In this document: positions 1-64,000 of the stretch, piece after piece
Numbering within the stretch: position 1 is the first letter of the stretch
Layout: each line of letters begins with the position of its first letter
Assembly: GCA_028015205.1 (NCBI GenBank)
Contig: CM051514.1
Coordinates: forward strand, 35,666,150 to 35,730,149
Length of the DNA stretch: 64,000 nt
From: Mytilisepta virgata
Taxonomy: Eukaryota; Mollusca; Bivalvia; Mytilida; Mytilidae
Reading direction: 5' to 3'
Program-made: the position numbers and the translations under genes
Notes under the pieces: generated by a model
The model's database searches: none
What the model was told of the DNA's origin: nothing
The model's input: the letters and a program-made list of their open reading frames with translations, nothing else

Positions 1-1
1 T

Positions 2-1243
2 AATTTCAACCGGACCTACAATAAACCCATTCATCTGTAACCCCCGCCCTGCCGTGTTCATGTGAACCTCCCTATTTTTTGGGGTAACTATGTCCAAGGA
101 TTTATATACTTCCTCAGAAATCAAGGTAACCTCTGCCGCCGTGTCCACTACTGCATACATGCTTTTACCATTTAACTGAAGAGGAACCTGAAGAGCCATC
201 CCATCCCGCACTCGACAAATGGTAACAACACCTTCAACTTCCTCCCCCTCATGGGACTGTTCTGTTAGTGTGACATCGGTTTCAGAATTATCAGAGCCCT
301 CCCCTTGGTCTCCTGTATCTACTCTATCCTTCTGGGGATTTACCTTCCCCAATTCTGTATCTACTTCCTCCTTCTGTCGGTCTACCTCCCCCATTTCACC
401 TGGGTCCACCTTCCGCTCACCCTCTTCCTCTTCAGAGACTCCCTGCCCCTCCGGTTCCCAGGGCGACTCACTGAAAAAACCTTCCCCTATTACCTCTTCT
501 GCCCAGGATCTAGCTACTCTGGGGTCACACTGATCATCTGTACCTTCCCCTGGCCCTGTCTCTTTCCCTGCCTCCCATTCACTCGGGCTAAGAAATTCAT
601 GTGTGCTTAGTTTTTGCACGCTGACTACAAACTTTAATGGTAGCCAACCATCCGAGTTACCTGGGCACAGAACTAATCCATCCTGTGATTGATAGAATTG
701 ATACCCTTCTGTCTGGGCCCTCGCAACATCTATCCCTAGGGCCAATTCCCAATGTGGTTTTAATGTCTTTGGGAAATTCCTATACAGGGGCACATATACT
801 CTTTTCATCCGGTTGATCCCTACTTCCTTTATTGCCTCCCATGCAGAGAATGTTGTAAAGTAGAGACAATATGGAGCATCCCCTGCCTCAATCAATATAG
901 GGTCCTCAAAAGGAAAAGAATGTCCCTGTGTTGCCCTAACCCTGATACTCCCAGAATCCCCCTCTTGTTTATACTGAAAAGCCTGATTTTCATTTTTTAC
1001 AACCCTTAATACATCCTCTGTGTTAAAACCTTGCATCCCAGGGTGTTTTTCTAGCAATTCCCGTACTTCAACATAACTCCCTGGGGCTATCTGCAATCCC
1101 CACTTAACTGCCCCATGTCGAAGAATGTATGCCAGGGTCCTAGATAACAAATTGTCCTTCCCTAGCCTATTTTCTACTGTTTCAAAGCCCTCAACGCTGT
1201 CCTCAACTACGTCCTCGTCCACCCCCTCACCTGTGGGGTACCT
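2..1243 (-). CDS. Retrotransposon polyprotein segment: RNA 2'-phosphotransferase (Tpt1/KptA) domain + acidic linker + retropepsin, partial
   Basis: I translated this frame by hand: it is free of stops from 1243 to the window edge (414 codons) and starts right after an in-frame stop at 1244-1246. Codons at about 1180-620 encode a full-length Tpt1/KptA-type fold: LSRTLAYILRHG with the Arg-His pair at 1115-1120, the VRATQGHS motif (Arg at 935-937), INRMKR (last Arg at 800-802), and GLVLCPGNSDGWLP (about 640-680). These are the landmarks of NAD+-dependent enzymes that remove the 2'-phosphate left on RNA by healing-type ligation; the four positions known as the Arg-His-Arg-Arg tetrad appear kept. 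The usual HGT motif is replaced by YFT (854-862) and the HxH after the last Arg by YVP, so activity is uncertain. An acidic Glu/Pro-rich linker follows (about 620-240), then a retropepsin flap and active site YAVVDTAAEVTLIS (about 110-165). It continues off the left edge. Confidence 0.85.
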
Positions 1244-1304
1244 TCATCCACCAATTTCTCCCTATTGAGACCCTCTCCACTATCTGGGGACCCACTCCGG
1301 CCTC

Positions 1305-1690
1305 TTAAGCGGTCCCTTTCCTGTTTAAATGTAACCCAACTACCTGGTCTGCAAAACTAACAACCTTATCCCTCCCCTGGAGACTCGGGCATTCACGTTT
1401 AAAATGACCTGTTTGCCCACAATGATAGCATTCAGTCCTCCCGGACGAAGGGTTTCTTACCAGGGAATGCCCCCGGGCATTCAGTTTCTTCAGTTCAGTC
1501 AGAAATTCTGACACAACGCCCTCCACCTTATCCAGACGTTTTTCCATCGTGGCCATTTCAATCTTCCCGGAGACTCCCCCACCCTTCTGGGGCAGAATAG
1601 TAGCGCACACTTGTGGTGTGGGCATGCCCTCCCCATATGCACCAACATATTCGACGTGTCGAATCTCCCTTTTTGAGGGCTTCCCATAGA
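1305..1690 (-). CDS. Gag C-terminal segment: coiled coil and CCHC zinc knuckle (nucleocapsid-like)
   Basis: A heptad-rich stretch beginning MEKRLDKVEGVVSEFLTEL (about 1490-1550) is followed by CYHCGQTGHFKREC (about 1395-1440), a canonical C-x2-C-x4-H-x4-C knuckle that binds nucleic acid in retroelement nucleocapsids. The reading frame differs from the capsid segment upstream (ends at 1702) and from the Tpt1-protease segment downstream (starts at 1243); both changes equal skipping one base. The segment ends at a stop at 1305. Start taken by continuity from the capsid, since an independent start is not expected. Either indel damage or programmed shifting would explain the breaks. Confidence 0.8.
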
Positions 1691-1701
1691 TAGCCTGGTG
1701 G

Positions 1702-2787
1702 TTATGCTGATCTTATCCTAATCTTATCCACGGCATCCTCAATACTCTTGGGGCGAACATTAGAGGCCGCACTACCCGCTTCCTTATCAGCCGCCCCCTG
1801 GCACAACCTTAAAACAGCCTGTTGGTACATGTGTTCTTCCGGGAGCTCCCTAAAGGCCCTGGTAGCCAGTGATAACACCCTATCCGCCCAGTCTTCCAAG
1901 GACTCCTCTTGATTTTGGCGGGCATTTTGAAATTGAACTTGTGCAGTTTCCGGGAGTTCCTTAAACCCAAAGCGTTTTTCCAATTTCTGGACTAGTTCTG
2001 AGTACCCTATCTCCCTATTACGTTCAGCTATAAGGGCATAATATTCGCTAGCCTTCCCCTCTAGACACCAGCATAATTGATCTTTGCATTCCCGGGGCCC
2101 CCAACCACACACCTCTGAATATCGGGAAAATTTCGTGAAGAATGCCTGCCAGTTAGTTTTCCCATCATATTTTAAATTTTTCGGGGTAGCGTTGGGTCTT
2201 TGGTTTGGCCCTGGCTCATTTGCGGGTGTTGTTACCTGTCGATTATCTCCCCTCGGCCCATACTTATTTGGCCCTTGTTGTTGATATCCAGGTCCATACC
2301 CCCTACCCCACTTGTCTCTTTGGTCTCTTGGGCCCCTGTTTTCCCATTGTGTGGTATTGAAAGGGCGATAAACCGAGTCGTCCACTTGCCCCCTGAACGT
2401 CTGGGGTGGGCATTCCATGGGCCTCATCCCCCTCCCCGGACCCTGTGTCAGAGGATAGCTCTGCTGCCACTTACTAAACCTACTCCTGGGTGTTTCTGTT
2501 ATCCCTCTTATTGGCCCTACCGAAGATTCAATTCTAAGGCCCTGCCCCTGAGCTGCACTCCTATTGCCCTGCGTGTATTCCATGGGTGTTCCCTGGGGTG
2601 CCCCCACTGGCCCCCCATTACTTGGGTGTGGTGTACTATATCCCTTCAATTTATCCGCCCGATCCCTGGCCAAACTATCTTGTCCTAACCCCAGTGGCAT
2701 ATGTTTGTCCCTGTCCCACTGGGCCTGTGTGCTGTAGGGCAACTTTCCGGCCCCCCTGTAGACCTTGGCCTCCCACTTTTGATCATA
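1702..2787 (-). CDS. Gag middle segment: disordered linker and capsid-like domain
   Basis: This is in the same frame as the N-terminal Gag segment and separated from it by a single TAA at 2788-2790. The first half is Gln/Gly/Pro/Arg-rich and looks disordered. From about 2190 to 1720 it reads NLKYDGKTNWQAFFTKFSRY, then paired helices with LEKRFG, ESLEDWADRVLSLATRAF and related blocks; that is the usual layout of the retrotransposon Gag (capsid) domain, which multimerises into the particle. A stop follows at 1702-1704, after which the zinc-knuckle part is in another frame. No catalytic residues are expected. Confidence 0.8.
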   Translation of the reverse strand, partial: YDQKWEAKVYRGAGKLPYSTQAQWDRDKHMPLGLGQDSLARDRADKLKGYSTPHPSNGGPVGAPQGTPMEYTQGNRSAAQGQGLRIESSVGPIRGITETPRSRFSKWQQSYPLTQGPGRGMRPMECPPQTFRGQVDDSVYRPFNTTQWENRGPRDQRDKWGRGYGPGYQQQGPNKYGPRGDNRQVTTPANEPGPNQRPNATPKNLKYDGKTNWQAFFTKFSRYSEVCGWGPRECKDQLCWCLEGKASEYYALIAERNREIGYSELVQKLEKRFGFKELPETAQVQFQNARQNQEESLEDWADRVLSLATRAFRELPEEHMYQQAVLRLCQGAADKEAGSAASNVRPKSIEDAVDKIRIRSA

Positions 2788-3420
2788 TTAATTTTTACAA
2801 TCCATCTCCCCGTGTTCCGTATTGCTGGAATTATCATATGGGTTGTTTTGATATCTACTAGCCCTTTGCTGTGGAGGGTCCCCAAACTGATATTTCCGGT
2901 CACCTGTGTACATACTACTCTGACCCCACCCTGACTGATCGACATACGGGGTGTGGTTATCAGTGTATGGTCCCCCCGAATCACTGTTAAGCTCATATTC
3001 AATGAAAGCTGAATCCATATCTCCTCCCCCCATGTATTGGTGGTATGGGGTTTGTGGCCCTTGAGATTCCTGTTTAACTGGGTATGGAGCCTTGTCCCGT
3101 TGATAATCTCCTGTCCCCTGCCTGGTCAGGCCTCCCTGGGCTCCCATGCTAGGAAATCCCAGCCCCTGGTCCCAATATGGATGGTCTACCGGCTGTCCCT
3201 GTCCACCCATAACCCTTGGGTTCCCTTCCCCCTGAGAGAAGTCCAGCCTGCTCAAAAGATCCGGTGTTATTCTAAGATGGGGGACCCTGGCTAAATCCTC
3301 TTCCCTTAATGATCCCTCCACCTCCCTTATGGCCATGATCTGCTCTGCAATTTTCGGACCAATACCTGGGAGCTGTAATAAATCCTCATAGGAGCAGGTG
3401 TTAATAAAAATATTAGACAT
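2788..3420 (-). CDS. Gag N-terminal segment with helix-hairpin-helix
   Basis: Starts at the ATG at 3420-3418 (the open frame extends upstream only through a non-ATG codon) and runs 210 codons to TAA. Residues about 8-60 read SYEDLLQLPGIGPKIAEQIM and then a second helical pair ending in LARVPHLRI; LPGIGPKIAEQI is a clear helix-hairpin-helix signature of the ComEA/DNA-repair type, which contacts DNA or RNA backbone without sequence specificity. The remainder is Gln/Gly/Tyr-rich low complexity. A helix-hairpin-helix at the very N-terminus of a Gag is unusual to me. The in-frame stop at the end separates it from the capsid segment; whether it is a mutation or read-through is unknown. Confidence 0.75.
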   Translation of the reverse strand: MSNIFINTCSYEDLLQLPGIGPKIAEQIMAIREVEGSLREEDLARVPHLRITPDLLSRLDFSQGEGNPRVMGGQGQPVDHPYWDQGLGFPSMGAQGGLTRQGTGDYQRDKAPYPVKQESQGPQTPYHQYMGGGDMDSAFIEYELNSDSGGPYTDNHTPYVDQSGWGQSSMYTGDRKYQFGDPPQQRASRYQNNPYDNSSNTEHGEMDCKN

Positions 3421-3594
3421 AGTGAAGAATACCAGCCCTAAATAGTAATTGTAATTAGTAACTGACAAACACTATTTATTTAAATAAAAAACAACACTTC
3501 TTCTGTATTCTTCTTCTGTGCTCTTCAAAAATGCCGCGGTGTTCTTGCAAATATATATTATATGTCGGGATATGTGACAAAAAATCAGGGCTTA

Positions 3595-4056
3595 TGACGA
3601 GTACCGGTAAGTAAGATAACTCGTAAAAATCCTGAAACTATGTACTGTATACCACAGAGATACCGATAAGTTAGATAACTCTGGGAAACTACAAATAAAA
3701 GTTGGTCACTAGATGTATCCGTTAAACCCAGGTACAATCTCAAAAACACCAGTTGTACACAAAAATAAAATAGTCCAAAATACCGATAAATTAAATATTT
3801 CGGAAGATGAAATTGAAACTATGGCTATTGGGATTTACTGGTAAATCAAATAAATCCCAAAATTTCAAATAATACTGCCGTGGGAATCTGGTAGGTAAAG
3901 ACTCCCTCGACAGGCTCTCCTTGCAAATGACGACACAGAACAAATTCACAAACGGAAAAAATTTGGAGTTAACTGGGGTTTCCCGGTATAATCGTAAAAC
4001 CTCAATTAATATTTAATGATTTTGTGTAGCACCGATATGTTAGATGCCACAAAAAA
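3595..4056 (-). repeat. Array of about nine stem-loops with conserved loops and covarying stems
   Basis: Seven hairpins share a 15-16 nt loop related (plus-strand reading) to ACCGATAAGTTAGAT. Loop starts are 3603, 3662, 3782, 3837, 3887, 3982 and 4031. The stems differ in sequence but pair: ACGAGT/ACTCGT (3597-3624), TTGGGATTT/AAATCCCAA (3828-3860), TGGGGTTT/AAACCTCA (3974-4004). Two more hairpins fall in the gaps: GTACAA/TTGTAC with a 15-nt unrelated loop (3732-3758) and CAAATT/AATTTG (3941-3965). Spacing is about 35-76 nt. Three A-C juxtapositions on the plus strand (777/801, 886/902, 1028-type position 4028/4048) become G-U wobbles in the minus-strand RNA, one goes the other way, so the element-sense RNA is the likely functional form. 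Confidence 0.75.
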
Positions 4057-4163
4057 CCGTTAAACTATCAAAAGTTACAATTTGGGTATGGCGGGAAACA
4101 GTCGCCAATTCACACTCGGTTCAAAGTGAAAAATATCTTTAATCCGACCGTGCAAGAATGATG

Positions 4164-4177
4164 TGCTCGCAGCGCCA
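4164..4177 (-). promoter_or_regulatory. Primer-binding site, tRNA-Ser-like
   Basis: On the minus strand this reads TGGCGCTGCGAGCA, i.e. the complement of a tRNA 3' end TGCTCGCAGCGCCA. The 7-bp acceptor strand plus G discriminator matches the GCTGCGA-type acceptor stem of eukaryotic tRNA-Ser as I remember it; the isoacceptor is an inference. It lies two bases downstream, in element sense, of an LTR end ACAACA at 4180-4185, which is the expected PBS spacing for an LTR retrotransposon. Confidence 0.75.
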
Positions 4178-4179
4178 GA

Positions 4180-4550
4180 TGTTGTAAGGTCAACTAATTA
4201 ATTTACTTTAGGTTTCTGGTCTCTAATCTTCTACAGGGGTAGGATTAAAGTAGATCTGTGTCTTCTAATATTCTGTGTGTGTTCTGTTCAATGGATGCAA
4301 GCGAGAGAGAGATGCATTGTGGGACGGCTAACGTTTTCCGTTTGGGTCTCACTAACTACCCAAAATCTACTACAATATGTACATATCGTAAATTTCTTGC
4401 TTTTAGCGCTCACGTGAGATTATAATAGTGCTTTGTTTTTAAATATTAACTGCATTAAAGTAAACTATATCCTGCTCAAAATCCCACTGTCGCTCGTCTG
4501 GCTAACGCTTTAAAAAGACTAAACTCTTCCACTACGCAGGGTGGTTAAGG
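4180..4550 (-). repeat. LTR (inner edge defined, outer edge approximate)
   Basis: The inner edge is set by the PBS: the LTR ends ...TTACAACA at 4180 in element sense (TGTTGTAA on the plus strand). No gene is seen in this span. The outer edge could not be placed because no second LTR copy lies in the window and the palindromic array begins at 4558. Confidence 0.5.
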
Positions 4551-4557
4551 CAATGCT

Positions 4558-5022
4558 ATGGCACGCCGTATTTATATTTATTCAACGTTCAAGATATCTC
4601 ATATACTTTATAAGATATCTCATAAACTTTATAAGATATCTTATAAAGTTTATAAGATATCTTATAAAGTTTATAAGATATCTTATATAATTTATAAGAT
4701 ATCTTATATATTTTATGAGATATCTTATAAAGAAAAGTTTATAAGATATCTCATAAACTTTATAAGATATCTTATAAACTTTATAAGATATCTTATAAAG
4801 TTTATAAGATATCTTATAAAGTTTATGAGATATCTTATAAACTTTTCTTTATAAGATATCTCATAAAATATATAAGATATCTTATAAATTATATAAGATA
4901 TCTTATAAACTTTATAAGATATCTTATAAACTTTATAAGATATCTTATAAAGTTTATGAGATATCTTATAAAGTATATGAGATATCTTATAAAGTTGAAT
5001 AAATATAAATACGGCGTGCCAT
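4558..5022. repeat. 465-bp near-perfect palindrome built of TATAAGATATCTTATA units
   Basis: The ends are 29-bp terminal inverted repeats: ATGGCACGCCGTATTTATAT... at 4558 and its reverse complement ending at 5022. The whole interval reads the same on both strands, with the dyad centre near 4789. Internally it is a tandem array of roughly 20-22 bp units centred on GATATC, each itself a palindrome, so self-complementarity exists at unit and element scale. The period is in frame, so translation gives YKISYKLYKIS-type peptides; these are not genes. Likely a foldback-type or hairpin MITE element. Confidence 0.85.
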
Positions 5023-5471
5023 ATCTTTTTATAAGATATCTTATATAATTTATAAGATATCTCATAAACTTTATAAGATATCTTATATAATATATAAGAT
5101 ATCTTATAAAGTTTATGAGATATCTTATAAATTATATAAGATATCTTATAAAAAGAATTATATTAGATATCTCCTAAATTATATAAGATATCTTATAAAC
5201 TATATAAGATATCTTATAAACTATATAAGATATCTTATATAACGTTTGTTTATAAGATATCTTATAAACTATATAAGATATCTTATAAACTTTATAAGAT
5301 ATCTTATATAATTTATAAGATATCTTATAAAGTTTATAAGATATCTTATATAATTTATAAGATATCTTATAAAAACCCAATTATATAAGATATCTTATAA
5401 ATTATATAAGATATCTTATAAATTATATAAGATATCTTCAAAACGGAATAAATATAAATACGGCGTGCCAT
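5023..5471. repeat. Second palindromic-unit block ending in the same 26-bp terminal repeat
   Basis: Continues the GATATC-centred unit array directly after the first palindrome and ends with the same ...ATAAATACGGCGTGCCAT terminus (5446-5471). Immediately outside, TATGGCAC recurs in inverted orientation (5475-5482), resembling the start of another, decayed left terminus. The left terminus of this block is missing, suggesting a composite or partly deleted element. Confidence 0.75.
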
Positions 5472-5482
5472 ACTATGGCACC

Positions 5483-6004
5483 CGATTTTTTTGTAAGGGG
5501 GAAGTAACTCCGGGTTAACTTATTATTTATTCATATATTCACGCAATGGCGGCTTCAGAATTGAGCGCGTCTTTGACAGTATAGCGGATTTCAATTTACA
5601 CACACGGATATTGGAATTGAAAAACATTATCCAAATGATGCCAACTTAGTTACTGAATAAATCAAATACAATAAATTATATGAATTATAAACTAGATGGC
5701 TAGGATAGCAGTGTTTTTGCTTCGCAGTCGTCTGCTGTTTAGCCACGCCTACTATGACAGTTCGACCAATCGAGGGCTAATCACTGTCGAGTGGAAGCTT
5801 GGATGGCGAAGGCGAAGAGCACCTGCAAAGCAAATTAATGTACCAAAGTTATGATGAGATAAGCGAGGATTTAGGCAATGTCACACTCTAGATAAGCGAA
5901 AAAGGTAACACGCACACACGGGTCTTGCTACATTTTATTTTAAATAATGTATAAAAATGAATATAAACAAACTATGGACAAGGTCTTCCAGTCTGCGCTC
6001 ATTA
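5483..6004. other. Intergenic, nothing recognised
   Basis: No homologous ORF, RNA or repeat recognised. A short Met frame at about 5801 ends after ten codons and is not supported as a gene. Confidence 0.4.
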
Positions 6005-6103
6005 CACAGGCACTTGTTTCTATCAATGGGAAGGTCGACTGTCAATGGGAAGATCGACTATCCATGTATAAGACCTTCCCATTGATAGAAACAAGTGCCT
6101 GTG
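6005..6103. repeat. Perfect 32-bp inverted repeat with 35-bp spacer, flanked by direct repeats
   Basis: Arms 6005-6036 and 6072-6103 are exact reverse complements (CACAGGCACTTGTTTCTATC at the start of the left arm). The direct repeat GCTCATTACAC flanks the structure at about 5997-6007 and 6104-6114. The perfect arms imply a recent origin, by a small TIR element or by a template-switch event. Confidence 0.85.
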
Positions 6104-6114
6104 GCTCATTACAC

Positions 6115-7723
6115 AATATTATGCCAGGTATTGTGTGTAGTACATATATTTTTAGAGACACAGAAGTCTAAATTCCATTATTTTGTCATCTTCGCAGTAT
6201 CAAAACTGATAACGATCATTACAAAATTTACCACGTGCTGCAGTAATTGTTGCCGTCTACGATCCTGACATATTAATTTTGTTTGATGTATTATGACATG
6301 TTGCACCTACATTATTTTCTAGACATGATGCAGGGATAATTTGTTATTACATTCATTTTTCAATGCATCATTATCCTTCGGCTCATCAGAAACCATTGAT
6401 GTTTGTGTAGCCATAATTTCATTGATAACTAATATCCAGAATGCAGCACACATCCTGGTCCAGGTTAGAGGGATTTCCAGCATAACATTATTACAGTTTT
6501 GGCAATGCTAAGTTATGAAGTAGTGACACTTGTCACATATGCCAGTGTAACGGGATTGGATTTTCCCGAGTTCACGGAATATGTGGATTAATAAGAAAGT
6601 CTGACGCCACCGGGCCGGACGGAACATCGTTAGAACAAGGATGTCCTGGCCGGTCCTATCGGAAGTTGACCGGCAAACCCACATAGCAAACACCAAACAA
6701 CCATAAAGCCATGTACAAGCTATTTTCCAAATAAATGTGACATTAAAAGCATACATCATTACATTAGTATGGCCATTTGCACGCTTTGTGACAAAAAAAA
6801 ACAATGTAACTATTAATCTACATGTTTATTCTACAATTAGGACAGTCTCGTGGTTGTAGCAAATAAATCTGTTTTATAGTGCACTCGTTAAAAAATTTTA
6901 TTTGTACCAAACATGTATGATACATGTACAAAAATTTAATAATTGCATTTCAAAGCTTTGCAATTCAGCTCGTAAGCCATGTCGTAAGTCGTAAGACTGT
7001 CCCATACAGATTTTAAAAAAATATGTAGATGATAGTTTTACCTCAAAAAGCAAAACTTTTGAAAGGTAATGGGTATTCCTACTCTTCTGTTTAATTGTTC
7101 AGGTGAAACAAATATATATACTTGTTTTCTGCCTCTTTGCAGAAGAAATAAGGCAGATAAGTAGGTAAAATGATTTTATTTTAAAAAACATTTTACCTTG
7201 ACTTAATAGGGTTATGTTTTGGACTTTTAACACTGCTAAACAACAAATATCTTAACTTGAATGCTGCATATAACCATTTGTGTCCATTAAATGTGTTTGG
7301 GTAGGCATGGAAATTTAGGTGAGATATAAATGACCATATTTTTTGGCCTAACATTCTGAGCACATGTGCAACCTATCTCCAACATGTCTAAGTACGGGTC
7401 TTATCAAAGGTTGCATGCATACAGTCCCAATTGAGGTTGAATTACTTTCTTGCCTTCAGTAATGTACCCATTAATTTTTTTTGCTAATATTTTTAACTAT
7501 TTAATTAAACCTAACTGATTGCTAATTATAGCAAATTATTACATAAATCCTTTCAAACAAGAAATTGAAGATTTAAGCTCAGGCCCAAAACAAAACAAAT
7601 ATGCTTGTTTCCTATGTGGCAGAAAAAAAATGGGGTAGGTAGGTGGGAAAATTTATTTTATATTTATGCCCTGCCATGAATGCTGGGGAATATAGATTTA
7701 CCCTTGTCCGTACGTACGCAAGT
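6115..7723. other. Intergenic, no gene recognised
   Basis: Short spurious ORFs only. Two related blocks (about 7090-7190 and 7580-7660) share a motif of AAACAAATAT, then a GCAGAARAAA-type run, then GTAGGTAGG, and look like fragments of one dispersed repeat. Confidence 0.4.
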
Positions 7724-8270
7724 TTTGCGTTTAGCTCCAATTCTCAGAAACCTATAGTAATATATCACTGATATTTCACCACTACAGTCCTCTTGTATAG
7801 TACAACACAATTCAGCAATACTTGGGTCGCTATGACCTACATTTCATGCTTCAGAGACTTTGGTTAAGTATTGCATTTAGGTTTATTTCCCAGAAACCTA
7901 TAGTAATATATCAATGATATTTCACCACTTCAGTTCTCTTGTATAGTACAATGCAGTTCAGCAACACTTGGGTCGCTATGACCTACATTTCATGCTTCAG
8001 TGACTTTGGTTAAGTTTTGCATTTAGCTCCATTTCTCAGAAACCTATAGTAATTTATCAATGATATTTCACCACTACAGTGCTCTTGTTTAATACAATGC
8101 AGTTCAGCAACACTTGGGTCGCTATGACCTACATTTCATGCTTCAGTGACTTTGGTTTAGTTTTGCGTTTAGGTTCATTTGTCAGAAACCTATATAAGTA
8201 ATATATCAATAATATTTCACCACTACAGTCCTCTTGTATAGTAAATGGCAGTTCAGACGTAACACTTAGG
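7724..8270 (+). repeat. Tandem repeat, about 146-bp unit, nearly 4 copies
   Basis: The landmark CAGAAACCTATAGTAAT recurs at about 7745, 7891, 8036 and 8183 and each unit carries TTGGGTCGCTATGACCTAC. Copies differ by scattered substitutions. A single inverted monomer lies at about 53170-53290 inside the first TRA2 intron, so the unit is also dispersed. Confidence 0.85.
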
Positions 8271-8737
8271 CTTTTATTAGGGCGGGGCATCCATGTCTTA
8301 TAGACACATTTTCTAGTTTTACATATTTTAGACTATACATGGAAACGATCTTGACTAGCGGTGCTTATAACCAAAAATGTTCATAAAATGTGTAAGGGTA
8401 GGTAGGGGCATTCTTCATGTGCCTAACCCAAGTCGGGAGCCTGTAATTCAGTAGTTGTCATTTGAACATGTCTGTCGTATTTTATAATTTTTTCGTAAAT
8501 TGAATAGTTATGAATTAGGCTATTAGTTTTCTCCTTTGAATTGTCAAGGCCTTTTATAGCTGGCTATATGGTATGGCTTTTTTCTTTGTTGAAGGCCATG
8601 AAGTGAACTATAATTGCTTACTTCCATGACATCTTGTGGATAGTTATCACATTGGCAATCGTACCACATCTCCTTATTTTTATAGTGATGCAGGGAAAAA
8701 ACATGTTTTGGCCTCATCAAGACTTATTTGTTTTTTT

Positions 8738-9430
8738 AGCTCACCTGACCAAAAGGGTCAAGTGAGCTATTCTCATCACTTGGGGTCCGTTGTCATCCGT
8801 TAACTTTTACAAAAATCTTCTCTGAGACTACTGGACCGAATGGAACCAAACTTGGCCACAAGCATGGACTGGATAAAAATGTTCATCAGGTCAAGATCTA
8901 CCTGCCATGAAATTTTCAGACGAATCGGTGAACCCTTTGTTGGGTTATTGCCCCTCAATTGTTAATTTTAAGGAAATTTTGCAGTTTTAGGTTATTATCT
9001 TGAATATTATTATAGATAAAGACAAACTGTAAACGGCAAAAATGTTCATCAAAGTAAGATCAACAAATAGTCAACATGACCAAAATGATTGATCCCTTAG
9101 GAGTTTTTGTCCTTTAAAGACGGCGTCCGGCGTAAACATTCCTTTAAAGATCTTCTCCTTTGAAACCACTGGGGAAATTGGGACCAAACTTTGGTGGAAT
9201 GGTCCTTGGGCGACCCCCTTCCAAATTTGTATCCGACATTCCCGACTTCCAAAAACATGGCTGCTGTTACTAAAAATAGAAAAAAGGGGGATGAATTTAA
9301 AAAATTTTCTTTCATGAAATTACAACGCCAATTGAAATAAAACTTGGCAGTAATGGTCCTTAGGAGGTTCTCTTTCAGAGATATGTCTGATGACTGGGAC
9401 TGTGAACCAATATGGCCGCGACAGCCGAAC
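8738..9430 (+). repeat. Dispersed repeat of the AGCTCACCTG...AAGTGAGCT family
   Basis: Begins TTTTAGCTCACCTGACC with an inverted AAGTGAGCT just after, then a long non-coding body containing a phrase ending AAGGAAATTTTGCAGTTTT. The same family occurs in opposite orientation at 32880-33415. Repeats with this head are, to my knowledge, abundant in bivalve genomes. Confidence 0.75.
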
Positions 9431-10169
9431 TTAGTTTTACAGAAAGCAGTACATCAAATACCAGGGGTAGGAGGGTTAACCCCCAAGAAGTGATAATGTT
9501 GAAAGTTTTTCATGTCAAGACAGTATGGTATATTTATTTTTGGGAAAATCTTCCTTTTGAAACCTCTTGGTTGACAGAATAAGGCCAAATAAAAAAAATT
9601 CTGTGTTTCCAGTAACCCGACTGACCCTTATTTTTGATGCCTGCTCTAAACTTTTGAGCATTCTTAAATAAGCACCGTTAAGGTGAATATAAGTCCCCAA
9701 TATAGCATATGTATAAGTTTAGGAAAAATGCCAACCTACCCACCCTTAAATTTTACAAGCATGTTACCAGAAACAAGATTTTTTTTATTTTGGCCAAAGT
9801 ATTATACATATATATATACACATTTATCATGTAGATAGAAAAGGGGTTGAAAAAATTCTTGCCTATTTTTGAGCATGATATTGTAAAGAGCAGGCAAAAA
9901 GTCGCTTGTCAGTTATATTGGTACCTTATTCCTCTCCCATATTATATAAAATTTGTCATACCACATACTATTTAACCTCTTGTATATTTTGGCTTTTGCC
10001 TATGTATTTTATTGCATATTTATAGAATGTCAGCTTCCTGTATTTCTTAATTGAAACTTAATACATTGTAGTCTCCATCTTTTCAAAATATGGATGCTTC
10101 TGTGTATGTTTTTGAAATTTGAAGAATTGTCTCCTGTATGACAAGATATATGGCATATTTATTTTATTA
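9431..10169. other. Intergenic, nothing recognised
   Basis: AT-rich non-coding sequence without a supported feature. Confidence 0.4.
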
Positions 10170-11319
10170 AGGCCTAAATTAAAATATTGTTTGTTTGCTG
10201 TCAGCCGACCGACCCAAAAAAATCGCCGCGACCCAAATAATTTTATTGCCGTTTTTGAAAACATTTTTTTTTATTCCGGAATTTTGCCGGTTGCGGTTTA
10301 GGTACGCTCCACTGATTATCTTAGTTTCAGAGAAATGCACCCCCAGAATTTTCTTAATTATCAGAGTTGGTAAAGTTTGACTACATGATAGATAAATAAT
10401 AAATGTCTTAACCTCAAAATTGTAATATTGACTGAAAGAGGATAGATTTTAGTTTAAAAAGATACGAAAACATTAACTGATTTTGCTTCTGACAAGTAAT
10501 GGGAGGTCATAAACTGGGACTTGTGAATTGACATGTGGTGTGTAAAACTTTGACAGTGATAATCGGCACCGGCACTGGTAAGTTAAATTGCGAAAAAAAG
10601 AGCCGGAAAGGTAACCCTTTTTTTTCCAATATATGTAATGGAATTTTATGCAGAATCTGAAAAATTATGTCTCAATTGGATTGAAACGCTGCATCAGACC
10701 TCAATTTTAAGCCGAAGTGGAGTGAAATTTAACATTTTTAAAGCTTTTTTATGAAAATTTTTGAAATGTTGCTATGCCAACTAGGTTTCCATGGATATTT
10801 TTTATTTATTTTATCATGATTGAAACAATGCTAACATAATGGCCTTTCAGAATATATATATATGTATATGGGTATTATTTACTCTGAAGATGGCACAAGA
10901 CCATGACATTTGTTAGCTCACTTCACACAGAAAATGGTACTATTAATTTGTGGAGTGCAACCTTAGAATCGAGTGCTGATTTCCGGGTTACATGCGGTTT
11001 TGATTTCCGGTAGTACATTGAAATGTTTCGAAGGTATACAAGTTTAATATTAATTTACAAAAAGAACAACACGACACGGAGGTCGAGGCATGGAAATTGC
11101 ATTATGTGCCAGTGTGGAGGAAAGAAATGGCACTTATTCAAAAACAATTATAAAAAACAAAATAATCAAATCATCAGTAAAACAGACATGCCGTAGTATA
11201 TATATAAACATCCAAAATATTTTTCCAGAAAAAAAATAAAATAATTTACCTACCTACCTACCCACATAAAAAATTCTGGGTAGGAGAATGGCAAACAAAC
11301 AATATTTTAATTTAGGCCT
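10170..11319. mobile_element. IR-bounded 1.15-kb element with a second element nested inside
   Basis: The ends 10170-10198 and 11291-11319 are perfect 29-bp inverted repeats (AGGCCTAAATTAAAATATTG at the left). Just inside both are ACCGACCC- or CTACCTACCC-type stretches. It encodes no transposase, so it is probably non-autonomous. It contains the 10301-10962 element. Confidence 0.7.
10301..10962 (+). mobile_element. About 660-bp TIR element, copy A
   Basis: About 650 bp of this interval match 62380-63043 in reverse complement with only scattered differences. Both copies end in related inverted termini, clearest in copy B (GGTTAGACTCCAT / GGTTAGAGTCCAC); here they are GGTACGCTCCAC and GGTTGCACTCCAC. 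A 3-bp flanking duplication TTA is possible. No ORF. Confidence 0.75.
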
Positions 11320-11537
11320 AAGTTATTGATATTTTCTGTTTTCTAAATGAACAATTATTACATTTTGTACTTGTATACATCTAAAGTCAATTGAAATCAC
11401 AGCCCCCCCTTTTTGGAGTTTGACTATCCTTTATATATATATGCACCCTCACTGCTAATTATTACAGCAAATCATAATGTAGAAATTTGTAAATTCAGTG
11501 TAGTTTTAATTTTAACTTCCTTTCTTAATATATCAGA

Positions 11538-11608
11538 GCTAGGTAGCTCAGTGGATAGAGCAACTCAACACATGTTGAGTAAGTTTCAGGTTCAAATCCT
11601 GACCTAGT
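11538..11608 (+). repeat. tRNA-like sequence (SINE head or pseudo-tRNA)
   Basis: A 7-bp acceptor stem can form (GCTAGGT with ACCTAGT), the D-arm is GCTC...GAGC, the A box is TAGCTCAGTGG and the B box GGTTCAAATCC. The anticodon arm is CTCAA/TTGAG around a 6-nt loop rather than 7, and no T-run of four or more follows at once. This favours a tRNA-derived SINE head or pseudogene over a functional tRNA. Confidence 0.55.
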
Positions 11609-13192
11609 TTGAAAAGTAGACTTTGAACGCAACTTAGTAAGGAGTATACACTCAAACAGACACAATCTCGATTAACCACACATATAAAAAATCAATGACG
11701 TTACATTGACGTAAACTAACGTGTACATGTACAGTGACAGTGTGAGCTCAGAGTGTGAGTTTCGACAGCGAGCTGATTTGTCGTGTACATGTAATGATAC
11801 TGTCTGACCAATCTCGTATCTAAAAGGAGGCCAAAGGTTTTTTGAAATTGGTAATCTGGCCCCGAATTCCTTGATGCAGTGACCATGGTGACGAAAATAA
11901 TAAGGCTCAACTAAAATTGAAAAAGATATTCTGAATCGTGCATCAAAAATTGGTATCAAAGAATTATTTAGTTTGGCACATGTGAAACTGTCCATTCCCC
12001 TTTTCAAAACCAAACGGTCGCGTTTTTTTACATATAAATGCACAATACGCATGGCAATGATGGAAATTCTGCTAGAGTTTTTTGTCAGAGGTAATTTGGT
12101 AACGAGGTAAAATCGACATTAAAAAATAAATGTATTAACAATATTTTTGAATAAATTTTATGTCAAGATGATCGGTTTTCTCTTATCTATCTTTTTACTG
12201 ATTTGGGGGAGGGGGGTTGTGGCAGGGGCCATAGACCTTTTGATGCATATTGTGATGGCCCATGAAATTATAGAATGGCACATTTTATACTTTGAAAGAA
12301 GATTCTACGCTTGCCCATAAAATTAGTTTTAGGGTACAAGGCAAATAGAAATTTGTTTTTCTTAAACACTGTTTATTTGTGCTGCTGTTACCAACGATAA
12401 CAATGGACTTGTAAATAATATGTCACGTTATAGGCTACTGTACACGGACACCATGCACTGATTAGATTTTTTGTTATTGTTATATTGTTCTGTCTAATTC
12501 ATATTTATTAATGTTCATAAATAATGTTAAAATCACATAAGTTGCAGTATCCATCAAGAAAACCATTTGGTTACTTTAGCAAGTACAAAACTTATTTGAA
12601 ATTATATAAATAAAATATATATGTTATAATATTTTTGTTTTGCAGATTTCTAGAGGAATATCTACATGGATAGTGAGAGGCACCTTTTTTGAGAAATGAC
12701 TATGTGATGATTTTGATTTATAAATTTGTTATCACTGGTCATTGCTTGAAGAAGTGCTGAAATGATTCATCAGTGGAAAGTGATGCCAAATTATTATTAA
12801 TGACAAGCAAAACACGGTTTTGTACTATTCATTGTTTTTAATTGTGCTCAAATCCAAACAGGCCGTCACAAAAATACAGTAAGAAAAGGTCTTACATTAA
12901 ACTTCTTTTGCATTTTTAAGGTCAAGCCAATTAGGCATCCAAAGCGTTTACTTTTGAACATTCAGTGTTCATGGAACCCAATTAGCATTGGGTACCCAAA
13001 ATTTGACCACTGCCATCATTGCAATGTCACCTTTGAATAAACTTAAAAACTGCCTTTTCCTTCTGCATATATAGGCAATTTAAAAGATTTGCATAATGTT
13101 ACATGTACATACACTTATCACTCACAACACCCATTAGGTTCCAGGCTTTAAACTAAATATCCGGACATGAAGATCTATCCTGTACGAAGTGT
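11609..13192. other. Intergenic, nothing recognised
   Basis: Non-coding AT-rich sequence; no homologous ORF or clear repeat identified. Confidence 0.4.
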
Positions 13193-14296
13193 GACGCCTG
13201 GTCATCACACGGAATCCAGGCGTAAAATTCTTTAGCAACCAGGCGTCATCCCAATGTCTAAAGAAATGGAGTAAACCAGGCGTCAATTTAGGCGTAATCC
13301 AGGCGTAAAATGGGACGTAATATTTAAATGAGTACGCCTGGTTGAAAAAAAAATCCAGGTGTAATATGCAAATGAGTACGCCTGGTCAATTGCAAAACCA
13401 GGCGTAAATCTATGTTTAGATACAAAACAAAGAGTTAGTGGATGTACACAACTTTCTGTGTATTTTGTGTAATTGAAACAAAATATATAAGCACTTAATG
13501 ATCTTTAAAATTTCTGTGTCCAATGACATAGAATGACAAACGTATATCTTATGTTACTAAATTTCTGCTAGTGCCTGTGATATAATTAAATTTGAGATTA
13601 TTTAATGTTTACAATGTATAATCTATTATCTAATTTATATTTTAATTAAACATTGTTTACACCATAATTACCATAGGAAAAATGTTATTCTTTATAAATT
13701 AGGAAAAAAAAATAATATGAAAAAGTAACTTAACATGAATGTTGCAATTTTTAAATTGAATTGTGATTACTAGACAGTAAATAATGACATTATTTGCATT
13801 GAAAATCATTCAATAAATTATAAAACTTAAAATTTTTTAACACAGTTTTGTTGTTCTTTTTGTAAATAATCCAATTTTAATTCTTGTAAGGAGCAAGAAC
13901 CAAATTTATCACATGAAAATTGTTTATAACATGCAGCCTGCATTTCCACTCCCTCCATGCCAACTGAGAGCCAAATTTTGAAATATTTTTCCCATGATTC
14001 TTTGATTAATAGAGCATTCTGGGTAAAAGTCTTGATATTTACGCCTCCCAAACAATTTACGCCAGGTTTGTAAATTTTTGTACGCCCATCACAACTCGGG
14101 ATTACGTGTCCTGTTCCTTTACGCCTGGTTTTTTATTCAAAAGCACAGTTACGCCTGGTATGTTTGAGTTTACGCCAGGTTTGTTACTGGGTTTACGCCC
14201 GTCACTACTTAAGATTTACGTGTCCTGCTCCTTTACGCCTGGTTTTTGTTTAAAAATCACAGTTACGCCTGGTTTACGCCAGATTTCCAGGCGTAA
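13193..14296. mobile_element. 1.1-kb element with two terminal clusters of CCAGGCGTAA motifs
   Basis: About ten copies of CCAGGCGTAA or its complement occur at 13193-13410 and about eleven at 14040-14296, in both orientations, with about 630 bp of motif-free AT-rich DNA between. The right cluster has an internal duplication (GATTACGTGTCCTG... at about 14100 and 14213). Clustered subterminal motifs like this are typical transposase-binding regions of non-autonomous DNA transposons. No ORF. Confidence 0.65.
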
Positions 14297-15065
14297 TATG
14301 CCTTATTATTTCGTTCGGGCTGAGTAACAGCACTAAAAGTAACACTCTTCAAGTTTTTGGTAAAATATTAGTTTTCTGAATTAAACAGTCACAGACCTCC
14401 AGATAGAGTGACATCAGTATCATTAGCAACTTAAAAAACGGTAGATAAACTTTAGTAATATTTTATGGTTGTCAAATTTACGCTCAGTCCACAAAAAAAC
14501 TACAAACCGGTTTCAGAAATCAATGCTTACATATTTATTTACCTATATTTTTGAAATACATGTAAGATGTAAGAATATGTCATATTAGGTTTTAAAAGTT
14601 TTATCTTCATGAAACTTGATTTTTCTGGCTAATTAAATTTACACAAAATTTAAGTGACGCATATCATTTTGGATGATATTATGATGATTTGTTCAATTTG
14701 TGTTTAACATAAATATGACACTATATGAGCAAATTTTGGTATCCAAAATACAACAATTATTCAGACATGTCAGAGGTTGGCATTTGCAAGGCATAGTTCG
14801 GATCATAAGGAATTATAACAATCAATTAAAAACAGTAGTTAATGTGATAGTGATTCTATCTTGGTAACACTTCACAATGCATTTTACTCTTTATAATCTT
14901 TAATGTTTCCACTTAAATTATGTCACCTGATGATGCGGGATTATAAGCCAACCTGAAGGTTTTCACTCACTAATCTAAGTATAGTTCCTAAGAACAAAAC
15001 AAAAAAGTATGGTCTCGCTGCCGCCATCAATACCGCCCACTTTTACTTAACTGTCACATGTAGAC
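14297..15065. other. Intergenic, nothing recognised
   Basis: AT-rich non-coding sequence. Confidence 0.35.
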
Positions 15066-15067
15066 TG

Positions 15068-15360
15068 TTACTGCCTTGGTGGTCTCGTGCTCGCCTGGTG
15101 TGTTGAAGGTCGCGGGTTCGATGCCATTAAAACTGATATTCTCCACCAAGCACATGCATCTGGGGAGTAAGTGCAAATGACTGGTCTGATTGGAGTCAGT
15201 ATAATTAATGTGTGGGCTGAGTTGATATGTGTCCTGCGGACTGTTACCTCGTGGGCTGGCATGTTAAAAATCCGGCTCGGCGTGTCAGTCTTTATTACAA
15301 AGCAGGGTCCATATTCATATATTGATGGTTGCCACTGGACGTTAAGCAAAAATTCTCCCA
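15068..15360 (+). mobile_element. tRNA-derived SINE, family 1
   Basis: Head with a CTCGTGCTCGCCTGG-type A-box region and B box GGTTCGATGCC (about 15070-15130), a body containing AGTCAGTATAATTAATGTG and a CTCGGCGTGTCAGTC block, and the tail GCCACTGGACGTTAAGCA. The same family is found in antisense at 41725-42080, 51840-52640 (split) and 56480-56765, with a tail fragment at about 33470-33500. Confidence 0.8.
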
Positions 15361-15473
15361 TCCATATATTTGATGAAAAGTTCATTGAAAATAAAAATAT
15401 ATTTAGTATGCACAACTAAATATGTGTACAATCATCCTCCAAAATAAAGCATTTAAGACTTCAAAACTGTACG

Positions 15474-15830
15474 TGGGGGGGGGGGGGGTGTCCGGATAAC
15501 CTCCATATGTACCTCAGAGTAAATTTCAACCAGAACATTAACACATTTCTACCTTGAAAGTTAGGCTATTGAAATAATTTAGACAAATTCCATGGGGTGG
15601 GGGATCCAGAGAACCTCCGTATTGAGTACCTCAGAGTTAATTTCAAACAGAACAGTAAAACGTTTCTACCTTGAAAACTAAGGCTATAGGAATACTTTGG
15701 ACAAAACGGCCTCTATGCGGACGGTAGTAAAACAAGGGTAAAATAATTCATGCCATTCCCTCGATCGCATACTTCTGGTCGCGGGGGGGGGGGGGGGGGG
15801 GGAGGGTAAGAATGCATTTGGCATTGTTAC
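15474..15830. repeat. Two tandem copies of an about 123-bp unit with G-runs
   Basis: Both units contain ACCTCAGAGT...TTTCTACCTTGAAA...AGGCTAT. They are bordered by poly-G runs at 15476-15488 and 15782-15801. Confidence 0.65.
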
Positions 15831-15839
15831 GCAATTTTA

Positions 15840-16756
15840 TTGGTTTGTTACAATTGTATTGCTTTTTTGCTAATAGAGATTTGTTAAGAGCGATTTTATT
15901 TCTCTCCATCCAGCGGAAGGCTCTTGTATAAATAAAAAAGCCAATTCACCGCTTTGGAAAGTTTTTTCATTGCCACGACAGTCGACAACAGAGTTGCCTT
16001 TCTTTACACTTATACGGAATAACATGTGTGACCGGTTTCGTCCCGATTTTACTACTCTTGATCACTGAAGTGTTTTACAAATTGCTGATTTCTCGATTTT
16101 TAATAATATATGTATAAAAAATGCAAATTGCAAGGGCTAAAACTTTATGGATCGAGTAGAAATTTAAATGGCACATGCATTTGTGAACGAGCTTTATGGA
16201 AAGTGCTGCTCATTATAGAAAAAAAACTGTAATACGGAAATATATATTGATTAAACTCGAAAAATTGACATTTTCACTTGCGAGAGAGTGGAAATTTAAA
16301 GGTAGAAAAATCAAACGACTTTATCATAAAAATGAGCAGTTGTTTTTTATATCTCTAATATCTGACGATTCTAAAATGGCCAGTTATAAAAAAAAATATG
16401 GTGTTTTATCCCTTGCAATTCCGCATTGTATATGACTTTTGTTTACTTTCGCTTTTCATGTCACGTGACCTAATTTGCATATATTATTTAGTCGATTATA
16501 ATTGATTTCGAATCGGGATAAAGATATCTATCAGGTGGTCATAAAAGTATGTGTAAAGTTGTTTGAATGTTGGCTTTAATTTGGTATTTGTGTAAAATGT
16601 GGTTTTTTGCGCATTTTTAGTGAGGGACACTGCCTTAACTACCCTGCGTAAATTGTCCTTTGAATCTTCTGCTAAAATGTCCACAAAATTTCCGCTAAAA
16701 GGTCCATTTTTTCACTAAATTGTACTATCAATCCGCTTAAATGTCCTGCTCCGAAT
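15840..16756. other. Intergenic, nothing recognised
   Basis: No gene. A 22-nt match to 4533-4555, inverted, lies at 16628-16650. Confidence 0.35.
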
Positions 16757-17084
16757 TAATTTACTACCTTCATTGTGATACATTCCCATCTCATTAACTG
16801 TTATTTTTTATTATTATTAGATTGTAAAAAGTTACATATTACATGTTAATTTTCACAACTAGTTGTCAATCAACCGATGCAAGAGCTATTTCACTGTTAT
16901 GGTCAATTTCTTGAAATCTGTGTTTGATAATTATAAACATATTCATAGATGTGAAGCCAAGTATCTATAAAAAGTTTTTTCAGTCAAGTTCGCCATGTTT
17001 ATATTGCAATTTCTTACTCTTCTATTCATATAAACTGGGATTAATAATAATACTCTTAGACCCAGATATAGAGCTCTACGAATA

Positions 17085-17290
17085 AAGACTGAGTGGTCTA
17101 GGTAGTTCGCCATGATTACTAATGATCACTAGTCTGTCAACAGTGGGTGTGTTCGACTCCGATCTTAATTGACAAGGATAGCCAATTTTCCTACCGAAGG
17201 TCGATGGTTCTCTCCGGGTACTCCGGCTACCTCAACTAATAAAAACTGGCCTCCGCAAAATAACAAAATGTGCTGAAAACGGCGTAAAAC
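17085..17290 (+). mobile_element. tRNA-derived SINE, family 2, copy 1
   Basis: Contains GAGTGGTCTAGGTAGTTCGC, then GTGTTCGACTCCGATCTTAA and CTCCGGGTACTCCGGCTACC, shared with the next copy. Its tRNA head is decayed. The target-like sequence ATAAAGAC flanks both this and the next SINE. Confidence 0.7.
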
Positions 17291-17313
17291 CCAAACTAAA
17301 CAAAGTATAAAGA

Positions 17314-17535
17314 CGGGGCCTCGGTGGACGAGTGGTCTAGGTAGTTCGTCATGAACACTGAGGTTGTAAGTTCGAATCTCACCTGTGGCGGGGTGTGTTC
17401 GACTCCGATCTTAATTGACAAGGATTGCCAATTTTCCTACCGATGGTCGGTGGTTCACTTCGGGTACTCCGGCTTCCTTCAATAAAAACTGGCCGCCGCG
17501 ATATACCGCATAAAGCTCAAACTAAACAAACAAAC
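17314..17535 (+). mobile_element. tRNA-derived SINE, family 2, copy 2
   Basis: Intact head: CTCGGTGGACGAGTGGTCTA (A-box region) and B box AGTTCGAATCTCACC, then the same body as copy 1. The TATAAAGAC repeats at about 17305-17314 and 17536-17545 flank it and match the empty site in duplicate copy 2 near 18590. Confidence 0.75.
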
Positions 17536-18269
17536 GTATAAAGACAACGTAAAGTATATTTCCCTGGCTGGTGGACTGTAGTCTCTAGGGAATCAGCCCC
17601 TCATGCACGCAGTAGTTGTTGCTTCGTCTTTGACTTGATCTTTAGATATACTGGAATTGATATTTTTATTTGATAAATTTTGAAATTCTGTTGAAATTTT
17701 ATTTTAAAAAATGGGCATGAGGCATGTATGGCATTTAGGTATCTTAGTTTATTTTCATATGTCATGTAAAAAATTTAATATCTATTAGTCAAATATATAA
17801 GACGGAAGCAAAAATTAGAAGAGTCCTCTTCCGTAAATATATCAAACAAGTAGAGGTCCTTAGCTATCTATTATCTCAATTTCCAGACAAACTTTTATCT
17901 GATGCAACTGGCAAGGTACCTCACCCATATTAAGAACAGGAAAAATTGCTAATGACTAATTTCCTTATTTTTTAATGATGAAATAAGATAAGATAATGAT
18001 CTACTACTTGACATAATTTTTCTTGCCTTAACACTACTCTTCAGTCACATCTTTTTTTACACCTTTTTTTTTAAATAGGCCCTTTCTATGACTTCTTTAT
18101 TCATGTATGTCTTCAGTGACAACCCCCGGCCCCACATCCCCATGCAGAATCATTGATGACCCCATCCAAAAAATGCTCCAACTCCCTGGATTATAAATAT
18201 TGACAGTCCCTTATATAAGCCATCGTATGAGAAGTGTGTGTGAAGAAATTAAACACTTGCTAATCTATG

Positions 18270-18935
18270 ATAAATTAATTTTACTTTCTTCATTGTGACA
18301 CATTCCCATCTGATTAACCCTTTTTATCTTTATTATTAGATTGTAAAAAGTTACATACATGTTAATTTTCACAAGTAGGTGTCAATCAACCAATGCAAGA
18401 GCTAGTTCAATGTTATGATCACTTTCTTCAAATTATGTTTGATAATAATGAACATATAGATGTGAAGCCAAGTTTGTAAAAACGTTTTTTTTGTAAAGTT
18501 AACCATGTTTATACTACAATTTCTTACTTTTCTTTGCATATAAACTGGGATAAATAAAAATTCCCTTAGACCAGAATATATTGCTACACGTATAAAGACA
18601 TTATTTGCTTTGCTGGTGGAATCAGCTCCCTCAGTAGTCCTTGGTTTTTGGATACTTGACATTTTTAGTTGATAAATTTTGAAATTCTGTTGAAATTTTA
18701 TTTAAAAAAACGGGCATGGTATGCAAGGCATTTAGGTATCGTAAGTTTATTTTCATATATATTTGTAATATTTATTAGTCAAAGCACAAGGAAGACGGAA
18801 ACACAAATTAGAAGAGCCCTCTTCACACTTCCTAAGAACAAGGAGATGTCCTTAGCTATCTATGATCTCAATTCCCAGAAAAAGCTTTCACCTGATGATA
18901 ATAACCCCAGCCATATTAAGAACAGGAAGCTTGCA
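18270..18935 (+). repeat. Segmental tandem duplication, copy 2 (no SINEs)
   Basis: Diverged second copy of 16757-17950 lacking both SINEs, so it provides the empty pre-insertion site. Begins ATTAATTTTACTTTCTTCAT and ends TATTAAGAACAGGAAG, matching the copy 1 start and end. Confidence 0.8.
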
Positions 18936-20394
18936 TGTGTAGAGTACTGATTATGGAGAGAAAACCCCACTACGCAATCGGTTGGCAAAACGTACATATA
19001 AGTGCTTATCTAGAATACTGAAAATAAGGTACATAACAGTATTAACAAAACTCGCAAGTCCATAAGACGTGTGACAAAACTGGTATCACACCACTGGAAA
19101 ATTGCAACCGTAATGGTCCTGACTTGGTACAGGCATTTCAAAAGAAATGGTGGGTTGAATCTAGGTTTTACAGCGCGCCAAACCTCCCGCTTCCATTACG
19201 GCATAAAAGTACCAGTGGTGGTAATCAACATAGATATGCTGATGTCAAAGTTGGTAAAGTAGAAACAAAACACCAAGATAAGTTATAAAAAACAATCTTC
19301 AATGATAGTAGTAGAAGATACTGAATATTTTTCAACCAAATCTTGGTATTTGAAAAAGAATTTCGTAAGAGACCTTTTTAGACGCATTTCTTTTTAGACG
19401 CATTACAAAGAAAAACATTTCTTTGTAATTTTTCGTTCAATTTTTCTTAGAAAAGAAATTAGATGTGGGAAATGTCAATGAGATAAAAGCCCCAAAACGG
19501 AACTGAAACGTCAATAAATAGGTCGTAGCGCAGCCTTCAACACGGGTCGTGTGCCCACAATGTGTTACAAGCTCTTAGCGGCCCAATTTTAACATGTTGT
19601 AAACATATTCAACAGATATTATACTTCGGGCAGGCACATAAAGATACTGAGGGGTTACACAACCATCAAGATGACAAAATGAAGCTACACGTGGATTCAG
19701 TACAGTCTGAAGAAACGTTAACGTGATTAAACTACACCAGTACCAACAATATACGAGAATGAGGAGACTAACAGCTAGCCGTTATGCTGCAAACAGAGTT
19801 TTTCCAGGCATCATCATGCAAGGTCGTTTTTTCCACTTCACGCAATGTATCTGATAAAGACACCAGGCACCATACATGAACAGCGATGACATCAACAAGT
19901 TGGTTAGACGTGCTGCAATACTTCCACTCGTTCCCTTTCAGAATGTTCAAAATGTCTAGTTTAACACACTGGATGACATAGACAATAGTAATACCAACAT
20001 CGACACCGTGCAGTTTACCGACAGTCCACTTGGTAGAATCCAACAGCCCCACCCAAACATCTTTCACGTGATCAAGATTATATAGAAACAAGCAACAACC
20101 GTAATAACTAAGGTTAAACAAATTAAAATTTTATACAAATTCTTTATTTGCAAAATTACACCCATGTGGGTCAAGCAAATACATAGGCAAGAAAATAAAC
20201 AAACAAACAAACATATAAAATCACAAATTGAGAATATATGATATAAAATACATGATAAATCACCTTTTATTATTAATACTGTTATTACTTTGACCAACAA
20301 GGACCTCATTTTTGCAATTCTGTAGATTGCTTTATAAAGTCTCCTATTTCTGTCAAAAGTTCAGAGTTAGAATTTAACAAAAAAATTAGTTGAT
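18936..20394. other. Intergenic with unassigned coding-like fragments
   Basis: Two frames look protein-like but were not recognised: plus strand 19071-19262 (with HHWKIATVMVLTWYRHFKR) and minus strand 20121-19768 (with DSTKWTVGKLHGVDVGITI). They may be remnants of mobile-element genes. The interval 20110-20394 is probably the 3' tail of the LINE fragment that follows on the minus strand. Confidence 0.35.
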
Positions 20395-20976
20395 CTATGG
20401 TTCTTTTTCAAAAAAGTCAGGCTTATTTAATACTATTTTGTCAAGTAAATTGTTTCTCAGAGAATGATTAGCTGTACATTTTAAGAAAAAGTGGAATTCA
20501 TCTCCTATTTCATTTAAATCACATTTTTTACATATTCTTTCTTCTCTTATTATATTTTTATATCGCCCTGTTTCAACTTCTAAATTATGATCACTGACTC
20601 GTAATTTTGTAAATAATTGTTTTGTTTTGGAGTTAGAGAAAAATAGTAAATAACTTTCTAGATTCAACTCTGATTTTAATTTACTGTACAAATATAATTT
20701 AGAGGTGTAATTAAATGATGACATTTTTTCTAATATTTTTTTATTATACGAGTCATGAATTACTTTCTTAATTTTTTTTCTCAGTGATTGTTTAATAAAA
20801 GTAAATGACCTGGTAAAATCTTCGAAATCTGAAATTTCAAGATCAAATTCTTTAAAAATATTTTTTATAAAACTATACCATATATATATTCCATCTAAGT
20901 CAACAAGGCTGATCATTATGAGATTTAGGGAATTGATGATTTGCCGAAATTTCTCTGACTTAAACAATTTATACAT
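20395..20976 (-). pseudogene. LINE retrotransposon ORF2, C-terminal fragment
   Basis: A 193-codon frame ends with KLRVSDHNLEVETGRYKN and then CKKCDLNEIGDEFHFFLKC, a CxxC...H...C zinc-ribbon-like element found at the C-terminus of many non-LTR reverse transcriptases. The RT and endonuclease parts are absent, as in a 5'-truncated insertion. The first Met is arbitrary. No host function inferred. Confidence 0.75.
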
Positions 20977-21227
20977 GTCTACGTATTATACGTAAACAGA
21001 TAGAATCTTCGGGGTAGCCACTTTTGCTTGAACTTGTAACCAGTGTACCCTCTATGTGTTACATTCTGTTTTAAACTGTGTTGTTACATGCATTGTATAA
21101 TATATTCTTCCTTTTACCTGCTTGGTTTTGGAGAATAAAGAGATATATACAAATGACAGACGTTCCTGTAATTTTTATTCAAGAAAAATGGCACACGCAG
21201 GTATAAATTTCTAGTTTTAGGTAGAGA

Positions 21228-21782
21228 GATGCTTATTTCGTGAAGAACCACTCCGATTCTGACAAAAAGTATTATGAAGATGAAATTACAGACATGTTAG
21301 ATTTTCTCATATACAACATATTTGTTGAATTTGGCGGTCAAATTTTTCAACAAACAATCGGCATTCCAATGGGAACCAACTGTGCTCCTCTCCTCGCCGA
21401 TCTGTTTCTGCACTCATATGAGGCGGACTTCATTCAAGGGCTACTACGTGAAAACAAAAAGAAACTAGCCCAATCCTTTAATTTCACTTTTCGTTATATA
21501 GATGACGTGTTGTCGTTAAATAACGACAAATTCCAAGACTTTCTACATCTCATCTACCCCAGTGAGCTTGAAATGAAGGATGCTACAGATACACCAAAGT
21601 CCGCTTCATATTTGGATTTGTTTCTTGAAATAGACAATGAGGGACATTTGAAGACAAAATTTTATGACAAATGTGATGACTTCAACTGTCCTATTGTTAA
21701 CTTCCCCTTCTTGAGTAGCAATATACAAGCATCGCCTGCATATGAGGTCTACGTTTCTCAGCTTATCCGATTTTCAAATTAC
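21228..21782 (+). pseudogene. Penelope-like element reverse transcriptase fragment
   Basis: The frame is open upstream of the first listed start codon. It contains IFQQTIGIPMGTNCAPLLAD and FRYIDDVLSLNN (catalytic Asp pair of the RT), followed by SASYLDL and SPAYEVYVSQLIRF. These are RT core motifs characteristic of Penelope-like elements. Upstream fingers and the downstream thumb and GIY-YIG endonuclease are missing; similarity ends near 21775. An isolated fragment, not functional. Confidence 0.85.
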
Positions 21783-21794
21783 AGGTACAGGTGA

Positions 21795-22348
21795 AATTTG
21801 ATTATTGTTTGTTTGTATAAAACTAACATATTAATTAATGCCAACAAATTTTGCTACCTTTTGTATACGGCTATTTTTCAAATGTTGGCATGTTAGGTTG
21901 AATGAACTGTTTGAATAGCTAGAAGTCACCCTTATTTGGTATTCACGTACATAATGTATTGAAATTGACAGGAATATATATAGCTCCAGGAAAGACGACA
22001 TTAAAAAATAAAACATACCCATCGGAACATTATACAGTATTATGACTTTTGACCTGATCTTATCTCTATAAAATGAAGAAAAAATATTTTCAAAGTTCCT
22101 TCCTTTTAATAAGTATTCTGATCATTAGTGGAAAAAAGTATAATTAAGTAAAACAGTTCACGATAACTACACAATCATTATTAAAAACAAAATATTCATT
22201 GTCAACATCAAATATAAACAGAAATGTTGAGTCGCCAATAACTAAATTTTCTTTGTTTTGAAACAAGCTAGTTAGATAGCATAACGGTTGACCCAGACAG
22301 CACAAATTGTACTTCATCGTTTGGAGGAATCTGTTGAGTATTTGCATT
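21795..22348. other. 3' flank of the claudin-like gene, nothing else recognised
   Basis: Probably includes the 3'UTR of the minus-strand gene ending at 22349. No polyadenylation signal was assigned with confidence. Confidence 0.35.
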
Positions 22349-22530
22349 TTACAATGCTCCGTCTGTTCCATTCTTGGCCGTTTCTGGTACAGATCTCATA
22401 TCAAAAACATTCACTATACCTGCACCAACTGAAATCACCATGGTCAAAATCTCAAATGCGAATGCAAAGTGGAAAGTCTTAATACGACTGTTTGCACCAT
22501 ATATCACCACAGCCAGGAACAGACATATTG
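22349..22530 (-). CDS. Claudin-like gene, coding exon 3
   Basis: Acceptor TTTTTTTCAG; 182 nt encoding the rest of TM3, TM4 and the tail, with TAA at 22351-22349. Confidence 0.85.
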
Positions 22531-25500
22531 CTGAAAAAAAAATATTGTCTGTCGTGCATAATGTAATAAAGAAATTTATCATATACTTAGTACTAACTAA
22601 AGGAAAATTGCATATACGATACTGAAAGAACATTGTCAGCTGTACTTTCTTCCGTGATGATATCGATATCATCATCCCTTTATCGTACTCCTTAAAATGA
22701 TTTTGGTCACATGACCAATATACTCTCTTGTTCAAATATTTTATAAAGCGTATAAAACATGACATAATTCCGTATCACATTCAGTATCACCCTCGATCAT
22801 CCCCCGGACTGGTATTGGTGTCTCGGAATGATACGGCGTGTGATACAGATTTTACCATGTATTATTCTCTATGTACACGGCAATATTTAAATTTTAATAC
22901 ATTTTGACCATATTATTTTGAACACGTGATTCTACATGTATCACTAAGGGAGCAACCAGGTTATTTTTACGGGGGGGGGGGGGGGGGGGGGCTAGGATCA
23001 AATGTTTGATCCTGCCTATTTTTTCGTTTAAATTTTTGTCTTGGATTTTTTTTTCGGCCGGTATTGCGACTGAAACCTTTATTTTCATATTAACCAAAAG
23101 ATTTGCTGATTAATTTTGACACAGGTCCTACATTTTTTCACACCTAAATTAAGTGATCCTGTCTTTTTAATTTGTCAAAATCCTGGTCCTGCCTTTTTAT
23201 TTCAAGTTTGATCCTAGCATTCCAATAAAAATCAAACGGTTGCTCCCTAATGAAAATTCCACAGTAAGTAATGTTAATGACCTCCGCAGAGTCGGCAATT
23301 ATCGGTAAACTTAGGAAAACGATCTACCACACTATCGGCAAACTTCGGAAAACGAAATATCACACTTAATTTCATAGATGCCGCATTCAAACTACGATGT
23401 AACCTTTGATATCAGAAAATTATTGCAACACGATTTCTGTTTAAACATAAAACAATTTTTACATCGTATTATAAAACGATATCTAATATGGTTTTATAAT
23501 TCGTGATTTGATATTTGGTACGTGGAAGTGATGGAGTCTGCAGTTTTTTGCAACTTGCATTAGTCTTTGATTTTAACGGACTCATATATTTTTCAAATAT
23601 AATACTATTTGATTGCATGGAAATATTTAATTATACCCTTTTTCAATGCTTTTTATCTCCTACTTTTTTACGCAATCTGGAGCCTATCCTTTATTTTTTT
23701 GCTTGTCCCCCTCCCTTTCATGAAAATCAGATGGTTGTCTCCTGCCAGTGGCCTTTCATGTGATTCATAATATATTCACATTTTAATTTTTTTCAAATTT
23801 TACTATTAAACCACACTATGAAGATCTTTGAGGCGGAAAAGAATGATATCCAAAAATCTCTCTGAAAAGGGGTATAATGCTTTTATATACGCGTAAAACA
23901 TGCGGTTTCTGATATTTTCACATCATTCTATGCCTGGGGTCAATCTCGGATTGTTACTCCAAGTTATAAACTTATAGAACTAGAATATCAATGTATATGT
24001 TAAGGAGGGGTGACACGGGAGTATGATTTTCCCAATTTCATAAAAAAGTTGAAGTTAATTTTTCCCCAATTCCTTAAAATTTTGTCCCTTTTCCCAAATT
24101 CTCTAAATTTTTGGCTCAATTTTCCAATCCCCCTAAAATCACTATTTTCCCCAATTCCCAAAAGAGTGTCACCTTCACATCAAGCACAACAGGTATGTAT
24201 ATGTACTTCAGCAGCTTACGCAGATATATACATATGGCGGCCTTCTTTGATTTTTGAAAATTTGAAAATCAGCCTGCAAATCTACATATGGCGCCCAAGT
24301 TTCCTTTTGATCGAATCAGTCATCTCCGAGAACACTGAAGAAGTTAATATAATGATAATAATAAGAATAAACGGAGTAACTGAAACAATATGTCCCCCAA
24401 AACACTATAATAATAAGGTATTGTATTTGCTCTGCATTGCGGTTACTATTAGTTACATTCTTCGCTATGTACCGCTCAATTTCATCAGACGATACAGCAA
24501 TAACAAGAATACCTGTATAGACTTTATTCATTCGATGAACTCACGTGATTACAATTGGACTTTAATATAACTACGTACATTACGTGCGTTGTCATAGGTT
24601 GATTCGTCCGTTTAAAGTTTAGTTGTAAATGTTGGAAATCGTGCGAAAAACGATTTAGATTCGATAAACTTGGCTGCAGTTCACTATATAATGAACATGA
24701 TGGAAGTATTTCTGAAATCTCACCTGCAAGGAAACACCCTTTCATCGCCAAAATTGTCCACATTTTCTTGCCTTGAAAGTCGAAGAAATTCAACATTGTA
24801 ACAAACAAGGCTCCAACAAGGGCTATCATAGCCAAGATGCACAATGCTCTTACTATAAATTCCCAACCTGTACAAAATAAGAAATTTAAACATTTAGTTT
24901 AAGGACTAAAGAAATGAGGCAGTCGCAAACACAGGAGCCTGACTTTTGGGTATTTATTTTTTTGTCTTATTTCATGAGTACTTTTAATAAATATTCACCA
25001 TTACGACCAATATTCTGCGTTTATTATCAATGTGCTTTACACTATCCACGTCCTTATACTATAAAATCCTATTTTACTTTAGAAAAGACTTCTACGCAGG
25101 TCATTTATTCGTAATACTGGTCAAATCAAATGGTTGCTCCCTAGAAGTAATAGACAGAGCATACACCCTAGGGACCCTCTATAAATAGTGAATGCATCCT
25201 CTCATAAGGAGTAAGAGTACATGTATATATGGTTATAAGGTGGGGATCTCAAGGGTTTCCGAATTGTAAAGACAAATCTATTTTGAGAGGTCCCACCATA
25301 TGCATCTTCCAAGGACTAAGAATATATATTGTTATTGGGTCGGGATGTCAAGGGTTTTAAAGTTACTATTTAGTGACGGTGGGGCATACTCCCTAAGATC
25401 ACCCCCCCTCCCATAAACATCAATGAATGCATCTTCCCATACGGAATACAATATGTATATGGCTATAGAGTGAGTATCTTAAAAGGTTTCAAAGTTACAA

Positions 25501-26412
25501 AGAAGAATGTATTTTGAGGGGGTGGGGCATACCTCGTAGGGACCCCTCATATACATCAATGAATGAGTCTTCCCATAAGGAGTAAGAATATATATGGTCG
25601 AAGGATTGAGATCTTAACCATTTCCAAGTTATTTGAAAAATGTGAATTTTAGGGGCTTTGAGAGTGTACGGCCCTTTAAATTTGACACCGTAAGGTCAAC
25701 CTCCACATGGATGGCTATCATCCTGTGAAGTTTCTTGAAAATCCTCCATACAGTATCCTAGCTACGGCCCGGACAAGTTCAAGGTGCCATGAAAGACAGA
25801 ATAATCGCAGCAAAAACAATAAGTCTCCAGGCTTAACGAGGAAACATCAGAACATGCAAAACAATTAGCCTTTTCGAACGCGGCGAGATTTTTTAAATGC
25901 TCTAGCAAATGGCTCTGGTGACATTTTAAGTTTTAGTGTCAAAATATGCAAACTGATTTTAGACAGCTTTTCTGATTATAATCATCTCTCCTAATTGAGC
26001 ATTTAAAAAAAATATTTCGTACATAATACACTGATATTTAGAGAGACGTTTATTAAAAAAAAAAAAAAATAATTACACCTTAACATATTGATAAAAAAAA
26101 TAATGAGAAGAAATACTGAAAAAAATTTAACAAGAACGAGTCTTTTTGTTTGTTTTATATTTGACATAAAAATAATAAAATACTTGTTGGCTATCTACCT
26201 TCGTCAACGTCTCCCATGGCTAAAGAATGGCAATTTGTACTTTTTTCTTGAACATAACAGGACGACCAAAGTCCTCCTATTCCGTAGGAATTCTCATTTT
26301 CTATATCATTTACTTTCCAGTTAATAATCCAATATGGAGAAACTAAACCAAGCATGTGTAAAAACACACCAATCTCAGTTAAAACCATTCCTATTAAAGT
26401 GAAGTTAGCCAT
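22349..26412 (-). CDS. Claudin/PMP22-like four-TM membrane protein, 3 coding exons
   Basis: Joining 26412-26199, 24867-24724 and 22530-22349 gives 540 nt, a 179-residue protein ending in TAA, with intron phases 1 and 1 and GT-AG at every boundary. Predicted layout: TM1 about residues 5-28; an extracellular loop with the family signature W...GGLW..C.........C (GGLWSSCYVQEKSTNC, about 52-67); TM2 (FIVRALCILAMIALVGALF); TM3 (MWTILAMKGCFLA...); TM4 (FEILTMVISVGAGIVNVF); and a short tail. This is the PMP22/EMP/MP20/claudin superfamily, which acts at the plasma membrane in junction or adhesion roles. The tail ends TDGAL, without a classical PDZ-binding YV. The upstream GTG-led extension of exon 1 is rejected in favour of the ATG at 26412. 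The precise subfamily is not determined. Confidence 0.85.
22600..22850. repeat. Dispersed repeat, inverted copy at 49735-49945
   Basis: Shared blocks include GCATATACGATACTGAAAGA / its complement, the GATGATATCGATATCATC palindrome and CGTGTGATACAG. It lies in intron 2 of the claudin-like gene. Confidence 0.6.
22947..23248. mobile_element. About 300-bp TIR element (AGGGAGCAACC ... GGTTGCTCCCT)
   Basis: 11-bp exact inverted termini bound a non-coding body with a G-run (about 22972-22991) and repeated GATCCTG motifs. A related terminus lies at about 25127-25142 and a related body at about 28365-28560. The target duplication is unclear. Confidence 0.65.
24007..24173. mobile_element. Small MITE with GGTGACAC termini, copy 1
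   Basis: Termini GGGGTGACAC and GTGTCACC; body of repeated CCCAATTCC phrases. The second copy is at 26739-26904. It is in intron 2 of the claudin-like gene. Confidence 0.7.
24724..24867 (-). CDS. Claudin-like gene, coding exon 2
   Basis: Acceptor TTTTGTACAG and donor GTGAGA; 144 nt encoding TM2 and the start of TM3. Completes a Gly codon with exon 1 (GDVDE-G-WEFIV). Confidence 0.85.
25140..25680 (+). repeat. Diverged tandem repeat, about 130-bp unit, about 4 copies
   Basis: Each unit holds ATAAGGAGTAAGA-like, TATATGG and GGGGCATAC-like phrases followed by an AATGAATGCATCTTCCCAT-like junction. It lies in intron 1 of the claudin-like gene. Confidence 0.65.
26199..26412 (-). CDS. Claudin-like gene, coding exon 1
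   Basis: Start ATG 26412-26410; donor GTAGAT directly after GACGAAG. Encodes TM1 and the GLW-C-C loop. Phase 1 exit. Confidence 0.85.
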
Positions 26413-26738
26413 GTTCAGGACCACTTGTAGTTTAAATGATGAACGTATGAAGAAATGCGTAAATTCTTCAGTGTAAGCGAAGGTTGAACAATACGCTTCC
26501 GTATGTAAGCGTGATTTCGTTAAAATGACGAACAGCTTTGAAAGTATACTTGAAATTTGACGCCTATGTTTACCGGAGATGACGTATTCGTGTAACTTGT
26601 GTACGGTCCATTACCTTATTAAAAATATATATTTAAATTAAAATTCTGATAAAACCTGTACAATATTTTATTTCATGTCAATCGACTTAATTGTATTCTT
26701 CATATTAAGGTAATTGTTAGTGAGGGGGGGGGGGGGGG

Positions 26739-26904
26739 GGGGTGACACGGGGTCTAATTTTCGCAGTTCCCGATGAAATTTGCCATTTTTACCCCAATTC
26801 CTTAAATTGTTTGCTCAATTGGAATCCCCATTCATTTTTTTTGGGCTAAATCCCCCCATAAAAACGTCTCTTTTTCCTCCCAATTCCCAAAAGCGTGTCA
26901 CCCC
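26739..26904. mobile_element. Small MITE with GGTGACAC termini, copy 2
   Basis: Termini GGGGTGACAC and GTGTCACCCC match copy 1 at 24007, as does the CCCAATTCC-rich body. A G-run precedes it. It sits upstream of the claudin-like gene. Confidence 0.7.
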
Positions 26905-27249
26905 CACTTCATAATAAAAATGCAGTACTAAAGGGATCAAAGAACTGTTTTTTTTTATCCGATACAACTATTTTATTAGTTATTTAAGTATGATATCATA
27001 TACACGTGTTAAATTATAGACAATTTATTTGTAATTTTTTTCAATACAACACAGAAATGTTTGATTAAGAATTTTAATTATGAATTATTATTATTCCAGG
27101 TGATACATACAAGGAAAACGTTTTCTTTCATACATTTATATACAACGTTATCGAAAGATTGTCGACCATCTCTCTTTGTATTTTTTTTTTGGGGGGGGGG
27201 TCTTTTTCACGATTTTATTTCATCGATGTCCTTTCATCTGTATCTGGAT

Positions 27250-27360
27250 GATACCGTGCATCTTGTATTAATAAAGTGTATCACAAAATACCTCAATAAA
27301 TTTGATGCACTGTATGGCCATTTCGACTGACAACTCATCAGCAGTGCTCGAGATCAAAAT
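27250..27360. repeat. Dispersed repeat fragment, inverted copy at about 50230-50320
   Basis: Shared AACTCATCAGCAGTGCTCGAGATC and a nearby GATGCACTGTATG block appear reverse-complemented at about 50250-50300. Confidence 0.6.
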
Positions 27361-27395
27361 GTTTGAGATCAGGGTTCAAGTTATAATGATGAATT

Positions 27396-27693
27396 CAGGG
27401 GCGTTTCCAGGATATTTGAAAGGGGGCGTACAATAAAACTTTGGCCGAGCGGAGCGAGGCTAAAAATTTTTTGGACCTTTTTTTTGCTAAAAAACATAAA
27501 ATAATTGTGAAATGCACTAATGTAACGGTTCCTGACTTGCTTTAAAAAGAAATCAGAGTATGTGTTTAATTAATGAATATGATAAATTGCCATATTCAAT
27601 ACAATATAAGCAGATTACGATAGTTTTTTATTTTTTTTTGAAAAGGGAGGGGGGGGCGTACGCCCATTACGCCCTCACCTGGACCCGCCCCTG
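27396..27693. mobile_element. hAT-like MITE, 298 bp
   Basis: Inverted termini CAGGGGCGTTTCCAGG and CCTGGACCCGCCCCTG, with GAATT duplicated on both sides (27391-27395 and 27694-27698). CAGGGGCG termini are typical of hAT-derived MITEs. No ORF. Confidence 0.75.
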
Positions 27694-27719
27694 GAATTAA
27701 TAAGCACAAATTCATTTTT

Positions 27720-28150
27720 GAATTTAAACCGTTTTTATTATTGCCATATTGTTGCTTACCAATTGTAGATGCGCAATAAGGTTTTAGAATTCCATTTTTT
27801 TTAAAAGGGGGTGGGAGGGACCAAAGGGCCGAAACAGAAAAAAAGCATAATTACTAAAATAACTGTCATATTGTGGCTTGCTAACTGCAGATGTGCAAAA
27901 GGTTTTGGAATTCCAATTTCTAAAAGGGGGCCTGGGAGGGACCAAAAAGAGCCAAAATAGAGAAAGAGCGTTGTGACGCGAACTCCTATTCAATTTTTGA
28001 ATTTAAATCATTTTTATTGTTGCTATATTGTTGCTTACCAACTGTAGATGCGCAATAGGGTTTTGAAATTCCAAATTTTTTAAAGGGCGGTGGGAGGGAC
28101 CAAAAAGGGCCGAAACAGAAAAAGACCATAATTACTAAAATTTTATCTAA
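27720..28150. repeat. About three tandem copies of a 120-165 bp unit
   Basis: Each copy contains GTAGATGCGCAATA-like, GGTTTTGGAATTCCA-like and GGGAGGGACCAAA phrases. Confidence 0.65.
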
Positions 28151-28559
28151 AGAAAAAAAAATTGAAGAAATTTGTGAATTTTATTTTAAGGGGCGATAGG
28201 TCTCTAAAAGGCTCCAAATAGTTAAATTATAGTAAAAGTGGGTTGTGATATATAATTGTGAAAAGGTTATTTGTTACAAATGCAAACTGTAGTGAAATGG
28301 ACATGGCTGCTGGAAATGGAAACTGAAAATGTTAAGAATGTTTGTTTACAAATAAATGTGGGGTGCGGGTAAAGGATCAAATTTGAAATAAAAAATCAGG
28401 ACCAGGAATTTGGCAAAATAAAAAGGCAGGTCCAGGAATTAAGCAAAATAAAAAGATCACTTTATGTGTGAAAAAAATGAAGGACCTGTGTCAATCAGGA
28501 AATTTGATTAAATGAAAATCAAAATTTAGGCCCAAAAAAATCCAGGCCTAACGGTTAAA

Positions 28560-29040
28560 CATTGGCGGATAAACCTGTTCTTCCCTTTTATTAATCACAT
28601 AATATCAGAAATGGAGAGAAATTTCCAGGTGAATTGAAAAACCGAATGGTTGGATACTATCTTATCCCAAAAAAAACCTGACAAATTTAACCCCGGATGC
28701 TATAGAATCATTATCCGTCGCTTTTGCAGCAGATATGTCTAGTAAGGACGATTTTTTGGTGGAAATTGAAAGGTGGACACTTAAAGTTTTTGATCACCCT
28801 ATGCATAAAAATATATATGGACTGCAAGCTGCTCTACAGATTGCATACAAAGGCCTTTATCCGAATATTCATACTATTTATAAATTGTTGCTTGTTCTTC
28901 CAGTCACGTCTGTATGTTGCGAAAGATCATTTTCGGCTTTGCGCAGACTTCAGACCTGGGTAATGTCAACAATGACGAGCCAAAGTTTAGCAATACTTCA
29001 TGCTCACAGAAACCTGGATTTGAACCAGGAAAACATTTAA
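28560..29040 (+). pseudogene. hAT transposase C-terminal fragment (dimerisation domain)
   Basis: The frame ends with the hallmark hAT C-terminal block: LVLPVTSVCCERSFSALRRL, then MTSQSLAILHAHRN, close to the ZMYM1/TTF-type hAT proteins. Upstream, KPVLPFINHIISEMER (about 28573-28620) and NLTPDAIESLSVAFAAD belong to the same domain but a run of eight A (about 28668-28675) sits at a frame change. The zinc finger and catalytic parts are absent. A relic, not an active transposase. Confidence 0.8.
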
Positions 29041-29599
29041 GGCGTTATGATGCCTCTGGCCATCGTAAAATTGAACAATTTTTTATGGACAAATCTTAAT
29101 TCCTCGTACAATACAATAAACATTTCTGTTTCAAACTCTCTAATTTATACATTATTTTTGAAACTTAAAAATTGGTATCCATTATTGTCAACTACTAATC
29201 TTGACGCCGAAGGATGGTTTGTGTAATTTCTGCGAGTGAGACTGTTTTTCATCTTAGTACTTGTTATGTGGAATTGTCTGTTGCTCATGATTCAAGGCCG
29301 TACGTCGGCGACTCATAGATAACGGCATTTTTTGCCGTGTTCTATTTTATTCTAATGTTGCCTCATTACCGCATACCCCGTACCTTTCTTTTAATAACAA
29401 ATGTAAACTGCTTTTAAGACTTATTGTGAATAAGTTTTATGTATTTCTAGGGTATATGGATATATATGTGTGTCGGTATAAACCTCCTTCTGTGTTTTAC
29501 TGATGTTACACTACTGGTTTGAACCACATTTCGCTTGTGTTCAGTAGCTGAGGCAAAAAAAAACGTACAAATAACAACAAAACATCTGTGTCAGAGGAT
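29041..29599. other. Intergenic, nothing recognised
   Basis: No supported gene or repeat. Confidence 0.35.
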
Positions 29600-30878
29600 C
29601 CTACCAGGTTCATCATCTACCCCAAACTGTTTATCAACTGATACTGAATGCAGAATGAGTCTCGTATCTGCCTCTTCTAGTGTGCTGAACAATCGTATCT
29701 GCCTCTTCTAGTGTGCTGAACAACTCTGGAATATCGGTAACATTAGTGGATGTAACCTCTGGGTTAACAAAAACACTTACCAAAATAAACTCTTTTTAGT
29801 CATTTAATCCAAGTTCTTGAAAGTGAAGGAGCACATAATCGCCTAAATATTTAGTCAAATTCTGTTTATTCTTTGACGACCCTAAAAATGTCTTCCATTC
29901 TGGAATTTTCATACTTTCTGTGACATTATATATCCTTTCTCCGTCACAAACAGTAGACCGTCTGATTTATGAAGCTGATTTTGTAGAATCTTGAGTATCA
30001 TATCAGTCATAAACACCCATAACACACCAAAAGGAACCTGTATAGAAATTAGCAAGTGAACCAAAAGTTTGAAATAGTGTTTTGCCAAGTCCCCAGAAGT
30101 AACAAACCTCTTAACATCTAGGCTTTGAATTATACCCATACCATCTCTGATCAAAACAGATTTCATGGGACTACATGGTTGTAATATGAATGATTAGCAG
30201 CCTTCACTTTCAAGAACATGGATAAAATCAGACGCAACATTACGCATGGACCCATCATCGTGAAATAGAGCGGTTGGAATGGGGCCCACTGGAAACTCTA
30301 AGACTTTTTTCCATTGTAACATCTTCTCGTACATTGGCCAGAAAAAGAGCACGGCGAAAGTAAAGTTCCGGATTAATATAGGACTTGGCCAATTCTCCTG
30401 ATCGGCATTCAAGATGACACGCCTTGGTCATGTTTTCATCTGGCGAACCGGACATAGAAGTCACGACTTCCTTTTACTTCAAAACTTTCATCAATAAATG
30501 ATTTTTGCCAGTGGATGACCCTGATCTATGCATTGCACTGATTTTTGGACATTTTCTGTAGCAATCAATATATATGTATATATATAATATTCAATAAACT
30601 TTTTGGAGACTCTTCTTATATGAATTGATTTGTCATGTTTTTTTTCTAAAAATGGCTTAGTACACGATCTTCGTCGCGTGCCATAACATTTCGAAAACTT
30701 ACTCAAATTCGGACTCAAAATCAGTCGCACTTTTAGACCTATCCTTTATGTTAGAAGCAAAATGTGCTAAAATTTGTCTGGTAATCGTCCATTGAAGCAA
30801 AGCTGACTTTTGTTGAGACAGACCAACAATACCACTATTTCTCTTGATTTCTTTTATCACTGTCTTCTCTGTTGCCAT
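29600..30878 (-). pseudogene. Decayed ORF of a recurrent invertebrate family with an EEADT motif
   Basis: Minus-strand fragments in several frames follow a consistent order: an N-terminus from ATG 30878 (SGIVGLSQQKSALLQWTI), then NPELYFRRALFLANV (about 30370), FPVGPIPTALFHDDGSMRNV (about 30250), LIRDGMGIIQSLDVKRF (about 30110), KIPEWKTFLGSSKNKQNLT (about 29880) and LFSTLEEADT (about 29700). I recall this order, with an S-x-x-EEADTR motif, from many uncharacterised, highly multiplied invertebrate proteins; no function is known to me. Stops and frameshifts separate all blocks. A 31-bp direct duplication (about 29655-29716) disrupts the EEADT region. Confidence 0.6.
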
Positions 30879-32029
30879 ACGTCATTAAATGTGTCGGCAA
30901 TTTTTCTAACTGCCAACCTGTCTGACAGAAAAGCAGACGTGACTTAATCCGGTAAATTTAACATGTCCAGTGTGTATGCTGGAGTCTATTTGTTTTGTTA
31001 GATGATAGTGATACCCCCCCCCCCCCCCCCAAAATGGCAAAACAGAAGACACGGACATCAAGTGAAGAGCCCAATTACCCGATCACTCAGCCTTGATGTT
31101 TACATGAATGACTTCCACTGCTTTCAAAAACATTTCCCAAATTTTGAATGTTGGTGATACTTGGTGACAAGGGTATTTGATCTGCTTTCAAAACTTTTTT
31201 AATTAGATATTGACAATATACACAGTACTAAATGTTTTTGTTAGATGTTAAATTATTGTAAAACTAAAAATTATATTATATAACGGCATTATATCTAAAT
31301 ATTGAAGTTGGAATGCAATGAAAACGGCTAAAAATACAAATATTTTTGTAATATGCAAATACCGCTACAAAAACTTATTTCGGACAATTTAAATGTATAT
31401 AATTTGATATTTATATCACCATCCTCAACTTTAAAAAAGAATTAAGCATAGAATATAAACTGATAAAGAATAGGAATCGATCAAGATATAGTTCTTGATT
31501 TTATGAAAACTGAAAGGCCCTCCACTTTTCCGATTTTTAAAAACTGCACAATGGGAAATCTTTACGACCAGGCAAAGAAGTTAGTCTAAGGTATACTCTC
31601 AACGATAGAAACCTTTCTAGTCGTTTGACGAAAGTCTTAAAATAAGTTAGCTAGCAGCGATTAGTCACGGCTCTACAAGTGGATTGTACTTTTTCATTTT
31701 CTTCTTGCACTTGTATATATCGCTATAATGTGAATTCTACAATGAAACTTTCATGTTCTGTTAACTTACTTTACTCAATGTCAGCAAGTATTCATTTATA
31801 AAAACTTTTCGGTCGAAGTGCCATACTGCTGCCTGTCCCAACCGTAGTGGTTTTCAAGAAAATATTAATACTAGTAAAATATCCGGAGCCTGCAATACTC
31901 CATTTTGCCAATCAATGCCCATAAAGGCAGCAACTGAAAGGCTACGTGGTAGGTAATTGGACCAAGGACATTTTTTGATATTGGATGATCCACATGCAAG
32001 TACCATTGCCGAAACAATGTTAAAACTTC
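30879..32029. other. Intergenic, nothing recognised
   Basis: A C-run lies at 31015-31030. No gene supported. Confidence 0.35.
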
Positions 32030-32440
32030 ATAAAAAAAAAGAAAAGATTCTTTAATACCAGTTTTGACGCACAAGATGTGCATATTTCGTTGATTTACGA
32101 CTCGTCAGTTGATCTCAAGGCCTTAAATGTTCAAAACAAAAACAATCCAAACAGTTGAGCAATTGCCAAAATGACCAAAAGTGGTAAAGCCCAACCCATC
32201 TAAGGACAGAGCTATGCACGAGGGAGGTACTTCTTAGTGTTCACAAATTTTAAAAGTCAATTTTATGCATCATTTTCAGCTAGTATCAAATATAATAGCA
32301 ACTGACCTGGGGATACCCTCAGAGACTTGAGTCCATCAGCAGTGGTAAAAAATAAGATTCTTTGATACCAATTTTGATCTACAAGATGTGCATATTTCGT
32401 CAATTTACGACTCATCAGTGGTGCTCAAGGCCTAAATTAG
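32030..32440. repeat. Duplicated about 95-bp block, two copies about 310 bp apart
   Basis: AAGATTCTTTAATACCAGTT...ACAAGATGTGCATATTTCGT...GGCCT at about 32040-32125 and again at about 32350-32437. Confidence 0.6.
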
Positions 32441-32879
32441 CTTCACAAAATGTTCTATTCTGGTGGCCATCTGGGTCAAAGTGAAGTATCACTGCTGCCA
32501 AGTTAAGGTCCAATTTGTCTGGCAGTTCCATGGTAGACTTTGTGAATTTTTTTTACAGGGGTGCGGTCTTTTTTAGGTGTTGGGGCCTACTTGGTAGGTA
32601 GTCATTGTAAAATATGATGTTGGCAAATACAAGAGGCTCCCAAGAGCCTGAATCAATCATCTGTTACTTTTTGTGTAGATCTTGAATCAATGATTATTTG
32701 TGCCATTTAATGTATACTGTTGCATTTTTCGCCTAAATATTGACTTGTGCAGCTAATATATAGAATCCTGAACCCAAATATATATGGTTGCTATGGACTT
32801 ATTCATTGGTTGCCATGGATTTCTTCAATGGTATTGACTGTTGACTAACATTTTGACTTGTCCAGTAAATTATAACGTC

Positions 32880-33415
32880 CTTAACCCTAATATATATGGT
32901 TGCTAGGGACTTTTCCATCTAACTGCTTTAGTTTTTGAGATATGAGCCAAAAAAATGCATTTTTCACATATGTTCTATTTTTAGTCATGACAGCCACGTT
33001 TCTCGATTGACAAAAAAAGAAAATTATACTAGATACCCTAAGGATCTTTCAGCCTAAGTTTGGCTGAAATTTACCAAGTAGTTTCAGAGGAGAAGATTGT
33101 TGAAAGTTTACAAAGATGACGCAAAAACTCCTATAAGGGGTCAATTCACAATTTTGGTCATGTTGATTTATTTGTAGATCTTACTTTGTTGAACATTTTT
33201 TCTGTTTACAGTATGTCTTTATAATAGTATCAACCTAAAACTGGAAAATTTCCTTAAAATTAACAATTCAGGGGCAATTACCCCAAAAAGGGTTGACCAG
33301 ACTAAGTATGGCTGTAATTGGTTCAGTGGTTTCAGAGGAGATCTTTGAAAAATTTACGACAGACGGCAAATGATAGCAAAAACTCACGTCCTTTTAGGAC
33401 AGGTGAGCTAAAAAT
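32880..33415 (-). repeat. Dispersed AGCTCACCTG-family repeat, inverted relative to 8738
   Basis: Read on the minus strand it starts TTTTTAGCTCACCTGTCC at about 33415 and carries the same body landmarks as 8738-9430, including a phrase ending AAGGAAATTTTCCAGTTTT. Confidence 0.75.
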
Positions 33416-33689
33416 GAGAACTAATTTTTTTCCCTTTAGTCATTACTGATTATTATCTTTTCCAATAGCCATTGGACGTTAAACAATAATTCATCCATCC
33501 TTTTCCAATTCTAAGATACCTTAAATTTTAAATGGAAGCAGTTTTCTGTGCACAATTCATTGACTTTTGTGTAAAATATGACGTTACCAAATACAACAGT
33601 GACGTTGTTGAACTAGTGCAAGTTTTACTTCCGACAGGTTTAACCATACTTGATCTTTATTTGGGATAATATTTTGCAAACGTGTGGCT

Positions 33690-34085
33690 TTTTCATAAAT
33701 AAACTGTTGACACAGAAATATGACTTGCCTGTCAGCGGAAAATTCAAGAAACAATCTGATGGAAAGCAACATATAAATTGACAGACGCTGACCTAGGCAG
33801 GGCCTCAAATTAGTTGTCAAACTGGGATGTACTGATAGTAGTGCAACTTCATAGAAAATTTCATTGATCTATCACAAGTAGTTCCTACCAAACTAACTTT
33901 GAGCAGAAAATTTAACATTGAAAATTTCTAATTAATTGAAAGTCACTGGACAATGACCTAAGGGGCAGGGTCTCAAAATGGTCAACTAACTGAGTTGTAC
34001 TGATAGTAATGCAACTTTATAGAAAATATCATTGATCTATCACAAGTACTTCCTATCAAACTAACTTAAGCAAAAAACTTAACAA
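33690..34085. repeat. About two and a half tandem copies of a 170-bp unit
   Basis: TGTACTGATAGTARTGCAACTT and CATTGATCTATCACAAGTA recur at about 33828-33890 and 33995-34050. Confidence 0.65.
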
Positions 34086-34299
34086 TTGTTCATACTGACG
34101 ATGCTGTCGCCAGAAAAGCAACACCCATGTTTCGGCTTCCACGACTTTCATCTCAGGCCAGACACACAGTCATTTATGAAGTATGCGGGTTAATTGCTGT
34201 TCTTAAGTATTTCACTGTACATCTCAATCTGTTTATATGTCCTGTTTATATATAGTTTCATGGTTTTGGCTGAATTTCTTCAAAATGCTTTTATAATAA

Positions 34300-34556
34300 C
34301 TTATGCAGTGAGGGCAGATTCCCAACACTGAAAACTGTATGAGGATCTGGTAAGTACTTTTTGGATGCCATTACTGGGTTGGCATTTATCAAATATCTCA
34401 TTTCTTTTGTAATAAGAAATAAAACAAACAAAACCTGATGCTTTTAATTGGTCGATACAGTTGCCAATATAAATGAACAAATAAAAGTCAAATATCCATA
34501 AAAATATAATTTCCATTTTCCATTCTTCTTTTCCCATACTGGTCATCTGGCTGCCC
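34300..34556 (-). other. TRA2: Possible TRA2 3'UTR exon
   Basis: Acceptor-like AAGAATTACAG just before 34556, followed by a purine-rich GGGAAAAGAAGAATGG stretch. The 3' end is not defined. Confidence 0.3.
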
Positions 34557-34849
34557 CTGTAATTCTTAGATTCATGTTATCATATAAGACTATTAATAAC
34601 ACATATCAATGTTAATTAAAAGTGTAATAATTCAATGAGAAGAACCTTTCATACAGATTCACAGTTGTTTGATATTGTCGTAATCAAAGTGTGCAGTATA
34701 CCTTTCAGTAACAACGCAATACCTACCTTATCCAACCTTATACATGGCTCAGATTTGTAATGATAAGTTTCATGATGTCATTAAATGTAAATTAAGTAAA
34801 CTTATAAAAATACATCATTTATACATGTATATGACTGAAAAGAGCATAC

Positions 34850-34887
34850 CTCTTGTCTTCATGAAGAGGCTTCGATTTCTTCACAGC
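34850..34887 (-). CDS. TRA2: TRA2 candidate terminal coding exon 13
   Basis: 38 nt between TTATTTTAG and GTATGC; joins in phase to give RCEEIEASS and TGA (34861-34859). Contains GTGAAGAAATCGAAG, a GAA-rich enhancer-like run. If it is skipped, joining to the acceptor at 34556 would give RAAR and a stop. Confidence 0.5.
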
Positions 34888-37800
34888 CTAAAATAATATG
34901 TCATAATATTTTACTTCACAATGAAGCTTTAACTAAGGTGGGCATGCAGGGATAAAAAAGTACCCAAATTAGAAAAAATTTTGAAACCCTTTTGAATTTG
35001 AATTCTAATCATATGAATTTACAAGCAAACCCCTTTCTGAATCCTTACCTAAAGTACACTATTTGAAAATTTTCCATTTATTCTGACAAGGCAAAGACAA
35101 AAAAAGAAATAGAAAAAAAACCAAAAATACTTTAACAGCAATCAATTCCCTGAATTAAAACCATGTTAGATGTATTAGACCATTCTCTCCTAAGTAATAA
35201 TCCCAAGGAAAACTGGTCTGTTATCTAAAACATGAAAGTGGAACACCATAATACAGTAATCAATAACTTGCTCAATGACATTGCTTACAGAGGGAAAATG
35301 GTCATATTTGAAATCTTACCAAATTTCTTAACTTCGGTTTAAAATACACACTTTATCTTCTGAGACTTCTACGTTTCCAAACCTATCTTCAAATTTTCTT
35401 ATTTCCAGAAATAAACCAAATTTTTTTATTTTGGTGTTCATTCCTCATAATCTTCATTCCCCTTTATTTAATTTTCTCCTCAAACTTCATAATTTCAATC
35501 TTCAAAGCCAAAAACTTTTAACTAATCTTCATTTCCCCTCTTTCTTCATTTTTCAATTTTCATTCTTCTATTTTCTCTCTTCAGAATTATTTCATTTATA
35601 CAAATTAAGATCTTCAAAATTTGCCCTCTTCATATTTTCATTTTCTTTCTTCATTTTCCTATCTTCAAATTTTCAATTCTTACATTTTTCCACCAGTTCT
35701 TCTCAACCTTATACAATACAAAGAGAAAAAAATAAGTGACATCGAACAATCAATTTTGAAATATACATATTGTCATATTATTACCAATAACAGCATTTTG
35801 TTCAAGCTCTTTCTGTATGAACATGTATGAATAATATGATCATAAAATAAATATTGTTACAACTGATAAAAAATAATTTGGTTAAAATTACAATTAACCG
35901 TCAAGAAAAAAAGAATATTTGACCAATATTTTTAATGAAAAAAAGAATTCTGACAGAAAAAAAGAGAAGAAAAACAGAGAAGCAAATCTAAAACACAGGT
36001 CTTTTTTCAGGCATCTTATACTTTTCAACCAATATATTTCCCCAAACATGCACTAGAAACAACAGTTTGATCTTAAACAGCCATTTCAGTCTTGATTTTT
36101 AGAATTTCTGAGATTTCAAACAAAAACAAGACCAAAACAGGATATAATGTCTTGCAGTCAATAAAGACTGGTTAAGACCATTTCATAAAAGTTAAGAATG
36201 AATTATTCAATGTTTAACATTACCCGTGCTGAACTGATCTAAACTGGTCTTGACTGACCTTGATTGACTGCAAGAAAAGATATCTTGATTTGATCTTGTT
36301 ATCTTTACTTTGTTGAAAACTATGGACATGCAGAAAAACAAGACTAAATAAGAACAAACAAGACCAGAATGGCCCTTTAAGATCAAAATTGAGTTACTAG
36401 TGATGTATATTTTCAGATCTAACAGTTCAGTTAAATGAATTTATTATTTTATGATCATAATGTAATTCAACATAAAGTATGAATGATAAAATATGAAACA
36501 ACAATCAGTTAACTGTGCCTTTGTCCCATATATGATAAAATGTTCTCTCTCCCTCCACACAAAAAAACATTAAAATTTCAATGTTTTCCAGTCACTGGAG
36601 AACTAAATTGTTTTTACCATTCATGAAACTGTCATAATGAAGACAAAAGCAAGTTTATCATCAATTATAAATCACAAATGTACAACTTATTTTTGCATGA
36701 TAAATTAACATGTCTTTATATGTAGATTGTTTATTCTTGCATGTCATTATATTTTGACATGGTTCACTGGAAACAGCACTCATAGTATTTGTTGATCTCC
36801 TCCTAGTTGATATTTAATATCGACCTAATAAAATAGAAACACAATACAACATTGATAATAATTATACACATGAAACATGATATAGGCAGATGATTAATGA
36901 AAATGATCTTTTGCACACCCAGTTATCTCTCTAATTCATAACAACTGGTTACGGTAAAATTTGCCGAGTTATTTCAAAATTTGGGAAATGTGATTCGATA
37001 AAATAGGTCCTGGTTGAAGTGTGTATATAACCCCATTAAGATTGACACAATATAGTAAAAAAAAATCTGTCTGAACAAATATTGGCTATAAAAATTTGGA
37101 ATTTATTATTAGAGAGCAGATTTTCAACTACACGTATACTCATATGTAATTTATAACTAGAATAGAACACACTTAAGAAAGGATAAAATATCAAATCACA
37201 TTTCAGATTTTTTTAAGAATGAGCAGAATAATTAACATTTTCAATTGATTTGCATGAGAGATAAGCAGGTGTGTTATGATTTAATACAATTTATATAACT
37301 TGGTCAATGGGAAAGAACTCAAATGACCAATTTTCAACATTTAGTAACTCAACCCCTCCATATTATTTTTTCCCATTTTTTAATACTTGTTGATTTCTAG
37401 GTATCCTCCCTAATCTGTATAAAAAAAAACTAAACTCTTAAAATCACCTGATTTCCCCGTAATAATCAAATTATTTTCTTTTTTTTTTAATTCTTTTTAC
37501 CTCCTCAGAGGACTCAACTTTTACTTTAAGTTAAGTAGAACATAAGCAAAAATTTTAAAAATTCTATTGATGACAGACATGAAATTTTTTTTTTGGCCCA
37601 GCCTCATCAAATCAATACAATTACAGGCTTTATATTCTTAATATTTCTTTTTCATTCACTTGTTAATACATTATATACATGTACAAGAAATATTCAAGAG
37701 GATAACAATCAAAATTGTATCCAAATTACATTTTATGGACAATACTTAAGATTAAAATTTGAACTAAAAATTTTACCAAACTGATTGATCCAAGTTTTAA

Positions 37801-40800
37801 ATTAATAAAACTCCTAGTATTTCTATACAAATTTTCAGGGATTTTTAATTTATTTCTGATATGAATATCAATCCAGCTGATGACAATGACACTATTATAA
37901 ATGATAAGTATGATGATGATAAAATAAAAACAATCAACTGAGGCTATTTCAAAAATTAACTGTTCATTCTTTTTAAATAATATAAAGTATCACCTTTATA
38001 GGCATTTCAATGTTAATACATTTTGCAACGATGACTAAAAACATCATTTATCTATGATCAGGGTTCCCACAAAATTTTTTTTCTCAAATTCAAGGACTTT
38101 TCAAGGTGTTTTCCAGTGCTTTCTCATGATTTTCAAGGTCCCTTTTGTGGTCAAATGTCCCGCCATTTTGTCGGTTTTAAACATAACACAAAACATGCTG
38201 TTACTTAAAACGCTCAAAAGATTTCATACAGGAGACGTAGCCGGATTCAATGCGAAATTGCCTTTTGTATTACCCTTTATAAAGCAACACTAAGGCAATC
38301 AAATAATGATTTCTGCATGGTCACAGTAACAATGCGAAGCGGATCGAAATAATGATTAACGAGAAAAAAAACAAATCCGGTTAAATCCCGGTTTTTCCCG
38401 GATTTTTGCGATTTTTCCGAATTTCAAGGACTTTTCAAGGCCTGGAAAATTCGAAATGGAATTCCAGGTCTTTTCCCGTTTTCCAGGTCGTGTGGGAACC
38501 CTGTATGATTCTTGAACAGTTTACTTCAGGCTAATTAACCCAGGAGTTACAAACACATGATAATCAATATCTTGCACTTGGTACTGAGATAGTTTACCAA
38601 CCACCCTATAGGGACAATTACTCTAATCTAATAATACTTTATATTATTAAAATTTAAATAAGGTAATTAAATGTATTAGTCATGAAAACAAATATGCATC
38701 ACTTTTAAAGGTGTGAAATCAAAGTTTCCATTCTGCAAGGATTGTGATGTTAATCTAGGTTTAAAAAATTATACATCTGCCATTTTTTAGGCAACAACTT
38801 CTTGAATGCCAACCCCACCCAATTACAAATCTTTTATACACTTAACTTTTTCAGAGAGTTTTATCTGATTAAGGAATTGAACACAAGTTCTACAACATGG
38901 CAATATTTAACATTCCTTGCTCATATTCTTGAAAAATTCTGAAATAGCCCCTTTACAAATTAAAATAGGCAATCACATTAATCCTACTGTCCGGCTTAAG
39001 TTATACTATTGATTTTACTTACGTGGACTGTATGACCTTGATCTTGACCTTGAATATCGACTACTCCTTCGACTGTAGTGAGGTGAAGGAGACCTCCATC
39101 GACTCCCGCCACTGTGTCCCCTGAAATACATGATGAATTTCACTTTAATATAATTTCATATTTTATTTCAAATCTGATAAAAAAGAAATTTTTTCCTTAC
39201 ATTTTCCAAGAAATAAATTTACTAAATCTTTGACCATGAAAACTCCGAACAATACTGTCAAAATTGACACTGTCTTCTTGTTCAGTTCAAAACCATACCA
39301 ATGCATTAAATGCTACTCATATGGCACCAAAAAATAATCATAAACCATTAGCTATCCGATTCTATTATTTTGTTTTCCATTGTTTTCAGTCAGTCATTAG
39401 ACTTATTTTTAGCTATTAGGCTTTTTTTTTTGCAAAGGTCCTTATGCTAAAAATAATTTTGATGCCTACAACAGATCTTAAATTTAAAATTATTGGAAAA
39501 AAATCTAACACTTTAATTTTATTAATTCTCAAATAATTTATAGCTAATTCACTCAAAAAGATAAAATTTTGAAATTCTTGAAAAGAATTCAAAGCAAAGA
39601 AAATTTAATATGTAAGCTATCTTGACATGTCAGAATATAAAATAATATATATAGTATAACCATACCTTTCTCTTGGTGGCCTGTGTAATGGAAAGAAAAA
39701 ATAATTGTATTTAATATACAAATATGATTTCTTATAATAAACAAAATTTATCTAAATTTACGATTTCAAAACTTAATATCAAAAATGAAAATACATGCGA
39801 ATTGCTCACTATCAAAGTAAATGTATTTTACACATAATCTTTTATATCGCCAGCTCGGCATAAAACAATATTCAATCAATCAATCACATAATCTTTTATT
39901 AATTTGTTTTTTCTCGTACATTGTTCAATAATACGATACTTTTATGTTAATACACTTGCATGTACAAGATTATACAGTATAAAGAACTCATGTTAAAAGT
40001 TTCAAGTCTTGAATTTCATGGCAAAGAAATCTTCATTTTAGAATTACCCACTGATAAATAAAATGCGGAGTAATCTCAACTAGATACAATTGTTACGCAC
40101 ATCGTAACGATATTCCCATTGCCATAGGGGCTCCTTATATCAATTTCTACGGCTCCCTAATTTTTTTTTATTATTTGGAATGGCGGCCATCTTGGATTTT
40201 CCAATATGGCCGATCAAAAGCACTTGTGGTGACCTGTTTTTAAACCAAGTATCAAGTCTCTACAATTTGTTTTGAACTTTGACAGCCGCCATTATGAAAA
40301 TGGCTGACCCTTGATTTTTGTGCCAATTTTGGTTATGAACCCTTCAGCTCTTTTTGAGAACACTCACAGACAAAACTTGGTCGGATGATAGGAGAATAAT
40401 ATTATTAGGAAACGGAGTAAAAACAATATTTTCCCCTCCAAACTTCGTTTGAGGGAACATAATAAAAAGAAATATCCTTGCTGTAAAAGAACTATTTAAC
40501 TTACGTTGTGGGTTTTCCTAAATATATTCCAGGGGTAGGAGTATGTGCTCTTTCTGTAATAGAATAATCCAATCGAATCCTTCGCCCATCAATCTCTGTT
40601 CCAGAACATCTATCTTTAGCCTGTTGATCCAAAGTTAAAACAAAAGTTATTCTAAAGAATCTATTTTATACTACATGTGCGTAACATATTTTACTTGAAA
40701 AATCCAAATTTTGGTGAATTTATGAATGTTTGAAAAACACTGACCTTTGGCAGAAAAACAGGCAACCTTAACTGTACTAAAATCGCCAAATGATGGATTC

Positions 40801-43800
40801 AAGCTCACTACTTCAATACGGATAGACTAATGATCATGTATCAATGTGAATTTGGCCATGGAGGCACCCATAAGGGCTATTCCAGAAAAAAGTGTCTCCT
40901 GGGGGCAGAACACCATCGATATAAAATTGTGTTGGTAGGGGGTAAAACTGCATTTGAAATTTGCTGGTTGGGTTGTGAACAAAGACAAGGGGCTCAGTGG
41001 GCTAAGCCTGTATCGCACACCTGGCAGTCTGATGATTTCGGGTAGGGGTTTCAAGTTTACTGATGCACCCCGTGTCATAGCACTTTTATTGTTGTTCTTC
41101 ATCTGGAAAGTCATTGTAACGTCTTTAACAATGAGCTAAAAGAATCACACCTGATCATAAGGTCAGGACAGCTCCTAGCAGACATAACACACATTTTACT
41201 TACCTCAATGGAATCCTCTAGATTCTTAAAATAAATGAATGAAAAGCCTCGTGATCTCCCACTCTAAAAAAATAAGTAAATGTATATATATTTAGTATGT
41301 AGAATGCTTACGTGTGTAATTATCTGTTTTCTTTTAATTGTAACAGTTACATGTAATGTCCAATTTAATGAAATCATAGATTTTCATCTCTACCATCTTT
41401 GAATTTTACCCAACGTCCAAATTTTATTCAAATCAAATCATTTTCTGCCAAAAAACAGTCAACTATAAAGGCAAAATCTATTCATTTTGGAAACAGACAA
41501 TTATTTTGAGATTTTTACGAATAAACAGCTCCATTCAAACCTTATAATTGATTTTTATATAGTCAATTCTTGTTATATCAAATCCATTGGGACCTGAAAA
41601 TCTATTTTGACTTAAGCAAGAATTTGAGATATCAGGAGTAAATCTGTACAGTTACTGCAGTTGAGGGTCCAAACATACAACGAGAGTCAACTGTATTTAT
41701 TATAAAGGTGTAAAGGATGGATGGATGGATGATTATTGTTTAACGTCCAGTGGCAACCAGGTGCATATCAGGACGAGAACATGTTGATATGATAATAAAT
41801 ATGATCCCTGCTTTGTACTAGACCGACACGCTCAATCAGATTTTTAATGTGCTAGCTCACGTGGTAATTGTCCGCAGGAAGACATATCACCTCATTCGGA
41901 CACATTATACTGACTCCGAGCCAACCAGTCTTTGCTCTTACTCTTCGATGCCGCGTGCTTGGCGGAGAAGCAGCAAATACCAATTTTAATGTCTTTGGTT
42001 TGACCCGGCCGGGGATCGAACCCGTAACCTTCCGCACTCGGGGCGAGCACGCTACCACAAGACCACCGAGGCGGTTTACAGGTGTAAAGAAAGAAACTAG
42101 TATTATGATTAACATTACCTGTGAATAAAGCCTTTTACATGAAGTACAAATGAATTATGTAATTTATCTTCTCCTAAGATCTTATTAAAACTATACAAGC
42201 TTATAGTACAAAAACATAAATATGAAAATTATAATTACAGAGCTGACTGAAATGCGAAATTTAATCATGTGATAGATTTATTGAAAATATTCACAATACC
42301 AATATGCAATGTTAATCTAGTAATAACTAATGGGATCCAAAAACGGTCATATATGTATAGTATACCTGTCTGTCATATACAACTTGGACATCTTCTAATG
42401 GCCCAAATCTGGAAAATACATCTCTTAAATCTCTCTCTTGTGTATACAAACTCAGTCCAAACACACCTAAACATCTTGTAGGCTCTGGTTTATCCTGTTA
42501 AATAAAGTGCACATCAATGCAATTGTTATTTTTCATAGCATTTAATTAAGATACCCAAACACAATTTTATATTCCAAATTAATGAAATGACAATCCATTT
42601 TAATTCTTATTTGTAGAAATTCCAAAATTATTCAAATACTGACCAGAAAAACTAGAGGCTCAGAGCAAGGTAAAGGTCAGATCTAATCCAAAATTTTTAA
42701 CCTGACAACTGGGCAGGAATATGAGGACAAGGGCAGGTAATGGTAACATCCTATTATGCTGAGCCCATACGCATACTACAATAAAATGCTCCGCTGGGCG
42801 CAGCTAGATACGACCGCAGATGTCGAACCCTGAATAGTTGGGGCAATTATGAACACAACATTCAAGCTTGATACAATACTGAATTTGGATTGTGAATAAA
42901 TATTTGACACAGCATAGGTTTCTGACACAGAATGAATGTTATCTAAGAACTTAAAAATTTTTAATTTACCTATTCAAACCATATCAGTATTATTTGTTTT
43001 TATATATAAATCAGAAATAACCAATTTAAAATTTAAAATTGGGCACACATATCAATTTCTTGCTATTGCGCAATACTGTGTAATTGAAAATTTCTTCAAA
43101 TTTTTGACACATAATAACTGAAATCAAAGAACTTAAAATTGGTCATATGATTTGAATTTATATTCAATTTTTTGCTTCTTGTGCAATACAATATGCTGTG
43201 GAGAATTGCCCCCCCCCCCCCCAAAAAAAAAAATAATAATTTACCCCTTTTTCTAGCTTTTGTGCAATACACTATGAAGTTGCACATTGACCCTCCTCCC
43301 AAAAAAAAACAATAAAATTTATTGTAACCCCCCCACCTTTTTTGCTAAAAAAAATTTGAAATTTTCTTTTTAATTTATGAAATATGAAATGAGAAAAAAT
43401 TACCCCCTCCCCAATTTCTCATTTGCCCCCCCCCCCCCCCCCCAAATTTTGTTTTCAACCCCCCCCCCCCCCCATTTCTTTATACTTTGGAACCATAACA
43501 GCCCATTTAAATACACTATAACATATTAAAATAAAATGCTCCGCTGGGCGCAGCTAGATACGACCGCAGATGTCGAACCCTGAATAGTTGGGGCAATTAT
43601 GAACACAACATTCAAGCTTGATACAATACTGAATTTGGATTGTGAATAAATATTTGACACAGCATAGGTTTCTGGCACAGAATGAATGTTGTCTAAGAAC
43701 TTAAAATTTTTTAATTTACCTATTCAAACCATATCAGTATTATTTGTTTTTATATATAAATCAGAAATAACCAATTTAAAATTTAAAATTGGGCACACAT

Positions 43801-46800
43801 ATCAATTTCTTGCTATTGCGCAATACTGTGCAATTGAAAATTTCTTCAAATATTTGACACATAATAGGTTTCTGACACAGAATAACTGAAATCAAAGAAC
43901 TTAGAATTGGTCATATAAGTTGAATTTATATTCAATTTTTTGCTTCTTGTGCAATACAATATGCTGTGGAGAATTGCCCCCCCCCCCCTCCAAAAAAAAA
44001 TAATAATTTACCCCTTTTTTTAGCTTTTGTGCAATACACTATGAAGTTGCACATTGACCCCCCCCCCCCCCCCCCTCCCAAAAAAAAAACAAAAAACAAT
44101 AAAATTTAATGTAACCCCCCCCCTTTTTTTGCTAAAAAAATTTGAAATTTTCTTTTTAATTTATGAAATATGAAATGAGAAAAAAATTACCCCCTCCCCA
44201 ATTTCTCATTTACCCCCCCCCCTCTAAATTTTGTTTTCAACCCCCCCCCCCCCCCCATTTCTTTATACTTTGCAACCATAACAGCCCATTTAAATACACC
44301 ATAACATATTAAAATAGAAAATGACATCATAGTCATGGAATTTGTTAATAATAAGGTTTTGATAGCAGAGCACACATATCAATTTCTTGCTATTGCACAA
44401 TACTGTGCAATTGAAAATTTCTTCAAATATTTGACACATAATAGGTTTCTGACACAGAATAACTGAAATAAAGAACTTAGAATTGGTCATATGATTTGAA
44501 TTTATATTCAATTTTTTGCTCCTTGTGCAATACAATATGCTGTGGAGAATTTCCCCCCCCCCCCCCCAAAAAAAAAAAAATTTAATCCCTTTTTTAGCTT
44601 TAATTTTGGACCCCGATTTGGACCAACTTGAAAACTGGGCCCATAATAAAAAAAAACTAAGTACATGTTTAGATTCAGCATATCAAAGAACCCCAAGAAT
44701 TCAATTTTTGTTAAAATCAAACTAAGTTTAATTTTGGACACTTTGGACCTTAATGTAGACCAATTTGAAAACGGGACCAAAAATTAAGAATCTAAATGCA
44801 CGGTTAGATTCGGCATATCAAAGAACCCCAATAAGTCAATTTTCGATGAAATCAAACAAAGTTTAATTTTGGACCCCGATTTGGACCAACTTGAAAACTG
44901 GGCCCATAATAAAAAAACTAAGTACATGTTTAGATTCAGCATATCAAAGAACCCCAAGAATTCAATTTTTGTTAAAATCAAACTAAGTTTAATTTTGGAC
45001 CCTTTGGACCTTAATGTAGACCAATTTGAAAACGGGACCAAAAATTAAGAATCTAAATGCACAGTTAGATTCGGCATATCAAAGAACCCCAATACTTCAA
45101 TTTTCGATGAAATCAAACAAAGTTTAATTTTGGACCCCGATTTGGACCAACTTGAAAACTGGGCCCATAATAAAAAAACTAAGTACATGTTTAGATTCAG
45201 CATATGAAAGAACCCCAAGAATTCAATTTTTGTTAAAATCAAACTAAGTTTAATTTTGGACCCTTTGGACCTTAATGTAGACCAATTTGAAAACGGGACC
45301 AAAAATTAAGAATCTAAAGGCACGGTTAGATTCGGCATATCAAAGAACCCCTATAGTTCAATTTTCGATGAAATCAAACTAAGTTTAATTTTGGACCCTT
45401 TTGGCCCCTAATTCCTAAACTGTTGGGACCAAAACTCCAAAAATCAATCCCAACCTTCCTTTTGTGGTCATAAACCTTGTGTTTAAATTTCATAGATTTC
45501 TATTTACTTATACTAAAGTTATTGTGCAAAAACCAAGAAAAATGCTTATTTGGGCCCTTTTTTAGCCCCTACTTCCTAAACTGTTGGGACCAAAACTCCC
45601 AAAAACAATCCCAACCTTCCTTTTGTGGTCACAAACCTTGTGTTAAAATTTCATAGATTTCTATTTACTTATACTAGAGTTATTGTGCGAAAACCAAGAA
45701 AAATGCTTATTGGGCCCTTTTTTGGCCCCTGATTCTTAAACTGTTGGGACCAAAACTCCCAAAATCAATCCCAACCTTCCTTTTGTGGTCATAAACCTTG
45801 TGTTTAAATTTCATAGATTTCTATTAACTTATACTAAAGTTATAGTGCGAAAACCAAATGTCTACAGACTCCGACGGACGACGGACGACGACGACGACGA
45901 CGACGCCAACGTCATACCAATATACGACCGCAAAAATTTTGCGGTCGTATAATAAAAAATGACATCATAGACATGCATGGCAAATTTTAAATATACATAA
46001 TTTAAAAGCAGTTTAGATAAGATAAACAAAAAAGCTTCATCAGCACATTTTATATTGGCAAATTTCCAATGGAATTTGTTAATAATAAAGTTTTGATAAC
46101 AGGGCACACATATCAATTTCTTGCTATTGTGCAATACTGTGCAATTGAAAATTTCTTCAAATATTTGACACATAATAGGTTTCTGACACAGAATAACTGA
46201 AATAAAGAACTTAGAATTGGTCATATGATTTGAATTTATATTCAATTTTTTGCTTTTGTGTAATACAATATGCTGTGGAGAATTGCCCCCCCCCCCCAAA
46301 AAAAAATAATTTACCCCCTTTTTAGCTTTAATTTTGGACCCCGATTTGGACCAACTTGAAAACTGGGCCCATAATAAAAAAACTAAGTACATGTTTAGAT
46401 TCAGCATATCAAAGAACCCAAAGAATTCAATTTTTGTTAAAATCAAACTAAGTTTATTTTTGGACCCTTTGGACCTTAATGTAGACCAATTTGAAAACGG
46501 GATCAAAAATTAAGAATCTAAATGCACGGTTAGATTCGGCATATCAAAGAACGCCAAAATTTTGCGGTCGTATAAAAAATTTGGTTGACATAAATGAACT
46601 AGTTACTAAGATATCCTTGTTAATTCCTGTGTCTCATCTTCAGCGACATTTGTTGCAGGCTAGACAAAAATCAAAAGAAACATACCCTATTACCAACATG
46701 TCTTCTCCTGTTGGACATTGGTGATGTGTCCTGAAATTAAAGAACCTTTGTGAGCACGCTCACATACCCCACGTCTTCATATTGTCACTGGAGAAACAAA

Positions 46801-47958
46801 ATCTCACTTCACAAGTAAAATGAACACAATCAAATGCTTACCTTCACATATTTATCCTAATTTGAATGGCAGCATATTGGGAAATTTAAATTCCAAGCGA
46901 GAGTAGTCAACAGTAATAGTATAGTGAGGCAAATAAGTTCAAAGGGGTGTAACTCCTAGAAAAAAAATTGAATCGTAATTTCTTGTCGATATGCACATCT
47001 ACGTAGTATGTCCTTATTATCTGAAAAGGTTTCATGAAATTCTGTTGTGTGGTTTGAGAGGAGTTGCGATGACAAACTGTTGCAGTAGTACATTAAAGTA
47101 AATAAGTTCAAAGGGGCGTAACTCCTAGAAAAAAAATTAAATCGCAATTTCCTGTCGATATGCACATATACGTAGTATGTCCTTATTATCTGAAAAGGTT
47201 TCATGAAATTCTGTTGTGTGGTTTGAGAGGAGTTGCGATGACAAACTGTTGCAGTAGTACATTAAAGTAAATAAGTTCAAAGGGGCATAACTCCTAGAAA
47301 AAAAATTGAATCGCAATTTCCTGTCGATATGCACATCTACGTAGTATCTCCTTATTATCTAAAAAGGTTTCATGAAATTCTGTTGTGTGGTTTGAGAGGA
47401 GTTGTGATGACAAACTGTTGCAGTAGTACATTAAAGTAAATAAGTTCAAAGGGGTGTAACTCCTAGAAAAAAAATTGAATCGTAATTTCCTGTCGATATG
47501 CACATCTACATTGTATGTCCTTATTATCTGAAAAGGTTTCATGAAATTCTGTTGTGTGGTTTGAGAGGAGTTGTGATGACAAACTGTTGCAGTAGTACAT
47601 TAAAGTATATAAGTTCAAAGGGGTGTAACTCCTAGAAAAAAAATTGAATCGCAATTTCCTGTCGATATGCACATCTACGTAGTATGCCCTTATTATCTGA
47701 AAAGGTTTCATGAAATTCTGTTGTGTGGTTTGAGAGGAGTTGCGATGACAAACTGTTGCAGTAGTACATTAAAGTAAATAAGTTCAAAGGGGTGTAACTC
47801 CTAGAAAAATAATTGAATTGCAATTTCCTGTCGATATGCACAACTACATAGTATGTCCTTATTATCTAAAAAGGTTTCGTGAAATTCTGTTGCGTGGTTT
47901 GAGAGGAGTTGTGATGACAAGAAACAGGACTGACGGACTGACGGACAGACGGACGGAG

Positions 47959-48007
<49 letters not shown>

Positions 48008-48485
48008 GGCAGTAAAGTATGCACATCTAAACATCATGACCAACCATCCTACCAAATATGAAAGCAATCCATTAAGGGATTTCAGAGGAGTTGCAGTGAC
48101 AAGATGATACTTGCTTTTTTAGCTGAAAATAGTCTAAGTCCAATAACTGAAATAAAATTAATCGGATCAATAAGGCAGTAAAGTATGCACATCTACACAT
48201 CATGACCAACAATCCTACCAAATATGAAAGCAATCCATTAAGCGGTTTTAGAGGAGTTGCAGTGACAAGATGATACTTTGGTATTTTAACTGAAAATAGT
48301 CTAAGTCCCACAACTCCCACAAAAATTATCCAATCAATATGGTGGTATAGTATGCACATATACACATCATAACCAACAATCCTACTAAATATGAAAGCAA
48401 TCCGTCAAGCGGTTACAGAGGAGTTGCAGTGACAAGAACAGGACTGACGGACGGACTGACGGACGGACGGACTGACGGACAGACG

Positions 48486-48521
<36 letters not shown>

Positions 48522-51500
48522 TCGTTGCGTGGGGTATAATTAAATCCAATACATATGTATGTATAATAAAGAAAATGATCTGAAAAGAGTAAACATATGT
48601 CAAATAATACCCCATTCAACATGTATATTAAAAAAATTTTAATTGAATAAATTTAAGCTTATAGCTAGTCTGAGATCCATGATTTTTTAAATAAATTCTT
48701 ACCAAAGGCATTACAGATCAAAATTCAAAATGACAATTCAGCCGTTTGTTATACTGTTATAACAACTTCTGTATTATAGTTTTGTTCATTAAATATAGCA
48801 TTTTTTTTTCAAAAGAATTCATCTAAATTTCTATTAAAATATCATTCATCTACTTCTCTTCATCTGTTTGATTCTGGTTTCTATCAACATACCTTGTACT
48901 TCTGAAAAAAAAAATTAGGACATAAAGGCGATTCTGAAAACATTTATACACATTATGAAAGAAAACAAACTTAAGAGTTATGTAAAATTTTGATTGATTT
49001 TTATTGTTTGCCTGCCTTTTCTCCTAAGATAAGGGGAGTAGTTAAGAAAAATCTTTAACCCTGACACAGTTTCTATGTGTATGTCCAAAGCCATAGACCT
49101 GTATTTTCAATGGCTGTCTTTTGTCCGCTTACATGTGAATGATTATTGAATGGCACTGTTTTTTAGGGAATTTTTGACACGTGTCATCATGGTCTCTTGA
49201 GCAATTCAGCGTTATTATTGCAAAATTTGAATACTGGTTACATAAAGTAAACATATTTTTTTCTTTATCCAATTATCTCTTAAAGGCCTTCAAAAATTGT
49301 TTAGGCAAGTTTACCCTTGAAATAAATGTATTTCTGTCCTAAACTATCTTAAAATTACATGTACATAGTGCCAACAGATTTGTTAAATGAATCTTCATTT
49401 ATATATTAAACTTACTCTTCCACCACCACCTCGATAGTATCTTGGTGGTGACCTACTGTAACTTCTCCCATATCCATATTTCTTGGAATAACCATTTCTA
49501 CTGTCCCTGTATGGCGATCTGTCTCGGCTTCAAAAGTATGTTAAAATATTAGATAAAGAATATGCTATTAATTAGTGTTAATTGCTTCCAAACGAGCTTT
49601 GATTTTTCAGACTAATGCTTTTATGTCTTGGATTTCATAAAAACCTTCCAACAACATATAAACTATTGTTACCCCTATCTAACATACAATTATATAGAGA
49701 ATAATACATGGCAAAATCCGTATCACGTCATATCACCCCGAAGGCCTCTGGCTAGAGGGTTGTTACGGCATGTGATACAGTTTTTGACATGTTTTATATG
49801 CTTTATCATATATTTTAACAGTGATGATGAATCACGTGAACAATATCATTTTAAGGGGTATGATATAGAGGTGATGATATCCATATCATCACAGTAGAAA
49901 ATACAGCCGACAATGTTCCTTCAGTGTCGTATATGCAATTTTCCTTTATTTAGTGATTTAATGATAAATCAGAATACATGACAAAATTGATAAAATCTAT
50001 GTTTTATCACTGTCAATTTGTGCATGAACTCAGTAGATTGACTTCCTTACAAACAGTATGTACAGTAACACATACAATTGTTCATTTGTTTACAAAGCAA
50101 CAAATTTACAACATAATAACGTTTAGTTATTCCTAGATCACTTAACACTTCTTTTTGGAGGACTGAAGATAGATATATAAATTGTTTTGGTTTTTTATGG
50201 TTGTGTTTATTAATTCATCATTATATCTGTAACCTATTTTCCAACATTTTGATCTCGAGCACTGCTGATGAGTTGTCATACAGTGCATCAATTTATTTCG
50301 GTATTTTGTGATAGTTTATTAAGTCAATCTTCTCAAGGATTTAAATTTTCAATACAGCAAATAAAATGTTGTCTGGTTATTCTTGTGGAAAATAAAAAAA
50401 AAAGTGTGCCACCCTGCCACATCCAAAATTTAAAAAAATGGCCTGAGAAGCTAAAGATTAATTTTGTATGGCATCTTCATCACTTTCAGATTTCTACTCA
50501 CCTTCGGCTGCGTGAACTGCAAAAGAAAATTTTAAAAATTCATAATTTTGAATTCAAGCCTCCATGGCAAACTGCCAAATAAAAAAACAAACAATTTCCC
50601 CAGAACCAATGATATTGATGAGATATCTTTATTGTCTTTACTAATACAAGTAAAATCCCATCTCACACACTCATCCCAATGAGGGATGAGTGTGTGAGAT
50701 GGGACTGAGCGATTATTATTATAAAGCAAGACAAAAATCAACAACTTAGAGGTAGAGTCCACACATGTCTCTTTAATTTTGAAAAAATCACCGATTCCCT
50801 CTCTCTTTTATTTACATTTACTAACATATTTCTTTAAAATTTTTATCCAACAAACAATGCATTTTATCTAATGACAAAAGTAAGTAAAAAATCTCCCTTC
50901 AACAGCAGGGCCAGGGGGGTAAATAGTAACCCCCATTCCCTAAATTACAAATATTACTGAGACTCAATGTGAAGTCTTCTACTGAGTTTCTGTACTTACT
51001 ATCTTGATCGTTTGCGAGAATATGGTGATCTGGATCTTGACCTTGAGTACTTGTTATAACTACGGCTTCTTGATCTGAAAAGGAACACAGTATGGTCTGT
51101 TAGATGGCACATAAAAAGAAAGTCTTAAACTGCAACAATATTAACCCTCTATACATTCACCACAGAGTATTTTCATCATCAAGTCAGTTACATGCTATAT
51201 TGTATATATTATATAAACCTAAACCCCAAATGAAGGTTATTACTTACTTTTTAAATAATATTTGATGTATATAAAAGTCATAAATAATTTACTTTGCCAA
51301 ATATCAACTGCATTAAGTCAACATTAATTGGAAGATATTCCAGATAAAATGTACATTTGTATAAAAACAAAGAATATAACTGTCAAGATTTGGTTTCAAA
51401 AATCAGTTTCAGTAAAAAAAATTTATGTTACAAATATACCTTGAATAAGAATATTTGCGTTTATGATGACCCCTTGATCTTGAACGGGATCTTGTTCTTG

Positions 51501-54500
51501 AGTGATCTCTGTATTTTGCTCTGTCTGAATGGTATGACCTACTTCTTGACCTTGAACCATGTTTATGATCCCCATGATCTGATCTAGAATCTGCAGATGC
51601 TGATCCTTCTGAATCGGCCCCTGGTGACCCATGTCTTTCCTGAAAATATAAAACAATTCACACAATGACAATTTTTCCAAACAGTGAATAAAAATGCTAT
51701 ATATAGGGACATGTCCATTGTTATCACAAGAGTGATAATACAGGCATTCTTGTTTTTGTTCTAAAAACTATTGAAATTGAGCAATACATTGGTCATTGTA
51801 AAGTTTGCTGTTTTTGTTTAGCACAGCACATGACAAATGAATTACATGTATTGTATAATGTTCAGTGGCAGCCATCAGGTGCATATCAGGATGACAAAAT
51901 GTTGATATGATATGAATATGATCCCCAATTTGTACTAGACCAACACCGTGAGTGGCATTTTAATCGTGCTAGCTCACCATGCTCATGGGGTAACTGTCTG
52001 CAGAAAAACATATCACTCCACTCAGACATGTTATACTGATACCGAGCCGACCAGTTCTTTGCTCTTACTCCTGAATGCTGCATGCAGGGTTCCCACAAAA
52101 AAAATCTTCTCAATTTCAAGGACTTTACAAGGTGCACGTGCTTTCCAGTGCTTTCTCATGATTTTCAAGGTCACTTTTGTGGTCAAATGTCCCACCATTT
52201 TGTCGGTTTTAAACAAAACAAAACATGCTTAAAAGATGCTGTTACTTAAAACGCTCAAAAGATTACATACAGGAGAAATGCAATATTGCCTTTTGTGTTA
52301 TCCTTTATAAAGCAACAGTAAGGCAATCAAACCATGATTTCTGCAAGGTCACAGTAACAATGCGAAGCGGATTGAAATGATGATTAATGAGAAAAAAACA
52401 AATCGGTAAAATCTCGGTTTTTTCGCTGATTTTTGCGATTTTTGCTAATTTCAAGGACTTTTCAAGGCCTGGAAAATTTGAAATGGAATTCCAGGTCTTT
52501 TCCTGTTTTCCAGGTCGTGTGGGAACCCTGCACATGCTTGGCAGAGAAGCAGAAAATACCAATTTTAATGTCTTTGGTTTGACCCCACCTAGAATCAAAC
52601 CCATAACCATGCGTCCCACTCGAGGCGTGCATGCTACCACATGTATTAGATCAGTGTTTTTTTCCTTCCGCGATCTAACTAATTAAGAAGACTATAAATT
52701 TTCCATACCAAATTATATTTTCTAAACTATATATTTAATTCGGTTAAAAAACACAAAAGAAAAAAACAAAATACAAAAGATTAAAGAAATTCTAAAATTA
52801 CAAAATGAAAACTAACTCCCTTGGTACCAGATTACATGTGCTTATCTATTGTCCTCAGCATACGCATGAGGAGCAGTGTCATTAACCATATGGGTTTAAT
52901 GTGTTAATCACTTCAATTTCATGAACCATTATCAAAATGACAGATATAACATCCCCACCCAATTAATAAATTTATTAAATTTCTCACTGGTCACTGAAAT
53001 CGATCCAGAGAAACGTATAAATGCAACAATAGATATAATATTTCATTTTGTATCATAATAATTAAAACAACAAAATATATTCGTTTTTAAAAGTTCCCAA
53101 ACTAAAAAAACCAAAAACTTGACAGCAAAAAAACACTTGTATTTAAAAAGAATTTTCACCGAGAAAACCATTTGGAAAAACCAAGTGTTGCTGAACTGTG
53201 TTGTACTATACAAGAGGACTGTAGTGGTGAAATATCATTGATATATTACTTTAGGTTTCTGAGAAATGGAGATTAACACAAAACTTAGCTGAATCGGGAC
53301 ATACACATCTAATCTCACTTCTGATGACAAATTTGTGTTGCTCTGAGCATCATACTATTATTTGTCTAAGTAGGACAGATTTATAGGGGTTTTGAAAAAT
53401 TCTACACTTTAAAGTTTAAAGAAAGAAAAACACAGGATGTGTATGACAATCCTTGCTTCCTCCCGTATGTGTAATTGAAAAACGATTAAATGATAAAATA
53501 TAGCACATGTAATCGTAAATAATTGAAACTGATAAAAAAATAGCATGCAAAACATACATATATATATAAAATCAACAAAATTCCTGCAAATATTTCTTCA
53601 GTCAATATTAAAAATTTTATTTAAATTAATGTAAAATTTATTATACAGATGGTTGCGAAACAATTTTCACACACACTTAAGGATGATCGCTGGTCTAATA
53701 GGAAATAAATATGATTTGAAATAGGTGTTTTAGTATGAGAGAACATATGAATAGTAAACAAATAAGCAAGAAAAAAATATAGGTTCATGTGCTCATTTTA
53801 GAGCTATAAGGTCTTGAAAATTTGCAACAAATGGGTTTTCTCTGGATTTTTCATTGTCTTTGCATTGACAACTTCAGTCTCTCAAAGATGTATGAAAAAA
53901 TAAAAAGGATTTCATAAAATTTTGTCAAATACCATTTTAAGGTATATATGATTGAATTATAAAAGAAAAAGTGGGGGTTCATGGGCAAAAAATTTCATGT
54001 TTAAGAAAAAGAAAAAACCCGAGGATTCCGAAAATCTGACAAAAAGACCAAAACATGACCAGCGAGCATCCTTAATATAGAGAATGTATCCAGACAATTC
54101 TCACATTATTAATAAATTGTCATTGGCCGTTTGTTGTTCACATGCTCTTAAGCTTTTTCGGACAATTCAATTTCTTTCACCCATATAGAGTTTTGAGCTG
54201 GTTCTCCTTTTATTTGGAGATGAGTTTCAATCATAATCATGTACACGATATATGTCTTGAAGAAACCTGTTGGAAATAAAATTCGGAAAAAAATTCGTAG
54301 CATAATATTGTATTTGGAATTGCCAGAAAAGGTGAAACACTGACTTCGCAAGTTTTTCCATAATGATTGATGTTGTACCTGTTGAAATAGATGATGACTT
54401 GGAAGAGTTAAATATAATTGTCTTCTTTTAATTACATTTGTAGTTGTAAGCCAAACAACTGTAACTAAATACATAAAATACTATACTAAAAATTATATTT

Positions 54501-57307
54501 GTTTCTAATTCCAATCCCACAGTGCCTGTGCAATCATTCGAATTTGGAATGTTTGACAGTTCCTTTGCACAGGGCTCGGCCTGGAAGACACAGAGATGGA
54601 GAAGTGACTTCTTCTGAGGCTGACAAAGAGAAGCGGAAAGAGACAGGGAGAAGTCATTACGCCACATTCCAAAGCACCGATCAGCACTATGATTATGTTT
54701 TTGTTTAAAGAGCTAGTCTTATTCTAATTTTTTAAATTTTTTTTTTTAAGAAATTCAGATTCATTTTCTGATTTACAGTTCAACTGGGTTAAGGCAAATA
54801 AAACTTGCATGCCTTCTAAGCCACTCTACAAAATGTGTATGACAGAGTCAACATAAAGAAGTTCATGAAATCTAATCATTACTTCATTCACAGTATCTTT
54901 CTCAGGTTTTTTCTCAGTGTCACTACGGTCCGGGTCATCTAAATTATTGTTATTCCGGTCCAACTTACATGTACCGTGGTCCGAGTTTACCCATATTTTT
55001 CTTATTAGATTATTTCCCTTTGTTTATTGATTGAAAAAATGGCAGCATTGACTTATTTTCATTACATGAACTGGAATTTCCTTAAAATAAAGGCCGTCAT
55101 ATAGGCGATTTCGACCATTAAAATGGATCAGACGAGTAACTAAATTTATAGTCAACTCAAACTTCGCTTTTGATACGAGTTAGGCGACTTGACAATTTTC
55201 AGGGGGACTTCCAACTTCGCTTTCGACACGGTGGGAGAAGTGAAACAATACAAGGTGACTTCTTTGCCCTGTTTGCAGATAAACTCATTGTTTTTATTAT
55301 CAATCTTGTAGCGTATAAATTCACACATACATTTGTACATACAGTCATGAATGTAAATGGACCTTCAGGGACTGCGTCATTTTGTAGCGGGACTATTCAC
55401 ATATCCATAACATGTAAATGGACGAACATGCAGGAACATATTAGCTCAACAATTTGCACATACAATCTTTACCATTAAATCTACTTACACATGTTACAGG
55501 AGTTGCTCTCTTCTGACAACATAAACAGAGAAAATTAACAGTACTTACTAAGTAAATAAATGGCAAAGTTTCAATAACCACTGGGTTGAAAGTTCAGCAC
55601 ATGAACTCTATCCAAATATCCATAAACAATACGAATGTTTACGTTACCTTGTTTTTGGGATTTTATAAATTCTTCTATAAACTTATAGAGAATGAACATT
55701 TAAAAGCCTTATCAATATCTCGAATATATATTAATTCTATGCATGAAGAATAAAGTCGTCATTATGAAATTGTTCTGAGTTGGAATGAATTTAATTTTTG
55801 TTCCACCAATATAAATGGAACAGACAGAAATTTCAATGAAAACTAATCCAACATTGTCAAAATCTCTAGTGAAGAAGAAAACATCTATAAAAATGGACAT
55901 GATGGAATAATCTCTGTTTATAAATCCATCTGCATCTTTAACTATAGTAATAAGAGTAGTTTTGAAGCAATTTATTGGTGTATAAATATTCACCCTTTCA
56001 CCGACGAGTCCTGGTTTACCGAGATTGTCACATAGGTTTTATATTTCCAGCTCTTGGAGTGAACATCAAGAGTTATCTTTCTTATATTTTTATATCCTGG
56101 ATAGAGAGAAAACAATGGCAGATCTTTCACAAAAAAAACCTTGAAAAAGGTCAAACTTGACAGTCAATGATCACCAGAGCGTTTGTAATATATACTTATA
56201 TATTCATAATCAAGCGCGTAAAAGACAAAGACTCCGTTTTGCGTTCGGATAACTTCCTTTAGACACAAAATTACATACTGCCGATTTTTTTTACTGTAAC
56301 ATCTTTGAAAGCATAGAAATGACCTATTTGGGTTTAGAGCGTAATTTGAGTACAAAAAATCGTAGAAACTACGCCAAAATCATAGTGGTAAACAGGTCTG
56401 AAGATTGGATTCCAGGAAAGTATCTTTTTCGTATCAAACGTGCCGAATTTGTCCAAAATTGATTGAAATGGATGGATAAATACTGTTTAATGTCAAGTGG
56501 CAACCAGGTGCATATCAGGAAGAGAACATTTTGATAGGACAATGAATATGATCCCTGCTTTGTACTAGACCGACACGCTGAGCCAGATTTTTAATGTGCT
56601 AGCTCCTGACGTAACTTTCAACAGGAAGACATGTCTCCCTACTCGGACACATTATACAGACTCCGAGCCGACCAGTTGATCTTTGCTCTTACTCCTAGAT
56701 GCTGCGTGCTTGGCGGAGAGGCAGCAAATACAAATTTTAATGTCTTTAGTTTGATCCGGCCGAAAACAAGCACACAGACCTATAATTTTTTTTTTACTCT
56801 TTATTTAAGTTCCTTTATTAAGCCACTATCAATATTTACCAGTGTTATGAAAAGCTTGTTCTTTTGAAACTGAGCAGCGAACATCCTTAACTTTAATTAT
56901 GTTAAAATTTTGTTTAAAAGTACTCAAATGACAATATGCATTTCAGCATAAACTGAGTTGCTCCCCTTTAAAAGTAAAAACGCATTGTACATTTGTGTAG
57001 CCAATGACAATGTAGGTTATAACTACATCATGTATATTACTTTGCATTAATGATATATTCATTCCAAATAAAACAGAGGGAAGCAAAAGTATAACATAAA
57101 ATTATTATGGAGACAAAATTTCCATCAGAAATTTAAATTATTCTAAAATAGTATTGTTAGTATCTGAGCCTGATCTGCATAGCATGTCATGCGGCGGCGC
57201 GGTGATAAAACATTCTTAGAGTGGAATTTTATTAAGTATAAACTTTGTGTCTAATTTATTTCACCAGTATCAATTAAATCGAATGTTACCTCGTGATCAG
57301 AACTCAT
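34850..57307 (-). CDS. TRA2: Transformer-2 (TRA2) splicing regulator, 13 coding exons
   Basis: Exons joined by GT-AG sites, all in phase: 57307-57290, 51639-51440, 51074-51000, 50516-50502, 49527-49416, 48901-48893, 46730-46686, 42494-42366, 41263-41204, 40620-40505, 39680-39666, 39120-39023 and 34887-34859. They encode 306 residues: start MSSDHE, RS1 rich in SRSRSR, the pre-RRM block [13 protein letters not shown], an RRM with RNP2 CLGVFGLSL and RNP1 SRGFSFIYF, the TRA2 linker [13 protein letters not shown], and an RS2 ending [16 protein letters not shown]2 is a nuclear SR-like protein that binds GAA-rich RNA and promotes exon inclusion; vertebrate and insect TRA2 regulate their own splicing. 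Human TRA2B is about 288 residues. The last exon (RCEEIEASS then TGA) and the 9-nt exon are the least certain. Introns are full of repeats. Confidence 0.93.
35395..35720 (-). promoter_or_regulatory. GAA/AGAA-rich tract in the last TRA2 intron
   Basis: On the TRA2-sense strand this interval is dense in GAAG, AGAA and GAAGA motifs (plus strand: repeated CTTC/TTTCTTC). GAA-rich RNA is the known TRA2 binding preference, so self-binding is possible; simple-sequence drift is an alternative. Confidence 0.4.
38059..38503. mobile_element. 445-bp MITE (CAGGGTTCCCAC termini), copy 1
   Basis: Termini CAGGGTTCCCAC and GTGGGAACCCTG with the 6-bp duplication TATGAT on both sides (38053-38058, 38504-38509). 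Closely matches 52085-52530. In the last TRA2 intron. Confidence 0.85.
39023..39120 (-). CDS. TRA2: TRA2 coding exon 12 (RS2)
   Basis: Acceptor GTATTTCAG, donor GTAAGT; 98 nt encoding [20 protein letters not shown] then YSP, the typical TRA2 C-terminal RS domain. Confidence 0.93.
39666..39680 (-). CDS. TRA2: TRA2 coding exon 11, 15-nt microexon
   Basis: Acceptor CATTACACAG, donor GTATGG; keeps the frame between exons 10 and 12 (TPPRER). Confidence 0.85.
40505..40620 (-). CDS. TRA2: TRA2 coding exon 10 (RRM end and linker)
   Basis: Acceptor GATCAACAG, donor GTAAGT; 116 nt with [16 protein letters not shown] and [14 protein letters not shown]. Confidence 0.95.
41204..41263 (-). CDS. TRA2: TRA2 coding exon 9 (RRM, RNP1)
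   Basis: Acceptor TTTTTTTAG, donor GTAAGT; 60 nt encoding [20 protein letters not shown] with the aromatic RNP1 core. Confidence 0.95.
41725..42080 (-). mobile_element. tRNA-derived SINE family 1, antisense, full length
   Basis: Read on the minus strand: head CCTCGGTGGTCTTGTGGTAG, B box GGTTCGATCCC, body, tail GCCACTGGACGTTAAACAAT and a GATG-type repeat end. In the TRA2 intron between exons 9 and 8. Confidence 0.85.
42366..42494 (-). CDS. TRA2: TRA2 coding exon 8 (RRM, RNP2)
   Basis: Acceptor TTTAACAG, donor GTATAC; 129 nt with [20 protein letters not shown], the first beta strand and helix of the RRM. Confidence 0.95.
44598..45390. repeat. 261-bp tandem repeat, 3 copies
   Basis: AATTTTGGACCCCGATTTGG recurs at about 44600, 44861 and 45122, with AACTGGGCCCATAATAAAAA in each unit. 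Copies are nearly identical. Confidence 0.85.
45391..45860. repeat. About 162-bp tandem repeat, 3 copies
   Basis: CTAAACTGTTGGGACCAAAA recurs at about 45414, 45577 and 45737, each followed by CCCAACCTTCCTTTTGTGGT. A GAC/ACG microsatellite follows at about 45871-45908. Confidence 0.85.
46686..46730 (-). CDS. TRA2: TRA2 coding exon 7
   Basis: Acceptor TTAATTTCAG, donor GTATGT; 45 nt encoding [15 protein letters not shown], nearly identical to the segment before the RRM in animal TRA2. Confidence 0.92.
46930..47965. repeat. 169-bp tandem repeat, 6 copies
   Basis: AAGTTCAAAGGGG recurs at about 46937, 47106, 47275, 47444, 47613 and 47782; each unit holds CCTGTCGATATGCACA (some copies TCTTGTCG) and GTTTGAGAGGAGTTG. 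Spurious ORFs repeat with the same period. Confidence 0.9.
47966..48540. repeat. Related array of about 168-bp units bounded by CCGCAAC...GTTGCG hairpin ends
   Basis: TATACCCTCCGCAACTCGTT...GGGGTATA occurs at about 47974-48003 and 48503-48538, each after a GACGGACGGAC-type run. Between them, AAAGTATGCACATCTA recurs at about 48012, 48180 and 48348. Each TATACCC...GGGTATA end is itself a hairpin. Confidence 0.8.
48893..48901 (-). CDS. TRA2: TRA2 coding exon 6, candidate 9-nt microexon
   Basis: AAGTACAAG between TTTTTTTTTCAG and GTATGT. Phase-neutral, adding KYK; it may be alternative. Confidence 0.5.
49416..49527 (-). CDS. TRA2: TRA2 coding exon 5 (RS1, Gly-rich end)
   Basis: Acceptor CTTTTGAAG, donor GTAAGT; 112 nt, phase 2 in. 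Encodes [11 protein letters not shown]...YYRGGGGR. Confidence 0.85.
49735..49945. repeat. Dispersed repeat, inverted copy of 22600-22850
   Basis: Contains GGTGATGATATCCATATCAT and CAATGTTCCTTCAGTGTCGT, matching the complement of the copy in the claudin-like gene intron. Confidence 0.6.
50502..50516 (-). CDS. TRA2: TRA2 coding exon 4, 15-nt microexon
   Basis: Acceptor TTTCTTTTGCAG, donor GTGAGT. Adds YSRSR in frame between exons 3 and 5. Confidence 0.8.
50657..50703. repeat. Perfect 21-bp hairpin with 5-nt loop
   Basis: CCCATCTCACACACTCATCC(C) pairs exactly with 50683-50703; the loop is AATGA. In the TRA2 intron just upstream of microexon 4. Confidence 0.9.
51000..51074 (-). CDS. TRA2: TRA2 coding exon 3 (RS1)
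   Basis: Acceptor CCTTTTCAG, donor GTAAGT; 75 nt encoding [20 protein letters not shown]. Confidence 0.9.
51440..51639 (-). CDS. TRA2: TRA2 coding exon 2 (RS1)
   Basis: Acceptor ATATTTTCAG, donor GTATAT; 200 nt, phase 0 in and 2 out. Encodes [12 protein letters not shown]... through [16 protein letters not shown]. Confidence 0.9.
51840..52640 (-). mobile_element. SINE family 1, antisense, split by a MITE
   Basis: Body and tail at 51840-52084 and head with B-box remnant at 52531-52640; the two halves join at the CATGCTTGG site when the 52085-52530 insertion is removed. Confidence 0.8.
52085..52530. mobile_element. 446-bp MITE (CAGGGTTCCCAC termini), copy 2
   Basis: Same termini and body as 38059-38503. 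Flanks are TGCATG (52079-52084) and CACATG (52531-52536), both explicable from a CGCGTG target by CpG decay, as the intact SINE copies read GCGTGCTTGG here. Confidence 0.85.
53170..53290 (-). repeat. Single monomer of the 146-bp repeat of 7724-8270
   Basis: Minus-strand reading gives AAACCTAAAGTAATATATCA and TACAGTCCTCTTGTATAGTA, the same unit as the 7.7-kb array. Confidence 0.75.
54499..54708 (+). other. Unassigned coding-like frame, antisense in TRA2 intron 1
   Basis: The frame includes [20 protein letters not shown] and ends HYDYVFV; an acceptor-like CCAATCCCACAG precedes it at about 54520. It could be an exon of an unrecognised plus-strand gene or chance. No homology recognised. Confidence 0.25.
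54883..54938 (-). other. TRA2: Candidate TRA2 poison exon in intron 1
   Basis: 56 nt between acceptor-like ATAATTTAG and donor-like GTAATG. Not a multiple of three, and in the exon 1 phase it reads into TGA. It is purine-rich with GAGAAA/GAAAGA. The position between exon 1 and exon 2 matches the autoregulatory poison exon of vertebrate TRA2 genes, but the splice sites are only moderate. Confidence 0.3.
56480..56765 (-). mobile_element. SINE family 1, antisense, head-truncated
   Basis: Body landmarks match 41725-42080, but similarity stops at TTTGATCCGGCCG (56761); the tRNA head is missing. In TRA2 intron 1. Confidence 0.75.
57290..57307 (-). CDS. TRA2: TRA2 coding exon 1
   Basis: ATG at 57307-57305, six codons, donor GTAACA, phase 0. 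The preceding purine-rich leader (GTGGTGAAGAAGATACAC) looks like 5'UTR with GAA motifs. Confidence 0.85.
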
Positions 57308-57380
57308 TTTATGTGTATCTTCTTCACCACCAGTTCACTGCGTCTTTTGTGCGTACAAAAATGGCGACAGATTAATTAAA
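57308..57380 (-). promoter_or_regulatory. TRA2: TRA2 5'UTR and proximal promoter
   Basis: Sequence immediately upstream of the TRA2 ATG. No TATA box is evident; the transcription start was not determined. Confidence 0.35.
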
Positions 57381-57940
57381 ATTTAAAACAAGTACGCAAG
57401 CGCCGGAAAAATCCGGGGTCTTTGGTTAATACTATTTTTATTTGAAATTAGTGTCACCACGCAAGCATTTAATTATCCTTGCACCAGGTTAATCCTCTTG
57501 ATCTCATGCAAAGAACACATGCTGGCCAGAGAAAATTTAATTAAATTTGTATTATTAAATAACAATTGTGTTATTTGACTGTACATTAATTTATATTTAT
57601 ATTGATATATTTTTATTATTATTAGGGGCATTTATGAGATACTGGTAAAGAATCAACCAAATAGAAAAGAATAAACTAATTGGATGAATGAACACTTTAT
57701 TTGCAAAAGCACACAATTACTGTATAATTATAAGGAATAGCAGAGAACAATTTCATTAATTTAATTGACCCAATTTAACTATAGTATATCATGTATACCA
57801 AGGACGTATAACTAACATATATATATATGTCCTTGTGTATACAAAACAATTCATTCATTTGTGGCATTATGATAGACCGACTTTTCTAAGCAGCATTGAT
57901 AAAATTACATAGATTAATTGTGAGAGATTTTACTTCAGTT

Positions 57941-58291
57941 TCAAGTTTGTGACGACTTGGCCAGGAACAAAAATATTTTGGAAGAAGATTTGTCCATTAT
58001 AATGATCTGTTTTCCGGACAAACTAAAAGAAAATGGTAACCATCCTCTATTACATACATGTACATTCACATTACAACAAACACACAACCGATTTTCTCTG
58101 ACAGTATTATTGTATATATTCAACAAATTCAATATATTCAACTTAAGAGATCCACTACATAATTTAATCAACAAATTTACATTACGGTTGTGATTTAGGT
58201 AACTTCCAATATAAAATTCTGATTTATACACACAATTTATTAAATGCCTGTAAAGCTGATGACCATTTTTGGAGATATTGGTTTTTGACAC
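57941..58291 (-). pseudogene. LINE ORF2 C-terminal fragment, decayed
   Basis: SGSLKLNILNLLNIYNNTVR then ENRLCVCCNVN matches the terminal zinc-knuckle region of non-LTR ORF2 proteins, as at 20395-20976 but of another lineage. The frame is lost soon after. The LINE 3' tail probably lies at about 57690-57940. Confidence 0.6.
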
Positions 58292-58365
58292 GTGTTTTCA
58301 CAAATTAGAAGAAATATCACTAAAAGATGCTGTTCTAGCCATATGAACTAATAGTCAAGTTCACC

Positions 58366-58676
58366 GGGTCGCGTTCAAATATCCATAACAGCTAGGCTAG
58401 CTGCTATGCCCTAGATATCTATCTATGTTGAACGATATGCTATGTAGCTACTGGTAAGCCTAGTTAAACTGTGTCGATATCAATAAAATATAGAAAAAAA
58501 AATACTCCTATTACTGCTAGGACATCGCGCCAGAGTTTGTACAAATCTTGTACGCTTGCTAAAATGATAGATTTAATAGCTAGCTAGCATGAATTTTTCG
58601 CACGTATAACAGCTATGCTAGCTATGGTTTAAAAATTGCAAAAAGCTATCTAGCAGCTACGACGCTGAACGCACCC
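58366..58676. mobile_element. TIR element rich in AGCTAG motifs
   Basis: Inverted termini GGGTCGCGTTCA and TGAACGCACCC; inside, AGCTAGCTAG, AACAGCTATG and CTAGCTGCTATG motifs recur in both orientations. Non-coding. Confidence 0.55.
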
Positions 58677-60189
58677 TTGACAATTGCAACGGCCACGGAC
58701 ATTAGATGCCCAATTTCTTTTCCCTTTCATGACATCATGATCATAAGGAAGCTTATAAATATCATATATTTAAGAAATAATTCACTGGGGTTATAATGGT
58801 TATTTTATACCGAGCAGTAGCGAGGTATACAATAAGAATACAAAGGGCCCAGACCGTGAATAAATGACCACAACTCTAGAAGACCCACCCCCCCCCCACC
58901 CGGAATTATTTCTTTTCTAATATCATGACAAATACGCTAATTTTGCTCATTTGAGTTGTCCTATATATATCCGATAACCGGATCCGATATTGGTTTGGTT
59001 GTTCTGAAGATTAATATGATGCAAACTGTCCTTTTAATTAAGAGCATATTTTTCGTAAGATTATCATATTTACACATGCAGCCAAATTATATAATTCATC
59101 ATTTACACAAGAAAAAAATAATAAAACGCATGTTTCACCAGATGCGGATCCAGAATTTGTGAATGGGGTTGGGGCGTAAAATTTAGAATTGAAAAATTTA
59201 ACGCCGCCGGAGCCAAGCTCCCTACTTCTACCCTCCCGTAGTGAGCAGGAGGCAACATGCAGGCATTACCTAACTAACGAAAGAGGCATATATCAAAATT
59301 TCGCGGAATTGAAATGTATACACTTTTTCTCGAAAATGAAATTAATTTTTCGCGAATGTGAAATGCACCCATCCTTTCACCCCTTTGACATTTGAGTTTT
59401 GTTTTGTTTTTATAAATAAGATTTATTTAAATTTGAAATATAGAATTAAAATATTGAATTTAGAGTCTTTTTATAAATACATGAAATAATGAATAAATTT
59501 AACCTTATATTACAAACTAATTTATAAATACCAGGGATCATATAATACCAGAGACGTATAATGTTTTATACGTCTCTGATAATACTATCTTTTAAAAGAT
59601 TCAGGAAAAGATTCTATTATTTATTCTTCATTCTACGAACCGCTTCTACACCCTCATTTAGGCACCTATTATTCTTAGTTAATAAAGTGTTTGAAGTAAT
59701 GTTGAATAGTATGTATAATAAAGTTTTACTTCAACATTGAAGGATTGTTTTGTGGATTTCGGGGACACGTTTCTGTGTCTTTATTTCGAGAAATTATTTT
59801 ACAGGGTCCTGCAAGAGTTTTAATACTGTAAGTGCAGATGTAGCTGTTTAATGTTTAAAAGCCCCAAATCCATGAAAATGACAGAAAACCGCAATGCAAC
59901 GACAACAACAATTGTCAATATTTATCGATAGTGTGCAACCACAGGCACAGGGGCTCGTTAGAATTGACACAGTATGTCATCTGTGATTGATCTGCCCCAA
60001 TCTACAGTACTATGACATGGCTGATGTACAATGATCTGTGAAATAAATTCACAATTACAACCCACATTTCACCAATTAGGAATTAAAATTGTACTTACCT
60101 AGCATACTTAATACATGTACTTTGAAATACGACCTCGAGAACGTAAAACACTTCGAAGTAGCAGGCAAACTTGCATTGAGGCTCCTGAT
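58677..60189. other. Intergenic, nothing recognised beyond a small hairpin
   Basis: A 12-bp inverted repeat AGAGACGTATAA/TTATACGTCTCT lies at 59550-59577. No gene. Confidence 0.35.
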
Positions 60190-61135
60190 GTAGTGAAGGC
60201 CGCTCCAAATGTCAAGAAGAACTCATTCTAAATCAGTTTTATTTCGAATTTCATTTGCTCTCCTTTCAACTTTAACACATTTTCGATTATGTTCAAATCC
60301 GGGCTTTGTGGAGGCCAAGATAGAGTGTTTATACCGCTTTCCTGCTTCCACTGATTAGAGCGCATTGAAACGTGACATGGGGAATTGTCAACTTAGAAAG
60401 TCCATTTACGATTTGGAAAGTGTCGGGCAATAACTGGCCAGAGAAAATCATCAAGAACAGAAATATATCTTTCACTGTTCATATTTCCTTCCTCCGGTGT
60501 AAGAGTTCCCAATCCATTATACGAAATACACTCCCAAAACATGATTGATGCACGGCAAGTTGTCTCAAAGTCACCACGAATGCCAAGACATTCTGGCCGT
60601 AATCTCTCATCAGACTTTCGCCAGACATACATGTACACTTTATTATTTGTACCAAGTATGATTTTTGTCTCATCACTAAATATAATCGATGACAAATGAT
60701 TTTGGACTGTCCAGTGAAGTTTCTGCCTACAAACCGCCTCCTTATCTCGCGGTTTTTAGAAATCATCGTTTTCTTCGAAAAAATGTGACACTTATATCCC
60801 TCTTCAAACAGTCGTCTACATACAGTTCTAGAAGACACATTGCACCATGTCCTAGCATTAAATCAAACTGTTACATCTTTGAGAATCTGTCTACGATTGG
60901 TTTTTACACTTCTGAAAAGTACCCTGTCGTCCTATTGGGTCGTCTTTCATCCTCCCCCATTTCGAGGTAAATTTTCTATGTTCCCTCGCGGTCGCGTCCG
61001 TTTAAGGAATTTCTGGATTGTTCTACTATTGATTCCAGTCACGTTTGCAATTTTATAACTCGAAAATCCATCATTTGACATATTTACAATGATTTCTTTT
61101 TGGTCCTTTGTAAGTTCCTTGCCGTGTGGTGCCAT
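60190..61135 (-). pseudogene. Tc1-like transposase, broken
   Basis: From ATG 61135: an N-terminal HTH region (ELTKDQKEIIVNMSNDGFS, YKIANVTGINSRTIQKFL), then in other frames RTVCRRLFEEGYKC, the first catalytic Asp in IIFSDETKI (about 60690), CISYNGLGTLTPEEG (about 60500), the second Asp in VDNSPCHVS (about 60390) and the final Glu in WPPQSPDLNIIENV (about 60300). The Asp-Glu spacing of about 34 fits DD34E Tc1-type enzymes. At least three frame changes and stops make it inactive. Flanking TIRs were not identified. Confidence 0.85.
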
Positions 61136-62379
61136 GTTGCCTAGCAGATGATTTTTTGTTTACCTATGGGGAATAATCTAAACTTATATCAGAATGAAAA
61201 TAGGACCAAGCTACGATCACAAACCGATAGAAAGAAAGTGACATAGACGAATTTACTGCTAGTCTGGATTCATGGGCGGCGACGGCGTCACCATTTTACG
61301 AACTCATTCATGGCAAACAACTGTATAATACCACAAGAGCGCCGAATTTCAAATTGTCAGAATTTTTTTTTCTGTTCTCCATCCAGTCTGCCTTCTTGCA
61401 CATTTCTGCAGTAAAATGATTATATTTTAACAAAATGCCTACCTTTAAGCCCTTATTTCCCACCAAATGGTTTTATTGGATCCTTTTAGTCTCATTTCTG
61501 ATGAAATCATGTCTGGAAGTGACAAACGTTTGTATAATTCTTGCCAAATTTGATATATTAATTCCGCAGCAAAAATTAAGTATTATATTGTTTAGTTTAT
61601 TATTATCCCTTTCAAATCAATTCTTTATTGTTAAAAGATTGCATGTTGTCAATTAACACATTAGACAAATGGAGACAAGTCAAATTTAAAAACGCAGATT
61701 ATCTCTTTTAGCGCAAATGGCACAGATAAGGAAAATATATCTGATTTTGCAACTTTTTGTTAATAAAATAACAGATTGATGAGTTATTTTCAATTCCAGC
61801 TATGTAGAATTGTAAATATAGTTTTACAAAAAGAGTGTTTTTGATCATTTCATCACAATATTTTTCTTTTCCCTATTTGACAAAGTCAGAAATGACAGGG
61901 CAACTTCAACTTCGCTATTGGGTATCTGTAGAGCGATTTTATCTTTTGGAAGGTGACTTTTTTCATCCACTTTAGTGAGCAAATTTTCTTTTTTCAAATG
62001 TGATGAAAAAGTCTTTAAAATTTGAATGAATGACTTAAAAAATATTATACATGGCTATCAGGTAATATAACCTTTCAACTTTGGGACTATAAAAATAGTT
62101 TGAGACAGACAATGTATTCGATGCAAGCAGGTTTTAATAAACAGTGCTGAATTTTCTTGGAATTAATGGGCAAAAATTAAGGTACTGTCTGCAACTTCGA
62201 CATATCCATGGTATTTGAATAAAGATTGTTGAATACAAACATGTTTGACTGTATTATCCTTTGTTACATTTCTTGTAAATTCATTGTAGATATAATAAAA
62301 TGCATCCAGAAGTTGGAAAACTGTATTGTTGGATCATTATTCAAAGAATTATAAAATTATGAAAACAGGCTATCCATAT
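61136..62379. other. Upstream region of the aquaporin-like gene, nothing recognised
   Basis: No supported gene. It may contain a 5' non-coding exon of the downstream gene, which cannot be placed from sequence alone. Confidence 0.35.
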
Positions 62380-63043
62380 GGTTAGACTCCATAAATTAAT
62401 AGTACCATTTTCTATGTGAAGTGAGCTAACAAATGTCATGGTCTTGTGCCATCTTCAGAGTAAATAATACCCATATACATATATATATATATCCTGAAAG
62501 GCCATTATGTCAGCATTGTTTCAATCATGATAAAATAAATAAAAAATATCCATGGAAACCTAGTTGGCATAGCAACATTTCAAAATTTTTCGTAAGAAAG
62601 CTTTAAAAATGTTAAATTTCACTCCACTTCAGCTTAAAATTGAGGTCTGATGCAGCATTTCAATCCAATTGAGACTTAATTGTTCAGATTCTGCATAAAA
62701 TTCCATTACATATGTGGAAGAAAAAGGTTTACTTTTCCCGCTCTTTTTTTCGCAATATAACTTACCAGTGCAGGTGCCGATTATCACTGTCAAAGTTTTA
62801 CACACCACATGTCAATTCACAAGTCCCAGTTTATTACCTCCCATTACTTGTCAGAAGCAAAATCAGTTAATGTTTTTGTATTTTTTTAAACTAAAATCTA
62901 TCGTCTTTCAGTCAATATTACAATTTTGAGGTTAAGACATTTATTATTTATCTATCATGTAGTCAAACTTTACCAACTCTAATAATTAATAAAATTCTGG
63001 GGGTGCATTTCTCTGAAACTAAGATAATTAGTGGACTCTAACC
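62380..63043 (-). mobile_element. 664-bp TIR element, copy B
   Basis: Ends GGTTAGACTCCAT and (inverted) GGTTAGAGTCCAC; TAT on both sides is a possible 3-bp duplication. Reverse-complement match to 10301-10962. It lies 150 bp before the first coding exon of the aquaporin-like gene, probably inside its 5' intron. Confidence 0.75.
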
Positions 63044-63196
63044 TATGATAATTTGGCATATCTGTCAGTGTGACCAATTTATTGTAAATGACTCAAATAA
63101 CAGTGAATAATGAGATATCTAAGTTTTAAAGAGCTCTATCTGAAATTACAGATGTGCTAGTAATAATTCTATGATTTTAATTTTGTTTTGCAGAAA

Positions 63197-63827
63197 ATGA
63201 AGTGGCGTGAATTCATACAAGTTGCATTCAGTACTGATGTTGAGTACCTTCCACCAGCTGTATCGACAATAGTTTTCTGCCTGTTAGCCATGTTTCTATG
63301 TGTCTTCATGCATAGATTATCAAATGTTTTACTTCCTTCTTTGGTAAAACTCTATGCCTTAGATTATTTCAAGTGCCTTGCATTTTGTACGTATCCGTTA
63401 GGTTATGGATTGACCAGAACACATCATGGTCACATTGGTTATTGTCTTGTGATGATTCCATTCAATGTAGCATCCTTAATATTGATGAGAGAGGGGAGTG
63501 TTAACCCAGTAGAGAACTTCCTGAATTTTATAAAAGGTGTACAATCACTTTGGAAGTCTGTTCTTAGGACTGTAATACAAATCTTTGGTGCTGTGTCTGC
63601 ATTTTATCTTGCACAACAAATAATGAAGTTAGAATTCCATGAAGATTTTAGTTCTATTCAGTCAGAAGCATGCACAACAGATTTAAAGATACCAATAGAA
63701 TTAGGATTTCTTTTAGAATTGGCAGGAACTGGATGGGAGACATTTATATGGTCACACAAATGGCTGAAAAATGAAAAGCTCAATTTAATGGTGCTGTCTG
63801 CTGATACTGCATTGCTTGTTAGTCTTG
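63197..63827 (+). CDS. Aquaporin-11/12-like superaquaporin, first coding exon (partial gene)
   Basis: The exon begins after a strong acceptor TTTTGTTTTGCAG (63181-63193), the ATG is 63197-63199, and the donor GTAAGA is at 63828, giving 210 codons plus one base. The open frame to 63998-64000 past the donor is intronic. Hydrophobic segments include TIVFCLLAMFLCVF, CLVMIPFNVASLIL, and TVIQIFGAVSAFYLAQQ. The first pore box is NPV in SVNPVENF instead of NPA/NPC, followed by a CTTDLKIPIELGFLLEL block and LLVSLG, which align with the AQP11 segments around its first NPC box and ACKNPIRVDLL. Superaquaporins sit mainly in intracellular membranes and carry variant NPA boxes. The second box is in the next exon, outside the window. 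Confidence 0.75.
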
Positions 63828-64000
63828 GTAAGAATTTTAAAATAGCTTTTACCGAGCTCGGGTATTACGGCTTTTATAGAGTCATCCCATTCATCAATCT
63901 GCATTTGGTTTTAAAGCAGGAAGTTGATTTTAAAAATTTATCAGAATTCATAATTTCATTTGATTATGCATGTTTTTACTGCAGTTCCATGTTTTTATGA

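What the first reader, a model, noticed from the sequence alone, without database searches (positions are those of the whole stretch)
620..1190. tRNA 2'-phosphotransferase (Tpt1/KptA) domain inside a retrotransposon polyprotein
A complete Tpt1/KptA-like domain lies between the CCHC knuckle and the retropepsin in one uninterrupted frame. The signature motifs are visible: ILRHG, VRATQGHS, INRMKR and CPGNSDGWLP. Host Tpt1 removes the 2'-phosphate left by RNA ligation, and some family members ADP-ribosylate RNA ends. A retroelement carrying it could act on its tRNA primer, repair its genome RNA, or mask RNA ends. I do not know of a described Gag-Tpt1-protease element.
Basis: partly seen in the sequence, partly recalled or inferred. 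Interest (0 to 1): 0.93.

Follow-up and report, generated by a model that had tools for sequence, protein, structure and literature searches.

The report
RNA-repair enzyme inside bivalve retrotransposons
A family of LTR retrotransposons, probably of bivalves, carries a copy of the cell's RNA 2'-phosphate-removing enzyme (Tpt1) at the front of its Pol protein and has kept it under natural selection, which suggests that the element processes the ends or damage of RNA inside its own particles.

Summary
The Tpt1/KptA domain is real: PF01885, E = 1.1e-28, window 1156-659, minus strand. It is no chance insertion. This genome holds at least 25 loci with this element's Tpt1, two of them lone pieces, and Mytilus has relatives with the same Tpt1-protease order. 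Tpt1 and protease trees each fit one capture. Tpt1 is under purifying selection (dN/dS 0.18-0.21 between forms).

Two corrections. CCHC and Tpt1 are not in one frame: Tpt1 heads the Pol frame, -1 to Gag past an in-frame T TTA AAC; 11 of 21 loci show the full arrangement, the rest are broken. The window copy is damaged and belongs to a ~6 kb form without RT or integrase; an 11.3 kb form has Tpt1-PR-RT-RH-IN-PHD plus a TatD ORF. The short form keeps Tpt1 under selection.

Most likely Tpt1 is packaged with Gag-Pol and removes 2'-phosphates, or ADP-ribosylates ends (inferred). Open-access searches found no Tpt1 in a retroelement; KptA in two RNA-virus polyproteins is known (PMC9503650).

The parts
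4180..4374 (-). 5' LTR, 195 bp, TGTAG...ACAACA
   Evidence: LTR search and pairing; its partner lies outside the window at contig C7:35664395-35664590, 2 mismatches in 195
4164..4177 (-). primer-binding site TGGCGCTGCGAGCA, complementary to 14 nt at the 3' end of tRNA-Ser (CCA included)
2791..3420 (-). Gag N-terminal part with helix-hairpin-helix (HhH at about 3408-3274)
   Evidence: PF12836 5.9e-9, PF00633 5.1e-8
2788..2790 (-). in-frame stop within Gag: damage of this copy
1705..2787 (-). Gag/capsid part (PNMA/Retrotrans_gag match at about 2100-1822); frame lost at its 3' end near 1712-1705
   Evidence: PF14893 5.8e-7; PF03732 2e-4, 21.9 bits, just under its cut-off of 24.1
1308..1712 (-). 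Gag end with CCHC zinc knuckle (about 1430-1383), ending in a stop
   Evidence: PF00098 1.4e-7
1323..1329 (-). slippery heptamer T TTA AAC, in frame with the CCHC piece
   Evidence: in frame with CCHC in 19 of 21 loci holding both; 11 of 21 also have Tpt1 in the -1 frame after it without a large insertion; RNA structure after it not exceptional
1210..1356 (-). start of the Pol frame (FKQERDRLRGRSGS...), cut from the Tpt1 frame by a shift at a short homopolymer run; five other copies (L010, L017, L020, L022, L025) are shifted at the same run
659..1156 (-). Tpt1/KptA domain, tetrad Arg-His-Arg-Arg kept, two codons shorter than most sister copies
   Evidence: PF01885 1.1e-28; PDB; fold; tetrad; length
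190..658 (-). acidic spacer between Tpt1 and protease
2..187 (-). start of the retropepsin-like protease (VVDTAAEVT); it continues beyond the window into L031
   Evidence: PF13975 6.2e-6 (27.2 bits, cut-off 28.2) and PF13650 5.7e-5 (24.2, cut-off 24.3), cut by the window edge; continuation

Best explanation
A Ty3/gypsy-order LTR retrotransposon lineage captured a eukaryotic TRPT1/Tpt1 coding sequence once and kept it as the first enzymatic domain of Pol, directly before the protease. Shown by sequence: the domain, its position, its spread over many copies and several species, one clade for Tpt1 and one for its protease, purifying selection, and its retention by a short derivative that lost RT, RNase H, integrase and PHD. 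Inferred: ribosomes slip -1 at T TTA AAC after the CCHC knuckle, so Tpt1 is made at Gag-Pol level and enters the particle. There, using NAD+, it most likely clears 2'-phosphates (left by RNA cleavage or repair, which I expect to obstruct copying) from the packaged RNA, and may ADP-ribosylate 5'-phosphorylated RNA or DNA ends. My weights: anatomy and capture about 0.95, frameshift about 0.8 (lowered from 0.85 after the recount), enzymatic activity about 0.7, 2'-phosphate removal as the main task about 0.45.
For: Domain and fold: (Foldseek best 7yw3, human, E 1.3e-15). Family: 30 PF01885 matches in the window's genome (a lower bound, as the tool says), which I count as 27 loci, 25 with the element's Tpt1; 17 of 17 LTR pairs enclose Tpt1, 10 of 11 with readable flanks show a 4-bp target duplication, 9 of 17 have LTRs without a mismatch, so the family moved recently. 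Other species: Tpt1 joined to a whole protease in Mytilus coruscus, M. galloprovincialis and one environmental protein, and Tpt1 with little or no protease in M. edulis gene models. One clade: Tpt1 100/98, protease 98/92. Selection: Tpt1 dN/dS 0.18-0.21 in five chosen long-versus-short pairs (simple binomial P 3.9e-7 to 2.9e-6; the two long copies used have the same Tpt1, so the pairs are not independent) and 0.20-0.27 in four pairs within the short form, against 0.54-0.70, not distinguishable from neutral, in the linker just before it (identity of the long copies). Tetrad Arg-His-Arg-Arg kept in 17 of 22 copies; PMC6333775 and PMC6582358 (passages read) report it essential. Short form without RT/IN. 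Long/short recombinant Gag in L009, consistent with co-packaging.
Against: No activity was measured. The NAD+ lobe differs from the host enzymes: KPHW stands for the host GMR in 20 of 22 copies of this genome and in 6 of the 9 distinct relatives checked (the other 3 are partial there), and HGT becomes YFT in this genome (FFT in L020), HYT or HCT in Mytilus and YCS in P0001; the matching residues of the Runella enzyme matter in PMC6333775 section 14. In 6 of 7 Mytilus rows the third tetrad place is Lys, and P0001 lacks the His and the last Arg, so some lineages may be altered or dead. No ligase or 2H phosphoesterase appeared in the pieces scanned, so the source of a 2'-phosphate is unknown. The spacer after Tpt1 is also constrained (0.32-0.41), so low dN/dS is not confined to the domains. 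The structure model is middling (pLDDT 79.9, pTM 0.57). The frameshift rests on frame, heptamer and repetition; 10 of 21 loci break the arrangement at some step, and folding after the site is ordinary (z 0.23; z 0.35 and -0.83).
Confidence: 0.6

Rival explanations
1. Tpt1 serves as an RNA/DNA-end ADP-ribosyltransferase: it caps 5'-phosphorylated ends of element RNA or nascent DNA with ADP-ribose, to protect them or hide them from host sensors; 2'-phosphate removal is secondary.
For: Human TRPT1 ADP-ribosylates 5'-phosphorylated ssRNA and ssDNA through the same tetrad (PMC6582358, passages). A solved KptA complex with 5'-p-ADPR-DNA is listed. Alanine at the third tetrad Arg of RslTpt1 slows step 2 about 210-fold but step 1 only threefold (PMC6333775, passages); 6 of 7 Mytilus rows have Lys there.
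Against: The copies of this genome keep Arg at that place (22 of 22), which is what full phosphate removal needs. Lys also occurs in one of the fungal host proteins in the set and in one host-like exon, so it need not mean a new activity.
Confidence: 0.25
2. Counter-defence: host RNases that leave 2',3'-cyclic or 2'-phosphate ends attack element RNA or tRNAs, and Tpt1 helps to mend them together with host ligases.
For: Such a role is proposed for viral KptA domains in PMC9503650 (passages).
Against: No ligase or 2H domain was found in the element pieces scanned; a repaired RNA would need other factors.
Confidence: 0.15
3. It acts on the primer tRNA, cleaning or modifying its end before reverse transcription.
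For: The domain would be in the particle with the primer; 14-nt fit of the primer-binding site to tRNA-Ser.
Against: The one matching tRNA gene that ARAGORN recognised has no intron, so no splice-junction 2'-phosphate is expected there; 5 of the 7 genomic matches were not looked at.
Confidence: 0.05
4. The domain is catalytically altered and kept as an RNA-binding or structural part of the particle.
For: NAD+-lobe changes common to the element versions; the short form, which lacks RT and IN, keeps the domain under selection, so its role may lie in the particle.
Against: The tetrad is kept in 17 of 22 copies, and each of the five exceptions is a different single-copy change.
Confidence: 0.12
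5. Chance insertion or passenger: a neutral host TPT1 fragment carried along.
For: Two loci (L013, L014) hold a Tpt1 piece alone, so such pieces can be copied.
Against: One clade with long-shared history, many copies, purifying selection.
Confidence: 0.02

Closest known systems
KptA domains embedded in polyproteins of Beihai picorna-like virus 117 and Botrylloides leachii nidovirus (PMC9503650, passages read)
   Same: KptA/Tpt1 domain inside the polyprotein of an RNA-based agent of marine animals
   Different: Those are positive-strand RNA viruses; the passages I saw name no retroelement. Here it lies in an LTR element between nucleocapsid and protease. I did not fetch those virus sequences, so common origin is untested.
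Betaretroviral dUTPase placed N-terminal of Pro (PMC1224870, passages read)
   Same: A captured enzyme placed just before the protease, in a group where -1 Gag-Pro shifts are common
   Different: dUTPase keeps uracil out of DNA; Tpt1 acts on phosphates of RNA (or DNA) ends with NAD+
Cellular TRPT1/Tpt1/KptA (PF01885; 7yw3, 7yw2)
   Same: Same fold; tetrad Arg-His-Arg-Arg in 17 of 22 copies of this genome
   Different: Part of a polyprotein; altered NAD+-lobe motifs; separate branch
Related elements without Tpt1 before the protease: P0061 and P0064 (Mytilus edulis), P0017, P0031 and P0034 (unnamed ENA contigs)
   Same: Related protease; in P0061 and P0064 also an HhH start as in this Gag
   Different: Acidic or other sequence in place of Tpt1 before the protease
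Non-autonomous LTR derivatives that keep Gag (recalled class, e.g. TR-GAG type; from no call)
   Same: Short form with LTRs and Gag but no RT or IN
   Different: Keeps Tpt1 and protease under selection and has the first part of ORF3 fused in frame to the protease

Membership tests
RNA 2'-phosphotransferase Tpt1/KptA (PF01885) | Profile match over the whole domain above the curated cut-off | tested here: met
   100.9 bits against 26, positions 3-177 of 177
RNA 2'-phosphotransferase Tpt1/KptA (PF01885) | Arg-His-Arg-Arg tetrad | tested here: met
   Met in the window copy and in 17 of 22 copies of this genome. Not met strictly in the relatives: 6 of 7 Mytilus rows have Lys at the third place, P0001 lacks two of the four
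RNA 2'-phosphotransferase Tpt1/KptA (PF01885) | NAD+-lobe residues (His-Gly-Thr; Arg of the phosphate cage) | tested here: inconclusive
   YFT instead of HGT (Thr kept), KPHW instead of GMR (Lys for Arg) by alignment (roles from PMC6333775 sections 8 and 14)
RNA 2'-phosphotransferase Tpt1/KptA (PF01885) | Fold of a Tpt1 | tested here: met
   pLDDT 79.9, pTM 0.57; the 21 PDB matches with E <= 0.001 are all Tpt1/KptA entries, best E 1.3e-15
RNA 2'-phosphotransferase Tpt1/KptA (PF01885) | NAD+-dependent removal of a 2'-phosphate | not testable with these tools
   Needs an enzyme assay
LTR retrotransposon | LTRs TG...CA, primer-binding site, short target duplication | tested here: met
   195-bp LTR, PBS to tRNA-Ser, 4-bp duplications in 10 of 11 readable copies; the window copy is the one without matching flanks
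Ty3/gypsy-type element, long form | Order PR-RT-RH-IN | tested here: met
   PR ahead of RT in the long copies, then RT, RNase H and IN domains
Ty3/gypsy-type element, window copy itself | Own RT and IN | tested here: not met
   No RT or IN in the window copy or its downstream stretch L031, 3' LTR reached about 1.6 kb past the window edge: a non-autonomous derivative
Ty3/gypsy-type element, long form | RT tree within Ty3/gypsy | not tested
   No RT tree built; the RT protein search of the genome did not complete (and later repeats)
Programmed -1 frameshift site | X XXY YYZ heptamer in the overlap, in frame, with the next frame -1 | tested here: met
   T TTA AAC in frame with CCHC in 19 of 21 loci; Tpt1 in its -1 frame in 13 of 21; both, without a large insertion, in 11 of 21. 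The window copy meets the first and not the second
Programmed -1 frameshift site | Stimulating RNA structure downstream | tested here: inconclusive
   A hairpin is possible (-13.2 kcal/mol) but 42 of 200 shuffles fold as well

The most novel reading that the evidence does not exclude
An LTR retroelement that uses NAD+-dependent chemistry on its own nucleic acid: Tpt1, delivered in the particle through Gag-Pol, removes RT-blocking 2'-phosphates or ADP-ribose-caps ends. The role is so tied to the particle that a derivative without RT and integrase, moved by the long form, still keeps Gag-Tpt1-protease under selection.
Probability: 0.35. Interest if true: 0.9.

Novelty: new variant of a known kind. 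Interest (0 to 1): 0.78.

Why it matters
What animal TRPT1 is for is an open question: PMC6582358 (passages) calls its role in species that do not need it for tRNA splicing elusive. A mobile element that has kept the enzyme inside its replication polyprotein offers a natural setting with a defined candidate substrate, its own packaged nucleic acid. It would also be, as far as my searches show (open-access text only), the first Tpt1 in a reverse-transcribing element, in the slot where betaretroviruses carry dUTPase. The short form that keeps Tpt1 but drops RT and IN separates particle functions from copying functions and makes the question testable.

Tried and rejected
Chance insertion: rejected. 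'One frame from CCHC': rejected. Primer-tRNA splicing role: disfavoured (ARAGORN called a tRNA in one of the two stretches looked at, and the other shows only a 3' fragment). A second programmed shift before Tpt1: I first took the window's second shift as private to it; the recount shows five more copies shifted at the same homopolymer run and two (L018, L019) elsewhere. I read it as a mutation or assembly-error hot spot, because 13 of 21 loci do not need it, but a regulated slip there is not excluded. A stimulating RNA structure: not supported. A first protease tree had two mislabelled rows: P0004, which holds half a Tpt1, and P0005, with a shifted protease and a very long branch. I relabelled P0004, dropped P0005 and reran (9 Tpt1-bearing rows, 26 with upstream sequence and no Tpt1, 35 of unknown state); P0012 and P0048, whose upstream part is not held, also fall with the Tpt1 side. 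Tpt1 tree: 14 element rows and 30 host rows, the host rows being 28 proteins that I chose from the lists (120 of 998 hits shown; four are unnamed environmental ones) and two exon pieces of under 60 residues; root at the midpoint. The two host-like exons (L024, L026) are too short to name the donor. Rows left out of selection counts: copies with shifted, stopped or split Tpt1 (L019-L023, L025) were not (L017 was, its stop codon skipped), and one search used chosen pairs among copies with a long open Pol frame. Over all long-short pairs the mean gave 0.24. IMG/VR scan: 8 loci, 25-28% identical, not followed. Whether related RT-bearing elements of this genome lack Tpt1 could not be counted: the search did not complete. 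Papers holding both Tpt1 and transposon words were opened for the word: PMC4053983 and PMC3549820 name the Pfam family in tables of genes, PMC4769843 matches a DOI and PMC9498494 another protein in a reference; none is about this. The other papers listed hold neither Tpt1 nor KptA; of 17,670 matches 25 were listed.

Full report
What is there. On the minus strand at the low end of the window lies a damaged LTR element that runs off the window edge. The piece 1243-2 is one open frame with PF01885 (Tpt1/KptA) at residues 30-195, E = 1.1e-28, followed by an acidic spacer and the start of an aspartic protease. The nearest solved proteins are human and mouse TRPT1 at about 1e-22; the best archaeal one reaches 1.2e-7. 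Upstream are a Gag with an N-terminal helix-hairpin-helix (PF12836 5.9e-9), a PNMA match (5.8e-7) and a CCHC knuckle. This copy is broken: a stop in Gag at 2788-2790, a lost frame near 1712-1705, and a further shift between the Pol start and Tpt1.

The family. The window's genome (1.03 Gb, no name given) has 30 PF01885 matches, a lower bound. I count 27 loci: 25 with the element's Tpt1, the window copy included, and 2 short, exon-like host pieces. Two of the 25 (L013, L014) are Tpt1 pieces without CCHC or protease motif nearby. An LTR search listed 40 hits (40 of 92 candidates scored), which form 17 pairs. All 17 enclose a Tpt1 match (coordinates). Of the 11 pairs with both flanks readable, 10 show a 4-bp target duplication and the window copy does not. 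Nine of 17 LTR pairs have no mismatch, some with unread ends. The window element is 6.1 kb from LTR to LTR.

Two forms. Thirteen of 17 pairs span 5.0-6.2 kb, two 11.3 kb, one 9.9 kb, and one 33 kb (it looks nested). The long form was read in two copies: Gag, then Tpt1-PR, RT, RNase H, integrase and a PHD finger, and then a third frame with a TatD nuclease (PF01026, 5.7e-37). In the short form the protease runs in frame into the first part of that third frame; RT to PHD and TatD are gone. A tblastn of the long form's RT and integrase pieces against 26 sequences hit only the long copy L027 and the two-knuckle copies L017 and L023. It hit no short copy and none of the five downstream stretches of short copies (L029, L031, L032, L036, L038); the held pieces of the long or two-knuckle copies L001, L003 and L018 are probably too short to reach RT. 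In the short copy L009 the first thousand or so bases of Gag held are 99.5-100% identical to a long copy and then fall to 90% and 85%, a recombinant as expected if both RNAs share particles (inference).

Frames. In most copies Gag ends ...VVGLHLN(R/K/G)KGTA and the Pol frame, -1 to it, holds ...VTFK(Q/R)ERDRL.... T TTA AAC lies in frame with CCHC in 19 of the 21 loci that hold both; L015 and L021 differ, and L016 and L023 lack it. From the heptamer to Tpt1 the frame is -1 in 13 of 21 (L021 across a large insertion) and other in 8: L010, L017, L020, L022, L025 and the window copy at one homopolymer run, L018 and L019 elsewhere. Both conditions, without the insertion, hold in 11 of 21. Folding after the site is not clearly better than shuffles. 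So Tpt1 is the first domain of Pol and would be made at Gag-Pol level (inference).

Selection and history. Between long and short copies Tpt1 has dN/dS 0.18-0.21 in five chosen pairs; protease 0.12-0.23; spacer 0.32-0.41; the linker before Tpt1 0.54-0.70, not distinguishable from neutral. Within the short form Tpt1 has 0.20-0.27 in four pairs, protease 0.30-0.33, spacer 0.34-0.40. Averaged over all long-short pairs Tpt1 has 0.24. Database relatives include Tpt1-protease proteins of Mytilus coruscus and galloprovincialis, one environmental protein P0001 with Tpt1-PR and the start of RT, and a Mytilus edulis gene model with an HhH Gag start and Tpt1. In a tree of 44 rows the 14 element Tpt1s are one side of a branch, 100/98. 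In a protease tree of 70 rows the Tpt1-bearing rows, with two of unknown state, are one side of a branch, 98/92. In the Tpt1 tree and the first protease tree the copies of this genome fall next to the P0003/P0010 type, so the two domains share a history.

Is it an enzyme? Arg-His-Arg-Arg is kept in 17 of 22 copies. Against that, the element versions differ in the NAD+ lobe (KPHW for GMR in 20 of 22 copies; YFT for HGT), 6 of 7 Mytilus rows have Lys at the third tetrad place, and P0001 has lost two tetrad residues. PMC6333775 (passages, sections 8 and 14) shows why these matter: in the Runella enzyme alanine at both HGT side chains is lethal in yeast, and at the cage Arg nearly so. Here Thr is kept and Lys replaces Arg, so activity is likely but not certain.

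How it may work. Human TRPT1 ADP-ribosylates 5'-phosphorylated RNA and ssDNA through the tetrad that the family uses to remove 2'-phosphates (PMC6582358, passages). In the particle the domain could clear 2'-phosphates from the template or mark ends. A primer-tRNA role is weak: the primer-binding site fits 14 nt of tRNA-Ser, and the one matching gene that ARAGORN recognised has no intron.

What is known. PMC9503650 (passages) reports KptA in polyproteins of two positive-strand RNA viruses and in few other eukaryotic viruses; the passages shown name no retroelement, and words beginning retrotranspos, retroelement and Metaviridae do not occur in its text. PMC1224870 (passages) describes dUTPase N-terminal of Pro in betaretroviruses, the same slot. 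Searches for Tpt1, KptA or PTS_2-RNA with retrotransposon, retroelement or transposon terms gave no report of this fusion (open-access papers only; the four with both kinds of words were opened and are unrelated). That the source is a bivalve is inferred from the named relatives (Mytilus, Mercenaria, Dreissena); no call names it.

Noticed in passing
genome-wide; L034:3233-5458: 147 TatD-nuclease (PF01026) matches in this animal genome, many in open frames of 300-900 aa; long-form Tpt1 elements carry one in their third frame, and the relatives P0065 (Mytilus edulis) and P0080 (unnamed) join it to a related protease. TatD looks like a widespread accessory of this retroelement group. One paper search (TatD, retrotransposon, gypsy) listed a single wheat-genome paper, not opened.
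   Followed up: partly
L013, L014 (contig C14 near 33.93 and 34.03 Mb): A ~990-bp Tpt1-plus-acidic-tail piece stands alone, without CCHC or protease motif within 2 kb, twice 95 kb apart, tetrad intact, frames of 261 and 370 aa open: a fragment or a possible domesticated copy.
   Followed up: partly
L009: Short-form copy whose Gag start matches a long-form copy almost exactly, then diverges: long/short recombinant.
   Followed up: partly
window about 1240; L010, L017, L020, L022, L025: A homopolymer run in the linker before Tpt1 is shifted in six copies of different lineages: a mutation hot spot, an assembly error, or something regulated.
   Followed up: partly
L027:2038-5229 (minus): A PHD finger follows the integrase in the long form (PF00628 1.1e-10); PHD also occurs in the Mytilus edulis proteins P0061 and P0064.
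   Followed up: no
window 3408-3274: Gag begins with a helix-hairpin-helix domain, also in Mytilus relatives P0011, P0061, P0064 and P0082; an odd start for a Gag.
   Followed up: no
window 4555-5470: Array of ATAAGATATCTTATAAA-type palindromes with copies, in both orientations, of GGCACGCCGTATTTATATTTATTC around and within it (read by eye).
   Followed up: no
window 21240-21794: Open frame with reverse-transcriptase-like motifs (IPMGTNCAPLLADLFL...RYIDDV); no family search made.
   Followed up: no
P0026: A Mytilus coruscus gene model with two Tpt1 domains of different type in tandem; may be two element copies merged by the gene prediction.
   Followed up: no
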